Shown: positions 1 to 64,000 of the stretch, one piece after another
Layout: each line of letters starts with the position of its first letter
Numbering within the stretch: position 1 is the first letter of the stretch
Assembly (NCBI GenBank): GCA_009761415.1
Contig: QUOL01000011.1
Location: 682,001-746,000 of the forward strand
Length of the DNA stretch: 64,000 nt
Direction: 5' to 3'
DNA from: Sarcomyxa edulis
Lineage: Eukaryota; Basidiomycota; Agaricomycetes; Agaricales; Mycenaceae
Program-made: the position numbers and the translations under genes
Notes under the pieces: model-generated
Told to the model about the DNA's origin: nothing
Database searches by the model: none
What the model saw: only the letters and a program-made list of their open reading frames with translations

Positions 1-2435
1 GCCGGAGTATTTTTTGAGGTTGTTTGATGGTTCTGTAAGTTCTTCTTAGCGTTATTTAAGGGATTGGGAATGGACCTGACGGACGGCTCACTTGATTCCT
101 TTTCTATCTGATGACTCGTTGGCTCGTTTGTTTGCTCATTGCCCACTCATCGGTCCTCTACTCAATTACCCCCCACACCACACCACCCACCCACCCGTAG
201 ATAACTCCAACATCAACAACCCCACCCGGCTACGCCGTCCGCTCCGCCATACGCGATATCATCGATATCTTTGAAGTGAACAGGAAGGAATGTGCAAGAT
301 TGTTGTTGGAGTATCCAAAGTGGAGTGTTGAGGGGACGTTCAAGCCAAAACCTGGGGCTACCGGTGAGGTCGTTAGTGTCACTGGGAAGGATTGGCAGCT
401 TGAGAGTACGCTTATTGAGGTACGTCGGTTTTCATTTATCTATTCTAGTTTTACATCATACATCCTCGTTCGACTACTCATCCGTACCGTTCCTCTTCAT
501 CATAATCCCACACCAACAGACAATCCTCTCCACCTTCCTCATCCTCCCCGAATCAACACACAAATCCATCTATCACATTGGGCTTATCACGGAGTTGTGT
601 AAGTTGTCTCCGCAGACTGTTGGGCCTGCTGTGGGTAAGTCGATCAGGAAGCTCTATGGGGGTTTGGATGGAGGGTGGGGTGCGGGGGTTGGTAAAGGAC
701 AGGATGCGGGTGTTGGAGCGGGTAAGGGACACGGGATGGACGGGGGTGCGTTGGACGTAGAAATCGCACGGAGGTTCGCGGAGTGGTTCGCGGTTCATAT
801 GAGTAATTTTGGGTTCCAGTGGGTTTGGAAGGAGTGGTGAGTGGCATAGCGTGTTTTTACTTCCTCGACGCGACGCGACGTTTGGTCGTGATTCGTTGAG
901 TAGGACCATATTAACCGCATTCCCATTTCTCTCTCTTTCCGATGCGCAGGGTCCCCGACTTGGCACTCAATGTCCAACACCCTCGTCGAGCATTCATGCG
1001 TCGTGCTTTGGAATTCGAGATTAGATTGTCATACCATGATCGGATATTGAAGACCCTTCCGGAGGTGATGCAGGCTCCTGACGCGTATACGATATCGGAG
1101 GAGGCCCCAGGTCCGGATTTCGAGTTTGATGATCCAGGTTAGTCTTTCCCTATCGTGTATACATGAGCCACTTGAGTGCTTACATTCATTTGTCTGATCT
1201 TCTGCCAGCAAAACCTCACCACGACGCCGCTCAAGCCGTTCTCAACCTCTTCCGAGGCCGCGCAAAAGCAGAAGACGTCATTTCCCACCTCGATACACTA
1301 AAAAACACCCTCGAAGCGTCCGATTCCGATTCTAGCGTTAGTGTTGACAAAATTGTACGCTCCATCGCGGTTCAGTCGCTTCTGCATATCGGGTCTAGGT
1401 CTTTCTCGCATCTTCTTAATGCGATTGAGCGGTACCTCCCGCTTTTGCGGTACCTCGCCTCGGGTGGGGGGAGTGTTGGCGGTGGGATCGGGAGTGCAGG
1501 CACGGGCGCGGGTACGGGGATAGGAAGTGGCAACGCAGAAGCCAAAGCGGATATCTTGACGGCGGCGGCTGCATTCTGGAAACATAACCGACAGATGGTG
1601 GGGATCGTGTTTGATAAGTTGATGCAGTATCAGATTGTGGATCCGACGGATGTTGTTGGGTGGACTTTTGTCAATGGGGCTGGCATCTCAAGTGGGCAGC
1701 CTGGTGGGAGTGGTGGTGGGCCGCTGAGTCTGAGCGCGTTCGAGTGGGATTTGTTGAAGGGTGCGTTGGATAAGGCGAATGGGAGAGTGATGATTGCGAG
1801 GAGGAAGGTGATAGCATTGAGGAAGGAGGATGATGATACTAGGGCCAGGGCTATGGCTAGTGGGGGTGACACTATGGAGGTTGATGGGGATGTAAAGCAA
1901 GGTGAGTACTCCCTTGATCCATTTTCTCGTTTTTTAATCTAAACGATTCCTACCCCTTTCCTGGTGCAGAGGAAACACCAGCAGCAGACAACCCAGCACT
2001 AACCACCGCCCTAAAAGCCTTCACGAGTCTAACGCGGGAGCAGAAAGCGGCGTTGTCACGTACGTTGGACGGATTCGTCTCGTGTCTCGCTCCATCATCT
2101 TCAGCACACAATCCCAACCCCGATGCACGAGCTATATTGACGGAGAATTCTTGGAACGATCGTGCGAATTGGGATCGGGATGAATGGAATGCTTGGGAGA
2201 CGTGGGGATGGTATAGGCAGTTTTGTAGGGTGGTGCGTGTTTTGTGTCTTCAAGTTTTCGAGAAAGTTGTTCCCTGATATTGACGCTGACTTTCCATATG
2301 CAGTATTCACCGTATCTCCGGAATTACGCCAACACACTGTACATCATCTCGTTTTCTAAATTCGAGGGATCGACGGATCCAGCTGCCGAGTTGTTGAAGA
2401 AGACGTGGAATGTCGCTATCGGGCAGGACGTCTGA
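1..2435 (+). CDS. CBC1: Nuclear cap-binding protein subunit 1 (CBP80), 5' end missing
   Basis: Large subunit of the nuclear cap-binding complex. It binds the small CBP20 subunit and m7G-capped RNA and supports splicing, export and decay. Only the 3' part is in the window. Exons read as 1-35, about 201-419, about 500-836, 950-1137, 1209-1901, 1970-2232 and 2304-2435. Family signatures seen are NRKECARLLLEYPKW, then LSPQTVGPAVGKSIRKLYGGL, then the helical block around FAEWFAVHMSNFGFQWVW, and the third MIF4G-like domain with ILTAAAAFWKHNRQMVGIVFDKLMQ in two adjoining parts, followed by a charged helix. The last residues are LKKTWNVAIGQDV and the stop is at 2433-2435. A Gly/Ser-rich insertion (about 1465-1545) interrupts the third domain. 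Frames join cleanly across each intron, for example the Trp codon split at 836/950. Identification is confident; the exact ends of the exons at 201 and 500 are less certain. Confidence 0.9.
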
Positions 2436-3246
2436 GCTCTGCTAGATGTTTTCTCCTAAAAAAACAAGTCGGGGTATAGCCTTGATTTTTTTGCAGCTCT
2501 GTGAGTTTCTCTTTCTTTCTGTCGTATTGCTTTAGGAGTACTGACGTTTTATTTTGGAAAGGTTTACTCTAAAATTGTATAGCCCGTTTATCAGTCCGAA
2601 CGGCCACTATTTTTGCTATTTGTTCATGCGCCTTTGAACGCATTGTTTTCGAAATGGTCATGTGTTTAGAAGGTTTTGCAGTCGGTGTCGTACTTGAGGG
2701 CGATGCTTGGCAATGAGGAAGGCATCCATCCGCGGCTAGCATCACTGATTGTTCAATTCAGATTCAGCATCTAATACGGTATTGGACCCAGAGATATCAT
2801 AAGGTGTTGCAGGTAAGCGCCAGGCGCTCAATATATCTTTGAAGGCATATTTCTGGAATTTTGGTATGTCCCATGATCACTGGATACATTGTTCCCCGTG
2901 GACTTAAAAATACTCAAAGTGGCTTAACTTGGTCCTCATGTGCATAAGTCGCTCCTGCTGTTCTCTACGATGCACTCGTGTAAATCTAGTAGTACAAAGG
3001 GTGCAGAACAGTGCGTCTATTTTTTTTCCCTTGAGATTGTTGCCATGTACTATACATATAAAATCGGGAGTAGGTAAAGATTGTCGATACCCATGGAGGA
3101 TCATCGTCAGCGCTTGCGACGAGCTTGATGGCACTGGCTAACCTTTCTAGTTCTAGAATTCTGTGGCACAGGATCTATTGACTTTGGACATTTAAAGACT
3201 TGAGAACTATGGACCGCTAGCGCTCATCGTTTTTTACCTTCTCACC
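2436..3246. other. Intergenic region, CBP80 to TPR gene
   Basis: This holds the 3' end of the CBP80 transcript and the promoter of the TPR gene. Only short, unsupported reading frames on both strands. No repeat, tRNA or clear TATA box was seen. Confidence 0.6.
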
Positions 3247-5989
3247 ATGGAGGCTCTCGGTGCAGCATCGACTATCATTGCCATTGTCACTGCCGTCAAG
3301 GATGTAATCGACTTGGCCGTCAAGATCAAAGAGTCGTTGGAGCAGGTAACGTCCGTCTTGCCTTGTATGTTTTGCTTCGGCACTCAAAGTCTTTTGTCAT
3401 CCAAGGTCAAAGCAAATGCTGAAGAACATATACGGGTTGCGAACCGTGTTATTACCTGTATGGAAGGTTTGAAGAGTTCAGCTGAGAGTGGCCAACCAAT
3501 TTCTGTGGAGTTCCAAGCCGCTGTGGAGGCTTTGCGTCTGTAGGTGGATGCCTCCAACATGCCTTCCTCCTGAAGCTTATGTTTGAAATAGGGATTTGAC
3601 AGACGTATTAGTTCAATGTGAACAGGTCCCGTTCCATCAAAACTCGTTCCGCGATTGGTTCCGCGATTGGATGGGGAGAAATTCTACGACTGAGAAACTG
3701 GCTAAGATCAATAAAGAGATCGACGAGTGCCTGCAATTTTCTGCCGTGAGTTTGGAAAATATACTGCGTCGAAAGCCTCACATTTGACAAGTTGACTCAT
3801 GTTATTCACTCAGACGATGGCTGGTTTTCGTATTGAAAAGACGATCACGACGAGCAGCAAGGAAACTAAGGATGACTTGAACGTCATTAAGGGAATGCTT
3901 CGAGCACTTATCGTCAAAGGAGAATCAGATCCTGAAGCAGCAAACCGTCTTATCCGAGCAAAGCAGATGACGCCCTATGGGATCGAAAAGTCCCTTCAGT
4001 ACGCCCGACGGCGTGAAGCTGTGTGGAAAAATAAGCCACCACTTCGAGATGCCCGACGGCAGGATTCGGTACGTATAGGCCTTCTCGAACAACCTTTGTC
4101 ATTGATTGATTCGACTTCAGGAAAGGCCCACCTCCCTAGAAGCAAGATACCTGACTCTCAAAGTCAAAACGCTCACACAAGCTTTGAGCCAGGTCGAAGC
4201 ATCTTCCGAAGTCGTGTCTCGTCCTACGCCCGTCTCCCGTACAATATCGTCTGCCTCTCACAGAACAAAGACGGGCGATCCAGCACCTGAAGCAGATGAC
4301 AGTATCCTGGAAGTTCTGCGCATCATTCGCACGTTGCAAGCTAACAAGACATATGATATGAACAAGGCCGCTCCACGACTTGATAAATTGTCTCTGACAC
4401 TCACTGATATCGGTGCATACGATGTGGCCTGTGAGGTCAGCGAGGTAGCAGTGAAGGCTTCCCGCAAACTCGGTCGTCATAACTTTTATCTCGCCACAGC
4501 GCTACATAATTATTCCAACCACCTCAGCGCTTCGGGACGAATGAAGGATGCACTCGCAGCTTCTACAGACGCTGTTGACATATTCGCGGAGCTTTCTCGA
4601 CGCGGACATCTACAACATCATGCGGATCTGGCAATGGCACTCGTCACGAACTCCAATTGTCTCATCGAAGAAGGTTCTCCTGAAGAGGCAGTGCAGCAAG
4701 CACGGAAAGCCTGCGATATCTATCAGCAACTCATCAGCCACAAGAGACCAGATGTTCGTGCTCAGGATTTTCAATCCGATCTCGCGGTCTCGTTGACCAC
4801 TTACGCCGCTGCGTTACTCGAAGTAGGACATGTCAAGGATGCATTGGTCGCTTCCTCAAAATCGAAAGATATACTTGCAGGTCTATATCGCACGTCACCT
4901 CAAATTTTCGCACCAGACTATTCTGCATCGCTTGCTACACATGCATCCTGCCTTATCACCTCCAAGCAGTACAAGGCCGCTTTACCTTGGGCGGAGAAAG
5001 CAGTAGAAATTCGACGTGATTTGGCTCGCACTAGGCCGGATGTATACAAGGCCAGAATTGCGTCGTCGCTCATGGATATCTTTGACATACAAAAATCTAT
5101 CACTCGACCGGATCACGCGTTGAAATCTGTCGAGGAAGCGGCCAATATATATCGAGAGCTGAAAGGAATTCGCCACCACTTCTCCCCAAAGCTAGCCTTT
5201 TGCCTCAGGAGCTGGGCAAATTATTTGATAGACTTGAATCGCGAGGATGAACGCGTTTTGTCTTTATTGGGGGAGGCGCTGGAGATTTACCATCATCTTG
5301 CCGATTCACAACCTTTGGACTATACCCAGCACTATGCGGCGACGTTCGAAAATCTATACCATTGTTATTCTCGCCTAGGCATGCATCAACAAGCTTTGGA
5401 TGCAGCCACCCGCTTAGTCGAGCTGCGTAAAAAGATGTCACTTACAGGCTCATCGAATGACATGGAGAATCTCGCGGCGACCTTCGAAAAGACATTTGAG
5501 GCTCAATGCCAATTGAAAAATCTATCTGGTGCGCTGGACGCCATCCAAGAAGCCTGCTCAATATATGGTCCACTCGTCGATGATCATCCCGATGATTGGA
5601 AGTTACGCTCTCGCCTCGCCCGATCCCTATATAACATGGCAACGTTATTGACCAACGGGGAATCCAAATACATCGAGCCAGCCAAGAATGCAGGTTTGAA
5701 GGCCCTGAAACATCTGAACATATTGTACAAGCAACGACCACGCTCACTAGACTATTCTGAGCGCCTCGTCCACGTATATCTCAATCTATCCTACAATTTC
5801 TCCGATGAAGGCTCACACAAAGAGGCTTTGTCGAATGCGAACAGCGCACTTCAGATCTGTCGAAAGACACATAATATCCCTCAATATCTGCACAAAAAAA
5901 CATTGATGCGCATATCTTATTGCTACACCAATCTTGGGAATCATGCAAAGGCCACGGCGATTGAGAAAGAGGCCAAAATCTTGACCTGA
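3247..5989 (+). CDS. TPR-repeat protein with N-terminal helical adaptor-like domain
   Basis: Exons read as 3247-3345, 3406-3539, 3592-3745, 3814-4068 and 4121-5989. The first about 130 residues are helical and begin with a hydrophobic segment (IIAIVTAVKDVIDLAVKIKE). They resemble the N-terminal four-helix domains (HeLo or MLKL-NTD type) seen at the front of many agaricomycete NLR-like and TPR proteins; this is an impression of pattern, not a search result. A basic linker follows, then a long array of helix pairs of the form LA..L...A..L...G...EAL.A...A..IY..L. These are TPR repeats of the kinesin-light-chain style and run to the C-terminus. No NACHT, NB-ARC or kinase domain lies between. The role is likely scaffolding or signalling; the substrate is unknown. 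The first intron is 60 nt and open in frame. Confidence 0.78.
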
Positions 5990-6327
5990 GTACCAGATGT
6001 TGACGCTCGTTGGATGCCATGATCCATCTCGACTCGTCGCCTTCGCTTCGGCAGTCAACTCGACATCGTTGCAGGCGTTTGGACGAGATGCCCTTCTCCT
6101 CATTTTGGATGTCAGTGACTTATTACGATCTGGCCCGCGGACTGTATCAGTGTCGGACGGAGACATTCAAGACTGCTTACTCAAATATGAGAGCTGGAAG
6201 TCGAGATTGCAAGATTCCTTGAATTTTACAGATGGAAGCCGGTACACATGCATGCCTTAAGATATAACTGTGTACATATATTCCTAGTTACAAATTCAAT
6301 TGTGGAGGGCAGCTCGGACGCATTCAT
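5990..6327. other. Convergent 3' intergenic region
   Basis: Space between two tail-to-tail genes. A + strand open frame of 87 codons starts at 5997 but has no recognisable features and lies where a 3' UTR is expected. Nothing else was seen. Confidence 0.5.
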
Positions 6328-7587
6328 CTAATCGGTGCGCTCAATTCCTTCTCTAAAGGTCCTCTCCAACAACTCGTTGAACCTCTCTGGACGCTGCACA
6401 TGTATGCCATGCCCAGTGCCTTCCCATTTGACCAGTTCAGCAGCAGGCATGCAGTCTTTGATTTCTTGCGAATGTCGCGGGGCGACCAGATTGTCTTCAT
6501 CTCCAGTGAGGAGAGTCACCTTGGGAATGGAGCTAGAGATGATACGCAGTCTTTCCGGAGATACATAGTGCGTCAGCCCTGCGCACATCTGGGAGATATG
6601 ACCAAGGAAGGCCTGGGGACGCGTGATTTGGACACGATGGAGAAAGCCCTTGATGGTTAAGCCAGACGGCAGTGAGAACGAGAACGTACAATGACGAGTG
6701 CATGGACTTACGTCGATCTGGACTTCACGGTTTGTTCGACCTTGTGGATCGTTCTCGGCTTTCTGGTTCAGCCATCCTGCAGGGAAAAGCATGTCCATGA
6801 CTATAGGTGCCTTGTCCTTTGGATCCGGGATTAGCACCAGCCTGAACGACGATTGCACGTCATTCGTGTTTGCGGCATCGACAACAAGATTATACATACC
6901 GTGCAAGGGACGTCACTCCTTTCCACTGTGAATCCTACGTCAGCGCATTCAGTGAAATGAGGACGAAGTCTTACAGGCGGGAGATTGTTCCATGGCCGAC
7001 CACCGGGGGTAGTCACGGCCAGCGTAAGGGAGCTTATACGTTCGGGGATTCGTGTAGCCAGTTCTGTAGATGTCGCCGGTAAGCGAGAGCAATTGAATTA
7101 GAGAATACAGCGCACCTTGAGCTATCATACCGCCTAGACTGATACCGACAACATGAACCGAACGCTTCGCGGTCCAACCCAACGTATCAAGTAAAGCAAT
7201 AGCATCTTCCGCCATTCCACCTGTCCTATGCAATACACTTCAGTTGCAGGCTAGCAAAATGACATGCAATGCTCTATAAACTGCATACGTATATGGTCCT
7301 CGAGGATATCCGGAATTGCCAACGCCTCGATTATCGAATACAAGCACAGAATGCTTCCCGGAACTTCCAAAATGCTTCACTTGAAGCTCCCAGGAAAAGG
7401 AGCTCGAGTTCAATCCCATTATGAAGATGACTTTGATGGGCCCGGACCCATGTTGTTCGTAGTAGAGTGAATGGCTCTCAAGAGGATCTGCACCTTGGTG
7501 GCGGATTTGGGTTACAGGACATAGGCCTTTTCGGACGCAGGTCGACGCGTCGAAGATAGTTGGGAGCTGAGTGCTAGATTCAGACAT
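6328..7587 (-). CDS. Alpha/beta hydrolase fold protein
   Basis: Multi-exon gene, start at 7587, stop at 6328. The fold is shown by GPIKVIFIMGLNSSSFSWE (first strand and oxyanion region), then VFDNRGVGNSGYPRGPYT. The nucleophile elbow is G-I-S-L-G-G (catalytic Ser), followed by the acid in LLTGDEDNLVAP and the histidine in GTGHGIHVQRPE, so the whole Ser-Asp-His triad is present. After removal of introns the reading runs IPERISSLTLAVTTPGG, NNLPPWKGVTSLARLVLIPD and so on without a break. Length (about 330 aa) fits the alpha/beta hydrolase-1 family. No signal peptide, so probably cytosolic. Substrate cannot be told from sequence. It shares a 243-bp divergent promoter with the NDUFB7 gene. Confidence 0.85.
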
Positions 7588-7830
7588 GATATACCACGAG
7601 TATATCGCTGTTTAATGGCCAGAAATATACAGATAGATATGGGTTCAGTCCTTTGAGGATGAGGAGGACTTGTGGAGAGTTAAGCGAGAGTTTGGCCCGA
7701 ATTTGATCCCGGCGCCAACGTCGTTGAACCTTGTCACCAACCTCCATCAGCGAATTTGCTCGCTCTCTATCGCGTCCTAGACACGGATACTGCATCAGCC
7801 CAAGCACTGACATATCTCAGGCATATCAGG
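7588..7830. promoter_or_regulatory. Divergent promoter, hydrolase / NDUFB7
   Basis: Short region between two divergent start codons (7587 on the minus strand, 7831 on the plus strand). It must hold both promoters. No clear TATA box was seen. Confidence 0.5.
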
Positions 7831-8311
7831 ATGACTTCGTCGACAACAGCGTCTCAGACAGAGCTTAAAGCGCACCGAGTGCCTTTGGGATACAGAGATT
7901 CATGCTCTGCGTGCGTTCATCTCTCATGGTCTATGTCGATGATGGTTTGACGAGAATATGCTCTTCTCTATTGCGCTTCATGTCTTGTTCTTTGCTTAAT
8001 CATGAATTGGACCTTCAAACCCAAAGCCTCCTCATTCCTCTCAACGTTTGTCGTCGGAAGAATATGTATTTGCCATGGCACTGTGAGGATGAACGGCACG
8101 GATATGAGAAGTGCGTATGCTAGTCCTGCTCTCTTGGATTGTTCTGATATACCAACTGACCAGATGTCAATACGACGAGTAAGTTTCCACGTACTGAACA
8201 AGTCCTGTATGATAGTGACAGATATTTCCTTGCGTGTCGGTTAGCTATGTGCGCCGCATGAAGGTTTTGTCCAAGCAGAAGCTAGCTGCTGCTTCAGAAG
8301 AGTCAGAATGA
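7831..8311 (+). CDS. NDUFB7: NADH:ubiquinone oxidoreductase subunit NDUFB7 (B18)
   Basis: Accessory subunit of mitochondrial respiratory complex I. Exons 7831-7910, 8027-8110, 8164-8178 and 8245-8311 give an 81-residue protein with no frame conflict. The twin CX9C motifs that define this CHCH protein are both present: C-SALLIPLNV-C and C-EDERHGYEK-C. Family residues around them are VPLGYRDSC, NVCRRKNMYLPWHCE and EKCQYDDYVRRMKVL. Twin CX9C proteins are oxidised and trapped in the intermembrane space by the Mia40 relay. The third exon is only 15 nt. An upstream in-frame ATG at 7756 would add 25 residues, but the start at 7831 directly precedes the conserved part. Confidence 0.93.
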
Positions 8312-10167
8312 TGGAGACGTTTCGATACCCGGGTCGTTCACTGGCACACCTGTTCATATTTGGATAAGAGAAATGCTCACTGCACGTGGGCTATGTGCTA
8401 CTCTGCTTTTGAATCACATTCGATGGGGGTGAGAAGACAAGACAGCATGCTTCGCAAAGACGTGAGGCTATTGGAAATGTCCAGACTTCAGCACACGCCC
8501 TCAAGCTCTTGTACTATGATGGTTATTGCTCCTAATTGCTACGTCCTCGTTCCATTTTACCCTCACAATCTCCTCAGGAACAAACCTCGCGAGGCTCATT
8601 GAATGGAAGTGCTATCGTGTGGTACAGGTAAGTATTGCATCCTACGTCTTTTTGATTTACATTTCTCTTGAATGTAATAGAAATCGTCGTACAAGGACAG
8701 TTTCATGACTTGCGTGGCCCAGTATTGTTCAAATTCAGGACCGTTACATGGTAGTTGCCTGTTACGCGCATGGATCCCCGTACAAAAATAGAGGTTCGTG
8801 CCTTTATCTTTTAACTCGATTGATTGAGTCTTCTCAGATCTTGACCTCGCTATTCCTCAAAATTATCTGGGGTTCATGGAGATATTCTGGACATATCCTG
8901 CTCTCGTCTACCCATCTCCTGCCAAGCTTTTCACGTGTCCTCAAGTTCTCCGTCTTCAAAGAATGCACCCGTCATTGACGTACTTGTCAAGCGGTACTAT
9001 GAAAATGTTTCCGTCCGAGTTTTACATCCAACTTATACCCATCCATATTCCCCCGGCTGTGTCTCGAGGCCTGTATCTTGGTTCTGCTCCAGTAAAAAAC
9101 CGGATTCTTTCTGATATTCTCATCGCTCGCTTAGGAGGGTGCTACTGTTCTCAGAAACAACAGTTCTCTACCTGACACGTTGGACTTTGACATCGTGACT
9201 TGCCAACACTCTACGCTGGCTGACCCGGCCCGTCGCTCCTTTGACTCTCGTTCTATATTCTTGATCGCGTGGGTGTCGTTTTGATTGGCACTGTGCTTCG
9301 AAGCCGAAGTATTCATGCTGACTTGTTCGGGCTACAGCACTCTGGAATTGTACAAGGCGGATGTTCATTCTTATCCTGGGATGGGACGTCGACATGTGCG
9401 TCTACGCCACTTGGTGGCATGACGGCTCCGACTCAATTCCGTCGTATGGTTGAGAAAAGCCCGGTGAACACTCTGCGTTAGCAGCTTGAATGATGGATCC
9501 ATCACGGAAACCATATGATTCCAGAGCTAAAAACGTCTTTTCCGACCGGTCTTTGGCATTTTATTCTCCGCCGGCACCTTACACCCAAGCCTGGTCCTTT
9601 TCTCATGAGCAATCGTGAACTGCGATGCAGTCGTCCCGTGAGTGTAGATCTGGTTTGGTTCGAACTGGGCTATTCATAACTATGAATATCCTAAGCTGTC
9701 TAAGGTATGTCTTTCAGTAATCCTAGGATTCCTGTCTAAATTAAAAGTGAACACGCAGCAAACAGTACGCGACGCGCTGGCAACGCCGTGCCGATGTAGA
9801 AAATATAGAATACTCACGTCAACTGAAGCCAAATAGCAGTGAGAGACGTTTTGCAAGAGCCGTTACCGGCGACAGCAGGGGCAATATCTCAGAGACCAAC
9901 ATGGTTCTCCTCCGCTTCAAAAGCGAAGTCGATATCCAAGTCGTGCCATCACGGGACAGTAAGCACACTGTGACATAACTGAGTCAAGAGGCACTAAATA
10001 ACTGCGAGTATTTTGAGGTCGAAGCTGGACCCGATGGTCTGCCACTTGCCCGCCACAGTTACTCGTATACACGTGATTGAAGTTGTTTGGCAAGGGCCCC
10101 GCGAAGCCTGAGCATCATTCTCGCCCCTAACCTGCCCTTGACCTGCCCCTTACTCGAACCACTCAAC
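8312..10167. other. Gene-poor stretch, no gene called
   Basis: About 1.9 kb with several short open frames on the plus strand, for example near 8876-9175 and 9269-9481, and donor-like sites such as GTAAGT at 8630. No set of exons joins into a recognisable protein. It could be an orphan multi-intron gene or decayed sequence. No repeats or RNA genes were seen. Confidence 0.4.
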
Positions 10168-11164
10168 ATGGCGACGTCCTCAAAAACTGAGGTATATCTC
10201 CTTCAATTCTGATCAGTATTTTCAGAGAACGATAGACGCCGTCCCGAAAGACCTTGGCGACTGTACTCCTCTGATCACGACAAGCACCTTCTGTGAGGAA
10301 CTCCAACCCATTCCCGAGTCTCTCGCCTTAGTCAACAAACTCGCTGAAGAACTCTCTTCCTTTGGGTTCCTTTATGGCGTATTATGGATCAAAATGCCGG
10401 CTTTTCTTGGAAGATCGAGAGAGACTGTGTTTCTACTCTACACGCTCTCGGATACTATCATCGAGTCCATCTTGCGTAGACTTCCCAATGTCAAGAACGT
10501 CGCGGCGAGCATTTATTGTCAAGGTGATAAAAATAACTTGCTAAATTCGCACTCGAGCAGCACCAACCTAGACGGCATACAGTCCTAGTGATCTTTACCT
10601 ATGTGACGGTCATGGCAAGCTGAACGACTCGAAATATACAAAGCATGCTAGAGACACAACTCATGACGTTCGAACTGTAAGTTGCACCCAGTCTCGGATT
10701 CGCTTTTTCCACTAATGAGGAGTCCTGCAAGAACTGTCCAGTTTATAGCCTGGGAAGTGGAAGAACATCGTTTTCATTTTTCAGCAGTCTCAGATACAAC
10801 ATCGGTCGAGCCAATAGACATCTCCAGACCACTTGAGAGTGCCATCTCAGTTACAAGAGTTAACAGGAGGACTGTCATGTTGAAGGACAATAAGTAGCTG
10901 GAAGCGCTATTTCCTCATCTATCTCAGAGTCTGCAATTTATCTTCCCTTACCTCAAGATTGCCCGCGATTTACTCAACTTCCCTCAAATAGATATACAAC
11001 GCGATAAGCTCGACATTGGACAGATATGTTCTCTATATCCTTCAGTCTACCGAACTGTCGCGACGGCACTCCTGGACATTTCTACTGCGCCCCCCGAGTC
11101 TTTTCACTTGTCCATGACTGACGACTTTGAACATTTCGCCAATCTTTACGTCCGAAAGCGTTGA
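10168..11164 (+). pseudogene. Unrecognised gene, possibly decayed
   Basis: Coding-like pieces on the plus strand: start MATSSKTE at 10168-10191; an acceptor at 10225; a frame 10226 to about 10523 (RTIDAVPKDLGDCTPLITTS, then FGFLYGVLWIKMPAFLGRSR); a piece about 10572-10678 (DLYLCDGHGKLNDSKYTKHA); a piece about 10720-10897 (VQFIAWEVEEHRFHFSAVSD); and a tail 10898-11164 (LEALFPHLSQSLQFIFPYLK, ending LYVRKR). A TAG at 10895-10897 separates the last two in frame, unless a 39-nt intron (10859-10897) removes it. I could not find splice sites that join the second and third pieces in phase. No family is recognised. It could be an inactivated gene or a real gene with boundaries I misjudged. Confidence 0.35.
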
Positions 11165-11459
11165 TTCGACAAGCCCTTCCAGGACGCCTCGCCGACAAAG
11201 AAGACCCAGTGAACGGTATAGATTTAGGTGGCCATAAGTGAGGAGAGGGTGGTGTTTTGAAGCTATCGCCGCCTCGATCCTCCATACACTTATGTCAAAT
11301 ATAATATGTCTGTTCAGAGAGTTCTAGATATCGGAAAATCGGGCTACATCAAAAAACATTCAAAACAACATCCTCAATAATAAGTAAGAGTCAAGAAAGA
11401 AACTGGTTCGAAAGAACTCGTATGTGGATATCATCGTGCTGAAGCAAAACCTTCTAAAT

Positions 11460-13899
11460 TCAATTATCGCGCGATTCCCTAGTATTGGCAGTATGCAATG
11501 CTTGCAAAACCTGCTCTCTTCGCAACCACTTGGACTCGGGGGTGAAGTACCAGCTGAGTAGACCGAATATAGTAACGGCTCCGAATATAACACAAGCCTG
11601 AGAGACGTGTCAGCTCATTTGACTCATGCGTTAGCTGGATAATGAGCTTACGAAATTGAACGAATCAGATGCGACTGGGAAATAGAACGGAGAGATCATG
11701 ACCTGGAGAAATGGGGGCAAAGCATTAGGGATTGCGGGATAGAATACGGAAGAGGAGGAAAATGACATACAGCGAAAATGAGAGCGTTGAAGAGCGCTGC
11801 ACATAGATAGAAAGGTTTCGCGAAACGACCCAAGCGGAAATGGGATGATTGAAATTCGTCCGGAGTCATGGTCAATCTCAATAATGCGATCAGGCCATAT
11901 GCAGCGATAGTAGGAATCCCTCCAGCCGATACTAGCGAAGTGAAGGCGACTTGACTAGGAAGGATGGTGCATAATATGGCAGCACCGAAAACGAATATGA
12001 CGGTGACCGCGTTCTTAGGTTGTCCGTTTGCATCGACTTTGCCAATCCAGCCAGAGAATGGCAGAACGCCATCACGCGCAACGGCGAAAACGAGTCTGGA
12101 AGCGGCAACGATAGCAACACTTGTGTTCTAAAATTGTTACCTGGGTGAGTTGTTATATTTAAGGAAAGACGCGATGGACTTACGAGAATCAAGCCTACCA
12201 CGGCAATGATGGTCATGAAAATGCTAGGCCCCTTTCCCAGGGCGAGCGCGTAGATCTGCACGAAGGGCTGAGGTGCGTCTAAAGCGAAAACGGTGTCTAG
12301 ATCGGGAGTACAGAAGAGGAAGAGAATTGCGGTGGCGAAACCCAGGACACTCGTAGCCGCCGCACTAGTGAGAATGCCTTTTCCAGCTACAACACTAAAT
12401 TCGAAAAAGTCAGGACTGGCTGTAGGGAAAGTAGATGAAACGACTCACCTCGCGTTTTTGGTTTCTTCAGCGATGTGACCGGAAGCGTCGAAGCCAGTGA
12501 GTGTTCCGGCCGTAAATAGGCTGCGTATCCCGAATTAGTATGCTACATAACCTACGATGTGAAGTAACGTACAAAGATAACAGCCAATTCCATCCAGCAG
12601 GAGCACCGGTTCCGTTATCTATCGTTGAAACCGTGTCAACGAGATGCAGATAGACTGCACGAACGTGAGACTTACAAGTCATAGTGAATACGTCCTTGGC
12701 AGAGCGAAATCCGTAGGTTCTCGAGACGCCGATGGGTAACCAGATGACACACAAGAAAAAGTCTAGCATCATGATACCCACAGAAAATTTGAAGATCCCA
12801 GAGTACCATCGCGGAGGTAGGTAATTCATGCCGATCGAAAGAATGAGAAGACCCTCTGAGATTGCCCAGATAAGGGCACGCCATTTGATGTTGTCGTTTC
12901 CAATACCTCCGGGAAAGTAGACGTCCCAGACGGCCATTTCAGAGACAATATAATTGGCAGTCGTCTGTGATGGATTTTTGATTAACAATTACTCGGGATT
13001 GAGACAAGGTTGGGCAACACAAACCTGACAGTTACTTGCAGCGAACGTCATCCACGCTGTACATGCCCACCAGGCTACGATGAAGCCAAAAAATCTGGCG
13101 TACTTTGGGCCTGCACTTTCGGCAGCCCAGATATAGATGGAACCGCTCAAAGGGAGAGCGGAACAGATTTCTGCGAGAACGGCCGCGGTGATCATCATGA
13201 AGACGATGGTGATCAAATAAGAAGACCAAACAGCGGCGGGACCCCCTGCGAGAAGACCGAGGAAGAGAGCCGACCTTTATTTCGAGAATAAGCACCGTAG
13301 ACAATATAAGTGTCACGAGAAGAAACCCACCTCACGCCTCCGATGAAATTGAGAGCGCAGAAACTAGCGGCGAAACTCTCGATGAGATGCCAACTACGAT
13401 GAAGTTGCTAAAAGAAAGAAGAATAGAGAGGAACATAGGAGTTAGAGTTAAAATGATATACAACAATGTAAGACTCCTCACTTGCTTATAACCAAGATTT
13501 TTCTGGAAATATCAGGTCAGTATTTTCTGTCAGAGCTCCTCGAACAGGGAGCAATATAACAAAAACGATACTGGGGGGCTTCCCTACGCAGGTATGAGCG
13601 CTGATCAGGTTCAGGCGGTATTATCTCAATCCCTATCGTCTTTAGATGCTCAATTGTTCCACCATTGTCATAGACAATTGGCAGGCAAGAGATGACACCA
13701 AAGAATCAACAAGGATACCCGCAGCCATTCCAGTCGTGTAACTAGAAATCGACGTTACCGATGAAGGCTCAGCAGCCCAAGCCTAACACGCAAGGTGTCC
13801 CTCCCAGCCACGGTGTATAATCACCAGCTGCAGTTCGTCCTGGTCGACAACGGGGACGGCTTCATTATCGCTCCCGTCGGTTTTTGAGTCTGTGGACAT
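11460..13899 (-). CDS. APC-superfamily permease (GABA/amino acid permease type), candidate thiamine transporter
   Basis: Integral membrane transporter of about 530 residues with many introns. First exons: 13899-13825 (MSTDSKTDGSDNEAVPVV, acidic N-terminus), 13502-13482 (KNLGYKQ), 13407-13331 (LHRSWHLIESFAASFCALNF), 13274-13025. Membrane segments are evident, such as SSYLITIVFMMITAAVLAEI, FFGFIVAWWACTAWMTFAAS and MTIIAVVGLIL. Family signatures are ALPLSGSIYIWAAESAGPKY, FDASGHIAEETKNA, NTSVAIVAASRLVFAVARDG and GIPTIAAYGLIALLRLT; the tail is SWYFTPESKWLRREQVLQAL. The nearest annotation by homology is amino acid/GABA permease. The 322-nt first intron holds a TPP riboswitch, so I infer thiamine or a thiamine precursor as cargo. 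S. pombe Thi9 is a known thiamine transporter of this superfamily. Cargo is inferred, not shown. Confidence 0.88.
13576..13670 (-). ncRNA. TPP (thiamine pyrophosphate) riboswitch aptamer in an intron
   Basis: Read on the minus strand, the conserved blocks of the THI-box aptamer appear in order and spacing: TTGAGATAATACC (J3/2 and the P2 3' strand, family consensus CTGAGA), TGAACCTGATC (J2/4, 8-nt core ACCTGATC at 13603-13610), and GCGTAGGGAAG (13579-13589). P2 can pair GGTGG (13659-13663) with CCGCC (13614-13618). A short P3 can pair CAATT (13652-13656) with GATTG (13627-13631). P5 is CAG/CTG. I could not define P1. The element lies in the permease intron 13503-13824, between the exons encoding ...DELQL and KNLGYKQ. 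Fungal TPP riboswitches are known to control splicing. Retention here gives a stop after 38 codons. Confidence 0.92.
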
Positions 13900-14125
13900 C
13901 AGGAATAGCAAGGATAAAGTTGGGAAAAGGGAAGTTTTTCAAGCTTTAGACGAGACGATGATCGACAAAGAGCGAGATAAAAATGAGATGAAATGATGGT
14001 GGTGATATATATAGTACAGATTATGTAAGACGCCGAGGTCCTCCGGGCACTGGCGGGCACTAAGTTTAAGAGGTTCCGGGCATCCGCTCCGTCCGTGTCT
14101 AGTCCGTACCTGACGCCACCAGCCC

Positions 14126-17100
14126 TCACTGGATGTTGAACCGCTGGAAAAATTATTAGAGCTAGGAGTAATACAGAGCGCAAGAGAATTCGTACTGGTT
14201 TCAGTGCTCTGATAAGCTGCCATTCCTCCATCGACACATCGGCCTTGAAGGAGTCCTAAAGATTGGTATTTTAGTGCGTTAGGAGTGCGATATATGGCGA
14301 AAATTTTACCTTCAGCACGTCAATACTCTGCCGTGTGATGTGGCTCAGAAGCTCATCCTTATCGTCGAAATGTCGTCCGAACATCTTGGCCGACTGATAG
14401 ACCGCGTGTTCAATCTTAACGGCAACCCCACCTCCAGCTTGAGACTTCTTCACGACCTGCACAATGATGTAAGTAAGTAAGAAGCAATTAAACCCGTTGC
14501 ATAGGCTTACATCTTGAGTCTTGTGGTTAATCTCTAGAGATGTACTGGAAGCAGGGATCAGTGAAAGCAACCATAACTCGCGGCAGAGAGCCTACATTTT
14601 GCCAAGATCGATGATCTCCTTCTTCCCCGTGGTCGCGTCCGTTTTTACGACGGCAAGGGGGGTCCCTACTCTCAAAGAACCCTCGATGATATCGACACCG
14701 AGAATGATGGGGTCTCTTTTACAGAAGGCAGCGATAATCTTGAGGCGACACGGCCACACTGCTTGCGGGGCCGCATCTCGCCTCTTCGCTTCTGTAATCT
14801 CTTCATTGTAGGCCTTGAAGGCGTCGAATAGATGGTAAATGATATCGGCTGACGACCATGTGTGAGCAAATAATTGACACGCGGGAAGAAGAGAGCACCG
14901 ACCTTTGAACAGTTTGATGCCCATCTCATCCGCCATGCGTTCTGCATCTTTATCGACTGTGACATCGAAGCATAGTATACAAGCCAATTCTTTCGCCTTC
15001 TCCAACATGGATGCAGATCGCATAACATCACGTTTGTGCACCGGACCAATGTTGATACCAGAGACAGGAATTTTGCTTGATTTCAAGAAGTCGAGCAAGG
15101 CCTCCAACGACCCTAGCGTACTGGCTTGGACGCAAACACCCCGACCAGACTTGTCAATGTTGTTCAGCAGGGATGTCAAATCGGACATTACTTCATCTCG
15201 GAGGTCGTCCTCGTCGTCATCCGGTCCACAGACAAGTAAACGAGAACCAGCGATAGCCTTTTCCAAGTCTGGCGCGGTGATTTTGACACCAAGGGCAGCC
15301 TTGACCTCTTTGTGATGAACATACGCAGACTGACAGAGGGGATTAATTATTCGGTCATCATGACAGGGGAATAGACTCACTTTGATACGAAGTTCACGGA
15401 GGGGTTGCGGTGTAAGCAGTGCACGAATTTGTGTCACAATCGGTCCATTGAGACCGCAGACGACGATTTTATCGCCCTCATGTAAAATGCCGTTAGACAA
15501 GACGACATCAATGGTTGTTCCGAGGCCTTCAATCACTTTGACCTCTAGAACAGTACACTCGAGTTCGGACAAGTACATCAGCCGTTCACTCATGCGCTGT
15601 TGAGTCAGGTTTACGAGCAACATGATCATGTCAGGTATACCTTCGCCGGTGATGGCGGAGGTTGGGACCAGGGAGACGTTCCGGCCAAGATTTTTGTTGT
15701 CGTAGTAGAGCACGGCATTCAATCCCTCCTCGGCGAACGCGAGAATAGTCTTGGTGACACGATCTTCAAATTCGCGCTGGACAGCGCGGGATTGCTTCGC
15801 AAGTGATTCTTGGAAGGCACCATCTGGTGTCGGGTTCCAACTATATATTCGATCAATCTGAACGCAATCAAAATCGAAATCGGTCAAACGAGTTTTACAG
15901 AGGACAAACCTTGTTCAGAGCGACGATGAAGGGGGTTTTGCGATCTCTCAGTAATCGGAGAGATTCCAATGTCTGGGCCTCAAGGCCGTGCTAGAAGCAG
16001 GTCAGATCAGGAAAAGACTTGCTCAAGTGATTGCAGGCGTACCATGATATCAACAACGAGAATAGCAATATTACACAAGGAACTTCCACGAGAACGTAAA
16101 TTCGTAAAAGATTCGTGACCAGGAGTGTCGATCACAAGTAATCCGGGAACTTTGTACTCTTGTGAGCCGTCCTAAATTCATGATTAGACATACAAAGTAT
16201 GGCTTTCTGCTCGCAAGAGCGCACCTTGTTCAGCACTGCAGTCTTCGTCTTGATAGCGTCGACGGGGAAATACGTCGCTCCGATTTGTTGCGTGATACCC
16301 CCAGCTTCGCCTTCTTGGACATTTGTCTGACGAATCTTTAAGAATGAATGCTATTAGTATTGATCTGAAATGAAGGAAAAGAAGAGTCAACGAACTTTGT
16401 CCAACAATTTTGTTTTACCAGTATCGACATGCCCCAAAATACAACAGATAGGACTTCTTAAGTCGTCCTTGTTCCGTGCGGCGAGAGCCGCCTCGTGAGC
16501 CTTTGCGCGACGCTCAGCCGCTTCGGCTTTCCGCTGGGCAGCCATTTTCTGGGCTTGGGTCAGCTCCTCGTCCGACGACGAGTCATCGTCTTCAGAGTCA
16601 TCATCAGAACCAGACTCTGAGTCGTCATCGTCATCATCGTCGTCAGAATCTTCCTCGGATTCGGAAGATTCCTCCACAGGTGGCTTTGAAGCAGGACCGG
16701 CGGCGGCATTTTTGTCGGTAGCTTTTACTGGAGGTTTGGTAGCGGGTGAAGGTTTTGCTTTTGTCTCTGCACCTGGGAGCTTCAATATGAGTCAAAAATT
16801 CAGAGTCAATAACAAGAAATTCACCCTTCTGGTTGGTTTTGGCGGGTGCGGGGGTAGGAGTCGATTTTTTGCCTGCTGGTTGTTTCGTGGCGGTGGGAGG
16901 TGCAGGTGCAGGCGCACTATCTTCGTCTTCGCTGGAAGCATCCCAAGAGTCTTTGACGCCTTCCGAAGCTTTGACTTCCTCTTCGTCACTACTGGCATCC
17001 CAATCATCCTTGGGTTCATCGTTAGCCACTGACTTTGGCTTTTGTTGAGGTACCGGAGATGGAGACGGGGACGGGGACGGTGGGGGAAGTGGGGCAGACT

Positions 17101-18754
17101 TGACTTCAGGCGTCATAGGCCTCGATTCAGGCGCATCCACATCTTTCGTAGCGGGTCCCTTCTTCTTGCGGTTCCCGTATACAACTTTCTTTGGTCCAGA
17201 AGGGGCGCCAGTACCTGAAGGTTGCTGCAGACCCTCGATCTGAACTCCTGAAGCCAAAAGTGCTTGTTTCCGGAGCTCAGCCATAGCTTTTTCCTCTTTC
17301 TGCTTCTTGGTCAGTAATCGGCCTTCCTTCTTCGCTACCTCACGCTTAGCCTAGGAGACATGCAACCAATCGGTGAGTCAGATTTATAGGAACTCGATGG
17401 ATAGATATGAAACATACCTTTTCCTTTTCCTTCTTTCTTGCCTTCTCCTCCTCCTTCTTTCGCTCCTCCTCTTCGGCCCTACGTTCTTCCTCTTCAATCC
17501 GCTTCCGTTCTTCCTCCTCCAATCGTCGCGCCTCCTCTTCTATCCTCTTCTTCTCCTCCATGATAGCTTTCAACGCGCTGATACCTCCCTTCTTCTTCGT
17601 CGCGACAGGTGCAGGCGTTGGTGCAGGAGTATCTTCATCTTTCTTTCCCTTCTTCTTTTTCTTCTTCTTTGAATCTGCTTTTCCACCACCAGCCTCTTCG
17701 ACCTCTTCGTCATTCTCCTCTTCCTTCGCAGGTGTAAGTACTGGAGGAGGTGCGGGCACTGGTGCCGCGTCTCCGCCTTCTGCAGCCTTTTTAGCGGCAG
17801 CCTGAGCTTTCTTCTTAGCCTAGATTAGATACAATGTAAATTCAACGTCGCAAGGGATGGCACAAGGAATAAAACCTTTTCTCGCTCCTTCTTCAGTCTT
17901 TCCTTCTCTTTCTTGGACAAGACCTTCGTACCAGTATCAGCCTCCTCCTCCTCTTCGTCCTGCTCCTCTTTAGCAGGCGCAGGCACTGATGCAGGAGGCG
18001 GAGCTGCGGAGGGTTCGCCCTCAGTTGCAGCCGGTGCTGTCAGGATGGACTGTCAGTACAAGATCGATGTTAGAAGTCAAGAAAAGCGTACTAGGTTTTG
18101 TCTCCTCATCACTGTTCTCGTCGTCCTGTACTTTTCCTTTCTTTCCCTTGCCCTTCTTGCCCTTCTTGACCTTTTCCTTCACAGGACCCCACTCCTCATC
18201 TGCTAGATCCTCAGCTGTGACCTGAACTGGCTTTTTGGAAGCACTAATATCCCCTTTAGCAGCAGCAGCCTCCGTGTCCGAGCCTTCTCCAGGCGGTGGT
18301 CCATCTTCAAATGCTACATCTGCGCCGCCCTTCTTGACCTTTTTCTTGTCTTTCTTTCCCTTCGTCGCCGTAGCCTTGATGGCCGACTAGGGATTCCATG
18401 GCATATATGTCATTATGATGCATTTGCAAATCAATATGGTTATAACGCACCATGAGACCACCGAAGTCTTCCTCTTCTTCCTCTGCGGCGCCTGAATCTT
18501 CCATATTCAGTGCAGCGAAAGCCGAGAATGCACCTTTCGTCTTGCTCTTCGGTAGGTCTTCGTGATCGGAGACGTTACCGCCATTAGCGAGGTCAACATT
18601 GTTATTCTCGATGGATTCTCCAGCCTTTTCCCTATCCACGATACGTGATATAAGAGACTGTAAATTGCATCAATGAGACATCAAGCTAGAAAACTTGCCA
18701 GAAATCATCATCTCCTCCTTTTTTGCCCTTCTTACCCTTATTTTTAGGCGCCAT
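14126..18754 (-). CDS. FUN12: Eukaryotic translation initiation factor 5B (IF2-type GTPase)
   Basis: GTPase that joins the 60S subunit to the 48S initiation complex. Start at 18754 ([14 protein letters not shown]). The N-terminal third (about 18.7-16.5 kb) is low-complexity: Lys-rich and Glu/Arg coiled stretches, acidic DDDDDDD runs and Pro/Ala linkers, as usual for eukaryotic eIF5B. The GTPase domain has G1 [14 protein letters not shown], the switch region [18 protein letters not shown]3 [20 protein letters not shown] and G4 NKID. Domain II follows ([20 protein letters not shown]), then the helical domain III ([20 protein letters not shown]) and domain IV ([20 protein letters not shown]). 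A small last exon gives the conserved end KPRFNIQ, with the stop at 14126-14128. Estimated length is about 1,200 residues with many short introns. Confidence 0.95.
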
Positions 18755-18984
18755 CGAGGATTATTCTTAGATGTAGATCAATTCGTTCAACCGGCAGAAG
18801 GAAGAGCGGAAATAAAGCGAGAAAGCAAGGAGATTTCGCTGAAAGACCAGAGACTTGAGTGAGCCAACTCCAGCGGCTCCGGGTTGGGTTCGGCTCCACG
18901 TGGGTCTATCCGGCGCATCGGTCCTCCGCCAACTTGACGAGTACGGGACTTCTTGACTTGACTTGTTCCTCTCGATATTTCGCG
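18755..18984. promoter_or_regulatory. Divergent promoter, eIF5B / ARL2
   Basis: 230 bp between two divergent start codons. No clear TATA box was seen. Confidence 0.5.
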
Positions 18985-19960
18985 ATGGGTCTCCTCACTA
19001 TTATCAGGAAAAACCGACAGAAAGAGAAGGAAATGAGGATTTTATTCCTGTGGGTGTTCCTTGCCTTTTTGTGGTCCTCGTTTGAACGTTTCGACTTACG
19101 CAGCGGACTGGATAACGCGGGCAAGACCACCATTCTCAAGAAGCTCAACGGAGAAGATATCATGAGTGTAAGCCCCACACTTGGGTTCAACATAAAGACT
19201 TTCGTGCATGGCAAGTGAGATTTCAGTCTGTGAATTGATCTCATTAGATGGGCTTCTTTCTTACCCATTTATCTCAGATATACCCTAAATATCTGTGCGT
19301 GGACTCGCGCCCCACAACGCAGAATGATCTTCTCTCCAGTCTTGATCCTAATCTCCAGAGATTGACCGTGTAAACCTTCTCTCTAGGGGATGTCGGAGGC
19401 CAACGAACACTTCGCCCATATTGGCGTAACTATTTCGAACAAACAGACGCGTTAGTCTGGGTGGTTGATTCTGGAGATAGGATGCGCATGCAGGACTGCA
19501 AGGAAGAGCTTCATAGTCTCCTTCTTGAGGACGTGAGCACTCTGATCTAGCTATACAAACGATACCAGTCTCAATACTGCAAATGCATCTCAGCGTTTAG
19601 CAGGTGCATCGTTGCTCGTTTTTGCGAACAAACAGGATATACAAGGGTCTATGACCGACATCGAGATCCGAGATGTGAGTTCTTAAACTTTTTCTTCCAC
19701 CCCACCCCCTTTCTGTGCCCCACGCGACACCCTCGAGTCACCTGCCTTTTCATCTTGTTATCTTTCGCTCCTCCCAGGCACTCGACCTCCGATCCATTAA
19801 AACCCATCATTGGAAGATATGGTCCTGCAGTGCGGTGACAGGAAGCAATCTCGTCACGGGTCTTGACTGGGTGGTCGACGATGTAGCTGGACGGCTCTAT
19901 TACAGCTCAACCACAGCAGCACCGCCGAACGACAGATTGGCTCCCATTCCCATGACGTGA
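18985..19960 (+). CDS. ARL2: ADP-ribosylation factor-like GTPase 2
   Basis: Small GTPase of the tubulin-cofactor and microtubule pathway (yeast Cin4, S. pombe Alp41). Exons 18985-19049, 19104-19214, 19278-19294, 19387-19532, 19594-19674 and 19778-19960 give 200 residues. Motifs: start [21 protein letters not shown]-loop GLDNAGKTT, switch [11 protein letters not shown], switch II WDVGGQ, NKQD, and CSAVTG. Residue 2 is Gly, as in all ARF-like proteins, though Arl2 itself is usually not myristoylated. The signature [20 protein letters not shown] and the segment SIKTHHW fit ARL2 rather than ARF1 or ARL3. The third exon is only 17 nt. The C-terminus is about 15 residues longer than usual and Ala/Pro-rich. 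Confidence 0.95.
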
Positions 19961-22900
19961 AGAGAGAAAATCCAGCTCTATATTGTATACCCAGATACTG
20001 AATGAAAAAGGTCTCCGTTCAATTGCGTGCTTACGTTTTAGATGCCCCAGATCTGTTGAGTCCTAATCCTCTACTTTGTCTTTTATTCCCTTTTACCTTC
20101 GAGGCGTTTGTTTAGCCATAAGCATCGTCCGCTCTTGCAGCCCAACGGAGCTACATAATAACCACCTACGCCAGCAGATGCCCGTGAAGTGAGGGCCTTG
20201 TTTGGTCTTCCCCACATCTGCGAATCCAGTATCTTGTTACGTTGTTTTTGGTCTCAAACATTGCTCTGCACCATCGACGCTGCGGAACCCTTTCAGAACC
20301 TCAGTTTCCTACCTAGCTACGTTTGCTGCTTGGTACCTTTGTGTGCGCTCTCTTCTTTCCTTCTCCATCCGCGTTCCCTTCTTCACAGGATAGGCCTCGA
20401 CGCAGCCTCGTACCCGGGCCTCGGGACGAAATTGACTTGAATGTCAGTCGCTTGGCCTATGTTCTACGATATTGGAAAGTCAAGAAAGCCAGGTTCGTGA
20501 CGCCACAATCTGTCTCCGAGATCTTGCGGCCCCTCAAGTTTATACGAGCCTTCCGCCGGTAAGGTGTCTGTTATCCTCAGAAATCGACCATATGATGTGG
20601 AGAACATTTCGTTCAGGATATTCGTGCCCTCCGTTGGAACACCGAGCAAAGTTCGGTAGACTATCAATCAAGAGATGTCGTATGCCTGTACTCCCACGCT
20701 TTTTCTTGCATCTTTTTCTAGTTTAGTGAGTTCCCTTTCTCTTCATCTTTTCCATCTCGACCGCATTTCGAGTCGCACGAAACGATCGGGCGTTAAGACG
20801 AACCTATTCAGCATGGCATGCACCTCTGTTCACGACCACATCATGCATCGCCAGCGATCAAATGGACACGCGACGCGTTCCACGATACGTCTACTCAGAT
20901 CGACGAGAAGCGCATCCTTGCACGGCGGGCGTGCCTTGGCTTGCGCAAAGAAATTTAAGATTTCGTCTTGCTTTCATACTTAACCTTTTACACATAGATC
21001 TGAATGTTGATACGTCTATCTTACGCCACTCCCTGATTTTAAATAGAGTGTCAACACGCCGTGTCCCGTGTTCGAGCGGCCAGTCGCGCCATGTTCCGAT
21101 TTTTTTGTACCTACGTATGTCGAAGACGAACGATGAGTGGCATTTTTCTGGAACTATGAAGAGTGTTATCTCTATCTTACAGCCTGTCTGTCTAGCCATT
21201 GACGTCAACAGGTGAATCCTTGTCTTGTCCGCCTTCAAAAGAAAAAGCAACGCTGAATGTCGTGTCGAGTAATTCGGGAGATTCGAGGATGTCACAGGTA
21301 TATGGATCACGAGCTCGTGAAATGGAGCTTCAACCATCCCTTTATTTTTGTCGATCGCAGGAAGTTAACGTTTTCCATAGATCCTATAGTTTGAGCTTGC
21401 ATGGAAGACCCCGCCTCCCCAATTTTCATCGTTCTCCTCTAAGTACTTCCAATTCCGCAGAACCCCGTTACCCTCTCAATAGTCTTGGAGATTAACGGAA
21501 GAGAATCCAGGATTATCCTTCAGAATGTTCCAACATGCAACTTTTAGCGGTCGATTTCTTGAACATACCAATTACTGACCTAATGTTTCCAGGTTCACGG
21601 GCCAGGCGCGAACGAATAAGTTGCGATAACTTCTTCTTTCCTTATGATTCTTCAAACACAAATGTGAGCTTTCTGTTCTTCGAAATGATGAGAACCATGT
21701 TTTCGAGGCATAGAGAGGATATGCTCGTTGATTTTCCACATAGATTTTGGCCAGCAAAAAGGGTACGACTCAGAAAAGTCCCGTTCTCTTCAATACGGGT
21801 TCCCACCAACTCTTCTCAGCAATTCGGAGGAAGCTTCTAGACACATCCCCGAACATACAGCGATCGCGTGAGTTCGTCTAAAGTATCCTGCTATTACTGT
21901 TGTGGAAACCGAGGTGATTGACTTAGAATTTGTTCGCGCAAAAGAAGAGTCGGAAGTGGAATGACGGCATCGAGTCCCTGAGCGTATGATGCCCTGGGTA
22001 AAAGCAGAACGGTAGGTATGGTGTATTTTTGATCTTTCAAAAGTTCGACCTCGGTGAAAAGGTCGTTCAGGGTTGCGCAAGTGATCGCCCGAGGCAGACA
22101 TTACCAGATCGGTACCCGCGGTAAGAGCTGAGCAGTGTCGATAGTCGCGGAGCTCAAACCTGAAAATCTCTCGTTCGCTCACGAACTCGTACAACAACCC
22201 CCATTTCTACCCTGAAACTCTCAGTCATCACAGATCGCAGAGTGTTGCAGCCGAAAAATCGCAAACGAATACTGTTGCAGCCCCTGGGAACTTCCACCGA
22301 ACATTTCTCCTGCCAGAAAGGCCAGGTGACAGTGCATGGACATGTTGAGTACGGCAATTGAGTACGCGATTACCAGAGTTTCAAACATTAGGAGCGGACC
22401 GAGCAGTACGCATGTCTAGACTTTTCAATCCACGATCGTTTCCAACTGCATGATTAACGTTTAGAATTTTTTGTAGGACTAAACATGTCGGCATCTCATA
22501 TAACCTGGCCGCCGTCGCACACTCTATGCGGTCTAAGACTGTACTTAGTTGAGAGCCATCATTGACACTGTTTCGGGCGAACGGTGTCGGAGGGTTGGAC
22601 ATTAACCCGTGGGCATCTCACACCATGTGCTGGCTATGATTTGCCGAGGTGGTAAGGCGTCTACCTCCTGGTGAGTCCGAGCGCTTCATTCTGCGCTCAG
22701 AATCCGAGGTGAATCGTAGGATTCTGATGGGACCCTTACCCGTGAGATTTATTGACCATTTATAGTAGGATCCGATACGAGGGTACGCAAAGGAGGGTGT
22801 AATCCTAGAATATCGCGTGAGCTTGTGAGTCCATCATCTCGAGTCAAACTTTCCTTGAGGCTGAGCCTTGGTTCGTTTCGATTTGGACTCAGGCTGTTTC

Positions 22901-23220
22901 TATGAAGCTCATTTCCCATTCTTGGCTGCGATGCGCTACGCCGAGGTGCTGGTTCCTGTGGAGGACAGATCCCACTGAGTAAGATCATCAGAAAGCTTCG
23001 CAGGGGGTTCGTTGTGTAACACCCACCGCTCGGAATCAATCTGCAGACCGTATCGAGAACGACCCTGGCCACACACGCTTTCATGCATACCCAATGTTCC
23101 TATGATTCATGGCGTTTGCATAGCGGACCTGCTACCCAATTGGCCGATCTTCATCCACCCTAATGTTTGACCACGGGAATCCGTTAACTTTCAATTTATC
23201 CGTCGCTTGGGTCCATATAG
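19961..23220. other. Gene-poor region of 3.3 kb
   Basis: No protein family was recognised on either strand. The longest open frame is 148 codons on the minus strand (20891-21337), with no motif. Short frames elsewhere do not join. Two perfect short inverted repeats occur close together at 22679-22725 (GAGCGC..GCGCTC and AGAATCC..GGATTCT). The region may contain a fast-evolving or non-coding transcript. No transposase or terminal repeats were seen. Confidence 0.45.
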
Positions 23221-23228
23221 TATAAAAG
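23221..23228 (+). promoter_or_regulatory. TATA box of the CFA-like gene
   Basis: TATAAAAG, 107 nt before the start codon at 23328, followed by a pyrimidine-rich stretch. Position and sequence fit a strong TATA promoter. Confidence 0.65.
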
Positions 23229-23327
23229 GGAGGGCTCAAGCACCAACTTTTTCTTCACTCCACCTCACCTCCTCTACTTGACTATTCAGGCCTTCGAGAC
23301 TCGTCCTCATACTACTCATCTATCACA

Positions 23328-25234
23328 ATGCCTTCTGCACCTGCCGTCTGCACTTTCGTCGCCTCGTCCTCGAAATATCCTAAGCCTTCGTCTTTGTTCT
23401 CGCTTTCTATGCCCAGTCCTCGCTCGTGGCTTGCTTCATTCGGTACGTATATATCTCTGTCTCTGTCAGCGCCCGTTTATACTCATTGCAAGTAACTACA
23501 GCTCGAAGTTCAATTCTCTCTGTACTTGACCAGGCGATAACTTCCGGTCACCTTACAATCTCCGATTACGAAGGGACGCACTACTATGGAATCCGCCACA
23601 AGGGCTGCAATGACGTAACTCTCAGAGTTGTCAACGAGAATTTCTGGACTCGTCTTTTGCTGTACGTTTATTTCTTTGCCATCTAATTCTATATCATTAC
23701 TAACATTTACTCATAGATCTGGGGACCTTGGATGTAAGCATCAGAGAACTTGGGATAATTTTAATCCTTGTTAACTTGAGGAGCTATTTCAGTCAGTGAA
23801 GCTTACATGATTGGAGATGTTGAAGTGTCTTGTCTCAAGGGTGCTATGAACGTACGTTGATTTGGACTCCACTCCCAAGGCAAATCTATTGACGCAATCC
23901 TTCGATTAGTTGTGGCTCGAAAATCAATCTGGCATGGAAGATACATTGTCTTCGACTCTTGCTCGAGTTTCTTCGGCCATTTCCGGATTATACAATGGAT
24001 TCATAGGTCAGACTCGCTCGCAGGCCCGCCTCAATGCTATCGCAAGTTATGACCAGTCGAACGAATTGTTCAAGGTAATTTATCTCCCTATCTCGCATGC
24101 TACATCTTTGCTTACCTCAAAATTTCAGGCTTTCCTTAGCAAGGAGATGATGTATTCCTGCGCCCTCTGGTCAGACGCAGAAGGTGGTGTTCGAGGCGAC
24201 CTCGAGAACGGTCCTACACCAGGAGACTTAGAGGCTGCTCAACGACGAAAAATTCACCATGTTCTCCGTAAGGCACGCGTTCAGCCCGGTCACCGCATCT
24301 TGGAGTTTGGGAGTGGATGGGGTGGTCTTGCGATAGAGGTGAGCATCTGACGCACCCTTCTCCCTGCTATCTGTTGCTCAAATTGGTCGCGCTCAAGGCT
24401 GCCACTTCTTTCGGTTGTGAAGTTGACACTCTGACTCTATCTATCGAGCAAAAGAAATTGGCCGAGGAACGAATCAAGGACGCAGGTCTCGAGGACCGTA
24501 TCCGCGTTCACCTCCTCGACTACCGAGAAATCCCCGCTGAATTCGAGAAGGCTTTCGATGCTTTTGTCAGCGTAGAAATGCTAGAAGTGAGCTGATTAAA
24601 TCCTGTTGTCGTCTTCTTTCATACTGATCCAATCTAATCCAGCACGTCGGTGCCAAACACTACAACACATACTTCAAGCTTGTCGACTTCGCGCTGAAAT
24701 CCAGAAATGCTACGGTCGTTGTCACCTCTTCTACCTTCCCTGAGTCAAAATATTCCTCGTACCAAGCCGAAGATTTCATGCGCCGGTACATGTGGCCGAA
24801 TTCATGTCTCCCGAGTGCAACAGCCCTGATCAGTGCTGCGCATGCATCGTCTCAGGGACGGTTCACCCTAGAGGGTGTGGAAAACCACGCTGCCCGTATG
24901 TATCTGATGAAGTCTCTCTTCAGATGTCGTTCTGACTTTCGTTATCTAGACTATCCTCGTACTCTTCGCGAGTGGGGCAGGCGGCTTGAAGCCAACATGA
25001 CTCAGGATATTATCTCGAAAGAATATCCCGCTCTCCGTGATGTTGCCGAGTACAACACCTTCAAAAGAAAATGGCAGTATCTCTTTGCCTATGCTGGTGC
25101 AGGGTTCGCTAAAGGCTACATTACATGTCACATGCTGACGTTCATCCGCGAAGTGAGCTACACTCTCTCAAACCTTTTGGTATGCTGCTAATGCTATGAT
25201 AAATCAGAATGATACCCCAGAGATCTGCGATTAA
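23328..25234 (+). CDS. Cyclopropane-fatty-acyl-phospholipid synthase-like methyltransferase
   Basis: SAM-dependent enzyme of the CFA/mycolic acid cyclopropane synthase family, which adds a methylene group across a lipid double bond. Ten exons (23328-23442, 23502-23661, 23717-23733, 23793-23851, 23910-24074, 24129-24338, 24398-24586, 24643-24895, 24950-25152, 25208-25234) give 465 residues in phase throughout. N-terminal part: SGDLGFSEAYMIGDVEVSCL. Then the SAM site ILEFGSGWGGLAIE, CEVDTLTLSIEQKKLAEERI, the motif EMLEHVGAKHYNTYF and ENHAAHYPRTLREWGRRLEA. The third exon is 17 nt. The family is shared with bacteria, and fungal members are commonly thought to be transferred anciently. It could instead methylate another lipid. 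Confidence 0.9.
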
Positions 25235-26061
25235 ATTCCTCTTCGCCTCCGAATACTTTATTATCATTATTAGGGCGGACTGGGACAATCTCTGATTATT
25301 AGAGAGACGGGTAGATTATTTAATTACCACTAGTGGGGCATACATATAGCCATAGAAAACTCGTAGCTTATCGTGACAAGTTGAAGAGGATCGGAATTAT
25401 CAATGAACTTGCTTTGCAGTGCAGTATGATGTCGACCAACGTACCCTGGAGATGCTCACTAGCGCTCACTTCTAACCAAGGATCAAGATTTAGCTTGACT
25501 GCCAAATAGCCTTGTGTATTCCTAATCACGATACACATCAATGACACGACAGAATTCATTGTTGTCCGGGATTCTGGACAATCAAGTTCATACTATGAAT
25601 CTATCATTTCAAGACTCGATGACGGTCGAACTGAGTGTATATTTAACACTGGGAAGTTCAACTACTGCGCGGGTACCATGGGACTATCTTATATTTTGTG
25701 ACCATCCTAGCTCGATATACAGGTCTTTCAATGAAGCCCCCCTCAGGCCTCCTACCTATGTAGCGCTACTGTGCCGACATTTTCCTACAAGTCGGGGGGC
25801 TGGCGTGCTCATCGTCCTCCTTTTGTCGATCCTTTTGTCGATGAACGAGAGCAAGAGTAGCAGCAGCCTTGATCGCAGGGAAAGATGATCTCGATTGTGG
25901 GTGGAGTTAACAATATGAGCTGGCTGTGGATAATTGGGCCGTTGAAATAGATGTAGCATAAGTACATATGGTTGGATATCTAAAATAATGAGTGAATATG
26001 TGCGGGTATGGGCGATAGCAATGTTTCCAGTAAGTTACGACAGCACCGAGAAAAACAAAAA
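25235..26061. other. Convergent 3' intergenic region
   Basis: 827 bp between the ends of two converging genes. Only short open frames; nothing recognised. Confidence 0.5.
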
Positions 26062-29000
26062 TCAAGAGATCAAACGAGTGGGATCTAACTTGGTTATCCA
26101 GGAGTTCAGCTCTTTCTGACTAGGAGCAGAAAGTGCGTGCGAATTGGAGGAAGTGAAGAGCGTGAACGAAAACGGTTTCTGAAACGAGTTGTTAAAATAG
26201 ACCAAGAAAGAACGAGTGACATAGATTTACCCCGAGTAAAGACTCCTTGTGGGGGTCACTTTCGACATTTACACCATTCAAACTGACAATACCGACCTCC
26301 TCAAGTTCATTGGAGTGGGTATATATGTGCAAGTGTGGTCTAGATCACCATGTTTTGGTCAGAAAGACGGCATGAAGAATGACTGTTCACATGCATACCT
26401 TCTGAGGACAAACCAACGTTTTTCCCAAATGTTTCGACCAGCATCCGTCAGAATCATGAGATATCCTTTCTTCGCGGCTCCGTCACTGAAAGAAAGCCGT
26501 TCTGAGGAGCTGGTATCATTATTGAGTCCAATCGTGCACATACCTTCTTGGTATCAATTTAGTCTCTGAGACTAGTTTGAGGCCATCGATAGATTCGACG
26601 CTGGGGATCTTTCTGGAGGTAATACCAGATTCTTCGGGATCAGATGGGTCCTGGCTCAAGATTATCTGTGTGGATTGTGGCCATGAATACTAGGTAAACT
26701 TTTGCAAGGCAAATAAGACAAACCTCTCCTCGATGTCCGAATTTCTTTCGCCACAAGTCGACCGACTTTTGTAGTAGGTCATCCGTGCGCCACGCGTTCG
26801 ACTCCACTGTTACAGGACGAGGGAGAGTAGTCGAGAGTAGCACGCGTATGGCTTGAACATCTGCGGCGCGCCGTTCTGTAGAGACCAGCCTAGAATAATC
26901 TTCCACTGTAGAAATACCTCTAGGCTTCCACACTCCCAACGATTCCTCTCCACGAACATACTTCTCAGATGTGTCTAGCCGCCAAAGCTCTTTAGGTGAA
27001 CGTGTAAGTGGTGGTGATAGTCGTACACTAAATAATGTGCTAGTCTTGGACAAAATCTTGCTTGATCCTAGAAAGCTCAAAAACCTCGAAGGGGGACGAG
27101 CGTCGCGAGTTTGAATGGCGATGGCAAAATCCATACTGAACTCGATAGGATCACTACAAGTTTCGACGGCAACTGCCCAAATAATTTGCATCAAGATGCG
27201 CTGGTTTGCTGCCGTTACTCGATTCAGCAGCAAGGAGTCGTGAACACTAGAGTCCCACAACGCAACGGCTGATAAGGCGCCGGTACCATCGGGTTTGAAT
27301 TCCACGCTTTGTTCCTTCAATAGGGGGAGCGTCACGAGTGCTTTGGAGGACGAGGCATGAATCCGACCTTTGGGATCCAGCAGACGAACATTTCCTATTC
27401 GAACCTTCGTGAACTCTAGCCAAGGAAGTTGTTGACCAGAGTTAGAAGACAGTGATAAGGCTATTCGCCTTTGCAATCCCTGATGCAACGAAAATGATCC
27501 GGGGTCAAGGGTACCTTGAGAGACAACGGGCACGGGTACATATTGACCGTCCGGACCTAATTCACACAGCTGTAACCAGGCTACGACGTCGTGGGTCTGC
27601 TCGACGACGAAGTCTGTTTCGGACCGACGCATTGGTGGTAATATGGCTGGTCGACTGTCGGGGCTACCTGAAGCCGATGGGGGGAAAGCCTTTTGCTCTC
27701 TCATCTCATCCCACCGTTCCAGGCGTTCCAAGTACGTTGGTCTTAGGGACGCGAAGAACTCAATCGGAGCGTAACCCTGCTTTAGGTGAGTCAGAACTTT
27801 GGAAGAGGCGACGATGGAGAAGCTGCGGCGGAATTTCAACTCGGATAAAGTGTTTGTCTCGATGTCCACAGCAGGAGAGGGGAACACCTCTTCCGTCACT
27901 ACTGTGGGGCCAACGAAAGAGGATAACCGGACCTGAAGATGAACAGCAGAAAAATCGTGCGACGATAGACCTTTAACAGAGTCGATGGTCAGGAAGAAGC
28001 TAAGCTTACTGCCTGGCGGGACAGTTCCGGGCACTGGAGATGACGAGCGTGTGGAAGATGTGGATCCGTTGGCGTACTTGGACGAGAGAACCACGTTGAC
28101 TATCTTGATATCCACACGGCAAGAGCCAATTGCTTCGGCAGTGTATCGACAGAAGATTGGAACTGTGGAGGTAGAGGAAAGCCGTCTCGAAAGAAGAGCT
28201 AAGGAGATCAAGGCGTTGCCAATAAAGCAATACTCAGGTGGTGGCATATCGTAGAACGGTTCGTCGGAAGAGAAGTGTCGTGTATACGATGGTCGGTCGA
28301 TATAGGTGGTCAGATTCCGCATGCGCTGGAGTTGCTGCTGTAAGCGATCCAATGACCAGGTATATATAGCGTTATGGCGCTTGTCGAGGACCTTCACAGC
28401 CACGGATGGCTGAGTAGCGGAAGCAAGGACAGGATCTGCAACGTCTCCGAACTCATCTAATCCCGCGATGGTGTCGACAGCAGAAGAGGGAGCTCCAAGC
28501 GAGCCTCCCGCCGAAATTGTGAAGTTGTAGGACACATCTTTACCAAGCTCTTTGCTATACTCCACTTGTTACCGCGATACTCAATCCGGATAGAATTATC
28601 AGCTCACCTGATGATATTGGCCTCCTTGACAAGCACTGCGCTCGACAGGATGACCTCAGCCATGGAGAAAGAGCGATGCGACCTCCACTTGTCCAGTACC
28701 TTACGAATAAGCCTAAGCTGTCTCGCAGAGTAGATGACAGGTTCGAAATGTTCGATTTCGACATCAGTCTCACCTCGTGCACGAGCGTCGATAAGGCGTT
28801 TCATTTGTGACCGTACCAGTCTTAACTGGTGTTCCATATGATCCTTCTCGACCTGTAAATCCTCTGCCTCGGTTGATTCTCCTATAGCCTGTAATCGATT
28901 CTCCAGCTGATTTTGTACGTCCTTCAACGAGTCATCCATCTCGGGACTTCCATGACTATTAGGGATGCCCCAGCTAGTATCATCGGTGGTGGCATCACTG

Positions 29001-32000
29001 GAGAAAGGTCTACCGGTCTCGCTCCAAATATCATCCCCCATGCTCTGACTTAAGCTACTCTCTGGCCGTGCATCCAAATGGTGGCCACGCATCGTCTTGA
29101 CTTTGGTTATCTTCTCATATAGTTTGTTCAAATCGTCATCGGGCAAGTTGTCTAACGTAGGGTCTAAACCAAGTCGCGCGAACGCCGCTTCCCGTTTTGC
29201 ATAAGTCCAGTCGACATCGACTTCCTCCTCGGAAGATGTGGGAGAGTCTGGTCGAGTAGCGGGAGAGTCCAGGCCAGCATTTTCCAAATCGGCAGCAGAA
29301 ACACTAAGTTGCAGATTCGACTTTGCTGTGGCGCGGTCTCGTTGTTTGCGTACTTCTTCCGGGTTATTGAAACGAAAAACGTGGTTCTCGCCTGCACATA
29401 TGGATATGAGCCAACGTGGCAATAAAAAGTTTTAATCGGGATAGGTACCAAGAATAATCCGGAAGCCAGACCGCAGTTTGTAGGGCTAATGGGAGATAAA
29501 TGAATAACATATCGAGTTGATGGTATGGATCTGACTTGCCTGACCAGGTAGAATTTGTTTACCGTTCAAAAACTACACAACATAGATAGTCAATATATAG
29601 ATTGGGATCAATAGTATGAAAAATAGTGAAATCGCACGGTGACACTGTCGGGCATTGACTGGATCACAACTTTACTGTCAGTGTTCTCAAAAAAACAATG
29701 TTCCTCTAGGATGTTATCGCCACTGAGTCGAATAGCCGCCGGTTTCGTGCTATCAAGTCGCCCGACCTATTTTAACGGAGGACGTTTCAGGTATCTGTCA
29801 GTGTGGCGAACATGGTATTAATGGAAAGTCAATTACCATCGTACGGCCTGGTTTGATCTGGTAGATCAAGCATTCACTCATAAGGGGATCTATGGAGTTA
29901 AAATTGAATTTCATGGCTTGAAATGAACCAAGACCTGTGAGCGTACCTTCATTCTACAACGATATGATATGAGTCAGATGACTATGTGCATGTCTTCTTG
30001 AGAAGCGAAACCGGACACTCACGAGATTGACCAAATGTGGCATCTGTGCTCAACAAAGAAAGGCATAACGTTTGAGTAATCGCGGAAAGGATGCAGACTA
30101 AATAGTCGCCTACATACCTTTTTTGGCGTATGAACCCCAACCAGATTCTTCTCCACTGTAATCCCCAACTCCTCCAGCGCCTTCTCTCGTTCCTTCTGCA
30201 CCTCTTGCGTCCTGGTCATCTTTTCCTCCCAAGTCTCGTTCAGACTTTGCATCAGCTTCTCACTGGTCTCCATCTGTTCCTGCAACTCGGCCTTCGTGAC
30301 TGTCTTGATCCTTCCATCCTTCGTCTTGTAGGTCACCTTCTGCTTCTCTGGCGGAACCTTTGGATCATAGACATCTTCGCTATTTCCCGACACACGCGCT
30401 ACAAGGTACCGACGACAATTAGGATTATTCAGAGATGACTACACCAAAATGAGCGTACCTCTGAGCACTTCCAGCTCCTCTTTGAGCTCACGGACGAGCT
30501 TCGCGTTGGGATCCTCATTGACTATGGCTTTGTTCCTGATCTTCTTCGCCTGATCGGCATACCGAAGCGTACTGAGCGTCTCTTCATAATCAGCAGGAGC
30601 GATAGCCGCTATCATGGCTGTCTTTGAGTTACCGCCTAAGCTGTCTTTCAATAGCCATGTCAGAACCTACAAAGCCAGATGGAGAACGGTTGATAAGTAA
30701 GAACACACGAAGGCAAGATAATAACGGAACCGTACAGAGTCACGATAAGGAACGAATTCCTCTGCCTTTCCTTTCTTTCCTTTCTTCCCGTGATCTGCTT
30801 GACTGGCCATAGCCAAGGCTGAGATGACTTTACCAAGCGTCGTGAGAGATTTATTGATGTTCGCTCCTTCTTTCAGTCGTTGACCTGTGGCCCCTGTCGA
30901 ATTGGCTCGTTCAGATCCTGCCAAATCAACCAAACTGTTCCGATGCACGGTAAAGCAACGTGAATTCAGGGTCTACAAGATGAGCTGAAGGATTCCTGAC
31001 CTAATTCGAGACACTTTTTCAGTGTCCATGTTCGTATCGACGTCGTGTTTCTTCATGCTCAGAAGGAGGGTAAATACCGCGTGAGAACGAGATGACCTGG
31101 AGCAAAGAGTCAGGTAGATGCGTAGTCAGAGTATGAGATGACGTACGTTTCATTCATATTAGTAGCAGCTACTGTTCTCGCCTTGTTCCCCTCGTCCATG
31201 AGTGTCATCATTTCCGTATAACTGTTAACCACCAACTTCGACAAGTCCTCTACGTACGGTCCCAAGCTTGGATGTTCACGGACTCTAAGGTTGCCCGTGT
31301 TCTTGGGGTTCAAAAGATCCCTGACCTTCTCGTTGTATATCTGGAATCAAAGTGAGCGGGACCTATGCGCAACTGTTGGGTATTCGCCCATACCTCAATG
31401 TACGAAACTTCGACGGTGAAGCTAACGTTGGAGTCTTGTGCTTTCTTCGACTCTACCCGATCGAAGAGTTCGGAACAGGTCAGAGGGATGATTCCCTTGT
31501 CCGCGCCATCTACGTATCAAAGTTAGACAGACATCCCCGAGCGCGTAGGCTCAAGACTCACAGCCCATCATACTAGCAACCATTTGAGTAAAGTCAGTTG
31601 TCAAAGAAATGAGATTCGTATGCGCACCTATACGATTTTCCAGATCCTAGCGATACCAGACTGGCGAATTAGCACCCACTCTCGACAGACCATCCACGTT
31701 ACATGCTTACCAGTTTGTCCGTCTTGACCCTCAGTCAGTAAAGAGGACGATGCTCCAGAAAGCAAAACTCACAAGCTAAAATACAAGCATTAAACCCTGC
31801 AAATCCATGATCCAATAACTCCTTTCCTAAATCATCGTACAACGTCTGCTGCGAACAATACCCCGGCTCGTCCCTCGGTCCAGCAGACCAGTAACTCTTG
31901 TCGAAACTGAACGCCAATGTCTTCCTCTCGGTAGCGCGCTTCGAATCTTGAGCTGAACCGGATTCAGGAGGGTCGATGAGAGTTTGGTTGCCCTCCATGC

Positions 32001-32207
32001 GAATGAGAGGCTTAGCACCCCGCGCAAGTTCTGGTTATTCAAAGAAGGGTGTAATATATGCATCGAGAAAAACCCAAAAGGTATAGTCAGAGTTTGACGC
32101 GAATGCTTTGAGTAAGGAGAGTAGGGTATTGAGTCAGGCTTACCTCGAGAGTTGAGAGGCCTACATCGGACTACAACCTTGATATTTCCATCCCCAGCCT
32201 CCGCCAT
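26062..32207 (-). CDS. Kinesin-3 (UNC-104/KIF1 type) motor protein
   Basis: Plus-end microtubule motor that in fungi carries endosomes and vesicles. Start [20 protein letters not shown] at 32207. Motor motifs: P-loop AYGQTGSGKSYSMMGYG (built from tiny exons), switch [14 protein letters not shown], switch [11 protein letters not shown], and the kinesin-3 Lys-rich loop 12 ([13 protein letters not shown]), then [16 protein letters not shown] coiled region follows, then an FHA domain ending near [19 protein letters not shown], a KIF1B-like region, and the long C-terminal region typical of KIF1 ([17 protein letters not shown]). A C-terminal PH domain ([20 protein letters not shown], then [17 protein letters not shown], ending [13 protein letters not shown]) closes the protein. 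Stop at 26062-26064. Estimated length is about 1,600 residues. The PH domain fits binding to phosphoinositides on cargo. Confidence 0.94.
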
Positions 32208-32636
32208 TTCTGTACACCTTCAGCGATCGTGATTGCAGTCTTGAAAAGATAAGAAACCGGACGTAAAAGTGAGACGAGAAGGAGGCAAAATATTGAACGA
32301 GCGGGAGCAAGACGCGTGCTTGACGACCGTTCGACTCGCGTGGCAAATAATTATTTTATCTACCTCAAAAGAGAAACAAAAGCACTCAAGGATACTTCAA
32401 GTTGATTTCAACGAGCTTGAAGAACAAGGACGTCTTAGTCTATGGGGATCCCCCTCGGTGTGAGCGAGGAAAAAGTTCTTGCACATAATCGTAAAGTGCA
32501 CGAATATTCATCAGAATTAGTAACGGGTATGTAGTATACTTTTGACAAGCATTTTCGTGCCGATGTGCTGCGAGAATGCCCGACCCTGTTCGCACCTGGA
32601 CCGGTGGAAGTTTGTACGACGTACAAGTAATGTCTC
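32208..32636. other. Intergenic: IMP3 3' end and kinesin promoter
   Basis: Two minus-strand genes in tandem. A 64-codon plus-strand frame (32269-32463) has no features and is likely chance. Confidence 0.5.
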
Positions 32637-33453
32637 TCAAAGCAGATCGAAATCGTCCAGCTATGTTGGATTCAAAGATCAGCACAATTCGAGGGTTAAA
32701 GTGAGTTACTGACCTCGTCGTTGTACTGCATGATAGTGCGCTTGAGTTTCGAGGTATCGACCCATGTTACAAAGTCTTCCATATGTCTGTAAAATCATTA
32801 GAACAGACGAACGAAGTACAAGACGCAAAATCGTACCGGGTTACAAGATATGCCGGATCTGTAATAGTATCGGGCCCAACGCGTACATGACCCTGTTCAA
32901 TGAATTTGACTGCCTATAGAATAGTTAGTTACAGGTGGAGGTATGAAGGTGGGGGCACGTACTGCAGACACTGTCTCGGACATCTTAGACATGCACATGA
33001 AAACGGCGAGTCGTCTTCGACAGAATGCTGCAACAGTGAGTTTGTTGTCCACATCACTCAATTTCGCAGTAGAGTTAAGAACACCCATATCATATAGCTT
33101 GGAAAGTAGTTGACTCTCCATGCGTGATCGAAATGGATCCTGGGGAGGCAGAAGAGAGATCCGGTGTGCAAATGAACGCAATGAACCGCAGAGCTTGTTA
33201 TACCTGAAGACGATCTTTAAGCAGGAAAGAAACTTCCGAGGCAGGATTTACACACTTGTGATAGTCCTCTCTGTCTTGAATATGGTATCTCCGCATAACC
33301 TTGATCTCTCGGAGGTTGGCATCTTGCTTCCACTGCCATGATAGAGCTGTGTTTGTGATTTTTTTCAGCGAAAAGGCTGTGGTAAGGACGTACGTTGAGA
33401 AAGTCTACTTTTTTGAGGAGCTTTTGCTCGTGGTATTTGAGTTGTCGAACCAT
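32637..33453 (-). CDS. IMP3: U3 small nucleolar ribonucleoprotein IMP3
   Basis: Component of the small-subunit processome, needed for 18S rRNA processing in the nucleolus. Start [20 protein letters not shown] at 33453 matches the family exactly at the N-terminus. Exons 33453-33394, 33332-33256, 33203-32963 and from 32913, with a last short exon giving LDDFDLL. Further family blocks: [60 protein letters not shown], the S4 RNA-binding domain around [20 protein letters not shown] and [20 protein letters not shown], and [20 protein letters not shown]. Stop 32637-32639. About 180 residues, the usual length. Confidence 0.96.
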
Positions 33454-33844
33454 AATGAGATGGTGGGTCCTGGGTGGCTCCTAGATGTAGATGGACGTCG
33501 AGGACGAGTCGCGAATCCACGTGTGGGACTTGCTTTAGGCGTGTGAGTTGCACAACTGAGCGCTGGGTTCAACGACCAGCCCTGCTTTTTATCCACCTCT
33601 TTTATCCACAAACTCGTCGATAAAATCCTTTTTGCCGTCTTCTCGACGGCTTTCTTTTGTGTTTTCGACTTACTTTCTCTCTAAAACAACATCGACTCGT
33701 CTATCCGATCGTCTGGGATTTGTCTTTCGCCGCTTGTTGGTGCCCCCTCGGTGAATTTCGATACCATTTGAGCATGCCAACAATCCTATCTCACATTTAT
33801 CCTTCAAAATCCAGTATTATTCCCCGGGAAACCAGCCTTGACGA
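33454..33844. promoter_or_regulatory. Divergent promoter, IMP3 / LIM-binding protein
   Basis: 391 bp between divergent start codons, with pyrimidine-rich tracts just upstream of the plus-strand start. No TATA box was recognised. Confidence 0.45.
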
Positions 33845-36800
33845 ATGAATATTCGTTCTGACATGATTCGATCCCAGGGTGGATTGTCCCAACCTTCTCA
33901 ACAAATGTTGTCGATGAACACGCCCCAATTCATGCAGAATCAACCCCTCCAGCAATCTGCGAATCCAATGGATATCCTTCCTAATCCTAACGCACCCATG
34001 GCTATGCTTGGAGGTCAACCCAACTCTCCCATGCTTATGCCCAATCAACAACGATATCTTCAACAGTCCCAGCTGCAACAACAACGACAAATGCACCTAC
34101 GACCCACCCAAGGAGGTCCAAATCCTGGTATACCTCCTCCTCAGAATCCTCATCTGAATGGGCTCGTACCCCACCAAATACAGAATATGGGTTTTGGCGG
34201 GAACATGATGCAGCAGCCTAATAATGGCCCTATGCGACGCGTAGCTTCCCAGCCGCCTTTGAACTCCGGCGCAGGCCATCTTGGTGGCCTTGGAATGCCG
34301 CAGGTCGGGGCGGGAGGTATAAACGTGATGAATCAACAAGCCTTGCGGCAGCAGGCTCACCAGCAAATGCGAATACAGCAGCAGCAGCAGCATCAGATGC
34401 AAATGCAGGGTAATATATCTCCAGACATGGGTCTGATGAACCGACAAGGGAACCCCGGAATACAGCAGAACATTGGTCAACGGACGTCCTCCGCTCAAAT
34501 GCAATTGATGAATGGTCTGCCGAATCTCACCCAGTCTCACCCAGGCGCCATGCAGCCATCTCACCACCAAAACAATTTCCCGAACTCTATCCCCCCACAA
34601 CGCCAGATCTCGTCGTCACCACGTCCAGGACCCCAAAGTCATAACCCTACAAACATGGGAATGGGGGCACCGGGTCCATCTCATAATCCAGTCAATCCAG
34701 GGTTAAATCCGGAAGATGGCAATCCCGCGATGTTCATGAATTTCCAAAATCCTCAATTTCCCCAATTTTCTGGCCGTCTTCCCCTCAATTCCCAATTTCC
34801 ATTTGTACCCTCATCTACGTCCCCTAACCAACATGCCGATATACCACAAACGATGCCTATGGGTGTGGGGGGAATTGGTAATCCTGTACCACCCACGCGT
34901 CCGGGATTTCATTTGACTCCTGCTCAACAATTCGAGCAAATGCAACAAAGTAGTGCAAGCGAAGGATATAATCCCAACTTTGTTAACAACATGCCCCCTC
35001 CTAGCCTTCGTCCATCTCACCCACACGACCCCCAGGCAGGCCCAAAACATCGGCCTTCACCTCAACCTTCTGATCAACAACCTATTTACCCTATCAAATC
35101 GATATATTCGGGGCCACAACGACCAGGATCCCGACCTCAATCTCAAGCCGGACGACCTCCCTCTCAACCTCCACTTCAGACTCCCCGCACCAAATCTACG
35201 GTACTTCCAAGAGGTCCACCTGCGGATCGGATACCCCAACCTCAACATGGAGGTGGTCCGCAGCCCCAACCACCGGTTCCTAATGAGCAGCAAGTAGTTA
35301 GAACAGCACCTCCGTCTTCCGCTGCCAGCTCTTCCGGCGCCTCGTCGACAACTCTAACTTCCGATGTTCCCACAGGGACCGTTCAAGTTCCACGGCCTGT
35401 CCGAGACGTGTTAGTCTTCTTTTTGCAGTAGTATTTGGCGTTAACTGATGATCATATTCATCAGAGTGACGCTTGCACTTGGAAACGGCCAAGGTCTCAT
35501 CCGTCTGCTACAATTTAGTGGGATACTTGCATCTGAAAACAAAGAGGTGAGTAATATATCGCATCTTTACCAGTCCGCTTCTTATCACTATTGCCTTTAG
35601 AAACTACAACTCTCCTTCTGGAACGACCTTGTCAAAACTTACTTCACACCGAAGGCTGTGATGAAATTCACACTTTGGAAGGACAATCAGCGACTTGAAG
35701 CAAAACCTTTTGGTGAGTAGCTTATTATCAGATGTCTGCTCAATTTTTCTCAACGTGGGATCTTCGTTCTAGAAATTGGTGTACCTATTCTTCCGCGATT
35801 TTTCCTCGTAACCACTCAATCCGGCGTGAAATCTATGACTCTCACTATGGATGGTGCCCGAGAACGAATGTATGCTAGTGGCCACTCCATCGTGGAATGC
35901 GTTACAGCCGTATGGACTTACAAGTATAACAATGGTTATACGGTCACGCTTCGAGGTCCACTGACCGCACATGTCGTTGTCACCTCTCCTCATCCACCTG
36001 GAAGTCAGGCTGCCTTGGCTGCCGGGACTGCCCCATATTCACTCAAATTCGAAGACTTTCAGTTCGACGCGAATTGGCACGACAAGTACATCGCATTGGA
36101 GTCGGTCATGGGGACGCGTACAATCGAAACCCCGATTTTACGTAATATACATACGACACCGATCCTGTATGGCACTCTTACCGCGCAGCAGCAGCGAGAT
36201 GAGGAGAAAAAGTGGGAGGAGCCACGTATACTCATTGAGAGGGCGTCCATTCCTGGAGAACCTGTTAATGCCTTTGGTATTCCTCAAGCCACAATGCGAT
36301 GTCTCGAGGTATGTTCCTACGCTCGCTATGTGGACCAGCTATTGACCCATCGCGTCTTTTTTCAAAGCTGGCTGAGAGCGTAGGCCAGATGGCAGATCTC
36401 ATCTCATTCTCAAATGAGACGAAGCTGGGGCCTCTTGGTTTGTCCGCTTCTCTCTTCTGACCAAACAAGTGCTGACACGCCTTTGCATGTTTATTAGAGG
36501 CTTTGACAAAATTTGCCGCCAAAATCCGGGAAACACAACCACTGGCGTCTACACCGAGTAACAATGTGCAGAATTCGTTTATACCCTTCCAAACTACGAA
36601 TGGCGTGTCTTCCAGTCCTGCAGTGACCCTCTATTCCAGTACACCTGCTGCCCAACCAAGCTCCTCTACTAACACTCAACCCCCATCTACGCAAACATCA
36701 CCCAAAAATGCTCCCCCATCTGCGACGAGTTCTCCGCAGAAACAACACAAAACGATACCACAACCCGCTGCAAGCTCGTCGTCTGCTTCCACGTCATCCG

Positions 36801-36964
36801 CTCCTCCACCCGCTGCCTCAGGTAGTGGGACCCCTGCGTTGGCTAATTCCTCTTTGAAGCGCAAACAGACTGCCGATACAGCATCGCCAGCTGCCCCGAA
36901 TGCCGATCAACCACCTGCGAAGCGGGCCACCCGCAAGCGTGGACGGACAAACGCGGGAGGGTAG
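33845..36964 (+). CDS. LIM-domain-binding (LDB/Chip-type) transcriptional adaptor
   Basis: Exons 33845-35409, 35465-35546, 35601-35712, 35773-36308, 36368-36437 and 36498-36964 give 943 residues. The first about 520 residues are low-complexity, rich in Gln, Asn, Pro and Met, with a run of CAG codons near 34377. The conserved LDB dimerisation domain follows: VVTLALGNGQGLIRLLQFSG, KLQLSFWNDLVKTYFTPKAV, MKFTLWKD, FEIGVPILPRFFLVTTQSGV, and MTLTMDGARE. The C-terminus is Ser/Pro-rich and ends in a basic nuclear-signal-like segment (KRATRKRGRTNAGG). LDB proteins dimerise and bridge transcription factors. Fungal relatives (S. pombe Adn proteins, Candida Mfg1) act in adhesion and filamentous growth. 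A role in morphogenesis is inferred from these. Confidence 0.85.
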
Positions 36965-37393
36965 CGTGTAATCTGCCTCGCTCCTCTTTTTTCTCTCTGG
37001 TTCATTTCGGATCTCGTATCTTGCTCTCGAATTGTTAATTTCCTTTGCATAGCTTAGATTGTACCTATATTTGCTTGGCCTCTGCACGTTGTTTGCTCTT
37101 TACAGGAGACGATTATGTTTTATCACTGATCTATTTATCTTTCCTAGTTGTACTATTACTACCTATATCACCGAACAATTCCCGCGCAACAAGACTGTTC
37201 ACCCATTCTCAACGCGTTCAACATCTTGGAAGAACTTCGGATGAATGAGTGACTTGATCATGTTGCAGGCTAACGTGACGCTAGCCACGCGATTGGAAGA
37301 AAAGCAATTGCAGGTATTGCAATTGACAAGATTCAAGCAGTCACGTATACATTATCTCAATGAATTATGCATGAAAGCGTAGAGCATAATCGA
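36965..37393. other. Convergent 3' intergenic region
   Basis: Space between the LDB gene and the PNUTS-like gene, which meet tail to tail. T-rich 3' UTR-like sequence; nothing else recognised. Confidence 0.5.
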
Positions 37394-40300
37394 TCAGTAG
37401 CTAGGGTCACGTTCATGGGCAAAATCGCATTGATCTCCATATTTGCATCTATGATTTGTATAAGGAATTATAATCAGCCTCCGTCTCATTTCTTTGATCA
37501 TGATTCAATGCTCGCCTTCCTGACAAAAAGAAACTGCAAGGTTTTCTTTTATTATTTCTATATCCGCCCTCATCAACACCGCCGCCTCGTCCCCGACCAC
37601 GGCCACGGCCACGGCCGCGCCCACCCCTGTCTGCACTCCACCTGTCACCTCGTGCATCACCGTCATCCTGATACGCTTGCCCTTGTGCAAATTCAGAAAA
37701 CTGCGCCCAAGCGGGTTGTTGCTCACCACCTCCATACAGAGGCTGACCAGGATTAGAAAACATGTTAGGAGAAGTCAATTGTTGGAGAAGCTGTGTTATC
37801 TGTTCTGGGGGAAGAGCCGACATCGTAGACATTGTGGGTATGGCGCTTGGATCAAGGCCAAACTGTTTAAGATCTAAGTGCTGCCCGTTAAAAGGCATAG
37901 TCGCAACGCCTCCTAACGCTGGATCAATACTCCCAGCAAGCTGACCTACGAGATCGGCGACAGAGGCGTTGGGTATTGGCGTTCCGCTCCAGAAGACGCC
38001 GTCGACCTCTGGACCGGAAGTCATCGTTCTGACATCCTTATCGACCTCTTCCTCTGGTATCACATGTGAAGGCTCCGCTGGGGTGTCTGGTATCTGTGCT
38101 TGAGTGTAAAGGGCTCCTAGAGCGGTCTGTTCTCTCTGCTCCTGTGTTGTCTTCTCTTGACTTTCCTCTCCCCGAAGGCGGACGTCGATGCCTTGAGGAA
38201 TTTCGACGACTATAATTAGAACGATGAGCGTTTCTCGATGAAGGGGACTTTTTTTGGTTTTGCTTACGAAGGGGTTCAGACCAGTCGATAGTTTCTTCGA
38301 ATAGATGGGCATGCAGAGCAGCACCTTCGCCTCGATCCAGATCGCGGTAGTTGTGTGTAGTATGTATACCCTGAATAACAAAAGCGGATGGAGCGCAAGA
38401 GAAAATCTCATCAATGTACAGTACGAAATGAACAAGGATAAGCAAGCGCTGACATCTACTGGGTCGTCGTCATAAACCGCGATATCAATGAGTTTTACTT
38501 CCTCCAGCTGGCCATCGGGACGCCACCGGACTGATTTCTTCCTCTTGCCTGTTTTGGTAAGTCCGGGCATGGAGGTCCCAGAGGTCCCGGCAGACAGTGG
38601 CGGGGGTGTCGAGACCATCGGTGAGTCTTTCCGCGCTTTCATCGACTTGAGCGCTTCCTGGAATGGATCTATAGAGGATGGCTGCGCGATATTAAGATCA
38701 GGTTCCTTCTTAACTGGAGGTGCGACAGGCGCCTTTCTGAAACTGGGCAACTTCGGTTTCGGTTTCGGAGCTGAAAAGAAGGATGAATCTGATTTTGCGT
38801 CCTTTACCGCTGTGACCTGAGGTTTAATTTCCTTCTTCACCGTCGGTTTCGACGATGAAGAGCTCGCCACCGCTGATTTTTTCATTGGAGGCATGCTCTT
38901 GGTTATGGGCGCTTCGGTGGGCTTCCGCTTCTTCGGCTTCAAATCTACTGCGTGCGTGCGTAGTGAATTAATTTTTATTATTTTCCAATAAAACGGACTG
39001 CCGTGACTCACCCTCTGTTGTTTTACCATCGGGTGCCTTTGACCCTCCTTCAACAGGAATCGAAATCATTTGACGCCATCTGCGTTCGACATTTGATGCC
39101 ATATCTTTGATCGCTGCGTTTCGCAAAACATAAAAGAGAAAAAGAGGAGGGGAGAAAAGACGGGGGAGAGGGAAGTTAGATACATGTATTTTAATACTTG
39201 TTTCGACAAAAAATTTGGATCGCAATCGTTCAGGGCAGATAGTACAGATGGCCACTTTACTTCAGGCTCTACAGGAGCAATGTCTTTTGCCGCCGATGCC
39301 AATGTTCGCGTGCATCGATAGCAGAGATGAAAAGACAACTCACCCGGAGAAGGAGGTTCCTTTACCAGTTTCACTACGATCTTGCCGAGCTTGGAAGCCT
39401 TGAGCGATTCAACCGTCAGGGGCAATCGATCGATAATCTGATGTGAATGAGAACATGAGGATCCCTATTATTATCGCGACAGTCGACAGCAAGAAACTCA
39501 CATGAAGAAGAGGCATTATGGTTTCGACCAATGCACTGTCATTCTTGGCAGTAAACGCTGCCTTCAGCCATTCACGCGATATGTCTATTGCGGTCCCATT
39601 CTCTGCCCATGCCCGAAAGTAGTGGTTCCCAGCCTTGTCTCTAATCTTGGTCAGAATTTCCAGCCGCGTGGCAGCGTCTACTTCCTGCGATCCATAGTCA
39701 GAGATACGTTCTACGAGGGTATGAACGGCTTGAGCGCCCGTGAAGGATGTTGCTTGAAGGAGTGGTTGAATGGCAGATTTGAATTGCTGCTTGCGCTCCT
39801 GCGGTGAGATATTGGGGACCTGTGAGGTGGGCGTTGTCGATGCAGACGTTGAAGTGGATGTAGACGCCGATGGTTGTGAGTAAAATTGAGGGGACATGAG
39901 AGTGCTGTACGTCGAAGGCGAGTGGAGTGCATGCGGGGAAAGAGTGCCCTGCGGTTGTGACTGTTGCTGCTGGTGCTGTGGTTGATAATAGCTCGATGGT
40001 TGAATGTAGGAAGGGTTGATAGATAGTTGCTGATAATATTGTGGTCGCTGTTGTTGTGGTTGTGGTTGATGCTGAGGAGGTTGCGATGAATAATTAGAAG
40101 ACTGGGCGTATTGGTGCTGAATTCCACCATTGAGGGTGGTCAAAGCAGGGCTATGAAGGTGGGTGTGAAGGGGTGGTCTTCCAAGAGTCAAAAAACACGT
40201 ACTCGATCATCATCTGGTGAGACTGCTGCTGTTGCTGCTGCTGGGCCGATGAAGAACCAGCCGAGCTCGTGGTAGCACCGTTCAAGCTGGAGTAATTTGA

Positions 40301-40662
40301 CAAAGGCACCTGGGGCTGGCTAGGCCATGATGTTCCGTACGCCAAGGCATTGTATGGCGCGGACACGAAGAAGTTGTTGTGCTGATATGGATTGTAGAAC
40401 GTCTGAGGTGGAGACGATGCAGATGGTGCTGGCGCTAAGGGATAAATTAGATTCAAATGGTAGGCAAAATTGGCGGCTACTGACCTGGTATATCACCGAG
40501 GGTCGTAAAGTCGCTGATATCAAGAGATGGGGACGGTTGCGTTGGCTGGGATGAGCGGGATTGATCCTTCCAGTCATCGGTGGTCGACCTGGTTTCTTGG
40601 TGAATTTGCTGGACAGAGTCGGGAAGCAGGGGGTGAGGCTGCATCCATTGATTATAATCCAT
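37394..40662 (-). CDS. ppn1: PNUTS-like PP1 regulatory subunit (Ppn1 type) with TFIIS-N and CCCH zinc finger
   Basis: Start MDYNQWMQPHPLLPDSVQQI at 40662. Order of parts: a Gln/Pro/Ser-rich N-terminus with a QQQQQQQ run; a TFIIS N-terminal (LEDGF/IWS1) helical domain (ISREWLKAAFTAKNDSALVE, then LKASKLGKIVVKLVKE); a Lys/Pro-rich linker; the PP1-docking motif KKSVRWRPDGQLEE; an acidic region; an RG-repeat tract (RGRGRGRGRGRG); and a C-terminal zinc finger. The finger, C-SFFLSGR-C-KYGDQ-C-DFA-H, appears only after removal of a 67-nt intron with GC donor (37449-37515). The last exon is 37448-37394. This layout matches animal PNUTS and S. pombe Ppn1, which tether PP1 to the cleavage and polyadenylation machinery and RNA polymerase II. 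Confidence 0.88.
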
Positions 40663-40974
40663 TTTTTGACCTCAGAATGACAACTAAAACGGCTTATTTC
40701 CAGCGCGTAAAAGGGGGGGAAAAGCAGAGATGTGCCGACGTGATATTCGACACGAACTATCCTCGCCTTCAGCTGCCTTTAGAACTGTTTTTCAGCCGGT
40801 TCTGCGCGATTCTCGTGGTGGTTTGAGCTGAAACACCCTCGAAAGAAATCGTGTTTAAAACACAGTTCAATCGCCGATCCTACATTTTAATCTCCGCTCC
40901 AATCGTTACGGTCAGAAATTTTTCAAAGTGAAACCTCCTTTACAAGTTCAAAGTTCTCTACTTGCCCTACAAAC
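40663..40974. promoter_or_regulatory. Divergent promoter, PNUTS-like / HMG-box gene
   Basis: 312 bp between divergent start codons. No clear core element was recognised. Confidence 0.45.
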
Positions 40975-42108
40975 ATGGCTAAAACTGATAAGACTGATGG
41001 GGTTCAGGAATTCCAACTTCATAGATCTCAAGTATGTTTCTTCTCTTCAAAACTCAAAAAATTATTCATACTCATCATCTCCTAGCTCGCTGCTAGCTTA
41101 GGGGCCGTGGCAGAATCCATGCGAACTTGCGCAACAATGGCAGACCAGTTCGCTGCCATCGTTAGAAATTCTTCCTTTTCTGCCTTGTCGCCCATCAATG
41201 ACATGGCCCGGAATTTGAACGGTGGCTTTACCGACTCTGCTGCTTCACCCGAGACATCTCCAGCTCCGCCTGCTGCTGGCAAACGTAAAGCGGCCGCGAT
41301 GGACGAGACAGACGGCGCGAAGGCTAAACGGACAAGGAAGGCCAAGGACCCGAATGCCCCGAAACGTCCTGCGTCCTCTTATATCTTGTTCCAGAACGAG
41401 GTTCGCAAGGAACTGAAGGCTCAACACCCTGCCCTCTCCAATCCTGAGCTTTTGACCATGATCGCCAAGCAATGGTCTGAAATGCCTGACGAGGCCAAGG
41501 CGGTGAGTTGCGGTAGCTCCTATAGTTGAATGTCGCGCTTAACCAAACCCATCCAGAAATATACTCAACAGAACGACACGATGAAGAAGAAATACTCCGA
41601 AGACAAAGCTGCCTACGATGCTCGTTCGCCCGAGGAAGTGGCAGCTGCGGAAGCACGCACTGCTGCTGAAGTCGCAGTACGTCCTCAGAAGCGCGACCGC
41701 GTCCTGTCCACACGCTGACTCATTTTCGTCTAGCTGAAGAAGACGACAAAACGTACGCGAGCCCCAAAGAAGGAGAAGACTGAAGCCTCAGTGCCAGCCC
41801 GCCCTCCTCCCGTCATGCCTGCCGTCGCATCTGCGGAATCGTCCACCGACAGCGATTCGGACGAAGAGTCGGACGACGACGAACACCACCATGTCCCAGT
41901 GCCCCCTACCAAGAACGGGCAGCAACGTCACGCATCTGCCACTGCTGACTCGTCATCCGAGTCGGAAGACAACCATGCAGAGGACGATGTAGAAAGCGAT
42001 GAAGAAGACGAACAGGATCACGAACCCACACCCAAAAAACAGAAGAAGTCTCCTACGCCGGTGCCGAAGGACAGGAGAAAGAAGGTCCGTGGTGCTTCGA
42101 GGTCTTAA
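40975..42108 (+). CDS. HMG-box chromatin protein with acidic tail
   Basis: Exons 40975-41031, 41086-41502, 41557-41676 and 41734-42108 give 322 residues. A helical N-terminal segment (LGAVAESMRTCATMADQFAA) is followed by a basic linker and one HMG box: KDPNAPKRPASSYILFQNEV, ELKAQHPALSNPELLTMIAK, QWSEMPDEAKAKYTQQNDTM. The box is of the non-sequence-specific NHP6/HMGB type. The C-terminus is acidic and Ser-rich (DSDSDEESDDDEHHH), ends in Lys/Pro-rich signals, and would be nuclear. The role is DNA bending and chromatin architecture. Which paralogue it is cannot be told. Confidence 0.88.
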
Positions 42109-42484
42109 AATGCACGCGACCTCGCTTGATAACAAAAAGCTATGGATTCGCACTCCACCTCCCCATTCCGACATAGTATTGTATCTTGACCTTTTATTTC
42201 GAATCTAATCCCTCTCTAATCTTCGCTCTCTCAATTCGTTTGATCCCTAAATGCACTATCCATCCATACATATGTTTATCATCTTTGTATTCACGTTTAT
42301 CCATTCACATCTGTAGTCTAAATTTGTTTGCTTGGTTCTCCCGGAAATATAAAGGTTTCTCTTGACCAATGTACACTTTGTATAGTAAGCGCAGCCGGTA
42401 CCGCGGTTAGCAAGCAGTGCACCGTGCCAAACTCGGATTTATAGCTCGGAAAGTGGCCATCGCTCTTTCTTTCACACCTTCATC
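42109..42484. other. Intergenic, HMG-box gene to WW gene 1
   Basis: A TATAAAGG-like element lies at about 42350, 135 nt before the next start codon. The rest shows only T-rich sequence. Confidence 0.4.
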
Positions 42485-43429
42485 ATGTCTCAACCTCCGC
42501 CCTATGGTAGTCCAAATGAAACTCGCATAAATCCAGATAGACGACCCTTGCCTCCTGGCTGGATTCAACAATATGACTCCAAGTGCGCCAGCGAGAAATC
42601 TCTATCTTGATCTTGTCTTGATCTCGTCTGACCAATTCAATATTTTACAACAGTTATAATGCATGGTGAGCCTATACATATTCCATATATACCTAGAATT
42701 ATCACTAATCTATACAGTATAGGTTCTACGTGAATACTGTCGCTACGCCTCCCCAAACGACTTGGGTGCACCCACTTGGACCCCCTCCTCCACAGAACGC
42801 TCCCGCAAGCCAATTCGCGCCTCCCCCTGGTCCTCCCCCTCCCAATAACGCCAATCGCGATTACCCACCCGCGTCTGGGTACGGATACAACAATTCTCAG
42901 GGTCAGTACAGCGGTTACGGCGGTGCGCCTAGTGGCTATGCTCCCGGATATGGTGGATCGCCACCCCCGCCTCAAGGTTATGTTCCCCCTCAGCCTGCGT
43001 ATGGAGGGTACCAGCCGGCACCGTACCAGGAGCAGGGCGGTAAAGGTGCGTTGTCAGTGTACTTCGAGATCGCGCTTGATCTTTGATCATGATTGTAGGT
43101 CTATTCGGACGGTTCGGACATCAGCAACAGCCGGTATACGCGCAGCCGCCTCCTCAGCAAGTTATCTATGAGCAAGCGCCCCCTAAGAAGTCTGGGATTG
43201 GTATGGGTGGCTTGATTGCTGCCGGTGCGTAAGCATCCTGTCTGTCCTTCGCAGGTCACTCACTCGCTCCGTGTATACAGGTGGAGCGGGCTTACTTGGA
43301 GGTGCATTACTGGAATCGGCTTTCGATGGAGGGGATGGTGGAGGAGATGGAGGAGATGGGGGCGACTGGGGAGGTGACGGTGGAGGGGACGGAGGAGACT
43401 TTGGAGGAGATGGTGGAGGGGACTGGTGA
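42485..43429 (+). CDS. WW-domain protein 1 with Pro/Gly/Tyr-rich region and glycine-zipper tail
   Basis: Exons 42485-42582, 42654-42665 (12 nt), 42723-43045, 43099-43224 and 43281-43429 give 235 residues. The N-terminus holds one WW domain: RPLPPGWIQQYDSNYNAWFY, then VNTVATPPQTTWVHP. Both signature Trp residues and the final Pro are present. A PPPP/YGGYGG-type low-complexity region follows. Then comes a glycine zipper (GMGGLIAAGGAGLLGGALLE) and a Gly/Asp repeat tail (GGDGGGDGGDGGDWGGDG). WW domains bind Pro-rich ligands; glycine zippers can associate with membranes or self-assemble. The function is unknown. The next gene is a tandem relative with the same three parts. Confidence 0.85.
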
Positions 43430-44030
43430 TCACCGGAACTTCAACTTTCGTCTCATTTCTAATTTCAGACCAAACTACTAACAGAATTCTGAGTACTGCT
43501 GTATCTACGTATATATGTACGCATCTCTTTTCTCTTTTCTCTCATTCTACTGAATTTCATCCACATCTTCTTTTGTTCTGATTCGTTTGCCGGATTTCTA
43601 GTTTTGCTTGCTCTCAAGGTCGCCATTTGTTACTGATGTGGTTTCGAGTTCGAAGATAGATAATCAAATTCTTGTCAATCGATTGTCCACCGTCAAGATG
43701 TCAAAACAGGCGCTCACCTTTCCTACCGAGTACTGATCGCGTCCTTCGTGACCACCAACAAGTACTGCTTCCAGTCTTATTGCCATTTCCTAATCTCCGG
43801 ATCCAACGCGTACGGGCGCGATAAGGACCCTTGTATTACATTCCTCAGGCTCCATGTCACCCAGGAATTTCACTTACCACATACTACTGACTTTTCCTAT
43901 TTCATTCCGAGACTTTTGACAGCTTATGCTGCCCTGTCCTTGTGCCTTTTGGCACAGGATCCGTGTCCTCGTGTAGGTGCCTTCATAAATCCCCAACTCG
44001 GCTGCCCAGAATATTACCCCTCGGACGACG
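43430..44030. other. Intergenic between the two WW genes
   Basis: About 600 bp. A plus-strand open frame at 43748-44374 covers part of it but is a shadow: the real start of the next gene uses another frame. Nothing else recognised. Confidence 0.45.
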
Positions 44031-46875
44031 ATGTTATCCCCAGACTCAAGACCTCTACCGCCCGGTTGGTCTCAGCATTGGGATGCAAAGTAAGTCGTCC
44101 TGAAGTCTTTACAGCTCTTTTGAATACTGAAGCTCGGGCTTCTGACATTACAGGCGACAAACATGGTGCGTACATTCCTCTTGCGTCAAGTATCAATTGG
44201 CGCTGTAGATTGATTTATCTCTTGTTTGTGTCAGGTATTATCTGCAGAGCAACACAGGTCCAGCCCAGATATCGTATGTGCATCCATCTGGGCAACAACA
44301 CACGCCAGCACCGGTCATCGTCCAGAGGATTGAGCGTCAGAGCGTCTCTCGATCTACTCCGACCCCATCGATAGATCCCACATATTTTGGACCACCAACG
44401 AAGTCAGAGGGTAGTCCAAATACTAACGGCCTGTCTTTTGCTCAGCAACTATATGCCAGTGCTATCGCTTCGAGGACCGTTGCTCCACGTGCAAATATAG
44501 CGAGTGTCGTTGACACTACCACAGTTTCAACTGGTTTAGTGTCTCAGCCGGTGTCAAGTCATCGAGATGGTCTCATTGCAGCCTCCTCTGGACGCGTTTT
44601 TTCAAGTGGCGGTGGATCCACCTCTCCTGTAATAGACTTACATCAGACAACTGCTCGCGCTTTGCCAGAGATACCAACAAAACCACGCGGAGCACGTCTG
44701 TCATATTCTTCCTCGTCTGTCTCAGAGTATCGTGCACCTCCCGATGTTGGACATGCAACACCATCTCCAGCGCGGCTTCCAGCGACGGTTTTTAATAACG
44801 TTGCTCAACTCCCCAGTATATCAATCCATCGCGGAACCTCTCCAGCGTCCACGCCGACGGTGACGCAAAGAGAGCATACGAACGCGGACACAGCACCTTC
44901 CAAATACGATTGTATCGCGTATGGGGAGTCCCTGCAGGTGACTTCCGAGTCACGTCAAGCAACACAGACGCCTGATCTTGTTTCTACTCAAGATGACTCC
45001 GAGTCTCCACCATACTCTGCCTCTGATCCAGAGTCACGACCATCTTCCCACAGCTCATTATCATTACAACGAGCTCCTACGCTTCCTCTATATGAACTGC
45101 TTCCTCCGGTCGTGAACAATACTGAACCCTTGGTCGGTGGAACTCCTAGTGATAGCTTCACTCAGTCGCATTCCGTGTCTCCTCCACCTCTTCCGAAACG
45201 TTCTTCTCCGCCACAGTCGTCAAAATCACCGATCCCATCAACGCCTTACGCACAGTCTCCCGCCCCTGATGCTCCCAACCCTGCTATGGCCTATGCCAGC
45301 TTCTATAGGACGCAGTCATTTCAACAGAGGGACCCACCTCATGCTCACGAGCACCATCGCTCCACCACGTTTCCAGGAGCAGCTGATGGTGCATCTCCAT
45401 CGACGGCTAGTCAGTCGGAGACATTGTCCATATCATTCCTGCCTCCTCCTCGGCATCCTGGGACAGGAACACATAGGAAGGGTGTATCAGATTCGCGGAT
45501 CTCTTCAACTCCTACCTCGATGCACAGTAGTCCGACTACTCCATCGTATAGCCCCTCGATCACGTCTTACGGTCCATCGATGAGGTCGTACCCATCCTCG
45601 CCGTGCAATCATGCTACCTTTTCTCCAGCCACTACGTACAATTCTGAGCCGATACTTCCCTCGACATCGTATCCTGTCACGTCTGATTTCCCTCGACAAT
45701 GCATTGCGTCTTCCACACTATACTCGTCTCCACCAGTGTCACCGAATTACAATATTGTCCCCCCCAACGCGCATGCATCAACCCAGGTAATTGACGGAAC
45801 TCGGTCTCTTTCTGCAAACCCTAGCAGTAGCACGCGTAGTTTGGGGAGTAACATGATGCTCGGGCTAGCAGGAGGAGCTGTTGGACTGGTTGGAGGAGCC
45901 GTGCTCAATAACGTATTGGGAGGTGGAGGTGATATGATCAGTGGAATCTTAGGTGGCGGAAATAACGGAGACGTCATTAGCAGTCTTGCGGACACCTTAT
46001 CTGGGCTGACCACCAACGATGGAATCTCTGATGATGCTGGAGGGCTTAATGGAATAGTCAATCAGTTTACAGGAAGTGGGGGAGGAGACGGATCTGGAGG
46101 CGGCGACTTGTTATCTCAATTGCAAGGTCTCGTCGATCAGACAACCCAAGGGCAGTCAGATGCTGGAAACAATTACAGTGATTCCCCTGAACAACTGGAC
46201 TACATGACGGACTATCAGCAGAGTATGGACCAGTATCAGCAGCTCTCGGCACAGACTCCGAGTCAACAGAATGATCAACAGACTATGCAAGATACATTTC
46301 AGCAAATGTACAAGCTTCAACAGCAAGAGCAGCATGCCACACAAGATGCATTCAACCAGGCGCTTCATCAGCACCAACAGCAATCACAATCCATCCAGTA
46401 CGCGCATACTCAGTCGCTCCCACAGCTGCCACACATACAACATCCTTCGCAGACTCAGGCAGGTACGATATACTCTGTGGGCGCTGTGGGAGGAGTACCA
46501 CTGCCCTCCACTCCTCTCAATAACCCCGCCCCTACCCCTGCCCAAACAATTTCTATCGCGCATAACGCTTCCCAGAGGCCTTCTGTATACCATCCTTTCG
46601 CTACCGCGCATCATACCCCAACTGTCCCCAGCCACTCGCCATCCACATACCACCCTCCTGCTGCGTATCATTCTCACTCAGTCCACCGTCCTCCAGTCCC
46701 CACACAGGCGCAGACTCCTAGCCATAATCCGAGTCGTTTCTCTCTGTCTAAAGTTGGAGGTTATCTGAAGACTGCTGCTGCTGTCGGAAACGCTGTGAAC
46801 AATGTGATAAATGTGACTGGGCTCAACAACAACAACAATTTGAACTTGGACAATTCGGGTTATACAGGCTATTGA
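44031..46875 (+). CDS. WW-domain protein 2 with long Ser/Pro/Gln-rich region and glycine zipper
   Basis: Exons 44031-44089, 44154-44165 (12 nt) and 44235-46875 give 903 residues. The WW domain is at the very N-terminus: MLSPDSRPLPPGWSQHWDAK, RQTWYYLQSNTGPAQISYVH, P. An in-frame TAA at 43986-43988 with no later ATG before 44031 supports this start. A long disordered Ser/Thr/Pro-rich middle has many PPLPKRSSPPQ-like segments. Then comes a glycine zipper (MLGLAGGAVGLVGGAVLNNV followed by LGGGGD), a Gly/Asp-rich stretch, a Gln-rich segment and a His/Pro/Ser-rich tail. The order and the exon structure across the WW domain match the preceding gene, so this is an expanded tandem paralogue. The function is unknown. 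Confidence 0.82.
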
Positions 46876-48434
46876 GGAGAAAAGTTGGGGTACTACTGTC
46901 CATATTGCACGACTCGACGACTCGCCAGTAATTGCTGACCCGGATTACACAATGATTTGACTCTCTACATCTAGGCCTACTTAGCCTGATACCTCGACGA
47001 ATAATGTGATATACTTTCATGGCTATTATTATTTCGTAGTTGGAGACCTGCGTTTGGACGAACCGCGAGTGCGCTCGAGGACGGATATTTTCGAATTCGA
47101 AGTCCTCCTTTGTCAACTGTATCGACGGTCGACCCGCAGTTTTGCCTGAACTCCTCAAAATTGAAGTAATGAGCTCCTTCTGCTACTAGTATCTCATATC
47201 CCTCGAAGTCGATTCAGATACTCGTTGAACGGGTTGTGAGATACGATGTGGTCGACCTCGGATCATCGCTCGACGTCCAGGCATTGTTTCAATCCAATCT
47301 GTTGCTCTCCTACCGTAACCAGAGCTCGAGCGCTGCTGCAGGCTGTCCATTCGCGTTACGTCCATGGGCGAAGTCTCCCCACCAGAAGTTCACAGTGACG
47401 GACAACTGTCATGAACCGTGAAAACCTTCGCTGTCTTATCTGCATCGCCATTGACATCTTCGTACGTCCTTGATGTTATCCGCCACAAGCTCTTACTGTG
47501 TCTATCTAAATCCAGTTCATTCTTGAGTTGATCCATATATTACCGGCCTATGGTCGGAGTCGAGACAGAGTAATGGTATGCCTTCTTTCCCTGCATATGT
47601 AATATTTGTATAAAAAGCCCTTTTTTTACGCTAGCAAAGGCATACATATGCAGCGAGACTCTGGACCAGTGATATGCACGACCTTGCACGACTTGACCTT
47701 AGCCTTGTCTGCCTGTCATTACTTGGCCTCGGCCTCAATTGACTTTACACTTCAGGCTTGTCAGTTCCTCGGACCTGCTCATCCTCGCGTGGAATCATCC
47801 TCGAGAAAAAATCTACAGCCCGAGATCGGGTTAAGCCAAAGTTTTTTGGGGCCCCTTTGCCTATTTCCTGGGTGTTCCCAGTGTCATGATGTTTTGGTGC
47901 TTACAAGGCATAAATGATGGGACCTATTCCGCGAGGTTTCATCAGCAGGAACCCATCCCCGGGGAGCCCTTCTACAGTGTCAGATCAAAGACTGGTACTC
48001 TGCACGTATATTGAGCCCAGCCCAGACCAGGTAATATCATCAATGCTGACACTCCACTAGGCCGTCTAGACAATTGATTCACCTTTTGTGGACGTCGAAT
48101 TTCGGTGAGGTTCTGCAATATCCCAACTTTTTTTTCTTTCTGTCTAATCAGCTTTCCATCAATTTCAGATCAATCATTCGAGATGAACATCGAGAGGTAA
48201 GAGGAACATGCCATCGACATGCTCAAAGTATTTCCTTGTGATGTTTGATTGCTGATCCCGACCTTGAGGTTCAGCGAGGCGTTCTCAGCGTCCATCCAGG
48301 AGTAACACAGGATTTCATATGAAGTTGACAGCGTGGTGTGTTGATTACTCTTCGAAACGTTGAGGAGGGCTGAAGTTGTACCGTGTAGTACAGCATCGTA
48401 ACTCCCGGAAGAGGCCCGTATCTCCTTCGATCAC
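46876..48434. other. Gene-poor region, 1.6 kb
   Basis: No recognisable coding exons on either strand. It holds the promoter of the following secreted-protein gene at its right end. No repeats noted. Confidence 0.45.
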
Positions 48435-48443
48435 TATATAAAG
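48435..48443 (+). promoter_or_regulatory. TATA box of the secreted-protein gene
   Basis: TATATAAAG, 121 nt before the start codon at 48564. It fits an inducible, strongly expressed gene. Confidence 0.6.
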
Positions 48444-48563
48444 ACCGTACTGTCGATAATGTGTCCTCATCAATCCTCTTCTCTTCATCCCCGGATCTAC
48501 AGCTACTGTCTGTATCCCTAATCGATATCTCGACACTCATTACCAACACAAGATAATCGCATC

Positions 48564-50297
48564 ATGAAATTCCCTCTTTCCAGCGTCGCCGTTACCCTTG
48601 CCACCGCCGCAACCCTTGCCACCGCAACTAACATTACCGTACAGGTCACCCCTCCTGCTTTGAAAGGTGCTCCAGCTACCATCAACAATACCCTTGACAC
48701 CGCCGGCTCGTATACCGACGCGTCTTCCATCGTTTCCACCGTCAACGTCGTCAATCAAAAATCTGGCGCTACTGACTCCTCACCGCCTGGCCAAGCCGCT
48801 TCCAGTACGGTTATTACCGCAGACAACGGTCAGCTTACAACCTCGGGTTCCCTCCACCGTCGCGAAAAAACACTTGGGCATTCTTCTAGAGGTCTCAACA
48901 AAGGGAACATTGCCAAACGCCTTCCTTATGGATTCACCCAAGTTTTTTCTGGGTCGAGACCTGGTGAACACGATGCTTCTATCGAAGGAACCGCGTACTT
49001 GACATACTCGCTTGTACCCAATTCGACGTACAACGTCGACGCGTGCCTTGATTTTTGCGATCAGGTTGACGATTGTGGTAAGTAATTCATCCATTCGCAC
49101 AGTGGACCCAGATCAACAACTCCACCAGTTTTCGTTAATCTATACTATGAGTATAACAACCCCCTCCTCGACTTCGTTTTCAGCGAGAAATCGAACCTCA
49201 AGTGTGCCGCGTACGGTGATATTCACACTGCAGCAGAAAAGACGAACACAGGAGGACAGCAACTCGAAGCCTTGCCTGCAGGGCTTACATATATCTCGCA
49301 AAGCAGTGGTTATGCTTTGCCTGACCTCGCCGAACCACCTGTACCAGCAGGGTTTGTACCGTTCAATTTATTTCCGGCGTTTGTCATGGACTGACATTGC
49401 ATTTTCAGATACGAGCTCGTTTACGGACCGGTCGATGGTGCTAACAATGCCCCAGGGGTGAGTGCTCATGCTGCGTCTTACCAGAGAGTCCGTAGCTGAG
49501 TCTATCGCTGTCTCAAGTACATGGGGTTTGTATTCCTTGATAAGTACGACACTCAGGCATGTGCAGACTTGTGCAATACTCGTGGTGCTGACCCGAACGG
49601 GGGTGCCTGTCAATACTTCAACATCTGGCGAGCATTGGTCGACGGCATCCCTACCACTTATACCTGTAGCATGGTGAGCGCTTGGTCTCGTATTTGAGAA
49701 CGATCTGTGACTCACACTCTTTCCCAGTACTTCATTCCTGCCGATGAGACCACTGCAGTCAATTATGGGCAAGGTGACTTGAAAGTCACTTTCTCGCGAG
49801 GCTACAAGCGAATGTCTGTGCTTCCTGACGGTGGATTTGAAGGATACACGTGTGCCGATGGCTCGGACTTCTGCTTCACAGATTCGTACAGCTCCTGGTT
49901 CGGCAAAACCCCCGCTGATCAAACCTTCGACGCATCCATATTTTTCTATGTCCCCTACGCTCACTCAGGACACGGTGTTGCCCTGCTAGGATCTGCGTTC
50001 GGGACAGATTCTGGTGCAGGTGTCCTCACTGCCGCTAAACCACTCAGCACGGTTGCCGGAAAGACATACACCATCTCGTTCTTTCACTCCAGCTCTTTTA
50101 GCGGCTCGCTCGAGATCAACGCCTTTGTAGACGTGATGTGGAACGGCAAGATCATCGGCTCGATCCATCCTGGGTTCCAGGGATGGACCTACTATTCGTT
50201 TACCGCGAATGGCAGTGGATCGGATATCCTGTCTTTCCACGGAGGCGCTGCTCCGGCATACGACTTCATCGATGATGTTACTGTCTTCGAGTCGTAA
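48564..50297 (+). CDS. Secreted protein resembling the fruit-body-specific protein A family
   Basis: First exon 48564-49077; further introns at about 49078-49128, 49350-49408, 49458-49515 and 49674-49727. A signal peptide is clear: MKFPLSSVAVTLATAATLAT. A dibasic site follows (LHRREK). Two Cys-containing modules have a repeated plan: VDACLDFCDQVDDCGFVNLY, and TQACADLCNTRGADPNGGAC followed by QYFNIWRALVDGIPTTYTCS. The C-terminal about 140 residues (GGFEGYTCADGSDFCFTDSY, SFTANGSGSDILSFHGGAAP) look like a beta-sandwich carbohydrate-binding-like domain. The module with GACQYFNIWRALVDG is typical of agaricomycete proteins annotated as fruit-body specific. The biochemical function is unknown; extracellular or cell-wall location is inferred from the signal peptide. 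Confidence 0.75.
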
Positions 50298-51130
50298 TCT
50301 CATATTCCAACGATATAGCATGACTATCTACTTCGTTCTTTCTAGTCTCTCGTACTACTATTATGGACTAGACTGACCACCACGCTCCCTGATGCTCTTA
50401 TCTCTTACATGTTCTTATTTAGGGTTTAAGCTTAAGGGTCACTCGTAATCATTCTCAATATCATACTTATTGTTTCTTTCTCTTGACGGATGGCAAGGTT
50501 GGGCTTCCACGACGATCAACACATTGCCTTTTCTGGACATCATATAAGGAATATAAATGCACGTGAAGCATGTCGAAGACGCGACTTACATCGTCAAGGC
50601 GTCAAAGGTTTGCGTGAGATGGGAATAGTGGTGGCGGCCGGCTGAAGAAAAGTCGAGACATTCAGTTTCGCAACATCCACGAGCCCAGAGGTCCGTTTTT
50701 CCTGGAGTCCGAGTTCAATCTGCTTGGTGGCATATGAGCTCATATGGCACTACGTTGATGGAATAGGAAAATCACAAACTCATGAATGACAGGCCTGAAG
50801 ATCAATGATTGACATATCGCATAAATCCAGCTACAACGAACGAAACGAGAAGAACGAGGCACAAATCACGCATTGAGGCTATTGTGACACGAATGCCTCA
50901 TGATCCTGATTGATAACTGCATATGATAAGTCACGGTGGACATGACGGAACTCGAGAGAACTCGGAAAGTGGGAGCTAATCCCAGCTAGTTCTTGTAAAC
51001 CTTCGTTAGAGACGCTCGTCCACAACCTGAGCGCTTGTCATGTTTCGTGTAACATAGCGTAAAGTTCTTCACTTATTCACGTTCTAGTATATGCGGGTCA
51101 GTCTTCAGTAGAATCCAGGTCTCTCAAGAC
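50298..51130. other. Convergent 3' intergenic region
   Basis: 833 bp between the tail of the secreted-protein gene and the tail of the F-box-like gene. Nothing recognised. Confidence 0.5.
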
Positions 51131-52597
51131 TTACTTCAGAACCAGTATACCCCTTGCACGACTTCTTGCGAGCATTTTGCCAATTTTCTCTTCATCTGCG
51201 TCGTATGCAAAGACTTCGACCTTTTCCAAATTCCGGTACTGAGAGCCTTGAACGGCACGGTCGAGTCTACGCAATGCGGTTTCATCATAATCTTCATCAC
51301 ACTCCACGATCACGGATCCCAGACTCGAATGATCCATCTCCATCAAAGATGGCAAGACCCATGTTAACGAGACAGTGTCACACAGTTGAAGAGAGTTAAG
51401 TGACGTGTTGCGACTGAGGTCTATGCTTTCCTGTACTAAACGTTGTTGGAGAATGATGAAGGTAAGCATTGGAAATGGAAGAGAAAGAGAAATATTGAGG
51501 GATATACCGATGCTTTCTGATGGTCGGACTGCTTTATAGGACCTGAGATGATCGGAAGCTTGGAGAAGCAGATTCTTCACCACCGGCCCGAGTGTTTGGA
51601 GTAGTGAAGATACTAGATGTGTATCCTCATTCCGAAGATGATGCAGAGAAAGATCTGAAAGATTTTTTGGAACGTTCTCCGGGACGTGAGAGGTAAACCA
51701 GTCCAAAATGAGAGGTGTCGAAGAATCGCAAATTGTGAGCTTCTCCAGACTTTGAGGGGGAAGTAATTCTTTCCAGGACGAATCTTCGACAAGCCAATCA
51801 GGCACGTCGTCGGGTTCGAACGCAAGGCTGAGTTTGGTCATTCGAGGTAACGCGGTGAGGAGATGGGCAACATGGGAGAACTCGTCTGGATTCTGTATCA
51901 CGATACTCAGGTCGCGAATGTACTGCAGGGGTTTGGAAAGGTTACGTGCGATATCGACGGAGATACAGTTACGGTATTCGAGTAACACGTTTCTAAGGTC
52001 GCGGAAAGGCAGTTTCAACTTGGCCAAGTCCCAGACGGTGGTGGTCGCCCAGCTCCCGTCATAACCCGGAGGGTTTATTCTGAGACTGGTGATAAATGGG
52101 CGCATTGTACAATGCGGGGAACGTAATAGTTCCAAGAAAGTTTCCGCCTGATCGGCACGTACGAGGTTTACATCCCCCAAGAGATACTCTCTGCAAGGTT
52201 GAACCCAAGCTCTACAGACAAGGGTCCAAGACATAAGGAGACGAGCGACTTCCTTCTCTTCGGAGATGTAATGCCATGAGCCCTGGCGTGCCAGTGGTAC
52301 CGAGGGCATCACCCGAATGCGATCCAACACTAGTATGTAACAAAGATTGAGAGAACTCGTCGAAGGCAAATATTGCGCCATCGGATCTGAATTGAGAAAA
52401 ACGAGTCTGAAATTTAGAGTTAATATGGATTGGAAAGATACGAGTGGAAAGTTACCCAGACCTGAAGCTGATAAGTAGTATGAAGAAAACAATGGAACTG
52501 AGTACTGAGTTCCAATCGATAATCGATGGCTTCTCATGAAGATCGCAACTTTATTTTTGTTTGATTCGAAAGCAAGTAACAAACGCCGCCCTGACAC
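51131..52597 (-). CDS. F-box-like leucine-rich protein
   Basis: Open frame of 488 codons from 52597 without obvious introns. The segment ISEEKEVARLLMSWTLVCRA followed by WVQPCREYLL resembles the second half of the fungal F-box (LMSWTLVCRAW corresponds to the LS.VC..W pattern). The first half of an F-box is weak. The rest has irregular Leu-rich repeats (LPRMTKLSLAFEPDDVPDWL, LSDLSLHHLRNEDTHL). The first about 100 residues look less protein-like and may contain an intron or lie upstream of the true start. If it is an F-box protein, it would recruit substrates to an SCF ubiquitin ligase; such genes are greatly expanded in agaricomycetes. Confidence 0.6.
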   Translation of the reverse strand: MSGRRLLLAFESNKNKVAIFMRSHRLSIGTQYSVPLFSSYYLSASGLGNFPLVSFQSILTLNFRLVFLNSDPMAQYLPSTSSLNLCYILVLDRIRVMPSVPLARQGSWHYISEEKEVARLLMSWTLVCRAWVQPCREYLLGDVNLVRADQAETFLELLRSPHCTMRPFITSLRINPPGYDGSWATTTVWDLAKLKLPFRDLRNVLLEYRNCISVDIARNLSKPLQYIRDLSIVIQNPDEFSHVAHLLTALPRMTKLSLAFEPDDVPDWLVEDSSWKELLPPQSLEKLTICDSSTPLILDWFTSHVPENVPKNLSDLSLHHLRNEDTHLVSSLLQTLGPVVKNLLLQASDHLRSYKAVRPSESIGISLNISLSLPFPMLTFIILQQRLVQESIDLSRNTSLNSLQLCDTVSLTWVLPSLMEMDHSSLGSVIVECDEDYDETALRRLDRAVQGSQYRNLEKVEVFAYDADEEKIGKMLARSRARGILVLK

Positions 52598-52797
52598 GTG
52601 ACTGGACGTCCACTGGAGTCTGGCTCAAGTCTGGCTGGAGTTGCAAACCAACGTCGAGAAAAGAGGACCTTCGAGCAAGTTGGGCTCATATGGGTATAAA
52701 TCGAATAGTGTGTAGAGATTGTTGTTCAGTATCACCTTTCAGGTAGACAAATCAGCACCGATATATCGCCAATATATCGCCCCGCATGTTATTGCCA

Positions 52798-54519
52798 TCA
52801 TTCGGAATCATCAGAACTTTCCCAGCAGGATTCTTCATCTTCAAAATGATGACCTCCGCAACAAGCATAAATCTTGCTATAATCCAAGTAGATTAGCTCC
52901 ACGTCTAAACCTTTCCTCCTCCACGAATGTAGTGTTGCATCATAACGATCAGAGAACCAACACCTCGCCTTGAAGATGTCAGGCAGGCTAAGCTTGATAC
53001 TTTTCAACTGGGATCGCGTGGAATTTGGACTCAAACCACTGCCATCGAGGTCGCGAGGACCACGTGACCTTCGCGACTTGATAATCGCAAGCCAATGATT
53101 TAGATATTTCCAGCTACAGGCCATGCGAAGGCTAGTCAGGTGTGGTACGACGTCATAACGCGCCAACGAGGTCATGCTTGCCGGGTCTGCGATCCCATCG
53201 ATGCTAAGAGAGGTGAGAGAAGGCGTAAGGCGAAGAATCCTTTCGAGACTGCCTTTCGCTGGAAAGTGCGCGTGGACGAAGGAGAGCGTGTCAAGCGTGA
53301 ATGCTGAGCGTTCCGCGAGAGATGTGAATACTTCTTCGTGTTTGCTCGAGCGGTTGTAAGCTCTGTTTACGAAGGGCATTTGGAGTTCCTTGAGTGCCGG
53401 GAGCACTAGAAAGCGGAGGAGGGGAGTGACTGGACAGTTGCCAATCGTATAATCCGCATCTGAGCCTAGGACGTCAAGGCGCAGGGTGTGTAAGCGAGGA
53501 AGTATTATCTTGTCGGGATTGGCTTCAACATACTCGGTGATGACAGCCCTTCTGATATCAAGACTACACTCCGTGAGATCCATGCACGTGCGTAAGATAC
53601 GAAGGAGAGTCTCGAGACCGGTGTAGTCGCATTCTAGACGGAGGTGAGTAAGCCGAGGAAAGGATATAGTCACAGGGAGTAGGTGCTTGAATCCCTCTAA
53701 AACAAGACGACGGAGGTTGGGTAGGCGTAATGCGACGACAGGATCTGAAAAGCAATCTCTAGATCGAAAATCTATTCTCAAGGTCTCAACTAGATCGAGG
53801 GACCCGGGCGGTAATTCCGATAGCAGTTGTATGTGCTTGGGTCTAACACAGAGGTCGAGATTTCTACATTGTCCAATACGAGGAAGTAGAATTTTATCGA
53901 AGAGGGAGCGACTCTCGTCGCGATTGATCAATTGGATATCGAGAGGAAGCGATCCAGCATGAGATAGAACGTCCTCGATGTGTTGGAGTTGAGCCTCCCT
54001 GATGTCGGAAGCCGCCCGGCCTTCCTCATTCTCGCCGCAACGTCGTAGCAGAACACGGTTCCACGGGACAAGATGGGAAAGACTCAAGGCAACCTTTCTC
54101 CACCCGCTACAGATCTGGCAGACTGTGAAATGATGCGGTCTGTAACCAGCAGGCGGGGGAAGGGGGTATCTCTCCGTGCAGGTTAGTAGGAAAATCGCGG
54201 AGACGAGCTCGGGCGGTAAGCGGCGCACAGGGGAGAGGGTTGCTCTGAATGCCTTGATATAAGCAGAGCGCTGGGCGCGCTCTTCTAATAGCTTATCCAG
54301 ACTAGCCTGAAGCTCTTTGATTTGTTGTTGTAGGACGGATAGTCCGTGTAGCTCGCGAGAGATAATAGTTTCGACCTCACGAGCTTCTGACTCGGAAGGG
54401 ACCATATTGGACTGTGTCAGATGTCGGAAACGTGAATATTCAGCATCCAGGTGACGTGGAAAGACGAGAAAAAAAGGTGCGCGCATGCCGCCAGGCGAGG
54501 CATGCTGTACTGTAAACAT
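52798..54519 (-). CDS. F-box protein with coiled coil and leucine-rich repeats
   Basis: Open frame of 573 codons without introns. The likely start is the inner ATG giving MVPSESEAREVETIISRELH. A coiled coil (LQQQIKELQASLDKLLEERA) precedes the F-box, LSPVRRLPPELVSAIFLLTC, followed by VCQICSGWRKVALSLSHLVP. This coiled-coil plus LP.E...IF arrangement is the standard agaricomycete F-box type. Leu-rich repeat-like segments follow (NLDLCVRPKHIQLLSELPPG, FPRLTHLRLECDYTGLETLL). The C-terminus is acidic with Cys/His (CCGGHHFEDEESCWESSDDS). The role is a substrate receptor for SCF ubiquitin ligase. It lies in tandem with the preceding F-box-like gene, only 200 bp away, but similarity between the two is low. 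Confidence 0.85.
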   Translation of the reverse strand: MFTVQHASPGGMRAPFFLVFPRHLDAEYSRFRHLTQSNMVPSESEAREVETIISRELHGLSVLQQQIKELQASLDKLLEERAQRSAYIKAFRATLSPVRRLPPELVSAIFLLTCTERYPLPPPAGYRPHHFTVCQICSGWRKVALSLSHLVPWNRVLLRRCGENEEGRAASDIREAQLQHIEDVLSHAGSLPLDIQLINRDESRSLFDKILLPRIGQCRNLDLCVRPKHIQLLSELPPGSLDLVETLRIDFRSRDCFSDPVVALRLPNLRRLVLEGFKHLLPVTISFPRLTHLRLECDYTGLETLLRILRTCMDLTECSLDIRRAVITEYVEANPDKIILPRLHTLRLDVLGSDADYTIGNCPVTPLLRFLVLPALKELQMPFVNRAYNRSSKHEEVFTSLAERSAFTLDTLSFVHAHFPAKGSLERILRLTPSLTSLSIDGIADPASMTSLARYDVVPHLTSLRMACSWKYLNHWLAIIKSRRSRGPRDLDGSGLSPNSTRSQLKSIKLSLPDIFKARCWFSDRYDATLHSWRRKGLDVELIYLDYSKIYACCGGHHFEDEESCWESSDDSE

Positions 54520-54848
54520 AGAAAGATCTGAACTTCAAATTCAGTTCCAAATCCGACATATCATTGTCAGACTCTCTCACCTACGAGTCTGTTTCCACTT
54601 GGAAGTCGCGTGAATCGTGATCGTTCGAGTTCGAGCAAAAGTTCGGTGGATTCCACGTGGGCTCGGCCTTATTGACAATTATTTAATCCCGGGGCCGGCG
54701 GAGCGGGTACTCAAGTCCCCGATTGCATGTGTATTTCCCCGGACTTCGGATCTTTACCCCGGATCTCCCTTGAAATAATAAATTCATCCCGCTCTTTCGT
54801 TGCACCTCGACCCCGTTACACCGGCGCATACCGTACCATTCCCCGGCC
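54520..54848. promoter_or_regulatory. Divergent promoter, F-box gene / acyl-CoA dehydrogenase
   Basis: 329 bp between divergent genes, with C-rich CCCCGG repeats (CCCCGG at 54736, 54757, 54841). No TATA box recognised. Confidence 0.4.
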
Positions 54849-56534
54849 ATGCTTCGTACTACTATACGGTCTGTCAAACCTCTGACCACTCGCTCCAAGA
54901 CACTTCTCACTCTCAGGTATACCAGCTATTTCATCTACGTGGTATCTTCTAACCGCAATTAACTGTCAGAACATTTACATCGTCTCGGAATGTACGCTCA
55001 GAAGCCCCTCTGAACTCCCTTGACACTTTCACGGATGAGGAACAAATGCTGCGTGAAGCCGGTATGTCCTGCACCTGTAGATCACCCGTAAACAACTAAA
55101 GTTGCCTGTAGTTCAGCGATTTGCGACCGACGTCGTCGGTCCAAAGGTACGAGAGATGGACGAGAACGAACAGATGGATCCTGCGATAATTAAAGGACTG
55201 TTTGATCAAGGCGTGAGCTAGTTGATTATCTACAGCATTTGCCATTGCTCACGTATGAATATAGCTCATGGGAATTGAGACCAGTGCAGATCATGGAGGC
55301 GCAGAGTCGTCCTTCACTTCTGCTATTATTGCCATTGAGGAGCTAGCCAAGGTCGATCCTTCCGTCTCAGTGCTATGTGATGTACACAACACCCTTGTCA
55401 ACACCATATTCCGTAAATACGGAAACAAAGAACAACAGGATAAATGGCTTCCGCTACTCTCAGAATCCAAGGTATGTGTGCAAATATTATTTTGCTGTCA
55501 AAAGCCACGTCTTGACACGGAAGCAGCTTGGGTCGTTCTGTTTATCCGAGCCTTCCTCGGGATCCGACGCCTTTGCACTACAAACACGCGCCAAAAAGGA
55601 TGGCGACAATTGGGTCATCAACGGGTCCAAAATGTGGATTACCAATTCGTACGAGGCTGAGATATTTCTCATCTTCGCCAATGTACGTGCATTAGTTCAT
55701 CATCTCTGTGCCTATCTCTCTAACGAGTATCTCGCGTCTAGATAGATCCAAGTAAAGGATACAAAGGTATCACATGTTTTGTCGCCACGAAAGACATGGG
55801 TATCCAGATTGCAAAGAAGGAGCAAAAATTGGGCATTCGGGCTTCATCTACATGCACACTGAACTTTGATGATTTGAAGGTACCTGCGGAGAATATCATT
55901 GGTGGGGAAGGAAAGGGCTACAAGGTATATCCTCTTGCTCGACTTCAGAACCATGCACTAATGCGTCACATAGATTGCAATCGAAATTTTGAACGAAGGT
56001 CTGTTGTACAGATATCCCAATTACACAGCTGATGATACTGACCTGAACCACAAGGCCGTATCGGTATTGCTGCCCAGATGTTAGGGCTTGCCCAAGGGGC
56101 TTTCAACAAGGCCGTCCCGTACACATACCAACGTCAACAATTCGGACAACCCATTGGGACATTCCAAGGCATGGCATTTCAAATCGCCGAAGCAGCTATT
56201 CAGATTGAAACAGCGCGTCTCTTGACTTACAATGCTGCGAGAAGAAAAGAGGAGGGGAAGAGTTTCACGAAAGAAGCAGCAATGGCCAAGTATTGGAGTA
56301 GTGTCATTGCACAGAAGGTTTCCGGGCAGGCGATTGAGTGGGCCGGAGGTGTAGGCTTCACGAGGGAGACTGGGATTGAGAAGTATTGGCGGGATTCAAA
56401 GATCGTGAGTGTCTGACTGGGGTCATGTTGGAAAAAATGCTAAATAATAAATAAAACAGGGTGCAATATACGAAGGGACGTCAAATATCCAGCTGCAGAC
56501 AATTGCCAAGTTCATCCAAAAGGAACATTCGTAG
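54849..56534 (+). CDS. Mitochondrial acyl-CoA dehydrogenase, short/branched-chain type
   Basis: FAD enzyme that forms the 2,3-double bond of acyl-CoA esters, in isoleucine or short-chain fatty acid breakdown. The start [20 protein letters not shown] is a basic mitochondrial targeting sequence. Domain marks in order: [60 protein letters not shown] (FAD and substrate site); [40 protein letters not shown]; then [36 protein letters not shown] and [20 protein letters not shown]. The motif [15 protein letters not shown] carries the catalytic Glu. A 25-nt exon encodes IAIEILNE. The sequence is closest to the ACADSB pattern. Stop 56532-56534; the next gene ends only 54 bp away, tail to tail. Confidence 0.93.
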
Positions 56535-56588
56535 AAATCGACATGAATGACTCACATAATATATGGGTGTGCGGGTGTATAATAGGTA

Positions 56589-58014
56589 TCACGTCCGTTC
56601 TTGTGTCCGCATAAACATAAGAATACCTTCGTAGACCGCCCAGCCAATTGCCGAGCTGAGAACTTTGCGAGACATCCGCAAGGAAGCTCCGTCGAAAAAT
56701 CCGAGTATGCCTCGTTGCTGCAAGGTAACGGGTAATACATAGGTGAGAAATACAACGCATTGAGTCTTTTGGTAAACTCACTTTCCAGATGGTTCGAACC
56801 GTCCTTGAGAAACCTTGATACCGGTCCTCGGTGCGCACTTGAATTTTCGTCTTGAAAGACATTTGATTGGAGGTTGGCAAGTCCGAATAGAGGGTAAGTT
56901 TGGTCAAAAGTTGCAACGCTATCTAGTGATTACCTTTATAACATCAAACGGATGGGTGGCCATCGTAGCCATGGCGCTAGCAGAGGCAGCCGAGAAGCTA
57001 TGAATCGCGGTTGAATGCATATTTGAAGTCGGCGGTAGGATGGAGGCTGGAAAATGGGGTGAGGAGTCCTTCGAGGAGGTGAGATAAAATAGATCCTCAC
57101 AGGCTTCGCGTTTGATGCCCTCATAGAAGACGACAAATATCCCAGCGTTGGGAGCATCCCGAAGAGCGGATGCGAAGAAACCTCGAAGGAGCTCGGATGG
57201 CCCTGAACGGACTATCGAGACAAAGGCTCCTGCGAGGCTCTCGTAGGCGTACATATTACTCTGTTTGTAGGACACAAGAAATAGGCTACTGATGAGTCGG
57301 GGTTGTAGAGAAAGGTACGATACATACGTACCTCGAAGCGAGCCTTGAGAACAGAAAATGGATTAAGAATGAATCCTACTCCAACACGTGTCGTTGCGCC
57401 TGCAAGAAGGTTTCCCTGGCTGCTGAGTGTCGGTAGAACGGAGGAATTGGCATTATAGGTATTGGGGCGTTTCCGAACGCGTGCAAAGTAGGGAGAAGTC
57501 GCCAGGAGAGCGCGTAATTGGGTCAAACTGGTCATGTAAAGTGCGACTCCAGGAACGTTTCTGGATCGCCCAAGTGAGATGAGAGGTCTCGATAAGTTTC
57601 TGAGCATGTACTTGCCGTACGAGTGTTGCGGAAGTGCCCCTCCATAGTCCACGATATCCTTTCGAAGCGATGATGTCTCGGGCGGTATGCCAAATGACTG
57701 TGGTGTTTCTGCGATGCCATTTATTACACAATAACAAGGGGTTTGTCTCTTTGAATGTGCATACCTCGGTCTCAAGGTCCCTGAGCCATCTCCCTGCTGC
57801 ACTCGTGTTTTGAGCAAGTCGACTAAATAGAGAGCTATTAGCTACGTTAATGCGGCTCATTCGTGAGTTGACTCAGACATGGCTGCAGACAGATCGTGGA
57901 CGCGAATCCTGATAAAGCGCCTAAGAAAATGGTCAAGTGAGTATGTATCCTGTTCTAGATATAAAGAAAATGCAAGCAGATACCTGAGAGTAGCTGGTTC
58001 CCGACATTGCTCAT
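56589..58014 (-). CDS. HEM25: Mitochondrial glycine carrier Hem25 / SLC25A38
   Basis: Carrier of the mitochondrial inner membrane that imports glycine for the first step of heme synthesis. Start MSNVGNQLLSGALSGFASTI at 58014. Three carrier repeats have signatures P-F-D-L-L-K-T-R-V-Q, NPFSVLKARFESNMYAYESL, and MATHPFDVIKTKIQVRTEDR. Other family marks are GYRGLWRGTSATLVRNVPGV, LYMTSLTQLRALLA, SGPSELLRGFFASALRDAPN and GFFDGASLRMSRKVLSSAIG. The last codons read FMRTQERT, stop 56589-56591. The N-terminal repeat is split over small exons, with a Phe codon split at QP-F. The length of about 330 residues is normal for this family. It shares a 108-bp divergent promoter with SPT4. Confidence 0.93.
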
Positions 58015-58122
58015 AAGTATGAGGATGGGCGGGGAACAACTTGAAAGTTGGGGTAAAAATAAATTCTTCATTTCCAGACCTCCGGAGCTCCTTGAACTCA
58101 ACCACAACATCCATCCATCCTC
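58015..58122. promoter_or_regulatory. Compact divergent promoter, HEM25 / SPT4
   Basis: Only 108 bp separate the two start codons, so both 5' UTRs and promoters must fit here or overlap. No TATA box was recognised. Confidence 0.55.
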
Positions 58123-58585
58123 ATGGCCTCTATTCCACCGCAAGCAAAGTCTAAACAGCTCAGAGCATGTCTCCTCTGTTCTATAATACAACACCCTCTA
58201 GACTTTCGAAAAAACGGCTGCCCAAATTGCGAAGAACTTATGCAGGTAAGCCTACACCGCTTGCGAAAAAGACCTCTTGCCTACATGTCACTCCACAGAT
58301 GAAGGGGTCTCCGGATCGTATAGCAGTGTGCACTACGACCTATTTTGACGGAATAATTGCAGTCATAGACCCGGAAAAGAGCTGGGTATCTCGATGGCAG
58401 CGGACTTGTGAGTTTTCATTCCCTACAGTTAGTGCAACCCTCATCTTCTTTTTCTGTCCGAAGCAAAATACGCCCGGGGAATGTATGCTGTCCGCGTCAA
58501 AGGTCGCATTCCCGAGGACGTAGAGGCAGAGCTCGAAAGCCGTGGTATCAAATATCGTCCGCGAGACCAGACCGACCAGGAATAA
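58123..58585 (+). CDS. SPT4: Transcription elongation factor SPT4
   Basis: Small zinc protein that pairs with Spt5 on RNA polymerase II. Exons 58123-58245, 58299-58407 and 58464-58585 give 117 residues, the usual length. The four zinc Cys are in C-LL-C (LRACLLCSIIQHPLDF) and C-PN-C (NGCPNCEELMQ). Further family blocks: TTTYFDGIIAVIDPEKSWVS, RWQRTSKYARGMYAVRVKGR and GIKYRPRDQ. All splice joins keep the frame. Confidence 0.96.
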
Positions 58586-58761
58586 TTTCGTTTCCAGCCA
58601 TTGATCTCTGTATTTTCTACGTTTTTTTCTGCCTCTGAACCGCCTATGAAATCGGTTTGTACAACAATTAATGGATACTCGGGTTACAGCGTAATCATAT
58701 CTAGATTATACTAGTGAATCGCAAAATACAGTGGCCCTAGAGGTGAGCAGTCTGTCTAATA

Positions 58762-58790
<29 letters not shown>
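58762..58790. repeat. (TGTC)n tetranucleotide microsatellite
   Basis: About seven uninterrupted copies of TGTC between the ends of SPT4 and the lipase gene. Likely length-polymorphic. Confidence 0.9.
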
Positions 58791-58793
<3 letters not shown>

Positions 58794-58852
58794 ATATTTG
58801 TACAAATGGTTCCGGCCGAGATACGCGATACACACTGGTTCGAGTTGGGCTC

Positions 58853-61800
58853 TCACAGCAGGTCGTGCAATACTCGGTCGTACTGATGGGGCATATGCGC
58901 ACTGGCGTGTACCAGGAAAGAAGTAAGCTCACAATCATAGGAAAACGGAAATTTGACGCACCCCAGCATATCCCTAGCAAAAACAATCTGCCCGAAGACC
59001 TTCTCAACGTCCAACACCTCGAACAGTCTCAACTTCTCCGGTCCAGTTGAACTCCCTCCTCCGGCTGCCCCAGAATATAGCCGATGAGCGGGATGCAAAT
59101 CGTTATCCCTCATCGCCCAAAGGACCTTTCCAGGCGGGAACATGTTGGCCATATGCATATTTGCCTCAAGAGTCGAACGGACGGCTCGGAACTGTGGTTA
59201 ACATCGATCAGTTTTCTTCTGGTAAAGCAAGTGAAAGATATTCACCCAATCTGGATCTTCGAGACTTCCCTTGCCCGACTTCCACTTTTTGGCTCTTGCA
59301 GTCACGGCAGCGTACCCCTCATCCTTGTCCTTTCCTTTCGACTCGTTCGCGCATAACCACATTGCGGCATTCTTCAGATCCCGAACTGATCCTAGAGAGA
59401 TTCTGGACACAACGTCGTGCGAATACACGAAGGATACGATGAGGTTCTTCGAGAGGCTCGACAGAGCAGCGTCTGTGAGGCATCTATATAGCAATCTCAA
59501 CAGAGTCAGTATATCCAAATGCTGAAATATCTATCAAGACGTACGGTGGAGCAAAACAATAAACGGATACTCTCCTCCCCACGGGTAAGCCACTCGAACG
59601 GACCGTCAGGCATGTCTTTGGGTCTGCCCACATCTAGATATGACTTGTGATTAGGTAGGAAGACTGAAGGCAAAAATGATGACTTACAAGACCTAACAGA
59701 GCAGCTACTCCAGCACCTAGACTATGTCCACATAACACGAGGTCTACGTCGCAATCAGTCCTGATTTTGCGCACGGAATTTTTTCCAGCCGCCACTCACC
59801 ATACCCAACGTTTCTATATAACGCGTCAAACACTGCAAGCTGAACTGGTCTTCCAACGTCGCCCATCGCACGCGCCATACGCAGCATCCCGCTGTGGACA
59901 TGATAACTAGGTCTCTCTACGCCATCCTCCTCTGCCGTAGATCGATCCTGGGTGAATCGTCCAGGAATGGTCCTATCTTCATCATCATCTGCCTCTTCAT
60001 CAGAATCACAATAATCGTATTCGTCAAAAGCGAAACTAGAAGTGGATACAAAACTGGCCGTCGAAGTAGGTCGAGGGCCTTGTCGACGCGGGGCACGAGA
60101 AGGACGGAGTGGGGTGGATGCTGGTTGGAAGGCTTCTGGTTCGCAAGTCAGATCTACGGCGATTTCGTTGAGGGACATGGTTCCTATAGATCCGAGTAGA
60201 ATATATGTCAGGCTTATTGCAGTGAGCATAGGTGAGATTTTTATAGCGTACCTCTCAGGACGAGTACGATCTCGCTTCTGACATGGTCTGTCAACACCCA
60301 GAAGCGCGGCATCTGGTGTTCGGAACCTATCACTGCTGTATTAGCGAGGCGAGGTCCGGGTGCGGAATTCTTGCGACTTATGGGAGCAGGAGTGGATGTC
60401 GGTGCATCGGGGGTCGGGAAGCGTACTTTGTCGGGGCCCATCTCCGCGTCCTTGGGAGCCGAACTTGTACTTGGACCGTCCGATTGTGCATCGTTAGTGG
60501 CAGACCCAACCTCGACCGTGGTGATATGAGTCGACTCTCCGGGCCCCATAACGACTCTCTCAAATATTTCACGATCATGCCTTCCAAGTAAAACGTCCCA
60601 CCACGAGTACTCGTTACCGCCTACTTTACCTGCGGAAGAGGGCGGAGGGAGGTCACCCTCACCAGCAGCTTCTGCCTCGCTTTCATCTACAGCCTGCCCG
60701 AGTAACCTTCCTTCTTCGGCTTCGACCTGTTTATCGGTTCCACCGTATAATGCGGAGAAGGGGGATAGGATCCCGCCGCCTCCTGCGACACCGAAGAAGA
60801 GTAGGGATGCGCCTCCGTAACCTGCGAGGACCATCTTGGAAAGGCGTCGAAGGGTCGCTTTGAGTTCGGTAGGCGATTGGTGAGTGTGGCCTATGCCTGT
60901 GCCTGTGGCTGGTGGTGTCAGCGTAACAAGTTCGATAGGAAAGGGAGTAGGAGGGGCAAGGGTGGAAGGGCAACTGGGATTCGGAGAAGGATTAGACAGG
61001 AATGTTGATCTGGATTTAGCTTTGGACATAGATGCATAAATGGATTGAGTACTGGTACTAGCGTTCGGTGTTCGATGTGGTCTATGTATGACGGACTGCG
61101 CACGCGTCGGGGGAGGTGCTTCGCCGATGTCAGCAGCGATGAGTTGGCCTTTATTGCCAGGAAGGATGATATCGGAGGTGACACGGATTCTTGAACCTCT
61201 AGCCATAGAGAAAATCATCAGAGAAACGAACTATAAATTGGGCGGGTCAGGACTTACCTGCGTGTCCGGATGGAGTCGAATTTACTAGCGTTGTTAGCGG
61301 TTGGTGGAGGCTGATCTCGGACGTGTATCTCTCTTAGACTCTTGAACCACTTCTTCTCTTGATCTTCCTGGGTGACGCCCTGCAAAGCGACCCAGGCAAC
61401 GATGGCTCTGGCGACCTTTGTTACACCGAATTGGCTAGAATTCTCTGGGAGGTGTTGTCCGTCTTCTGGATTAGTCCATTCGCGTCGTACAAGAGATATA
61501 AAAGAAGCGAGAGAGAAGGATGCATCGCTGCTTCCTGGAAATATAACGCTCAGCACGTTGATAGAGCTGTGCGCTGCAATGAGAGAAGTAGAAGTGAGGT
61601 ATTCGGATAGAAAGATAGGTGCGAGAGCCAATTGTTCTGCAAGAGTAAGAGCTGTTGATACAGCTCCTCCTACTGCAGGGCGAGTGAGGGGAGCTCCACC
61701 GAACAAAGCATGGTCTACGAGAGACGTCGTGAGGCCCACTGCGGTTGTCGTCACGAATCTTGTGATAGAAAACCCAAGTTTCGTGCTAGTTTTTAGAGCA

Positions 61801-61883
61801 GAAAATCCTAGAGAAGTTGCAGAAGAAGCTAGGTCGATTGTAGACCTGCTATACGCGTCCCAAGTACGAGCAGACGAGGACAT
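58853..61883 (-). CDS. Class 3 lipase, sn-1 diacylglycerol-lipase type
   Basis: Start MSSSARTWDAYSRSTIDLAS at 61883. A long N-terminal region has hydrophobic stretches (FSITRFVTTTAVGLTTSLVD; AGYGGASLLFFGVAGGGGIL). Then comes a Pro/Ser-rich disordered part and the lipase core: FWVLTDHVRSEIVLVLRGTM, SLNEIAVDLTCEPEAFQ, a long acidic insertion (DYCDSDEEADDDED), YHVHSGMLRMA and the nucleophile elbow VDLVLCGHSLGAGVAALLGL. YCFAPPCLTDAALSS and FVYSHDVVSRISLGSVRDLK hold the acid. The final His would lie near MLGCHMPHQYDRVLHDLL. This order is that of fungal DAG lipase-like proteins (alpha/beta fold with inserted regulatory loop). The enzyme would release free fatty acid from diacylglycerol at a membrane. 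Stop 58853-58855. Confidence 0.85.
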
Positions 61884-61956
61884 GCCACTGAGTCTAAGGG
61901 AGAGCTAAATATAGACGGGTGATATTTTATTATTTTTATTCACGTTTCTGAGCGGC

Positions 61957-64000
61957 ATGTCCCTCTCTCGTAAATTTCTCACCGCAGGTCGCAGCTACGC
62001 TCAATTAGCTGTACACGGTCAACCACACTATCAATCTCACCCACATCTTCTCAATTCTACCCAGCTTACCCCAGGAATACCACCTTCTGACTATGAGCAA
62101 CGCAGGAAAGCTCTCATGGACTCGCTCCCACACAACGCTATCGTTGTGTCGGTCGCAGCACCCGTCAAGTTCATGAGCCAAAGTATGTGAAACTCCGATG
62201 AAATACACGTTCATATCTCATCGTAGTCTAGATATATTGCAAGTACCCTAACATGGGATAAGTACTCTCTGGACGCTGACACCCATACAGTTACAAGTAC
62301 CGTCAAGCTTCGAACTTTTGGTATTTGACCGCATTCGAGGAGCCAGAATCAGCTGTCATTCTACGTATGTTGCGCGCAGCTCCGTTCCTTGTTGATGCTC
62401 ACCTCACACCAGAGAAAAAGCCCTCTGCAAAACGAGGCTACGAAATGACCCTATTCTGCCGTGGAAAAGACTCTGATAAAGAGAAATGGGATGGTCCAAG
62501 GTATGAACTCGCTCACCCGAGTGACTTGGAAGCTTACCTGGCACAGAACATCATTCGAATCTGCGACCCAACTCTTCGCATCCGACGCGACGTTCCCAAT
62601 CACAGACTTTTACAATCACCTCCGCTCCCTGATTTCCTCCAGATCGTCTTCCGCTAAGCATCAGATATACATCGACCTGCCTCCTTCGACCTCATATAGT
62701 TCTACATCCAAAAAGTTCATGAAGTTGCTTACAGAGTCACCGAGTATATACAGCGACCCAAAATTAGGTGAGTTGCCTCCGTTTCAATGCTACACGACCC
62801 GCGGTTCACAAGTATCTACTAGATGTACACCCTAAGCCTCTGATTCACGCACTAGCCCCTCATATTGCTCCCTTCCGCGCTATCAAAAGCCCGGCAGAAC
62901 AAAAGGTCATGAGAGAAGCGGCAGACATAAGTGGGAGGGCGCACGCAAAGGTCGATCATTCCTTCAAATTCCAAGGATGACAACTCTGAACTCCAATACA
63001 GGTTATGCGGTACACGACGAAAGCACTCCGTGAACCGAACGCTACATCCGTCCCGGAGCAGAACATCCAAGCACATTTCGAGTACCTCTGTACGCTTGCT
63101 GGATCGCAAAGACCGGCATATGTGCCTGTGGTTGCATCTGGGTGAGTTCTACGAGACTACGTTTAGAGTGCGCGCCTACTTGTCATTACAGGCATTTGCA
63201 CTACCCTAGTCGCACTTGGTCTACGTGTGCTGACGGAATATCTCCACAGATCGAACGCCCTTGTCATCCATTACACTGCCAATAATCAACTCATCCGACC
63301 AGGCGACATGGTCCTCGTCGATGCGGGTTGTGAATACAAGTAAGCGCACATCAGCACTCTCTGTTCTCGTCTAACACCACCTTTAGTGGCTATGCTTCAG
63401 ACATCAGTATAGTATTCTTCGTCTGTCTTCCTACATACGATACAATCCTCACTGTCCTTCAACAGCTCGAACATACCCCGCCTCGGGTAAATTTACTGGC
63501 CCACAACGACATCTCTACTGCGCCGTCCTTTCTGCCCAAAAATCACTCATCGCCGCGTGCTCTGCGTCCCCCTCTTCTCTACTCGATATGATAGACCCGT
63601 CCAAGTCCTACCCTACGAAACATAAATCCTTACACGAACTCCATACCCTTTCGTGCACGCTCCTTCGACGTGAACTGAACCAGATTGGGTTCAGTATAAG
63701 TTCGGATCGCGAGTTGGAGATTTTATATCCACATTATTTGAGCCATCCCATTGGTATCGATCTACACGAGTCGGATCATTTCGATCGGAGCGCTCCGTCA
63801 GTTCTGTAATGCATCGTCGATGGACATGACACTTATCTTATTCTTGATAGGTTAAAACCGGGCATGGTTGTCACCATCGAACCAGGTATTTTTGCCTCTC
63901 CTTCTACGAGACGTAATACCTATCTCATTTGCCCTCCAAGGCGTCTACGTCCCACCATTATCTCAATTCCCACAACATTACCATAATATCGGGATTCGCA
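61957..64000 (+). CDS. icp55: Xaa-Pro aminopeptidase of the Icp55/XPNPEP3 type, 3' end missing
   Basis: M24B metallopeptidase. In yeast Icp55 trims N-termini of proteins imported into mitochondria. Start [20 protein letters not shown], basic and mitochondrial-like. Exons 61957-62182, 62232-62238 (7 nt), 62291-62364, 62413-62500, 62547-62767, 62823-62950, from 63002, and further ones to the window end. Family blocks: [60 protein letters not shown]. Metal ligands seen: Asp in [10 protein letters not shown], Asp in GYASDI, His in [11 protein letters not shown], and Glu in VVTIEPGVYVPP. The last Glu ligand lies beyond the window. The window stops inside HYHNIGIR. Confidence 0.93.

Follow-up and report, generated by a model that had tools for sequence, protein, structure and literature searches.

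The window, a 64,000-nt stretch of a mushroom genome that we searched as 35.6 Mb in 40 contigs, carries on its minus strand a permease gene preceded by the end of an eIF5B gene. The features at this locus are the following.

11460..13899, minus strand: APC-superfamily permease gene with 11 coding exons, encoding 528 aa; start codon at 13899, stop codon ending at 11460
13825..13899, minus strand: exon 1, 25 codons
13503..13824, minus strand: intron 1, 322 nt, the riboswitch host
13482..13502, minus strand: exon 2, a 21-nt micro-exon (KNLGYKQ) directly after the riboswitch intron
14126..15914, minus strand: 3' part of the eIF5B gene, upstream of the permease; last exon and stop assigned by eye

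Rebuilt exon by exon, the permease exon chain contains 0 internal stops and gives an intact protein of 528 aa. Introns 1 to 10 measure 322, 74, 56, 60, 57, 52, 54, 56, 68 and 54 nt; the first is thus about six times the local norm, as an earlier sequence-only reading of this DNA had stated, with the gene's other nine introns spanning 52-74 nt. That reading had also called the protein an APC permease, in agreement with its match to Pfam AA_permease_2 (E 3.8e-46). Against the NCBIfam subfamily TIGR00907 the protein reaches E 1.1e-69, yet stays under the family cut-off. The eIF5B gene ends with a stop codon at 14128-14126, leaving 226 nt to the start codon of the permease on the same strand, and the region 14595-15914 matches Pfam IF-2 (E 7e-15) and GTP_EFTU_D2 (E 1.5e-8).

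We compared the permease with its relatives, scoring 8000 candidates and finding 824 homologues, 120 of which are listed. Among these 120, the closest full-length relative is P0001 of Mycena latifolia (84% identity over 98%), shorter and partly metagenomic relatives reach up to 87% identity over 84%, and the best named relatives are permeases of Mycena and other mushrooms. Other relatives within the same genome are distant, with 26-36% identity over fragments. In viral contigs, 9 stretches fit the permease pattern and 0 were confirmed, and a sequence search for a relative with a solved structure returned none at E<=0.001. Six homologues out of the 120 listed (P0013, P0025, P0029, P0044, P0057 and P0078) apparently lack exon 2 in frame; either an error of gene prediction or genuine exon skipping could explain this.

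Intron 1 was examined with covariance models and sequence patterns. In an Rfam scan of the window at gathering thresholds, no family reaches its score. At relaxed thresholds, RF00059 matches 13563-13645 on the minus strand with 28.1 bits (gathering cut-off 54.3; E 0.015 in the window), and in a genome-wide search intron 1 is the sole match at E<=10 (E 0.0257). The RF00059 alignment of intron 1 omits P3. According to PMC11683625, RF00059 often reports fungal aptamers incompletely once P3 exceeds about 60 nt, and the P3 described here, at 88 nt, is longer than the model follows by that account. The locus shows, in all its parts, a mushroom TPP riboswitch that escapes the standard Rfam model.

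The pattern TGAGAT..ACC..TGAACCTGATC occurs once in the 35.6 Mb, as does CCTGAT..GCGTAGGGA, and each has 0 occurrences in its reversed control. The aptamer core pattern has 0 matches in viral contigs and 0 in bacterial and archaeal genome contigs. The three core blocks named in the sequence-only reading are located on the minus strand at 13629-13617, 13613-13603 and 13589-13579. As a whole, intron 1 folds better than 100 of 100 of its shuffles (z -4.30); for the 113-nt piece 13563-13675, near the aptamer bounds of that reading, z is 0.21 and 108 of 200 shuffles are at least equal. Could the resemblance to a THI-box be due to chance? The failure to match at the gathering score would fit this, but we regard it as extremely improbable given the sole RF00059 match, the unique core patterns, the shuffle tests and the gene models of five relatives described below; moreover, the TPPsw-AA group of riboswitches is known to associate with such genes. 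The proposal that the first coding intron of this APC permease contains a TPP aptamer is well supported.

The aptamer contains the following elements.

13577..13726, minus strand: TPP aptamer, defined by named pairs, by a 28.1-bit RF00059 match to a portion of it and by its translation in five relatives' gene models
GGCU 13726-13723 with AGCC 13580-13577, minus strand: P1 pairing
GGU 13719-13717 with ACC 13619-13617, minus strand: P2 pairing
AUCCUUGUUG 13716-13707 with CGAUAGGGAU 13638-13629, minus strand: P3 pairs, continued by a stable arm
13629..13716, minus strand: extended P3 arm, 88 nt, with 10 contiguous pairs immediately after P2
13609-13606 with 13586-13583, minus strand: P4 pairing
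13603-13599 with 13592-13589, minus strand: P5 pairing with one bulged C
13623..13628, minus strand: TGAGAT, the pyrimidine-sensing motif, containing GAGAT (13627-13623)
13587..13589, minus strand: GCG motif on the pyrophosphate side
13593..13598, minus strand: L5, CUCAUA, which departs from RUAAUR

Helices P1 to P5 occur in order and every named pair is a standard pair. When the upstream intron is shuffled by dinucleotides while the 3' strands are held constant, a P2 with a P3 of at least 10 bp immediately after it arises in only 4 of 10,000 shuffles. In the free ensemble the P3 pairs (13716-13707/13638-13629) have probabilities of 0.86-1.00; ligand-free, the P1, P4 and P5 pairs have a probability of 0.00 and P2 one of 0.03-0.07. 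The bounds of 13576-13670 previously proposed for the aptamer do not hold, since the true 5' half lies at 13726-13707 and P1-P3 begin at 13726. Two other pairings were rejected by eye: a 10-bp P1 made of AAAGACGAUA and UAUCGUUUUU (13643-13634/13570-13561) forces an aptamer devoid of P3, whereas 13726-13707 supplies P1, P2 and P3, and a P2 at GGUGG near 13663 leaves no P1. The same AAAGACGAUA, which is part of the P3 3' strand, can nevertheless form 10 bp with UAUCGUUUUU, which lies 3' of the aptamer; this pairing could reflect either chance or an additional alternative fold.

G13606 and G13587, which by comparison with E. coli thiM would be the two J4/5 guanines, are separated by 19 positions rather than the 18 expected of a TPP riboswitch, owing to the bulged C in P5. 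The two TPP-contacting motifs, GAGAU and GCG, to which PMC5882874 assigns roles at the two ends of the ligand, are both intact.

Relatives' gene models provide a separate view of the aptamer. Among the 120 listed homologues, 67 are usable, having at least 15 residues ahead of the shared permease part. We translated the window aptamer in three frames and compared it with these 67 N-termini, using 100 rounds of shuffling. The aptamer is found as protein in 5 of the 67, with scores of 65-89, where the highest value in any round of shuffling was 44: P0040 (metagenome), P0065 (Mycena olivaceomarginata), P0035 (Cyclocybe aegerita), P0031 (Lentinula raphanica) and P0034 (Gymnopilus dilepis). Judged from their residues, these five permease models seem to start within the riboswitch intron and to read it as protein, and some public protein models would accordingly contain a translated riboswitch. 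The window bases compatible with the residues number 45/48 for P0034, 53/57 for P0035, 43/45 for P0031, 44/45 for P0040 and 43/45 for P0065. Just 5' of the translated core, compatibility is 28/30 for P0031, 28/30 for P0040 and 26/30 for P0065. The aptamer 5' half is recognizable in P0031, P0040, P0065 and P0119 (Lactarius indigo), where 20 or 21 of 21 bases are compatible; these matches are short, with scores of 33-41 that fall within the shuffle range, and they count only because they stand at the predicted place.

The aptamer is translated in two different reading frames, indicating that the RNA and not the peptide is kept. The codon spacing in the five models gives the same 19-position J4/5 separation. 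The residues of P0034, P0035 and P0040 do not allow the U of J4/5 at 13604, a position that therefore varies among relatives. A search for more translated riboswitches with residues 1-64 of P0031 and 1-66 of P0035 returned only the queries themselves. Two Mycena models among the 120 listed, P0017 and P0046, run from exon 1 into residues that start with V (window 13824-13759), which would fit transcripts that retain the beginning of the riboswitch intron and are spliced from a later donor.

The conservation in relatives bears on the possibility that the aptamer is degraded or does not switch, its fold being a remnant and splicing of the intron insensitive to thiamine. The low RF00059 score, the modelled free fold that strongly excludes the aptamer, the one-base expansion of P5 and the altered L5 are consistent with a remnant, and diatoms provide a precedent (PMC9544697) for predicted riboswitches that need not respond. 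However, a core kept in five relatives and in two reading frames is not expected of a remnant, and GAGAU and GCG are intact. We therefore consider a remnant unlikely.

We compared the element with the known fungal TPP riboswitches. Riboswitches of amino-acid transporters were reported in 2018 to be widespread in Basidiomycota (PMC5882874), and in a 2024 survey covering 156 fungi of medical relevance, TPPsw-AA is the most prevalent TPP riboswitch group of this phylum and is described as having no RUAAUR in L5 (PMC11683625). PMC5997356, citing Moldovan et al. 2018, states that basidiomycete Thi9 orthologues contain riboswitches. The element shares with TPPsw-AA the phylum, the transporter family, an internal intron of 200-400 nt, the TPP-contacting motifs, a long P3 and an L5 that is not RUAAUR, and it differs in the bulged C of P5 and in the J4/5 guanines, which are 19 and not 18 apart. 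Type III control (PMC5882874) involves an internal intron of 200-400 nt with a stop between two donors upstream of the aptamer, a mode that the paper states to be without experimental proof. The 322-nt internal intron and the in-frame stop upstream of the aptamer agree with this description, whereas the second donor, S2, is a candidate here. The DUR31 riboswitch of Candida parapsilosis, which lies in a thiamine transporter gene and through which thiamine increases unspliced RNA, likewise has a premature stop between two donors (PMC5997356); it resembles the arrangement described here, with S2 as a candidate, but belongs to a different transporter family and phylum.

The sequence-only reading had presented the locus as a new regulatory unit. 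This part of it falls, as transporter riboswitches and Type III control were published in 2018 (PMC5882874) and the group is the commonest of Basidiomycota in the 2024 survey (PMC11683625). The element fits the TPPsw-AA descriptions and is a new example, not a new type of switch; the P5 expansion, the explanation of the eIF5B riboswitch given below and the translated gene models may be new details.

Upstream of the aptamer, intron 1 contains the elements through which it could act on splicing.

13819..13824, minus strand: donor S1, GTGATT, set by the exon chain
13768..13806, minus strand: 39-nt segment just downstream of S1, whose possible pairing with the aptamer 3' half would replace the aptamer fold
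13783..13785, minus strand: in-frame TAG, reached if the start of intron 1 is retained; the read-through is 38 residues
13753..13758, minus strand: GTAACG, a candidate for a second donor (S2), located 3' of the TAG

Donor S1 is presumably weak against the usual fungal consensus; the S2 candidate at 13758 is well placed and weak as a donor. Translation from exon 1 into the intron gives 38 residues followed by TAG (13785-13783), precisely the read-through of 38 codons reported earlier, and supports the view that keeping the intron start would turn the gene off. The duplex of 13806-13768 with the aptamer 3' half has an energy of -40.2 kcal/mol (shuffle mean -26.3, sd 3.8), a value reached by 1 in 1000 shuffles, while the short pairing of GCGUAGGGAAG with 13796-13787 is not significant by itself (92/1000 shuffles). 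The pairing of 13806-13768 and the aptamer fold are mutually exclusive, as are the alternative pairing and the aptamer in published fungal switches (PMC5882874). When the aptamer is enforced, the mean unpaired probability of the S2 candidate is 0.53, compared with 0.26 in the free ensemble; the accessibility of S1 is the same in both folds (0.39 and 0.40). The free fold is better than the aptamer fold by 15.7 kcal/mol over a 402-nt stretch and by 11.8 kcal/mol for the intron alone with fewer pairs enforced. In these models, the gap is large for a ligand to close at equilibrium, and folding during transcription would have to help.

We infer that intron 1 binds TPP, that binding directs the choice of splice site, that the control is negative, and that the permease transports thiamine or a precursor, the substrate suggested in the sequence-only reading. 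At low TPP, 13806-13768 would pair with the aptamer 3' half, the aptamer would not form, and the full intron would be spliced out from S1 (13824) to allow the transporter to be made. At high TPP, the ligand would hold the aptamer together and free the 5' part of the intron, S1 would be used less, and a form spliced from a downstream donor (about 13758) or left unspliced would dominate. Both of these products would retain the TAG and encode only 38 residues. Intron 1 is thus very probably a vitamin B1 sensor made of RNA that decides whether the transcript is correctly spliced, and it is likely that a TPPsw-AA riboswitch in the first coding intron switches the permease through splicing, with TPP as the off signal.

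A working TPP aptamer might also have another output, such as a choice at the intron start or of exon 2, or control of the opposite sign. The S1 accessibility that stays unchanged in the model and the 21-nt exon 2 skipped by 6 of the 120 listed gene models would be in keeping with this, but the skipping may be an artefact of prediction, and a stop located between S1 and the S2 candidate is in line with the published off-switch. We judge another output to be quite improbable, and the splicing off-switch remains our preferred reading.

The neighboring gene raises the question of which transcript the element belongs to. PMC5882874 reports TPP riboswitches in an eIF5B intron of Gloeophyllum trabeum and in the eIF5B 3' UTR of Postia placenta as an "unusual exception"; in a literature collection poor in subscription journals, it was the one paper found to mention both TPP riboswitches and eIF5B. 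Together with the position of the eIF5B end, 226 nt upstream on the same strand, these two fungi would suit an element that is an intron or 3'-UTR riboswitch of eIF5B. The element sits, however, between two coding exons of the permease, and the two genes are mixed up in database models: of the 120 listed homologues, one, P0082 (Agrocybe chaxingu), fuses eIF5B to the permease, with an N-terminal part identical to the window eIF5B at 48/61 residues, and four permeases (P0014, P0009, P0052 and P0108) are named eIF5B. Ownership by eIF5B is very unlikely here. Conversely, since eIF5B ends so close upstream of the permease, the published eIF5B riboswitch may be a permease riboswitch misassigned to the neighbor, which would be the simplest way to account for this unusual published case.

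We also searched the genome for the thiamine pathway. THI4 is present (one ORF checked), as are domains of the TMP-TENI, phosphomethylpyrimidine-kinase and thiamine pyrophosphokinase types. For HMP synthase (NMT1/THI5), the PF09084 search of the genome gave nothing at E<=0.001 and the PF13379 search nothing at E<=10; the control genomes were prokaryotic, and the sensitivity of the search for an intron-split fungal gene is unproven by them. The sole weak PF09084 match at E<=10 (20.0 bits) proved to be HisG and not NMT1. Pfam describes PF09084 as "NMT1/THI5 like", and we assume that fungal THI5 proteins fall in it. If the absence of HMP synthase is real, the fungus must import thiamine or HMP, and the permease would be the natural candidate for this uptake. 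Thi9 of S. pombe, a thiamine carrier that resembles amino-acid transporters, shows that this superfamily can carry thiamine, as the sequence-only reading had noted.

The permease can be named as a likely way of entry for vitamin B1 or its pyrimidine in a fungus in whose genome our searches did not find HMP synthase. We tentatively suggest, as a broader view that could well prove wrong in some part, that the sole TPP riboswitch of a mushroom lacking HMP synthase gates the import of thiamine or its pyrimidine, that this element, located between eIF5B and exon 2 of the permease, is the one described for Gloeophyllum and Postia as a riboswitch of eIF5B, and that it represents an Agaricales form with a conserved one-base expansion of P5.

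Elsewhere in the window, 1163-1942 encodes a MIF4G-like protein (Pfam E 1.1e-54) and 26640-28565 a KIF1-type kinesin (DUF3694, E 5.7e-55), and a reading frame on the plus strand at 18859-19268 contains, by eye, an ARF-like GTPase motif.
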